DNA of 20,320 bases from Clostridia bacterium (GTDB taxonomy: Bacteria > UBA6262 > WVXT01 > JAUXBS01): positions 1 to 20,320 of the forward strand of contig JAUXDE010000017.1 of the NCBI GenBank assembly GCA_030618495.1, in the 5' to 3' direction. The notes under the pieces are model-generated. The model made no database searches. It worked only from the letters and a program-made list of their open reading frames with translations, and was not told the origin of the DNA. Positions 1-20,320 of this stretch are shown here, one piece after another. Made by a program: the position numbers and the translations under genes. Position 1 is the first letter of the stretch; the number at the start of each line of letters is the position of its first letter.

Positions 1-1
1 A

Positions 2-1381
2 GAAATAAAACCGGCAGGTAAGATTGAAGAAATCTTCGACTATTTCAAGGATACAAAAAACTGTAATTTGCTTCTGAACGGCACTAACCAGCATTTTTCC
101 AGGTACTCTTACTTCGGTTATGATCCATTCCTGATATTCAAATCCAAGGGAGACAGAATAAACATCACGAAAAACGGTAAACGATATTCTTTTAAAGACA
201 ATCCTTTCAATATTCTAAAGAAAATTATCCTGACCTATAAAATCGCAAATTGCCCGGATACCCTTGATTTTATTTCAGGGGGGATAGGATACCTTTCCTA
301 TGACCTCTGCCGCTTCACCGAGAAACTTCCGGGGAAAGCCATTGATGATATGAATATGCCTGATTGTTATTTCGTCTTTTACAAATTGCTCTACATATAC
401 GACCGGACAAGCGATAAATCATGGATTTCATCTGTTGATTTCCTTGAGACCGACAGCAGGAAAGCGGCCAAAAACGCCAGGCTGGGAATCAAACGTTTCA
501 GGAATATCCTGGATGTAAAAAACAAGAAAAAAAGAACCATCAGCGCTAAAAGCATTAAACCTTCAGGTAAAATGAACTCCAACTTCAATAAGCGGAATTA
601 CCTGAAAGCCGTAAGGAAATCCATTTCCTACATATACGCGGGCGACATTTACCAGGTAAATCTTTCACAAAGGTTCAACATCAAGTACAGGAACCATCCC
701 TACGAATTGTTTAAAAAACTGTGCCGGGTCAATCCTGCCCCGTTTGCCTGTTACCTGAACTCCGGGAATTTCCACATAGTGGGCTCATCACCGGAAAGAT
801 TCCTCAAGGTAAGAAACGGCGCTGTCCATACAAGGCCGATGAAAGGCACAAGACCCCGGGGTAAAAATGAAAGTGACGACAACTTGCTGTCAAAGGAACT
901 CCTGACAAGTCCAAAAGACGAAGCTGAACTTTCCATGATAGTTGACCTTGAAAGAAACGACCTCGGTAAAACCTGCGAATTCGGCAGCGTCAGGGTTGAA
1001 GAGCACAAAAACCTTGAGATATATTCAACCGTGTTCCAGATGACGTCAACCGTAAGCGGGAAACTTAAGAAAAAATATGACTGCATTGACCTTCTGAAGT
1101 CATGCTTTCCGGGAGGTTCAATAACCGGGTGCCCGAAAATAAGGGCAATGGAAATCATAGATGAACTTGAGCCGACTAAAAGAAACGTTTACACGGGTTC
1201 AATTGGCTGGATTGGCTTTAACGATTCCATGGATTTAAACATAGTTATCAGGACCATTATCCTAAAAAGCGAAAATGCCTTCTTTCAGGTGGGTGGGGGT
1301 ATAGTGGCTGACTCTGACCCTGAAAATGAATACAGGGAAACACTTGATAAGGCAAAAGCCCTGGTTATCGCCTTGAAATGA
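2..1381 (+). CDS. pabB: Aminodeoxychorismate synthase component I, PabB (5' end cut by window edge)
   Basis: The reading frame is open from base 2 with no stop before the edge, so the true start lies upstream; the TTG at 68 is only an internal codon. PabB converts chorismate plus ammonia (from the PabA glutaminase) to 4-amino-4-deoxychorismate in the cytoplasm for folate synthesis. The chorismate-binding domain is complete: GDIYQVNLSQRF, SSPERFL, a catalytic PMKGT (836-850), ELSMIVDLERNDLG, CFPGGSITGCPK and GSIGWIG near the C-terminus. Known family rule: the lysine in P-I/M-KGT marks PabB, whereas anthranilate synthase TrpE has PIAGT, so this is PabB rather than TrpE. The next gene is a PabC-like lyase only 10 nt downstream, which supports the assignment. 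No PabA domain is seen in this part. Confidence 0.93.
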   Translation, partial: EIKPAGKIEEIFDYFKDTKNCNLLLNGTNQHFSRYSYFGYDPFLIFKSKGDRINITKNGKRYSFKDNPFNILKKIILTYKIANCPDTLDFISGGIGYLSYDLCRFTEKLPGKAIDDMNMPDCYFVFYKLLYIYDRTSDKSWISSVDFLETDSRKAAKNARLGIKRFRNILDVKNKKKRTISAKSIKPSGKMNSNFNKRNYLKAVRKSISYIYAGDIYQVNLSQRFNIKYRNHPYELFKKLCRVNPAPFACYLNSGNFHIVGSSPERFLKVRNGAVHTRPMKGTRPRGKNESDDNLLSKELLTSPKDEAELSMIVDLERNDLGKTCEFGSVRVEEHKNLEIYSTVFQMTSTVSGKLKKKYDCIDLLKSCFPGGSITGCPKIRAMEIIDELEPTKRNVYTGSIGWIGFNDSMDLNIVIRTIILKSENAFFQVGGGIVADSDPENEYRETLDKAKALVIALK

Positions 1382-1391
1382 GGAGTTACAC

Positions 1392-2258
1392 ATGAAAAAC
1401 GTTATAGTTTATTTGAACGGCAGGTACTTAAAAAAAAGCGACGCAAAGGTATCATTCCTTGACCACGGGCTGTTATACGGTGACGGGGTTTTTGAAACAC
1501 TTCGCGCCTATAATAAAAAAATATTCAGGCCGGATGAGCATTTTAAACGTCTTCACAATTCCGCAAAAAAGATTTACTTGAAAATTCCATTGAATTCTAT
1601 TAAATTAAATTATATAATATATAAGTTAATTAAGTTAAATAACTTAAGAAATGCTTATATAAGAGTTACGGTAACAAGAGGCCCCGGGGAACCCGGGATA
1701 AATCCCGGTTTATGCAAATCCCCTACGCAGGCAGTATATGTAAAGGAATTCAAAGGCTATACTGACGGAATATATTCAAAGGGGGTTGATGCGGTAACTG
1801 TTTCAACAATGAAAAATCATCCCGAAGCAATCAACCCTTCAATTAAGTCATGTAATTTCCTAAATAACATAATTGCAGGTATTGAGGCAAAATCAAAGAA
1901 CGCTTTTGAAGGCATCATGCTTTCAAGAGAAGGCTGGGTCGCAGAAGGTTGCGTGAGCAACATATTCATCAGCGCAGGCAACACCCTGCTAACGCCGCCT
2001 CCGGGGGTTGGAGCCCTTGATGGCATCACGCGCAGGGAAGTTATTGAACTGGCGGCAAAATCAGGGATTAAGGTTATTGAAAAGAAATTCAAAAAGAACA
2101 AACTGCATGAATCTCAGGAGTGTTTCTTAACTAACACTCTTCTTGAAATAATGCCCGTTACGAGGATTGACGGTAAAACCATCGGAAACGGCAAGCCCGG
2201 GAAGTTCACGAAGTTGATGATGAAAAAATACAAGGAACTTGTTAAATCGGAAAAATGA
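1392..2258 (+). CDS. pabC: Aminodeoxychorismate lyase, PabC (class IV PLP enzyme)
   Basis: This is a fold-type IV PLP enzyme of 288 residues. It probably removes pyruvate from aminodeoxychorismate to give p-aminobenzoate, working directly after PabB. The start ATG follows GAGGAG with good spacing. Visible family motifs are FLDHGLLYGDGVFET near residue 25, the PLP-binding Lys152 in SIKSCNF, and VAEGCVSNIF with DGITRREV after it. The fold is shared by branched-chain and D-amino-acid aminotransferases, and sequence alone does not fully separate them; the pabB neighbour makes PabC the best reading. Residues about 66-86 are encoded by an unusually AT-rich patch (1588-1652) containing a palindrome at 1630-1647. 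Confidence 0.8.
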   Translation: MKNVIVYLNGRYLKKSDAKVSFLDHGLLYGDGVFETLRAYNKKIFRPDEHFKRLHNSAKKIYLKIPLNSIKLNYIIYKLIKLNNLRNAYIRVTVTRGPGEPGINPGLCKSPTQAVYVKEFKGYTDGIYSKGVDAVTVSTMKNHPEAINPSIKSCNFLNNIIAGIEAKSKNAFEGIMLSREGWVAEGCVSNIFISAGNTLLTPPPGVGALDGITRREVIELAAKSGIKVIEKKFKKNKLHESQECFLTNTLLEIMPVTRIDGKTIGNGKPGKFTKLMMKKYKELVKSEK

Positions 2259-2277
2259 AGCCTGAAGGAGGAAGAAG

Positions 2278-2544
2278 ATGAGAAAAAGAGCATTAATTAT
2301 TATGGCAATGATTATGTTAGTGTTGGCATCCCCGTTGATTGCGGCGGAAATAATGCCGTTCCTGAAACATACCGGTATAGCGGGGGTGGACTTTAAAGTT
2401 TACGGCCACAGCGCCGAAAGAAAAGATATACTTATGACTGTAGTAAATGCTAATGATCCTCTTGATATAGAAAGCAGCACATACAATTATAGGTCCAACG
2501 GTTACACTTTGAAAGCAACCGCGCGGCCTTTCGGAATTGAATAA
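2278..2544 (+). CDS. N-terminal fragment of the first barrel-like gene
   Basis: As written, translation from the strong start at 2278 gives 88 residues: a signal peptide with a charged MRKR start and a hydrophobic core ending LIAA, then a short mature part that stops at RPFGIE. The mature part is only a few beta-strands and is unlikely to fold as a complete barrel. It is best read as the N-terminal part of the 2278-3720 gene. Confidence 0.55.
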   Translation: MRKRALIIMAMIMLVLASPLIAAEIMPFLKHTGIAGVDFKVYGHSAERKDILMTVVNANDPLDIESSTYNYRSNGYTLKATARPFGIE

Positions 2545-2580
2545 ACGGGAAAAATAGGAAAGATTCAATCAAGATACGAA

Positions 2581-3720
2581 GTGTCCGGTGCTACAGAAAA
2601 TTTTGCCTCTGGAGATACTTTTGACGGTATAAGATTGGGGCTGGGCGCAAGGTTTGGCATTATTGGGGAAACAAAAGTATTGCCAAAAGTCGTTTTGGGA
2701 GTCGAAGGTATTTACACAAATAATCAGCTTATAACCAAGGTAGGAACCCAGTACCTGGGAAATACAAGCGACGTTGAACTACAAGCCTCTCTTGTAGCAA
2801 GCAAAGAAATAATGTTAAAATTCAAAAGAAAAGTAAAAGGGCCCGAGCCCGTAACGGGCCTGCCTGAAATACCGGAGCCGGAAATCAGCCCTGATGAACT
2901 ACTGCTCCCGCTCTGTTTCATACCGCCTGTCGGCGAGGGAATATCGGAAGATGACCTTACTTCAATAACAGGCAGTCTTGAGAAGTCCATCATTGAATCG
3001 GGAATGTTTAAACTTATCGAAAAAGAAGAGCTTGATAAAGTTCTTGAAGAAAAAGGATATGACAAGAAAGGCTGCGCGGGATTGAAATGCGCCAGGGTAA
3101 TAGGCAAGGAACTGGATGTTAGGTATGTCCTGATAGGACTGGTCTCAAAGACGGACGCCGACGTTTACGCCGCTGCGGTAAGCTTCATAGATACACAGGC
3201 CGTGCTTGAGCCTGAGAAAAAAGATGATGAGGGAAAAGCTGTTCTCGGTAAAATCATTCACGCGGCAGGCGTTACTTTTGAATTGATGGAAAATGCCGAA
3301 GAGAATATTAATAATCTCGTTGCAAAACTTATTAAAGTAAAAGTCCGCGTAATATACGAGTCCAACAAACAATCGCTGGTTGAAACGAAGAAAAAGGAAC
3401 TGGAAAAGGAACGGTTGAAACAATTCCAGGAGGAAGTGAAGGAAAAAGAGGAAGATAGGCTCAAGAAAGAAGAGAAGAATAAATTCAAACTTCTGCTTGT
3501 CCCTTATGCCGGAGTAAAATATTTCGTTGACGTTCTATGGAAATCAGAAATAGGAAGGTTTGGGGCAAACGACGGGCTTGGAATTGGGATTCCCTACGGC
3601 GTCGCCGGGGTTGTGGGGCTCAAGGTTCAGTTCATGAAAGTCCTTAGTTTATTCGTTGAAGGCGGCTTTGCGGAGGAAAGCATGATTTCCGGAGGCCTTT
3701 CATTAAATTTCGGCTTGTAA
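2581..3720 (+). CDS. CsgG-like domain plus coiled coil, downstream fragment of the first barrel-like gene
   Basis: This fragment holds most of the interrupted gene. A GTG at 2581 is the first possible start after the TAA, but no Shine-Dalgarno sequence precedes it and no signal peptide follows, so independent export is doubtful. The CsgG-like region shows LLPLCFIPPVGEG, SLEKSIIESGMFKLIEKEELDKVLEE, a short Cys-bearing loop (GCAGLKCARVIGKEL) and VRYVLIGLVSKT. This pattern (get-a-strand, Ser/Ile helix, 'fklIe..eldkvl', 'vlIG') is shared by CsgG/TolB-N-type periplasmic domains. A charged coiled coil and terminal beta-strands follow. The function is not known. Confidence 0.55.
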   Translation: MSGATENFASGDTFDGIRLGLGARFGIIGETKVLPKVVLGVEGIYTNNQLITKVGTQYLGNTSDVELQASLVASKEIMLKFKRKVKGPEPVTGLPEIPEPEISPDELLLPLCFIPPVGEGISEDDLTSITGSLEKSIIESGMFKLIEKEELDKVLEEKGYDKKGCAGLKCARVIGKELDVRYVLIGLVSKTDADVYAAAVSFIDTQAVLEPEKKDDEGKAVLGKIIHAAGVTFELMENAEENINNLVAKLIKVKVRVIYESNKQSLVETKKKELEKERLKQFQEEVKEKEEDRLKKEEKNKFKLLLVPYAGVKYFVDVLWKSEIGRFGANDGLGIGIPYGVAGVVGLKVQFMKVLSLFVEGGFAEESMISGGLSLNFGL

Positions 3721-3730
3721 GAATACCGGT

Positions 3731-4267
3731 ATGCATAGACTTTCTATTGTAACATTGATATGCTTTGTTCCTGTCTTAGCCGATGCCTCCGCTGTGATGC
3801 CATGGCTCACTCCGACAGGTATTGACGGGGTAGAACTTGAGACCCATTGTGGATGGTCTTCAAGGGGAATTGACTTTACTCTTGTCAGTTCCACAACGGA
3901 TGCGAAGGGAACTGAGTTCACCGATGAGTCAAAGGTGCCTGTTGACTGGGTTTCAATACCGGTTCTGATAAAGTTTTCATTACGCCCGGACGTTGGTTTT
4001 GCGCCTTATGTTAAAATCGGCGTATTGAGTTCGGAATTACAGAGAACAGTTTATGATAACGCTTCCAACGAACAGCAGAATAAATGGTACGGCGGTTTTG
4101 ACGGATTTGCAATGGGAGCCGGCGCTAATTGGGTTTTAGGCGGTGATTCTGTAGTATACGGACAGTTTTTGCTGGATATCGGATTAACTTATTATTATTC
4201 AATACTAAACGTTTATAAAAGTTTCGATACCGGCGCTGAGAAAACATATAACAGTTTAAGCTTATAG
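3731..4267 (+). CDS. N-terminal fragment of the second barrel-like gene
   Basis: As written this encodes 178 residues: a signal peptide, the shared MPWLTPTGIDGVE start, and several barrel-like strands (YGQFLLDIGLTYYYS among them), ending SLSL. It lacks the last four or so strands and the aromatic C-terminus that the barrel-assembly machinery normally recognises, so the truncated form would probably not insert into the outer membrane. Confidence 0.55.
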   Translation: MHRLSIVTLICFVPVLADASAVMPWLTPTGIDGVELETHCGWSSRGIDFTLVSSTTDAKGTEFTDESKVPVDWVSIPVLIKFSLRPDVGFAPYVKIGVLSSELQRTVYDNASNEQQNKWYGGFDGFAMGAGANWVLGGDSVVYGQFLLDIGLTYYYSILNVYKSFDTGAEKTYNSLSL

Positions 4268-4534
4268 GAATTTCATGGTTCCCTTGTCTTTAACAAGGCT
4301 TTTAAAATAAGGGATGATTTCTTTTTTACGCCTTACACCGGAGTTAATATGATTGTTGACTACGGCAAATGGGCTTTCCTTGAAGAAAGCGTCACCATGA
4401 ACGGCAGTAATAATTCCCTGCACCTCATAAATGGTTTTGAGGTATCGTTTAGGTCTGTAAGCATCAAGTTTGAACTGGGCATTCTCGGCGGCTTTGGAAT
4501 AGCGGGAGGATTGAACTATGAATTCGGTTATTAA
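4268..4534 (+). CDS. C-terminal fragment of the second barrel-like gene
   Basis: The frame continues without interruption after the TAG, for 88 codons to TAA. It encodes EFHGSLVFNK, FFFTPYTGVNMIVDYG and a terminal GGLNYEFGY. The first ATG in it is at 4349 with no convincing ribosome binding site, so separate translation is unlikely. The sequence still looks constrained (alternating hydrophobic residues, conserved against the upstream paralogue), which suggests the stop is recent or is read through. Confidence 0.5.
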   Translation, partial: EFHGSLVFNKAFKIRDDFFFTPYTGVNMIVDYGKWAFLEESVTMNGSNNSLHLINGFEVSFRSVSIKFELGILGGFGIAGGLNYEFGY

Positions 4535-4564
4535 AGAACATCCCATAAAGAACAGGAGAACTCA

Positions 4565-6610
4565 ATGAAACAGTATGAAACAGGCGATTTGAGAAACATC
4601 TGTATTTGCGGCAGTGGGACAACCGGTAAAACACAGTTTGCTGAAATCATGTTACATTCAGCCGGGGCAATAGAAAGGCTGGGTAACACAGACAGCGGCA
4701 ATTCTACATGCGATTACAATCCCGATGAAATTGAAAGAAAAATATCAATAAGGTCAGCTATTGCTTTCTGCGAGTGGAAGGATAAGAAAATAAACATCAT
4801 CGATACCCCGGGTTACGCTGATTTTGTCGGGGAGATGATAGGTGGAATCAGCGTTGCCGATACCGTTATTCTTAATATCTGCGCCTTTGAAGGCGTAGGC
4901 ATAAGAACGGAAAGGGTATGGGAATACGCCCAGGAGAAAAAGAAACCTGCCATTATATTTACCAACAGGATGGACAAGGAAAACGCGAATTTTGATAATG
5001 TAGTCACTGTAGGAAAAGAAAAACTCACACCCAACATCGCCCCGATAACAATACCGATAGGCTCCGCAGAAACTTTTTCAGGGATTGTGAACCTGCTTAC
5101 AAACAAAGCAATCATTGACGGCAATGAAACTGAAATACCTGAAGAGGTTAAGTCTTCGGCTCAAACCTACAGGGACAGCCTTATTGAAACAATAGCGTCA
5201 TCCGATGATTCACTGACCGAAAAATACCTTGACGGCAAGGAACTTACCCCCGATGAAATCAAGGGCAGCCTTAAGAAGGGAATAATAGAAGGTAAGATAG
5301 TTCCCCTTTTCGCAGGTTCATCGCTAAACAATATCGGTATCGGTGAAGTTCTTGATTTCATAGTAGATTATCTGCCTTCGCCGCTCGAGTGCGATTCCAT
5401 TGCAAAGGTTGACCCCAAGGGTGATTTATCAGCCCTGGTTTTCAAGACATCGGTTGAATCCCATATGGGTGTTATAAACTACATGAAAATAATATCCGGG
5501 TCAATCTCGGCAGGGTCGGATATTTACAATGTAACCAAACGAAGCTCTGAAAGAATGGGGCAGCTTTCCTACCCCCGGGGTAAAAACAGGATTGAAACAA
5601 AAACAGCGGTAGCCGGTGATATTATGGCGGCCGTAAAACTTAAATCAACAGGCACCAATGACACCTTGCACAAGTCAAAAAAAGCTGATGAAATACCGCC
5701 AATAAAATTCCCAGAACCCCTGATTGACATGGCTGTATACGCAAAATCAAAGGGTGATGAAGAAAAAATCGGCAATGCCATTCACGCGGCAACCATTGAA
5801 GACTCTACTCTGCGGTTTGAAATGGACAAGGAAACAAAGGAATTTATATTATCCGGGATAGGCGGACTCCAGCTTGAAATCGTCGTAGATAACGCAAAGA
5901 AAATGCATGACCTTGAAGTTGAACTCAAGAAACCAAGGATTCCTTACAAGGAAACCATCCTGGGCAAATCCCAAGCCCAGGGCAAACACAAGAAACAGTC
6001 CGGGGGGAGGGGACAATACGGTGACTGCAACATAAGAATAGAACCGCTTGAACGGGGAAAGGGTTTTGAATTTGTAAACTCTATATTCGGCGGATCAATC
6101 CCCTCTTCGTACATCCCTTCCGTTGAAAAGGGGATAAAAGCCGCGATGGAAAAGGGTTTCATCGCAGGTTACCCCGCGATGGACGTAAAAGTTGAACTTA
6201 TTGACGGTTCCTACCACGATGTCGATTCTTCTAATATAGCCTTTGAAATAGCGGGCAGTATTGCCATACGCAAGGCATTCGAGCAGGCAACCCCCTGCCT
6301 ACTGGAACCCATAGTGGACATTGAAGTAATAATGCCCGAAGAGTTCATGGGCAGTGTGATCGGGGACCTGAACAGCAGGCGAGGAAGGGTACTTGGCATG
6401 GGAAGAAAAGGCAAAAAGCAATCCGTAAAAGCTCAGGTCCCGCTGGGAGAAGTATTTAATTATGCGACTGACCTGAGGTCACTGACTAAAGGCAGCGCTG
6501 ACAGCAGGATGGATTTCTCTCATTATGAAGTGACTCCGGGCAATGTCAGCCAATCCCTTGTTGAAGAATACCAGAAACAGCGCGAAGAAGGAAAGCTGGA
6601 AAGGAGATAA
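4565..6610 (+). CDS. Elongation factor G-like translational GTPase (EF-G-2 type)
   Basis: This 681-residue protein has the full EF-G layout: G domain (1 to about 270), domain II, domain III, domain IV with the tip loop [15 protein letters not shown], and a domain V ending near [23 protein letters not shown] moves tRNAs and mRNA through the ribosome. Several GTPase motifs differ from housekeeping FusA: the P-loop is GSGTTGKT (16-23), the switch I segment reads [14 protein letters not shown] is DTPGY with Tyr84 in place of the catalytic His, and NKMD is NRMD (134-137). DTPGYADF is characteristic of the EF-G-like (EF-G-2) subfamily, so this is probably an accessory paralogue rather than the main fusA; I give no symbol. 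AGGAG precedes the ATG. It lies 4 nt before yebC. Confidence 0.88.
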
Positions 6611-6614
6611 TAAA

Positions 6615-7367
6615 GTGTCGGGACATTCAAAATGGGCGGGAATTAAACATAAGAAAGCGATTATTGACGCTAAAAGAGGCAAGGTGTTCTCAAAAATCAT
6701 CAAAGAAATCACCGTTGCGGCAAGAGACAGCGGCGGCGCGCCCGATAAAAACCCGCGCCTGAGGTCAGCCATAGAAACAGCCAAATCCGCAAACATGCCC
6801 GGTGATAACATTAAAAAAGCAATACAGAGAGGCACGGGTGAACTGCCCGGCATCAATTACGAGGAAATCAGTTATGAAGGTTACGGCCCCGGTGGCGTTG
6901 CCGTTATGGTTGACATCCTTACCGACAACAAGAACAGGATAACATCTGAAATAAGGAACGTTTTTTCAAAGAGGGGGGGCAATCTCGGGGAAAACGGCTG
7001 TGTTGGATGGATGTTTAGCAAGAAGGGCTACATAACCGTCATGAAGAGCGGCTTAAACGAAGACAGTCTGCTGGAAATCGCGCTGGAAGCCGGGGCAGAA
7101 GACATGGAAGCTGACGATGAGGAAACTTACGGAATAATCACCCGGCCGGACAACTTTGAGAACGTAAAAAAAGCACTTGAGGATAAAAAGGTGGAAATAT
7201 CTTCATCCGAGATTACCAACATACCGTCAACTTATATCAAGCTTGAAGGAAAACAGGCCGAACAGATGCTTGCCCTGATGAACAGCCTTGAAGACCTTGA
7301 AGATGTTCAGAACGTGTACGCTAATTTTGACATCCCAAGGGAAATAATGGAAAAGGTGAACTCCTGA
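6615..7367 (+). CDS. yebC: YebC/PmpR family protein (TACO1-like)
   Basis: I chose the GTG at 6615 because it gives the family N-terminus [14 protein letters not shown] and lies after AAGGAG; the longer open frame from 6543 sits inside the EF-G-like gene. The product is 250 residues, the usual length. Other family signatures are [54 protein letters not shown] and a [14 protein letters not shown] turn. The family was annotated as a transcription regulator; its mitochondrial relative TACO1 and recent work on bacterial members point to a role in relieving ribosome stalling. Placement directly after an EF-G-like factor and before ruvC fits either reading. The stop overlaps the ruvC start by one base. 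Confidence 0.93.
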
Positions 7368-7855
7368 TGGTAGTCCTTGGAATTGACCCCGGCATTGCTA
7401 TCACCGGATGGGGAATAGTAGAAAAAAAGGGGCACCAGCAGTGGAAAACGATAGCTTACGGAGCTGTCAGGACAAAGGTTGGGGTTCCCTTTCCCGATAG
7501 ACTCAGCCTGATTTTCAACGGGATTAGAACGGTCATTGACAGGTACAGCCCCGAAGTTGTTGCGGTCGAACAACTGTTCTTTGCAAAAAACAAGAAGAAT
7601 ATAATCCTGGTAAGCCACGCCAGGGGAGCCATACTGCTTGCGGCAGCGGAGTCAGGTATACCTATTTCTGAGTACACCGCCCTGCAGGTAAAACGCGCCC
7701 TCGTGGGATATGGCAGAGCCGAAAAAATACAGATGCAAAAAATGGTCAAAGCGTTCTTAAAACTTAAAGAAATACCGAAACCGGACGACGTTGCAGACGC
7801 TCTTGCCGTGGCGATTTGCCATGTCAACTCGGCAAAAATCAACAGTCTGGGGTAG
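7367..7855 (+). CDS. ruvC: Holliday junction endonuclease RuvC
   Basis: RuvC is a dimeric RNase H-fold nuclease that cuts four-way DNA junctions after RuvAB branch migration. The protein is 162 residues, normal for the family. The four catalytic acids are visible: Asp7 in LGIDPG, Glu68 in AVEQLFF, and Asp141 and Asp144 in DDVADALA. Also present are the SHARGA segment and the GYGRAEKIQM basic stretch. Its ATG overlaps the yebC stop (TGATG), so it is translationally coupled to yebC. Gene order yebC-ruvC-ruvA-ruvB is common in bacteria. Confidence 0.96.
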   Translation: MVVLGIDPGIAITGWGIVEKKGHQQWKTIAYGAVRTKVGVPFPDRLSLIFNGIRTVIDRYSPEVVAVEQLFFAKNKKNIILVSHARGAILLAAAESGIPISEYTALQVKRALVGYGRAEKIQMQKMVKAFLKLKEIPKPDDVADALAVAICHVNSAKINSLG

Positions 7856-7900
7856 TGTTACCACACTTGACCAGCATAATTAAATAGAAAAGAGTTTATT

Positions 7901-8509
7901 ATGATTTCTTACTTAAAGGGAACTCTTGAAAGCAAAGCGGAGGCTCAGGTAGAGCTTGACGTAGGAGGAGTCGGTTACTGTGTCAACGTCCCTTTGTCGA
8001 CTTTTCAAAAACTCCCTGAAACAGGCGCCAGGCTGAAACTGCTTATTTCGGAATCCACCGCCATGTACGGGGGAGACACCTCTTATTACGGTTTCATTGC
8101 CACTGAAGAAAAGGAAATATTTATACTCCTTAAATCAGTATCAAAAATAGGAGCGAAAGCGGCGCTCGACATTCTTTCAAAGGTTTCCAAATCATTTCCT
8201 GATTTTAAAGAGGCAATACTAAAAAAGAATACAAGCGTCCTGACGGGATTACTGGGGCTGACCCCAAAAACAGCCGAAAAACTTATACTCGGGCTAAAAG
8301 GAAAGATAAAGAAGCTTGAATTAAAAGGCGACATGAAAATGATGGTTAAAGACGAACAGTCTCTGCTGGATGCGGTTGAAGGACTCGTCTCAATGGGCTA
8401 CAGGGAATCCGAAGCAAAGGAGGCTGTCAGTTCCGCCTGCGTTAACATGCCGAAGGAGCCTTCAGCCGAAAGCATAATAAGAAAGGCGCTTAAACACTTT
8501 AAGAGATAA
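7901..8509 (+). CDS. ruvA: Holliday junction branch-migration protein RuvA
   Basis: RuvA binds the junction as a tetramer and loads the RuvB motors. The protein is 202 residues, normal for the family: OB-like domain I (1 to about 62, beginning MISYLKGTL), helix-hairpin-helix domain II, a flexible linker around 138-155, and RuvB-binding domain III (about 155-202, ALxSMGYRESEA pattern). The first hairpin is VSKIGAKAAL and the second GLLGLTPKTAEKL; the second has Leu-Thr where most RuvA proteins have GIG. It starts 45 nt after ruvC and ends 6 nt before ruvB. Confidence 0.95.
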   Translation: MISYLKGTLESKAEAQVELDVGGVGYCVNVPLSTFQKLPETGARLKLLISESTAMYGGDTSYYGFIATEEKEIFILLKSVSKIGAKAALDILSKVSKSFPDFKEAILKKNTSVLTGLLGLTPKTAEKLILGLKGKIKKLELKGDMKMMVKDEQSLLDAVEGLVSMGYRESEAKEAVSSACVNMPKEPSAESIIRKALKHFKR

Positions 8510-8515
8510 GAATTT

Positions 8516-9541
8516 ATGGAAAATGAAATTACCACGCCTGAAATAATGTCACCGGAAGAGGAAAAGTACGATTATACCTTGAGGCCGAAGGTACTTGATG
8601 AATTCATCGGCCAGGCAAAAGTTAAGGAAAAACTATGCCTATTCTTTTCTGCTGCGAAGAAAAGGAAGGAAGCTCTTGACCACTGCCTGTTCTACAGCCC
8701 CCCCGGTTTGGGCAAGACAACTCTTGCCTACATAATGGCGCATGAACTTAACGTTAACATCAAAACAACTTCAGGGCCCATACTTGAAAAGGTCGGAGAC
8801 CTTGCCGCTCTTTTAACTGACCTGGCGGAGGGGGATATATTCTTTATTGATGAAATACACCGTTTAAGCCGCGTTGTCGAGGAAGCTCTTTACCCCGCAA
8901 TGGAAGATTACAAACTTGATATCATGATTGGTCAGGGGCCGAGCGCAAGGAGCATAAAACTTGACCTGCCAAGATTCACCCTTGTAGGGGCAACCACGCG
9001 CGCGGGGGCGCTCACGTCCCCCTTGAGGGAGCGCTTTGGAATTGTGGAACGTCTTGCTTTTTACAATGAAGTGGAACTGGAGCAGATAGTGAAAAGAAGT
9101 TCAAAAATACTCAACATTGAAACTGACACGGACGGAGCCGCGGAACTTGCCCGCAGGAGCAGGGGCACCCCCAGGATAGCAAACAGGCTCCTGAGGCGCG
9201 TGCGTGATTACGCCGAAATAAAAGCGGATGGTATAATAACCGGAGCTGTTGCTTCAGACGCCCTTAAGATGTTCGACGTGGATATCCTGGGACTTGACGA
9301 AATGGACAGAAAAATATTAAAGACCATCATTGAGAAGTACGCGGGCGGCCCTGTGGGCCTTGATACCATAGCAATCGCTGTAAACGAGGAAACAGAAACA
9401 ATAACTGACGTTTACGAACCTTTCCTCATACAGAAGGGGATGATAAAGCGAACACCGAGAGGCAGGGTCGTTACAAAGATAGCTTACGACCACCTGAAAC
9501 TAAAACCTGCTGATTCAAAGAATCAGCCCGAACTTCTTTAA
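8516..9541 (+). CDS. ruvB: Holliday junction branch-migration ATPase RuvB
   Basis: RuvB is the AAA+ hexameric motor that pulls DNA through the RuvA-bound junction. At 341 residues it is full length. It shows the N-terminal [12 protein letters not shown], Walker [10 protein letters not shown] (61-69; the usual first Gly is Ser), Walker [12 protein letters not shown] (107-117), sensor 1 GATTRAG, the conserved PLRERFGI with the arginine finger, sensor 2 [18 protein letters not shown], and the winged-helix domain ending near [18 protein letters not shown]. It completes a contiguous ruvCAB set. Confidence 0.97.
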
Positions 9542-9552
9542 GGCGCTGAAAT

Positions 9553-10044
9553 ATGGAGAAAAATATTAATATGGAAAAAATCTGGGCACCCTGGAGAATA
9601 AAATACGTATCCGGCAGAAAATCCCCCGGCTGCCTGTTCTGTAATAAACATAAAGCAGGCAATGACCGGAAAAACCACGTTGTCTACAGGGGAAAAAAGG
9701 TTTTCCTGATAATGAACATTTACCCTTACAATAACGGCCACCTGATGATAGCGCCTTACAAGCACACCGGTGATATCAGGAAACTGACTTCCGGGGAATT
9801 CATTGAAATAATGGATATACTTAAGAAAACAATAGACGCGCTTAAAAAGATACTAAAACCTCAGGGGTTTAACGTGGGCTTCAACATAGGGAAGGTGTCC
9901 GGAGCCGGGGTGGCAGGCCACGTACACATGCACGTTGTGCCCCGTTGGACCGGGGACACCAACTTCATGCCGGTTATCGGCAACACCAAAGTGGTATCGC
10001 AGTCCCTGGATTCCCTGTATTCTGAATTAAAGAAATATTTTTAA
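9553..10044 (+). CDS. HIT-family Ap4A phosphorylase-like nucleotide-binding protein
   Basis: The N-terminal MEKIWAPWRIKYV, CLFC (Cys27, Cys30), NIYPYNNGHLMIAPY, GFNVGFNIG and the histidine triad GHVHMHVVPRW (His123, 125, 127) with GDTNFMPV match the HIT subgroup that includes Ap4A phosphorylases such as mycobacterial Rv2613c. That subgroup phosphorolyses diadenosine tetraphosphate to ADP and ATP in the cytoplasm; the substrate here is inferred. Two starts are possible, ATG 9553 and ATG 9571. The second follows GGAGA and gives the usual family N-terminus, so the true protein may be six residues shorter. It follows ruvB by 11 nt and is probably in the same operon. Confidence 0.85.
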   Translation: MEKNINMEKIWAPWRIKYVSGRKSPGCLFCNKHKAGNDRKNHVVYRGKKVFLIMNIYPYNNGHLMIAPYKHTGDIRKLTSGEFIEIMDILKKTIDALKKILKPQGFNVGFNIGKVSGAGVAGHVHMHVVPRWTGDTNFMPVIGNTKVVSQSLDSLYSELKKYF

Positions 10045-10069
10045 TAAGGCAAAAGAAAGATAGAAAACA

Positions 10070-10564
10070 ATGAGCAAATTGATACCAGTTGAGAGAATCC
10101 AGGATAAAATATACTTCATCCGGGGACATAAAGTTATGATAGATAAAGACCTGGCAGAACTTTATAAAGTAGAAACTGGCGCTTTGAATCGGCAGGTCAA
10201 AAGGAACAGTGATAGGTTCCCTCCTGAATTTATGTTCCAGCTAACAAAACATGAGTTTAATAACTTGAAATGCCATTTTGGCATATCAAGCTGGGGTGGA
10301 ACCCGTAAGCTCCCTTGCGCATTTACCGAGCATGGAGTACTAATGCTATCCTCTGTTCTAAACAGTAAAAGAGCGATTCAGGTTAATATTCAGATTATGA
10401 AAGCATTCATTGAATTACGTGAATTACTTATTACCCAAGAAACCTTCAAAAAGCGCATAGACAACATGGAGCAAAAGTACGATAAACAATTCAGGGTTGT
10501 TTTTCAGGCAATAAAGCAATTATTAAAATCTCCAAAGAAGAAAACGAGGAAAATAGGATTCTAA
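10070..10564 (+). CDS. ORF6N-domain DNA-binding protein
   Basis: This is a 164-residue protein of the ORF6N type, a domain first described in phage and large DNA virus proteins. Visible signatures are IYFIRGHKVMIDKDLAELY, LNRQVKRNSDRFPPEFMFQL, AFTEHGVLMLSSVLNSKRAI and NIQIMKAFIELREL, followed by a predicted coiled coil and a Lys-rich tail (SPKKKTRK). It may bind DNA; target and role are unknown. Its neighbours are housekeeping genes (hit before, lipoprotein and alaS after) and the domain is common on mobile elements, so lateral arrival is plausible, but I see no integrase or flanking repeats here. Confidence 0.85.
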   Translation: MSKLIPVERIQDKIYFIRGHKVMIDKDLAELYKVETGALNRQVKRNSDRFPPEFMFQLTKHEFNNLKCHFGISSWGGTRKLPCAFTEHGVLMLSSVLNSKRAIQVNIQIMKAFIELRELLITQETFKKRIDNMEQKYDKQFRVVFQAIKQLLKSPKKKTRKIGF

Positions 10565-10572
10565 CGATTAAT

Positions 10573-10593
10573 GTGTTGCTGAGTACGCAGCAC
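10573..10593 (+). other. Hairpin-forming inverted repeat after the ORF6N gene
   Basis: GTGTTGC (10573-10579) and GCAGCAC (10587-10593) can pair over seven positions with one G-U, with a 7-nt loop. A second, weaker pairing (GTATT/AATAC) at about 10604-10615 runs into five T. Either could help end ORF6N transcription, but neither is a textbook terminator, and a promoter for the lipoprotein-alaS block was not recognised in the 68-nt gap. Confidence 0.3.
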
Positions 10594-10632
10594 TAAAATA
10601 GCGGTATTAAAATACTTTTTAAGGAGCTTTAA

Positions 10633-11244
10633 ATGAAAATATTTATATCATACGGAATGCTCATATTTGTTTTTCTATCCGGCTGCGCCACGGGCGGCAG
10701 ATACGCCGATGAGGAAGAGTACGGCGCTTCGCGGGTAAAGAAGGAAGGTTACAATTTCTCGCTCATACAAACTATAAGCGTCCTTGATTTCATAGATTAC
10801 AAGGATGAGCCGAACTCTGGGAAGTTCGTTGCCGAGGCCTTCATGAAAAAACTGATAAAGAAGGATTACAACGTGGTAGAGAGTACGGAACTTCAGACGG
10901 TAATCCAGGCAAAAGGCCTTTCCAAACCTGAAGACCTGGACATAGACCTCTTCAGGGAAATCAGCGAGCTTATCAAAATAGACGTTCTCCTTACCGGGAC
11001 TGTCACTGAATACGTATTTCAACTAGCCGATGAACCTGAATATCCATCTGACGGTAAAAGGAAGAAGAAATCACCCCTGTCGAGGAATATTGCCATAGTG
11101 GGCATTAACGCGAGATTCATAGACATAAAGTCGGGCAATGTAGTCTGGATGGACTCGGCAAGGTCAATGAGAGACAATATCCCCGATGCGCTGAACGACG
11201 TGGTTGATGAAATTATAATCACTTTTTTAAACGATTTGTATTAG
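10633..11244 (+). CDS. CsgG-like (CsgG/HfaB family) lipoprotein
   Basis: The 203-residue product begins with a short hydrophobic signal ending LSGC, so Cys18 is the likely lipidation site. The mature part carries a CsgG-like fold pattern: IQTISVLDFIDYKDE, GKFVAEAFMKKLIKKDYNVVESTELQTVIQAKG, IDVLLTGTVTEYVF, then GINARFIDIKSGNVVWMDSARSMRD and a last helix near the C-terminus. In the family such lipoproteins act in the periplasm or at the outer membrane, in assembly or export; the partner here is unknown. AAGGAG precedes the ATG. It sits directly before alaS (13 nt) with no obvious functional link. The first barrel-like gene also contains a CsgG-like domain. Confidence 0.75.
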   Translation: MKIFISYGMLIFVFLSGCATGGRYADEEEYGASRVKKEGYNFSLIQTISVLDFIDYKDEPNSGKFVAEAFMKKLIKKDYNVVESTELQTVIQAKGLSKPEDLDIDLFREISELIKIDVLLTGTVTEYVFQLADEPEYPSDGKRKKKSPLSRNIAIVGINARFIDIKSGNVVWMDSARSMRDNIPDALNDVVDEIIITFLNDLY

Positions 11245-11257
11245 AAAATAAATTAAA

Positions 11258-13924
11258 ATGAACAGTAACGAGTTAAGAAAAAAGTTTCTTGATTTCTTTG
11301 AACAAAGAGGTCATAAAATATTTCCGGGCATATCGCTTGTGCCGGCGGACCACAGCATTCTCTTTACAACCGCCGGGATGGTGCAGTTCAAGAATAATTT
11401 TCTCGGGAAGAGCATGGACAGCTGCTCCAGGACCGCTTCTTCCCAGAGATGTTTCAGGACAAGCGATGTTGACAGTGTCGGCAGAACAGCGCGGCATCTC
11501 ACGTTTTTTGAAATGCTCGGCAATTTTTCCTTCGGTGATTACTTCAAGAAGGAGGCAATCCAATGGGGCTGGGAATTCCTGACAAAAGAAGCGGGACTGC
11601 CTGAATCAAAACTATACGCGTCCGTTTACAAGGATGATGAAGAAGCTTTTGAGCTATGGAAAAAAATCCTGCCTGAGAAAAGGATTGTCAAACTCGGCAA
11701 GGCTGATAATTTCTGGGAAATGGGCGAAACCGGCCCCTGCGGTCCGTGTTCCGAAATATACATGGACATGGGAAAGGAACTGGGCTGCGGAAAAAAGAAC
11801 TGCTCTCCGGGATGCGAGTGCGACAGGTGGAATGAAGTATGGAACCTGGTTTTTACCCAGTACGATAAAGATATAAAGGGAAACCTTCTACCCCTGCCGC
11901 AGAAGAACATTGATACCGGCATGGGGCTTGAACGGCTGACTGCGGTTGTAAACGGTTTAAAGAGTAATTTTGACACGGATTTGCTTAAGCCGATTATTGA
12001 CTTCATGCGCCATAAGACAGGAATTGCCTACGGCACGAATAAGAAGAAGGATGTCGCGTTTAGAATCATAGCCGACCATTCCAGGGCAATTGCATTTCTG
12101 ATTGCGGACGGAGTCATACCGTCAAATGAGGGCAGGGGATATGTTTTGAGAAGGATAATAAGAAGAGCCGTGCGCCAGGCAAGTCTGCTTGAAGCTGAAA
12201 TCCCCTTCATTTATAATTTAACGGAAAAGGTTATTCAAATAATGAAGGAACCTTACCCCGAACTTGAGAAGTACCGCAGTCACATAGTTACAGTAACGAA
12301 GTCTGAAGAGGAACATTTCAAGCAAACCCTTGATTCCGGCATACGAAGACTGAATGAAATGATGGCTTCCAAGAAAAACAAGGTTATTCCCGGGAAAGAC
12401 GTGTTCATGCTATATGACACTTACGGCTTCCCGGCTGAACTGACAAAAGAAATGGCGTACGAAAAAAAGTTTACGATAGATGAAAAAGAATTTGAGAAAG
12501 AAATGCAAAAACAAAGAAAACGGGCAAAGGCATCCTGGAAGGGTTCCGGCGAAGCAGACACGGAACTTTACGGAAAAATCCTCAGGGAATCCGGCGCCAC
12601 ACTGTTTGAGGGATATGATTCTGTTGAATCGGATTCAAAAGTACTTTTCCTGATTAAGAAAAAAACAGCAAAGGACAAGACGATTTCCAGCAGTTTAACG
12701 GACAGCGCAGAAAAGGGTGAAGAAATTGAAATCGTACTTGACAGAACGCCTTTTTACGGTGAATCCGGCGGTCAATCCGGAGATAAAGGTAAAATAATAA
12801 GCTCAACCGGACTTGAAATCATTATTTCCGATACCGCCAGTCCTGTGGAAGGCCTGATAGTGCATGCCGGGAAGATAGTAAATGGAAAAATCAATAAGGC
12901 AGACAAGGTCAAGGCCCTGATTGACTGCAAAAACAGGAATAACATTAAAAGAAATCATACAGCTACTCACCTTCTCCAGGCAGTTCTGCGCAGGACACTC
13001 GGGTTGCATGTCCAACAATCAGGTTCTCTTGTCGCGCCTGACCGGTTAAGATTTGATTTTACGCATTCAAAACCCCTTACAATAGATGAAATTGAAAAAA
13101 TACAGGAACTCGTAAATGATACCATTTTGAGCAACATCCCGGTATGTTCCTCAGAAACTACTTTAAGTAAGGCAAGGAACATGGGGGCAATGGCGTTATT
13201 CGGCGAAAAGTACAGTGAGATGGTAAGGGCGGTTAAAATAGCAAATAAAGCGGAAGAAGACCATTTCAGTCTTGAACTCTGCGGAGGAACCCACTGTGAA
13301 CAAACCGGGGAGATAGGGCTGTTTAAAATAATCAGTGAAAGCGGTGTAGCGGCCGGTATAAGAAGAATCGAGGCATTGACCGGCAGGGGCGCATATGAAC
13401 TGGTCATCAAAGAATATGGAAGGATTATCAACAATACATCAGACCTGTTAAAAGCTCAAGTTCATGAAATACCGGATAAACTGGGTATATTAATCAGGAA
13501 CAACAAGGAAATGTCAAAAAAACTTCAGGACATGGAAAATACATCAATAAAATCGGGAGCCGAAGGCCTCCTTGATGACGTGCGCATAATTGATGGAGTG
13601 AAGGTTGTAGCAAGGGTCATTGACGGGGCGAATATGAAGTCCCTCAGGTTATTTGGCGACAGCATCAGGGATAAAATTAAATCAGGAATAATCGTCCTCG
13701 GCACGGTTTCTAATGACAAACCGGCTCTACTGGGAATGGTAACACAGGACCTTGTGAAGAAAGGATATAATGCGGGAAGGATTGTAAAAAAACTTGCAGC
13801 GCTCATTGAAGGAAGCGGAGGCGGGCGGCCGGACCTGGCCCAGGCGGGGGGCCGGAATGCCAAAAAACTGGCAGCAGCGATTTCAGAGGCTGAGAAAGTT
13901 ATAGTTCAGGAAAAAAAGAAATGA
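11258..13924 (+). CDS. alaS: Alanine--tRNA ligase AlaRS
   Basis: This is a full-length 888-residue AlaRS, which charges tRNA-Ala with alanine in the cytoplasm. Domain order: class II catalytic core (1 to about 250) with FTTAGMVQFKNNFLG, TARHLTFFEMLGNFSFGDYFK and a Cys-rich zinc-like segment (GCGKKNCSPGCECDRWNEVW), tRNA-recognition region, then editing domain with HTATHLL (His567, His571) and CGGTH (Cys675, His679), and a C-Ala domain ending GGGRPDLAQAGG. The motif reads RTSDVDSVG, the shorter form known from several lineages. No strong Shine-Dalgarno sequence lies before the ATG (11258). Its last four bases (ATGA) overlap the next gene's start. Confidence 0.97.
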   Translation: MNSNELRKKFLDFFEQRGHKIFPGISLVPADHSILFTTAGMVQFKNNFLGKSMDSCSRTASSQRCFRTSDVDSVGRTARHLTFFEMLGNFSFGDYFKKEAIQWGWEFLTKEAGLPESKLYASVYKDDEEAFELWKKILPEKRIVKLGKADNFWEMGETGPCGPCSEIYMDMGKELGCGKKNCSPGCECDRWNEVWNLVFTQYDKDIKGNLLPLPQKNIDTGMGLERLTAVVNGLKSNFDTDLLKPIIDFMRHKTGIAYGTNKKKDVAFRIIADHSRAIAFLIADGVIPSNEGRGYVLRRIIRRAVRQASLLEAEIPFIYNLTEKVIQIMKEPYPELEKYRSHIVTVTKSEEEHFKQTLDSGIRRLNEMMASKKNKVIPGKDVFMLYDTYGFPAELTKEMAYEKKFTIDEKEFEKEMQKQRKRAKASWKGSGEADTELYGKILRESGATLFEGYDSVESDSKVLFLIKKKTAKDKTISSSLTDSAEKGEEIEIVLDRTPFYGESGGQSGDKGKIISSTGLEIIISDTASPVEGLIVHAGKIVNGKINKADKVKALIDCKNRNNIKRNHTATHLLQAVLRRTLGLHVQQSGSLVAPDRLRFDFTHSKPLTIDEIEKIQELVNDTILSNIPVCSSETTLSKARNMGAMALFGEKYSEMVRAVKIANKAEEDHFSLELCGGTHCEQTGEIGLFKIISESGVAAGIRRIEALTGRGAYELVIKEYGRIINNTSDLLKAQVHEIPDKLGILIRNNKEMSKKLQDMENTSIKSGAEGLLDDVRIIDGVKVVARVIDGANMKSLRLFGDSIRDKIKSGIIVLGTVSNDKPALLGMVTQDLVKKGYNAGRIVKKLAALIEGSGGGRPDLAQAGGRNAKKLAAAISEAEKVIVQEKKK

Positions 13925-15195
13925 AAGAAACAGAAAAAACATATCGATTGATGAAACGTCTCATACAGGACATGAGATTCAGAATTGTTATTATTATTAC
14001 GGGAATAATAATGATTTTAATCATGTACACTGTAGGAATATACCATAACCTCGCGGATATTATCATCCTAATCTGCTCAACGGTAACCATGTACATAATA
14101 CTCCAGGTACTGATGGTATCAAAAAAAGTTACCTTGCTGACACAATACGCGTTTTCTTTTGTGGATGTATTCATGATATCTCTTCTTGTCATCCATTCAG
14201 GTGGAATCCACAGTCCCTTCTACTTGATTTACATATTTATATTGCTTTACGTTGGCCTTTCCCTGGATACAAAAAGATTCATAACATTTTTAACTATATT
14301 ATGTTTTCTAAGTTATTTTTACAGTATACTGCTTGTTAATTATCATAGGGAACCATCCTTTGAATCTTCGGACTTGATAATTGCCGCGATAAAACTCCTG
14401 TTAATAATTGTTTTCGGAAGTGCTACCATGATACTGAACAAAAATTTATTTAAACAGAGAACATCTCTGAACAAGGTCCTGACAGAAAACGTTAATCTCT
14501 CCGTGAAACTCAAGAAATTCAACCAGGAACTCATAGACAGGGTAATCACTGCGACCAATAGCCTGGAGAACGAAGCAGCGCTTAACATGGAACTATACCG
14601 GAAGACCCAGCACCTATTCATAAACACTACTAAAGCGCTGATTTCCGCCATTGATGCCAAGGACCCTTACACTTACGGTCATACCGAAAGAATGGCTAAA
14701 ATAAGCCTTGCAATTTTTGATGAGTATTGCCTGACTACAAAAGTGCCTGAAAAGGAAAAAATCAGGGAAACGCTTGAGCTTTCCTCCCTGCTCCATGACA
14801 TCGGGAAGATAGGAATTCATGATAAAGTTCTCTTGAAACCCGGGAGCCTGAACGATAAAGAGTGGGAGGAGATAAAGAAACATCCGATAATAGGCTCAAA
14901 CATCCTGGAATCCATTAAAGAACTTAACGAAGTCAGTGAAGTAATCAGCCACCATCACGAGAAATACGATGGCTCCGGATATATCAGCGGCTTAAAAGGA
15001 AATGAAATTCCCCTGCTTTCAAGGATAATTGCCATAGCGGATGCTTTTGACGCCATGACATCAAGCAGGCCGTACAGGAAGAAAATGAATATCAACCTTG
15101 CCCTGCAGGAGATTGATAAAAATTCAGGAACACAGTTTGACCCTGCCCTTATAGAAGTCTTTAAGAGCGCCTATGAAAAAGGGGCAATAAAATAA
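13921..15195 (+). CDS. Six-helix membrane sensor with HD-GYP domain (cyclic di-GMP phosphodiesterase-like)
   Basis: The protein has 424 residues. Six hydrophobic segments (about 21-40, 45-64, 75-91, 98-115, 119-139, 151-172) resemble the membrane-bound sensor part of some histidine kinases; a short coiled coil follows, then an HD-GYP domain from about residue 245. Conserved elements are GHTERMAKIS, LLHDIGKIGIHD (His292, Asp293), HHEKYDGSGY, AIADAFDAMTS and RPYRKK. The HD-GYP family hydrolyses cyclic di-GMP. Here the GYP motif is GYI (353-355), a substitution at the name-giving proline, so activity is uncertain. Start ATG overlaps the alaS stop by 4 nt (ATGA), implying coupled translation. The tRNA-Arg gene begins 5 nt after its stop. 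Confidence 0.85.
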   Translation: MKETEKTYRLMKRLIQDMRFRIVIIITGIIMILIMYTVGIYHNLADIIILICSTVTMYIILQVLMVSKKVTLLTQYAFSFVDVFMISLLVIHSGGIHSPFYLIYIFILLYVGLSLDTKRFITFLTILCFLSYFYSILLVNYHREPSFESSDLIIAAIKLLLIIVFGSATMILNKNLFKQRTSLNKVLTENVNLSVKLKKFNQELIDRVITATNSLENEAALNMELYRKTQHLFINTTKALISAIDAKDPYTYGHTERMAKISLAIFDEYCLTTKVPEKEKIRETLELSSLLHDIGKIGIHDKVLLKPGSLNDKEWEEIKKHPIIGSNILESIKELNEVSEVISHHHEKYDGSGYISGLKGNEIPLLSRIIAIADAFDAMTSSRPYRKKMNINLALQEIDKNSGTQFDPALIEVFKSAYEKGAIK

Positions 15196-15200
15196 GTCAA

Positions 15201-15275
15201 GGGCCCATAACTTAATGGATAGAGTACAGGATTCCGGATCCTGAAATGAGGGTTCGATTCCCTTTGGGCCCCCCA
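15201..15275 (+). tRNA. tRNA-Arg (anticodon CCG)
   Basis: The sequence folds as a 75-nt tRNA: acceptor GGGCCCA/TGGGCCC (7 pairs), D arm with stem ACTT/GAGT and loop containing GG, anticodon stem CAGGA/TCCTG with loop TTCCGGA giving anticodon CCG (15234-15236, reading CGG), a short variable loop (AAAT), T stem GAGGG/CCCTT with loop TTCGATT, and an encoded CCA at 15273-15275. The discriminator base 73 is C, which is unusual for tRNA-Arg. It lies 5 nt after the HD-GYP stop, so it is probably transcribed with that gene or from a promoter inside it. Confidence 0.93.
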
Positions 15276-15334
15276 CCGTTTCACGAAGAGGAAGTTCAGC
15301 GACAAAATCATAATCAAGGTTTGGGGTAAAATTA

Positions 15335-15766
15335 ATGATTGTTGGAGTGATCGGCGGAGCTTACTGCTCCGAGATAAGCAGGAAAACAGCGTATAAACTG
15401 GGTAAGATGATAGCATTGAAAAAGCACATGCTTGTCTGCGGGGGCATGGGCGGCGTCATGGAAAGCGCCTGCAGGGGAGCTAAATCCGCCGGGGGATTGA
15501 CCATAGGAATACTACCCGGTAGTAAGAAATCCTTTTCAAACAAATTTATAGACATACCGATAGTTACGGCAATGAGCCATGCAAGAAACGCCATAATCAT
15601 CAGGACTGCGGATGTATTGGTCGCCGTTGACGGAAGATACGGAACATTATCAGAAATAGGCCTTGCGCTGGCATGCAATAAAAAAGTAATCGGGATTAAA
15701 ACCTGGAACATAAAGGGCGTTATCATGGCAAAATCAGTCGATGACGCAATGAGCATGCTCGTGTGA
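15335..15766 (+). CDS. SLOG-fold protein, TIGR00725-like
   Basis: This 143-residue Rossmann-type protein has the SLOG signatures MIVGVIGGAYCS, LVCGGMGGVMESACRGAKSAGG, TIGILPG, MSHARN (80-85) and a DGRYGTLSE (99-107) that takes the place of the usual GGxGT..E. The LOG relatives of plants and bacteria release cytokinin bases from nucleotides, but members of this branch are uncharacterised; nucleotide binding is the safe inference. The C-terminus is short for the family, and its stop codon falls inside one arm of an inverted repeat (15761-15779), so the end may have been altered by a DNA insertion. No strong ribosome binding site is seen. Confidence 0.75.
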   Translation: MIVGVIGGAYCSEISRKTAYKLGKMIALKKHMLVCGGMGGVMESACRGAKSAGGLTIGILPGSKKSFSNKFIDIPIVTAMSHARNAIIIRTADVLVAVDGRYGTLSEIGLALACNKKVIGIKTWNIKGVIMAKSVDDAMSMLV

Positions 15767-15877
15767 TGACACTAACATAGCTTTATATTTGAAGGGCAGG
15801 CTTTGAGATGGATTCAAGGAAAGACGATGAATCAAAATGCTTCCAGCAAATGTCAAGATATGTTAGCGTCAGCACAC
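15761..15877. repeat. Imperfect 19-nt inverted repeat bracketing a 117-nt segment
   Basis: The left arm GTGTGATGACACTAACATA (15761-15779) and right arm TATGTTAGCGTCAGCACAC (15859-15877) are complementary at 17 of 19 positions. The 79-nt interior holds no gene and lies between the SLOG gene stop and the dtd start. A MITE-like mobile remnant or a long RNA hairpin would both fit; no flanking target duplication is obvious. Confidence 0.5.
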
Positions 15878-15928
15878 TTAAATAACTTTTTGCGCGGTTC
15901 TTCCAACGATGATATACGGGTTCATTTT

Positions 15929-16393
15929 ATGAAGGCAGTTATACAGAGGGTTTCCAAAGCAAGTGTTTCAATAAAAGATGCTCCTTCCGAAGTCAGACAA
16001 ACCGGCAGGGGGCTCGTGATTCTCCTCGGCGTCGGAAAAAATGACACTGACAGGGATGCGGATTACCTTGCGCAAAAGATAGCCAACCTTCGTATTTTCC
16101 CAAAAAACGACAAGTTGAACCTGTCAGCCATTGACGTAAACGCGGATGTTCTTGTTATCCCGCAATTCACCCTGTTCGGAGACTGCCTCAAGGGAAGAAG
16201 GCCTGATTTTACGGGGGCGGCCGAACCTGGAAAAGCCAATAAATTGTACAAACAATTCGTTGACCTGCTCAAATCAATGAAGCTTAAAGTAGAAGAAGGG
16301 AAATTCGGCTCCGAAATGCTTGTGGAAATACACAACGACGGGCCCGTCACGATTGTACTTGACACAGAAATTATCCCAGACAGGAACAAATAA
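15929..16393 (+). CDS. dtd: D-aminoacyl-tRNA deacylase DTD
   Basis: DTD removes D-amino acids (and glycine mischarged on tRNA-Ala) from tRNAs, a proofreading step that fits with alaS upstream. I chose ATG 15929 because it gives the family N-terminus MKAVIQRVSKASVSI; a longer open frame from 15803 has no family similarity. The product is 154 residues, the normal length. Signatures: GRGLVILLGVGKNDT, IANLRIFPK, FTLFGDCLKGRRPDFTGAAEP, GKFGSEMLVEI and the NDGPVT motif (136-141) with the Gly-cisPro pair. The usual SQFTL reads PQFTL (Pro78 in place of Ser). The stop is 5 nt before the next gene's start. Confidence 0.93.
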   Translation: MKAVIQRVSKASVSIKDAPSEVRQTGRGLVILLGVGKNDTDRDADYLAQKIANLRIFPKNDKLNLSAIDVNADVLVIPQFTLFGDCLKGRRPDFTGAAEPGKANKLYKQFVDLLKSMKLKVEEGKFGSEMLVEIHNDGPVTIVLDTEIIPDRNK

Positions 16394-16398
16394 ATACG

Positions 16399-18372
16399 TT
16401 GAAAATAAAACATTTCCGTTTACTCATTATACTGATAACAGCCTTCCTCTTAGCCGTTTTCATTTACCGCCGGCTATTGCCTGACATTGAATTAAAAACC
16501 GACTCAAAAACCTACCTTCACTATAATTTCGTTTATATTAACGCCTTTCCTAAAAACAGGTTCATAGCGGATAAAATTAAGGATAACAGGCTGCTTGCCT
16601 TTGTCTACCGGAATGATAAAATGGTTTCAACCGTTGGAAGAAAAGATTTCATGCGCCTTTCTTACAATAAAACCTCCGGGAGCTGGCATGGAAAATGGCC
16701 CGTACCCTGGAACGCTCCCGACGGGGAGTACCATGTCAGAATTAAACACCTTCCCGTTCCAGGCAGGAAGCCGGTTACGGCAACACAATGCGTGTTTAAC
16801 ATAAGCAGGAGAACCCCAAAAAAAATAACGCCGCCGCTTGCGGTGATGAACATGGAGTATTCAAAACCTTTCGAAATGATGAAGGTAAGGGGCCCTGACG
16901 GAACGACCGGGGGATGGAAAAATCTTTTTAAGTGGGCTGAATATTCAGGCGCGGACACGTTTTTTCACCTTACAGGACAGACATCCGCGTACATTGAAAA
17001 AATCGACTCTTCGTTCCCCTGGAATATTGACAATCTTCCCTTACTTGAAGAAATTGCCGCCGAATCCCATAAACACGGGCTTAAGTTCGGCGCCTGGGTC
17101 GCGGTATACCTGACCTTTGGCCCCCGCAAGTTCGCCGCGGAATATGATTATGCGTGGGATTATGACGTTAGGAACAAACGACTTATAAAGGGCAGGGGAA
17201 TATCAATTTCCGACAATAAACGCGTAAATGACGTTATTGAGTTCATAAAAACCATAAAAAAGACCCCGGGCATAGATTACATAGGGCTTGATTACATACG
17301 CAACGCAAGAGGCGGCTTTGAACTCGTAGATGAATTTGTTGATGACATGCAGGTTGAGACACCTTCCGGCTGGGGGACATTCAATGAAAAACAACGGATG
17401 AGCTGGCTGGGAAAACTTGTATACCGCAGGAAAAAGAAAGACATGGCTGTCGTTGAGATGTGGAACTGGTGGAGGGCGAGAAAGATAGCCCTTATAGTAA
17501 AAAGAATAAAAGAAGAATCGGGACTTAAAAAACCATTATGGGTTTTTACCCTCAGCTGGGAAAAAGGCTGGCAGCACGGCCAGGACGTCATAATGATGAA
17601 CGACGCCGGGGCGGATTTCGCGGGGATAATGATGTATGAATGCAACGCCGAACAGTTCTCTAACCTCATTAACGCCTGGGAGAAGTATATTTCCAAAGAA
17701 GACGCTCAGCTTATAGTGGGAAACCTTACGGGCTGGCCCGTCCATCAAAACACCTTAAACCCCTCCGGGCCTGAAGAGTTTTACAACAGGCTTATAACCT
17801 CCGCAAACCGCGTTTACAGCAATGGGAAAGCTTGCGGCATGTTCATTCATGACCTGAGCCGCATACTGTGGGGCAGGAAAGGCCCTTACAGCACCATGGA
17901 GTGGATGGTATCAAGCGCCTCCGCATTATCAAGAATCAGGGAACATTACATGAGCGTCCCCATAGAGGCATCACTTGTTGTAGATAATACTGTTAAATAT
18001 TCCAATCCATTCAACGTACAGGTAAAATTAAAGCGCCTGGACAAAAATAGTAAAATCAGCGATATACGAATCACACCCATGCCTTTTGATGGAACCAATA
18101 TTATTGCTCCCGCAGTCATAGAGACAGAAACCTTTGAAAATGAATTTACCGCTAATTATTCCATGATAATAAACAAATTGATACCGGACAGGGGATTAAG
18201 GTACATGGTGGCGGCAAAGATTGACTGGAAGGATGGAAGCAAGAAATCCCCCAAGAATACAAACTTTGTTTTTAAATACATTGATATAAAGGATTACCCC
18301 CTGCTGCCCCCCGCGACATCCCAGGCAAATAATAACATTAACGACGCAGACAATAAGAATCCCATGGACTAA
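16399..18372 (+). CDS. Membrane-anchored TIM-barrel glycosidase-like protein (GHL10/DUF187-like)
   Basis: The 657-residue protein starts at TTG (16399); the upstream AGGA is 13 nt away, but the hydrophobic N-terminal segment (about 6-24, after MKIKHF) supports this start. That segment is a probable signal anchor; a beta-sandwich-like region (about 30-145) follows, then a TIM-barrel-like region from about 150 to 510 with LLEEIAAESHKHGLKFGAWVA, PGIDYIGLDYIR, MWNWWRARKIALIVKRI and LSWEKGWQHG, and a last beta-sandwich (about 520-625). The GIDYIGLDYIR pattern resembles the glycosyl-hydrolase-like families COG1649/GHL10, which are mostly uncharacterised. Substrate is unknown; an extracytoplasmic role is inferred. 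Confidence 0.65.
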   Translation: MKIKHFRLLIILITAFLLAVFIYRRLLPDIELKTDSKTYLHYNFVYINAFPKNRFIADKIKDNRLLAFVYRNDKMVSTVGRKDFMRLSYNKTSGSWHGKWPVPWNAPDGEYHVRIKHLPVPGRKPVTATQCVFNISRRTPKKITPPLAVMNMEYSKPFEMMKVRGPDGTTGGWKNLFKWAEYSGADTFFHLTGQTSAYIEKIDSSFPWNIDNLPLLEEIAAESHKHGLKFGAWVAVYLTFGPRKFAAEYDYAWDYDVRNKRLIKGRGISISDNKRVNDVIEFIKTIKKTPGIDYIGLDYIRNARGGFELVDEFVDDMQVETPSGWGTFNEKQRMSWLGKLVYRRKKKDMAVVEMWNWWRARKIALIVKRIKEESGLKKPLWVFTLSWEKGWQHGQDVIMMNDAGADFAGIMMYECNAEQFSNLINAWEKYISKEDAQLIVGNLTGWPVHQNTLNPSGPEEFYNRLITSANRVYSNGKACGMFIHDLSRILWGRKGPYSTMEWMVSSASALSRIREHYMSVPIEASLVVDNTVKYSNPFNVQVKLKRLDKNSKISDIRITPMPFDGTNIIAPAVIETETFENEFTANYSMIINKLIPDRGLRYMVAAKIDWKDGSKKSPKNTNFVFKYIDIKDYPLLPPATSQANNNINDADNKNPMD

Positions 18373-18400
18373 GTGCATTCTGCAATCCATATTTGACCTT

Positions 18401-18409
18401 TTATCCACA
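18401..18409 (+). promoter_or_regulatory. DnaA-box consensus match
   Basis: TTATCCACA matches the consensus DnaA box exactly. A second site with one mismatch lies on the other strand at 18571-18579 (TGTGGACAA). Two boxes are far fewer than a normal origin; chance remains plausible for one match in 20 kb. Confidence 0.3.
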
Positions 18410-18571
18410 AATTGCTGTTGATAATTGCCACTGCTGTTTTGAATAATATCATCAATATAAATTAAACAGTGTCTCATGTTTCCATTACAGAAAACGCCAG
18501 GTAGCATTAAAAACAAAGGAAATGTTTCTATTCATTATAACTTTAAGAAAGTGATTTTAGTGATTTTGTTG

Positions 18572-18600
18572 TGGACAACTCAAAAATAATATGCTAAAAT
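18572..18600 (+). promoter_or_regulatory. Sigma-70-type promoter for the 18696 gene
   Basis: A -35 element TGGACA (18572-18577) is separated by 17 nt from an extended -10 (TGC then TAAAAT, 18595-18600). The predicted start is near 18607, giving an 89-nt leader. The -35 falls inside the GTTGTGGACAAC inverted repeat, a possible operator. Confidence 0.5.
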
Positions 18601-18695
18601 TACATATAAGAAGAAATAATAAGTGAAAAAGTATTTTTCTTAAGCATTAAATATAGGATTATGAATTAATATCTTAAAAAAATAAGGAGCTATTA

Positions 18696-19316
18696 ATGAA
18701 AAAACTATTAATAATATCATCAATTATGTTTTTATTTGTTACGCCAGCGCTTGCGGAATATGGCAGCGGGGGGCCTATCATGCTCATGAGTTTTAACAAC
18801 TATGACCCGCTGAGCAGTTACCTTCAAGGCTACGGTTTTGATGCTATTGAAACCAATATGGGGTCATGGGGAGGCGCCGGTTCCGGGTTCCTGAATGACA
18901 CCACTGCTTTAGGCGGGATATTTTACGGAGGACTTTATACATCATTTGAAGATGAAAATCAGGTGAATTTTAGAAAGCTGTTGGGAGTCATAACAATTGA
19001 AACTTATCTTCTAAAAAAATCGCGTCTTACGGGTTCGGCAATAATCGGTTTTGGCGTGGGGGCAATAAACATGGCCATGAGCGGCGCCAACAACGGGCAT
19101 TTTCTTCTCTTGAATACAGCCCTCTGCGGAGGCTTATCATTCAAAATCAGGGTCATGGATGTTTCCATGCTTGAATTATTTGCCCTTTATATGTACATCC
19201 CGGAAACTGACTGGTCAACCTTATCGGGAGACGCGTCGGCTCCCTCAAGGATGTCACTGAGCGGGCTTGAAGTCGGTATCGGACTGAGATTTGGCGGTGG
19301 AGGCGGACAAGAATAA
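18696..19316 (+). CDS. Exported Gly-rich protein, possible outer-membrane barrel
   Basis: The 206-residue product has a clear signal peptide (MKKLLIISSIMFLFVTPALA, cleavage after residue 20). The mature part is rich in Gly, Ser and aromatic residues with alternating hydrophobic stretches (GGIFYGGLYTSF, IIGFGVGAINMA, LELFALYMYIP, GLEVGIGLRF), consistent with a small beta-barrel, but the C-terminus GGGGGQE lacks the usual final aromatic. I do not recognise the family. AAGGAG precedes the ATG, and it has its own promoter and a probable terminator, so it is likely monocistronic. It is not visibly similar to the two barrel-like genes at 2278-4534. Confidence 0.7.
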   Translation: MKKLLIISSIMFLFVTPALAEYGSGGPIMLMSFNNYDPLSSYLQGYGFDAIETNMGSWGGAGSGFLNDTTALGGIFYGGLYTSFEDENQVNFRKLLGVITIETYLLKKSRLTGSAIIGFGVGAINMAMSGANNGHFLLLNTALCGGLSFKIRVMDVSMLELFALYMYIPETDWSTLSGDASAPSRMSLSGLEVGIGLRFGGGGGQE

Positions 19317-19330
19317 TACATATATAAAAC

Positions 19331-19346
19331 GGGTCAACACCCTTTT
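19331..19346 (+). terminator. Probable intrinsic terminator after the 18696 gene
   Basis: GGGT (19331-19334) and ACCC (19339-19342) pair around a CAAC loop and run into TTTT; with one bulged C the stem extends to AAAA/TTTT. The stem is short, so termination efficiency is uncertain. It lies 14 nt after the stop codon. Confidence 0.5.
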
Positions 19347-19445
19347 AAAATAGAGTATGAATCATTCCTATAACTTCATTATAACTTTCCTGTTGCATTT
19401 ATATTATTAAATAAGTAGGGTCTACTGAAAAACTCCATAAAATAG

Positions 19446-19474
19446 TTGTATCCGACGGTAATAACTGATATAAT
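19446..19474 (+). promoter_or_regulatory. Strong promoter without an obvious gene
   Basis: TTGTAT (19446-19451) and a perfect TATAAT (19469-19474) are 17 nt apart, and TGA before the -10 makes it an extended type. Transcription would begin near 19481, into the nested repeats. No protein-coding gene follows closely, so a small RNA or an untranslated leader is possible. Confidence 0.5.
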
Positions 19475-19559
19475 ACATGGCAGGAAGCACAATAAATGCA
19501 AGGAGATAGAACAATACCCCGTAAAAACCTTGCAGTTAAGAAAGGAAAAACTGCCATGT
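19475..19559 (+). repeat. Nested inverted repeats, possible structured RNA
   Basis: The outer arms ACATGGCAG (19475-19483) and CTGCCATGT (19551-19559) are exact complements, as are the inner arms TGCAAGG (19497-19503) and CCTTGCA (19528-19534). A transcript from the promoter just upstream would contain the whole inner hairpin and part of the outer stem. Confidence 0.45.
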
Positions 19560-19640
19560 CTATAAAAATCGTGCCGTTTTTTAGTGACAGAATCTTTAAA
19601 GTGTTTTTCTTAGATAGTGTGTCAATAATTTATAATTTCC

Positions 19641-19669
19641 TTGCCAGGTAAAAATATATGATGTATACT
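19641..19669 (+). promoter_or_regulatory. Promoter of the AAA_14-type ATPase gene
   Basis: TTGCCA (19641-19646) and TATACT (19664-19669) are 17 nt apart, giving a start near 19676 and a leader of about 40 nt. GAGG at 19701-19704 can serve as ribosome binding site, 11 nt before the ATG. Confidence 0.5.
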
Positions 19670-19700
19670 TTTTGTACATAGTTGTGCATATAGTATACAT
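19661..19700. promoter_or_regulatory. Operator-like inverted repeat over the -10 and start site
   Basis: ATGTATAC (19661-19668) and GTATACAT (19693-19700) are exact inverted copies 24 nt apart. The first covers the -10 element and the pair spans the likely transcription start, as an autoregulatory operator would. The binding protein is unknown. Confidence 0.4.
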
Positions 19701-19715
19701 GAGGTAAAATAAGTT

Positions 19716-20320
19716 ATGGGCTATATCCCACGCAATCTTTCTGCAATATTGGAAAGAAGTATTAAAAACAATAGGGTCATTATAATTCTTGGAAGTAGGC
19801 AGGTTGGCAAAACTACTTCTTTGAAGATACTGCAAAAAAACATTCCGAAAAACAGCATACAATTTTATTTTGACCTTGAGGATATTAGAAACCTGGATAT
19901 ATGCCAGAATATTGACACGTTAAAATTTTATTTATCCGGAGAGGGTGTCAATATTAAGAAACAAAAGGTATTTATTGCCATTGATGAGTTCCAATACATA
20001 AAGAATGCTACAAAACTCCTGAAAACCATATATGACTTGTATCCTTATGTAAAAGTTGTTGTGTCCGGCTCTTCTTCGTTGGAAATTCAAAAACATCTGA
20101 AAGAATCACTTGCAGGAAGAAAAAGAGTTTATATCCTATATTCATTAAGTTTTGAAGAGTATCTAAGGTTTAAAAGCGAAAAGATATATTCAGAATATGA
20201 AAAAATAAGAATATCAAAAGTTGAAAGTCGTTATGTTGAGACAAAAAATAATAAGTATTTTAAAGATTATCTTTCCTCCGACACACCCCGAACAATTTCC
20301 GTTAGTTATATATCTTCGAA
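19716..20320 (+). CDS. AAA_14/DUF4143-type ATPase (3' end cut by window edge)
   Basis: Translation from ATG 19716 stays open for 201 codons to the right edge, so the gene is partial. It starts MGYIPRNLSAILERSIKNNRV, then Walker A GSRQVGKT (26-33), an aspartate-rich stretch FYFDLEDIRNL, Walker B VFIAIDEFQYI (85-95), sensor-like VVVSGSSS (114-121) and YSLSFEEYLRF. These match the N-terminal ATPase part of the widespread AAA_14/DUF4143 proteins, which carry a PD-(D/E)XK-like or DUF4143 part downstream, outside this window. Their function is mostly unknown; roles in defence or genome mobility have been proposed. Codons are more AT-rich than in the housekeeping genes, suggesting different ancestry. 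Confidence 0.8.
   Translation, partial: MGYIPRNLSAILERSIKNNRVIIILGSRQVGKTTSLKILQKNIPKNSIQFYFDLEDIRNLDICQNIDTLKFYLSGEGVNIKKQKVFIAIDEFQYIKNATKLLKTIYDLYPYVKVVVSGSSSLEIQKHLKESLAGRKRVYILYSLSFEEYLRFKSEKIYSEYEKIRISKVESRYVETKNNKYFKDYLSSDTPRTISVSYISS

Follow-up and report, generated by a model that had tools for sequence, protein, structure and literature searches.

The window analysed here is the whole stretch of 20,320 nucleotides at positions 1 to 20,320 of contig JAUXDE010000017.1 (assembly GCA_030618495.1) from an uncultured Clostridia bacterium. Two genes, referred to as gene one and gene two, lie head to tail in the window between an aminotransferase gene and an EF-G paralogue, which is followed by yebC, ruvC, ruvA, and ruvB. 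The features of the locus are listed in Table 1. A good ribosome-binding site, GGAGGAAGAAG, precedes the ATG of gene one, and gene two starts 10 bases past the final stop of gene one. Each gene contains exactly one internal stop, and over the 747 codons of the pair the frame is unchanged, with neither a frameshift nor a second stop. The sequence and its translations confirm the coordinates, stop codons, and frames given in the original prediction, and also its remark that the TAA and the TAG differ in codon and in position (codon 89 versus codon 179).

Table 1. Features of the interrupted gene pair and its neighbours (window positions, or residues of the read-through protein where indicated).
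Feature	Position	Strand	Basis or remark
Class IV aminotransferase gene, pabC/ilvE-like	1392-2258		
Gene one: signal peptide, barrel N-part, insert, barrel C-part, one in-frame stop	2278-3720	+	Translation
TAA, codon 89 of gene one	2542-2544	+	Sequence, translation
Gene one, barrel N-part	residues 1-180		
Gene one, CsgG/LpoB-like domain	residues ~185-320		
Gene one, helical coiled coil	residues ~340-400		
Gene one, barrel C-part	residues 406-480		
Insert in gene one: CsgG/LpoB-like domain and coiled coil, inside the barrel	2830-3489	+	Missing from gene two and relatives
Gene two: signal peptide and plain beta-barrel, ~267 residues, one in-frame stop	3731-4534	+	Translation
TAG, codon 179 of gene two	4265-4267	+	Sequence, translation
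EF-G paralogue, intact	4565-6610	+	Pfam EF-G domains; order kept in L013 and L014

Both genes are predicted to encode a signal peptide followed by an outer-membrane beta-barrel, and the two products are distantly related members of one family. BLASTP aligned them with E-values of 2e-6 in the N-terminal part and 0.006 in the C-terminal part, and the joined barrel parts gave an alignment score of 121 against 35 ± 5.6 for shuffles; the paralogy proposed earlier is thus supported by both tests. The proteins had also been described as aligning with each other through the interruptions. This holds at the TAG (EFHGSLVFNK against VELQASLVASK) but not over the whole length, as some 220 additional residues in gene one, lying between barrel residues ~180 and ~406, separate two barrel strands. 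Relatives match gene one solely at residues 4-179 and 406-480. Both genes share with the Pfam families OMP_b-brl and OMP_b-brl_2 (PF13505, PF13568) a signal peptide, a length of about 240-267 residues, alternating strands, and matches in the expected region, but the two window genes and a relative, P0003, score under the Pfam cut-offs (18.1 and 24.2 bits for OMP_b-brl against a curated cut-off of 28.7). AlphaFold2 models of the read-through proteins were of very low confidence (pLDDT 38.5 and 33.7); the secondary structure predicted in these models, strands followed in gene one by a helical insert, is a weak hint. A sequence search of solved structures gave no significant match.

The insert of gene one resembles the periplasmic alpha-beta domains of the CsgG, LpoB, and DUF3280 class, with weak family matches that lie far under the curated cut-offs (LpoB, E = 8.5e-4; DUF3280, E = 0.002-0.005; CsgG, E = 0.01). 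Nine further intact copies of the CsgG/LpoB-like domain occur in the genome (ten in all), always in an open frame and in proteins of varied layouts. Unlike domains of this class carried on lipoproteins, that of gene one lies within a barrel between two strands. Given the usual barrel topology, in which the N-terminus is periplasmic, the alignment would place the insert in a periplasmic turn, a position suited to such a domain. Insertion of a CsgG/LpoB-like domain into a barrel is a less usual arrangement and may merit separate attention.

The nearest relatives of both genes are barrels of about 240 residues from genomes of the same order, with best E-values of 8e-17 for gene two and 2.8e-10 for gene one. 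Gene two shares 28-35% identity with the intact relatives across nearly its full length. Two genomes of the same order and another family, G004 (WVXT01000022) and G005 (WJOT01000122), carry an intact barrel gene of 240 codons directly upstream of the EF-G paralogue, and the order barrel gene, EF-G paralogue, yebC, ruvC, ruvA, ruvB is conserved in both (L013 and L014, respectively). A third genome, G002, has an intact barrel copy at a contig end. Alignment of these three copies showed sense codons at both stop positions and one intact frame across them, and each of the two window paralogues likewise has a sense codon at the stop position of the other. Among the relatives the dN/dS of the barrel gene is 0.21-0.27, indicating purifying selection and therefore a functional gene in those genomes. 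These comparators are of the same order; the sole genome of the same genus, G001, has a completeness of 76%, and its assembly breaks off inside the adjacent aminotransferase gene. G001 was dropped as a comparator, since its assembly lacks the locus and is silent on the stops.

Coding continues past both stops. None of 5000 random sequences matched in composition reproduced the open frame of 391 codons beyond the TAA, and 45 of 5000 reproduced that of 88 codons beyond the TAG; both exceed chance. In-frame coding signal and coding-type codon usage persist after the stop in both genes, and the insert of gene one is well coding in frame (score 0.256). When the post-stop parts of both genes were aligned with intact relatives, the scores were 68-84, 94-112, and 59-77, against about 30 ± 5 for shuffles. 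Conserved residues are retained about equally on either side of the stops: gene one keeps 13 of 19 before its stop and 23 of 40 after it, and gene two 20 of 30 and 14 of 31.

The extent of such interruptions was examined in two samples of stretches totalling 534 kb, about 32% of the genome, in which every stop with a same-frame coding signal on both sides was listed. Among the 53 candidate stops, the TAA of gene one and the TAG of gene two showed homology that continues across them and had the longest stretches lacking a plausible start. The others resemble ordinary gene boundaries with an ATG or GTG/TTG start close after the stop (the GTG/TTG cases were judged by eye from the sequence), and no further convincing interrupted gene was present in the sampled 534 kb; the damage is therefore local within the sampled part. 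The genome encodes both RF1 and RF2, which carry their typical PxT and SPF motifs. No tRNA with a stop anticodon was among those found by ARAGORN on about one third of the genome or among the 30 matches listed by a tRNA family search. For these reasons a changed code or general suppression is unlikely, and the earlier view that the genetic code is normal is upheld.

Several explanations of the twin stops have to be weighed. It is unlikely that the stops are not fixed and reflect either errors of sequencing, assembly, or consensus calling or variants carried by minority strains in a metagenome assembly. The genome is fragmented into 179 contigs and both genes are intact save for one codon each, as an artefact might leave them; against this, two substitution-type errors falling in adjacent genes, when 534 kb held no comparable case, would be an improbable cluster, and the frameshift that is the usual long-read error is absent. 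It is highly improbable that the fragments work as genes in their own right, such as one for a soluble CsgG/LpoB-like protein translated from the ATG at 2812. This ATG is the first past the TAA and sits just ahead of the inserted domain, but its product would have no signal peptide and would end in two orphan barrel hairpins. Stand-alone fragments in relatives, which would have counted against the original prediction, were not seen; instead, the related genomes carry the barrel as a single intact frame with no stop at either place, and the fragments are therefore not stand-alone genes. Reversible silencing of two surface proteins is the least probable explanation. Phase variation is classically seen in outer-membrane proteins, but no simple repeat or slippage tract occurs at either stop and the frame does not change. 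The longest DNA word common to the two genes is 10 bases, which leaves no recombining copy, and neither a repeat tract, an invertible segment, nor recombining copies were found at the stops. The phase-variation-like silencing suggested originally thus found no support. Gene conversion between gene one and gene two was also considered and dropped.

A further explanation is that leaky or programmed readthrough still allows low-level expression of both genes and would lower the dose of the barrel proteins; this is quite unlikely. Bacterial genes that are sound apart from a single in-frame stop are widespread, part of them under purifying selection, and some authors, pointing to stops that are conserved and have dN/dS below 1, hold that many such stops are tolerated or read through (PMC7918605). 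The two window genes resemble the cases of Belinky et al. (2021; PMC7918605) in having one stop per gene, an otherwise intact sequence, and an unchanged frame, but the test used there was a conserved stop together with low dN/dS, and here the comparators lack a shared stop. A stop at the same place in homologues, as expected of readthrough, was not seen; relatives and paralogue alike have sense codons there. The RNA after the TAG of gene two is more stably folded than shuffles (z = -2.7; 3 of 200), whereas that after the TAA of gene one is not specially folded (z = +0.4). With stop-free relatives, stops that differ in codon and place, normal RF1 and RF2, no stop-reading tRNA among those found, and a stable fold after one of the two sites, the suggestion of programmed readthrough was not borne out. 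A scenario in which leaky termination at the two neighbouring envelope genes is tolerated or exploited by the organism, with the barrel pair kept at low dose and the stops selectively maintained, is very unlikely. Were sister strains to have the stops in common at low dN/dS, the locus would offer a clean test of regulation versus decay for bacterial single in-frame stops.

Of the three readings offered originally, recent decay fits best. The stops are probably nonsense mutations that arose recently and independently in the two adjacent paralogues of an envelope-protein locus, at an early stage of gene loss through lost selection. Two old paralogues arranged in tandem, both coding for outer-membrane beta-barrel proteins, would each have gained one such mutation, and presumably both mutations are fixed in the population. 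The strain would then make just a truncated, presumably non-functional barrel from each gene. Selection on the locus may have been lost when one paralogue, or a pathway served by both, ceased to matter, which would have left the other free to decay. About 3-4.5% of random substitutions in the two genes create a stop, and two stops in 747 codons correspond, with a wide error, to about 2-3% neutral divergence; with no frameshift over that length, the loss is therefore taken to be recent. The even retention of conserved residues and the coding-like codon usage past the stops also fit recent events. As in a young pseudogene, the frame is interrupted relative to intact homologues and there is little further damage, although the lack of further damage would look the same under leaky expression. 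Early loss of a redundant envelope locus is an ordinary and common kind of event, and caution is advisable, as paired stops in adjacent paralogues look striking yet match such a loss.

Some minor observations were made at this locus and elsewhere. The RNA just past the TAG (window 4268-4367) contains a small hairpin and then CTTTTAAAA, which may be a weak terminator or may have arisen by chance. In G005 (L014, 4798-5679) and G002 (L015, 115-1056) the barrel gene immediately follows the 5S gene of a ribosomal RNA operon, unlike the pair in the window, which follows an aminotransferase gene. G002 has two slightly different barrel gene copies at contig ends (L015, 115-834; L016, 6581-6814), which may be a tandem pair or strain variants. 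Elsewhere in the window, an AAA_14 family ATPase gene (19716-20318) runs off the contig end, and a protein with an ORF6N domain, which is found in phage-type regulators, is encoded between housekeeping genes (10070-10564). An ORF near position 17500 of L133 ends in KKTRKIGF, the same residues as in this ORF6N-domain protein, and precedes another aminotransferase-like gene.
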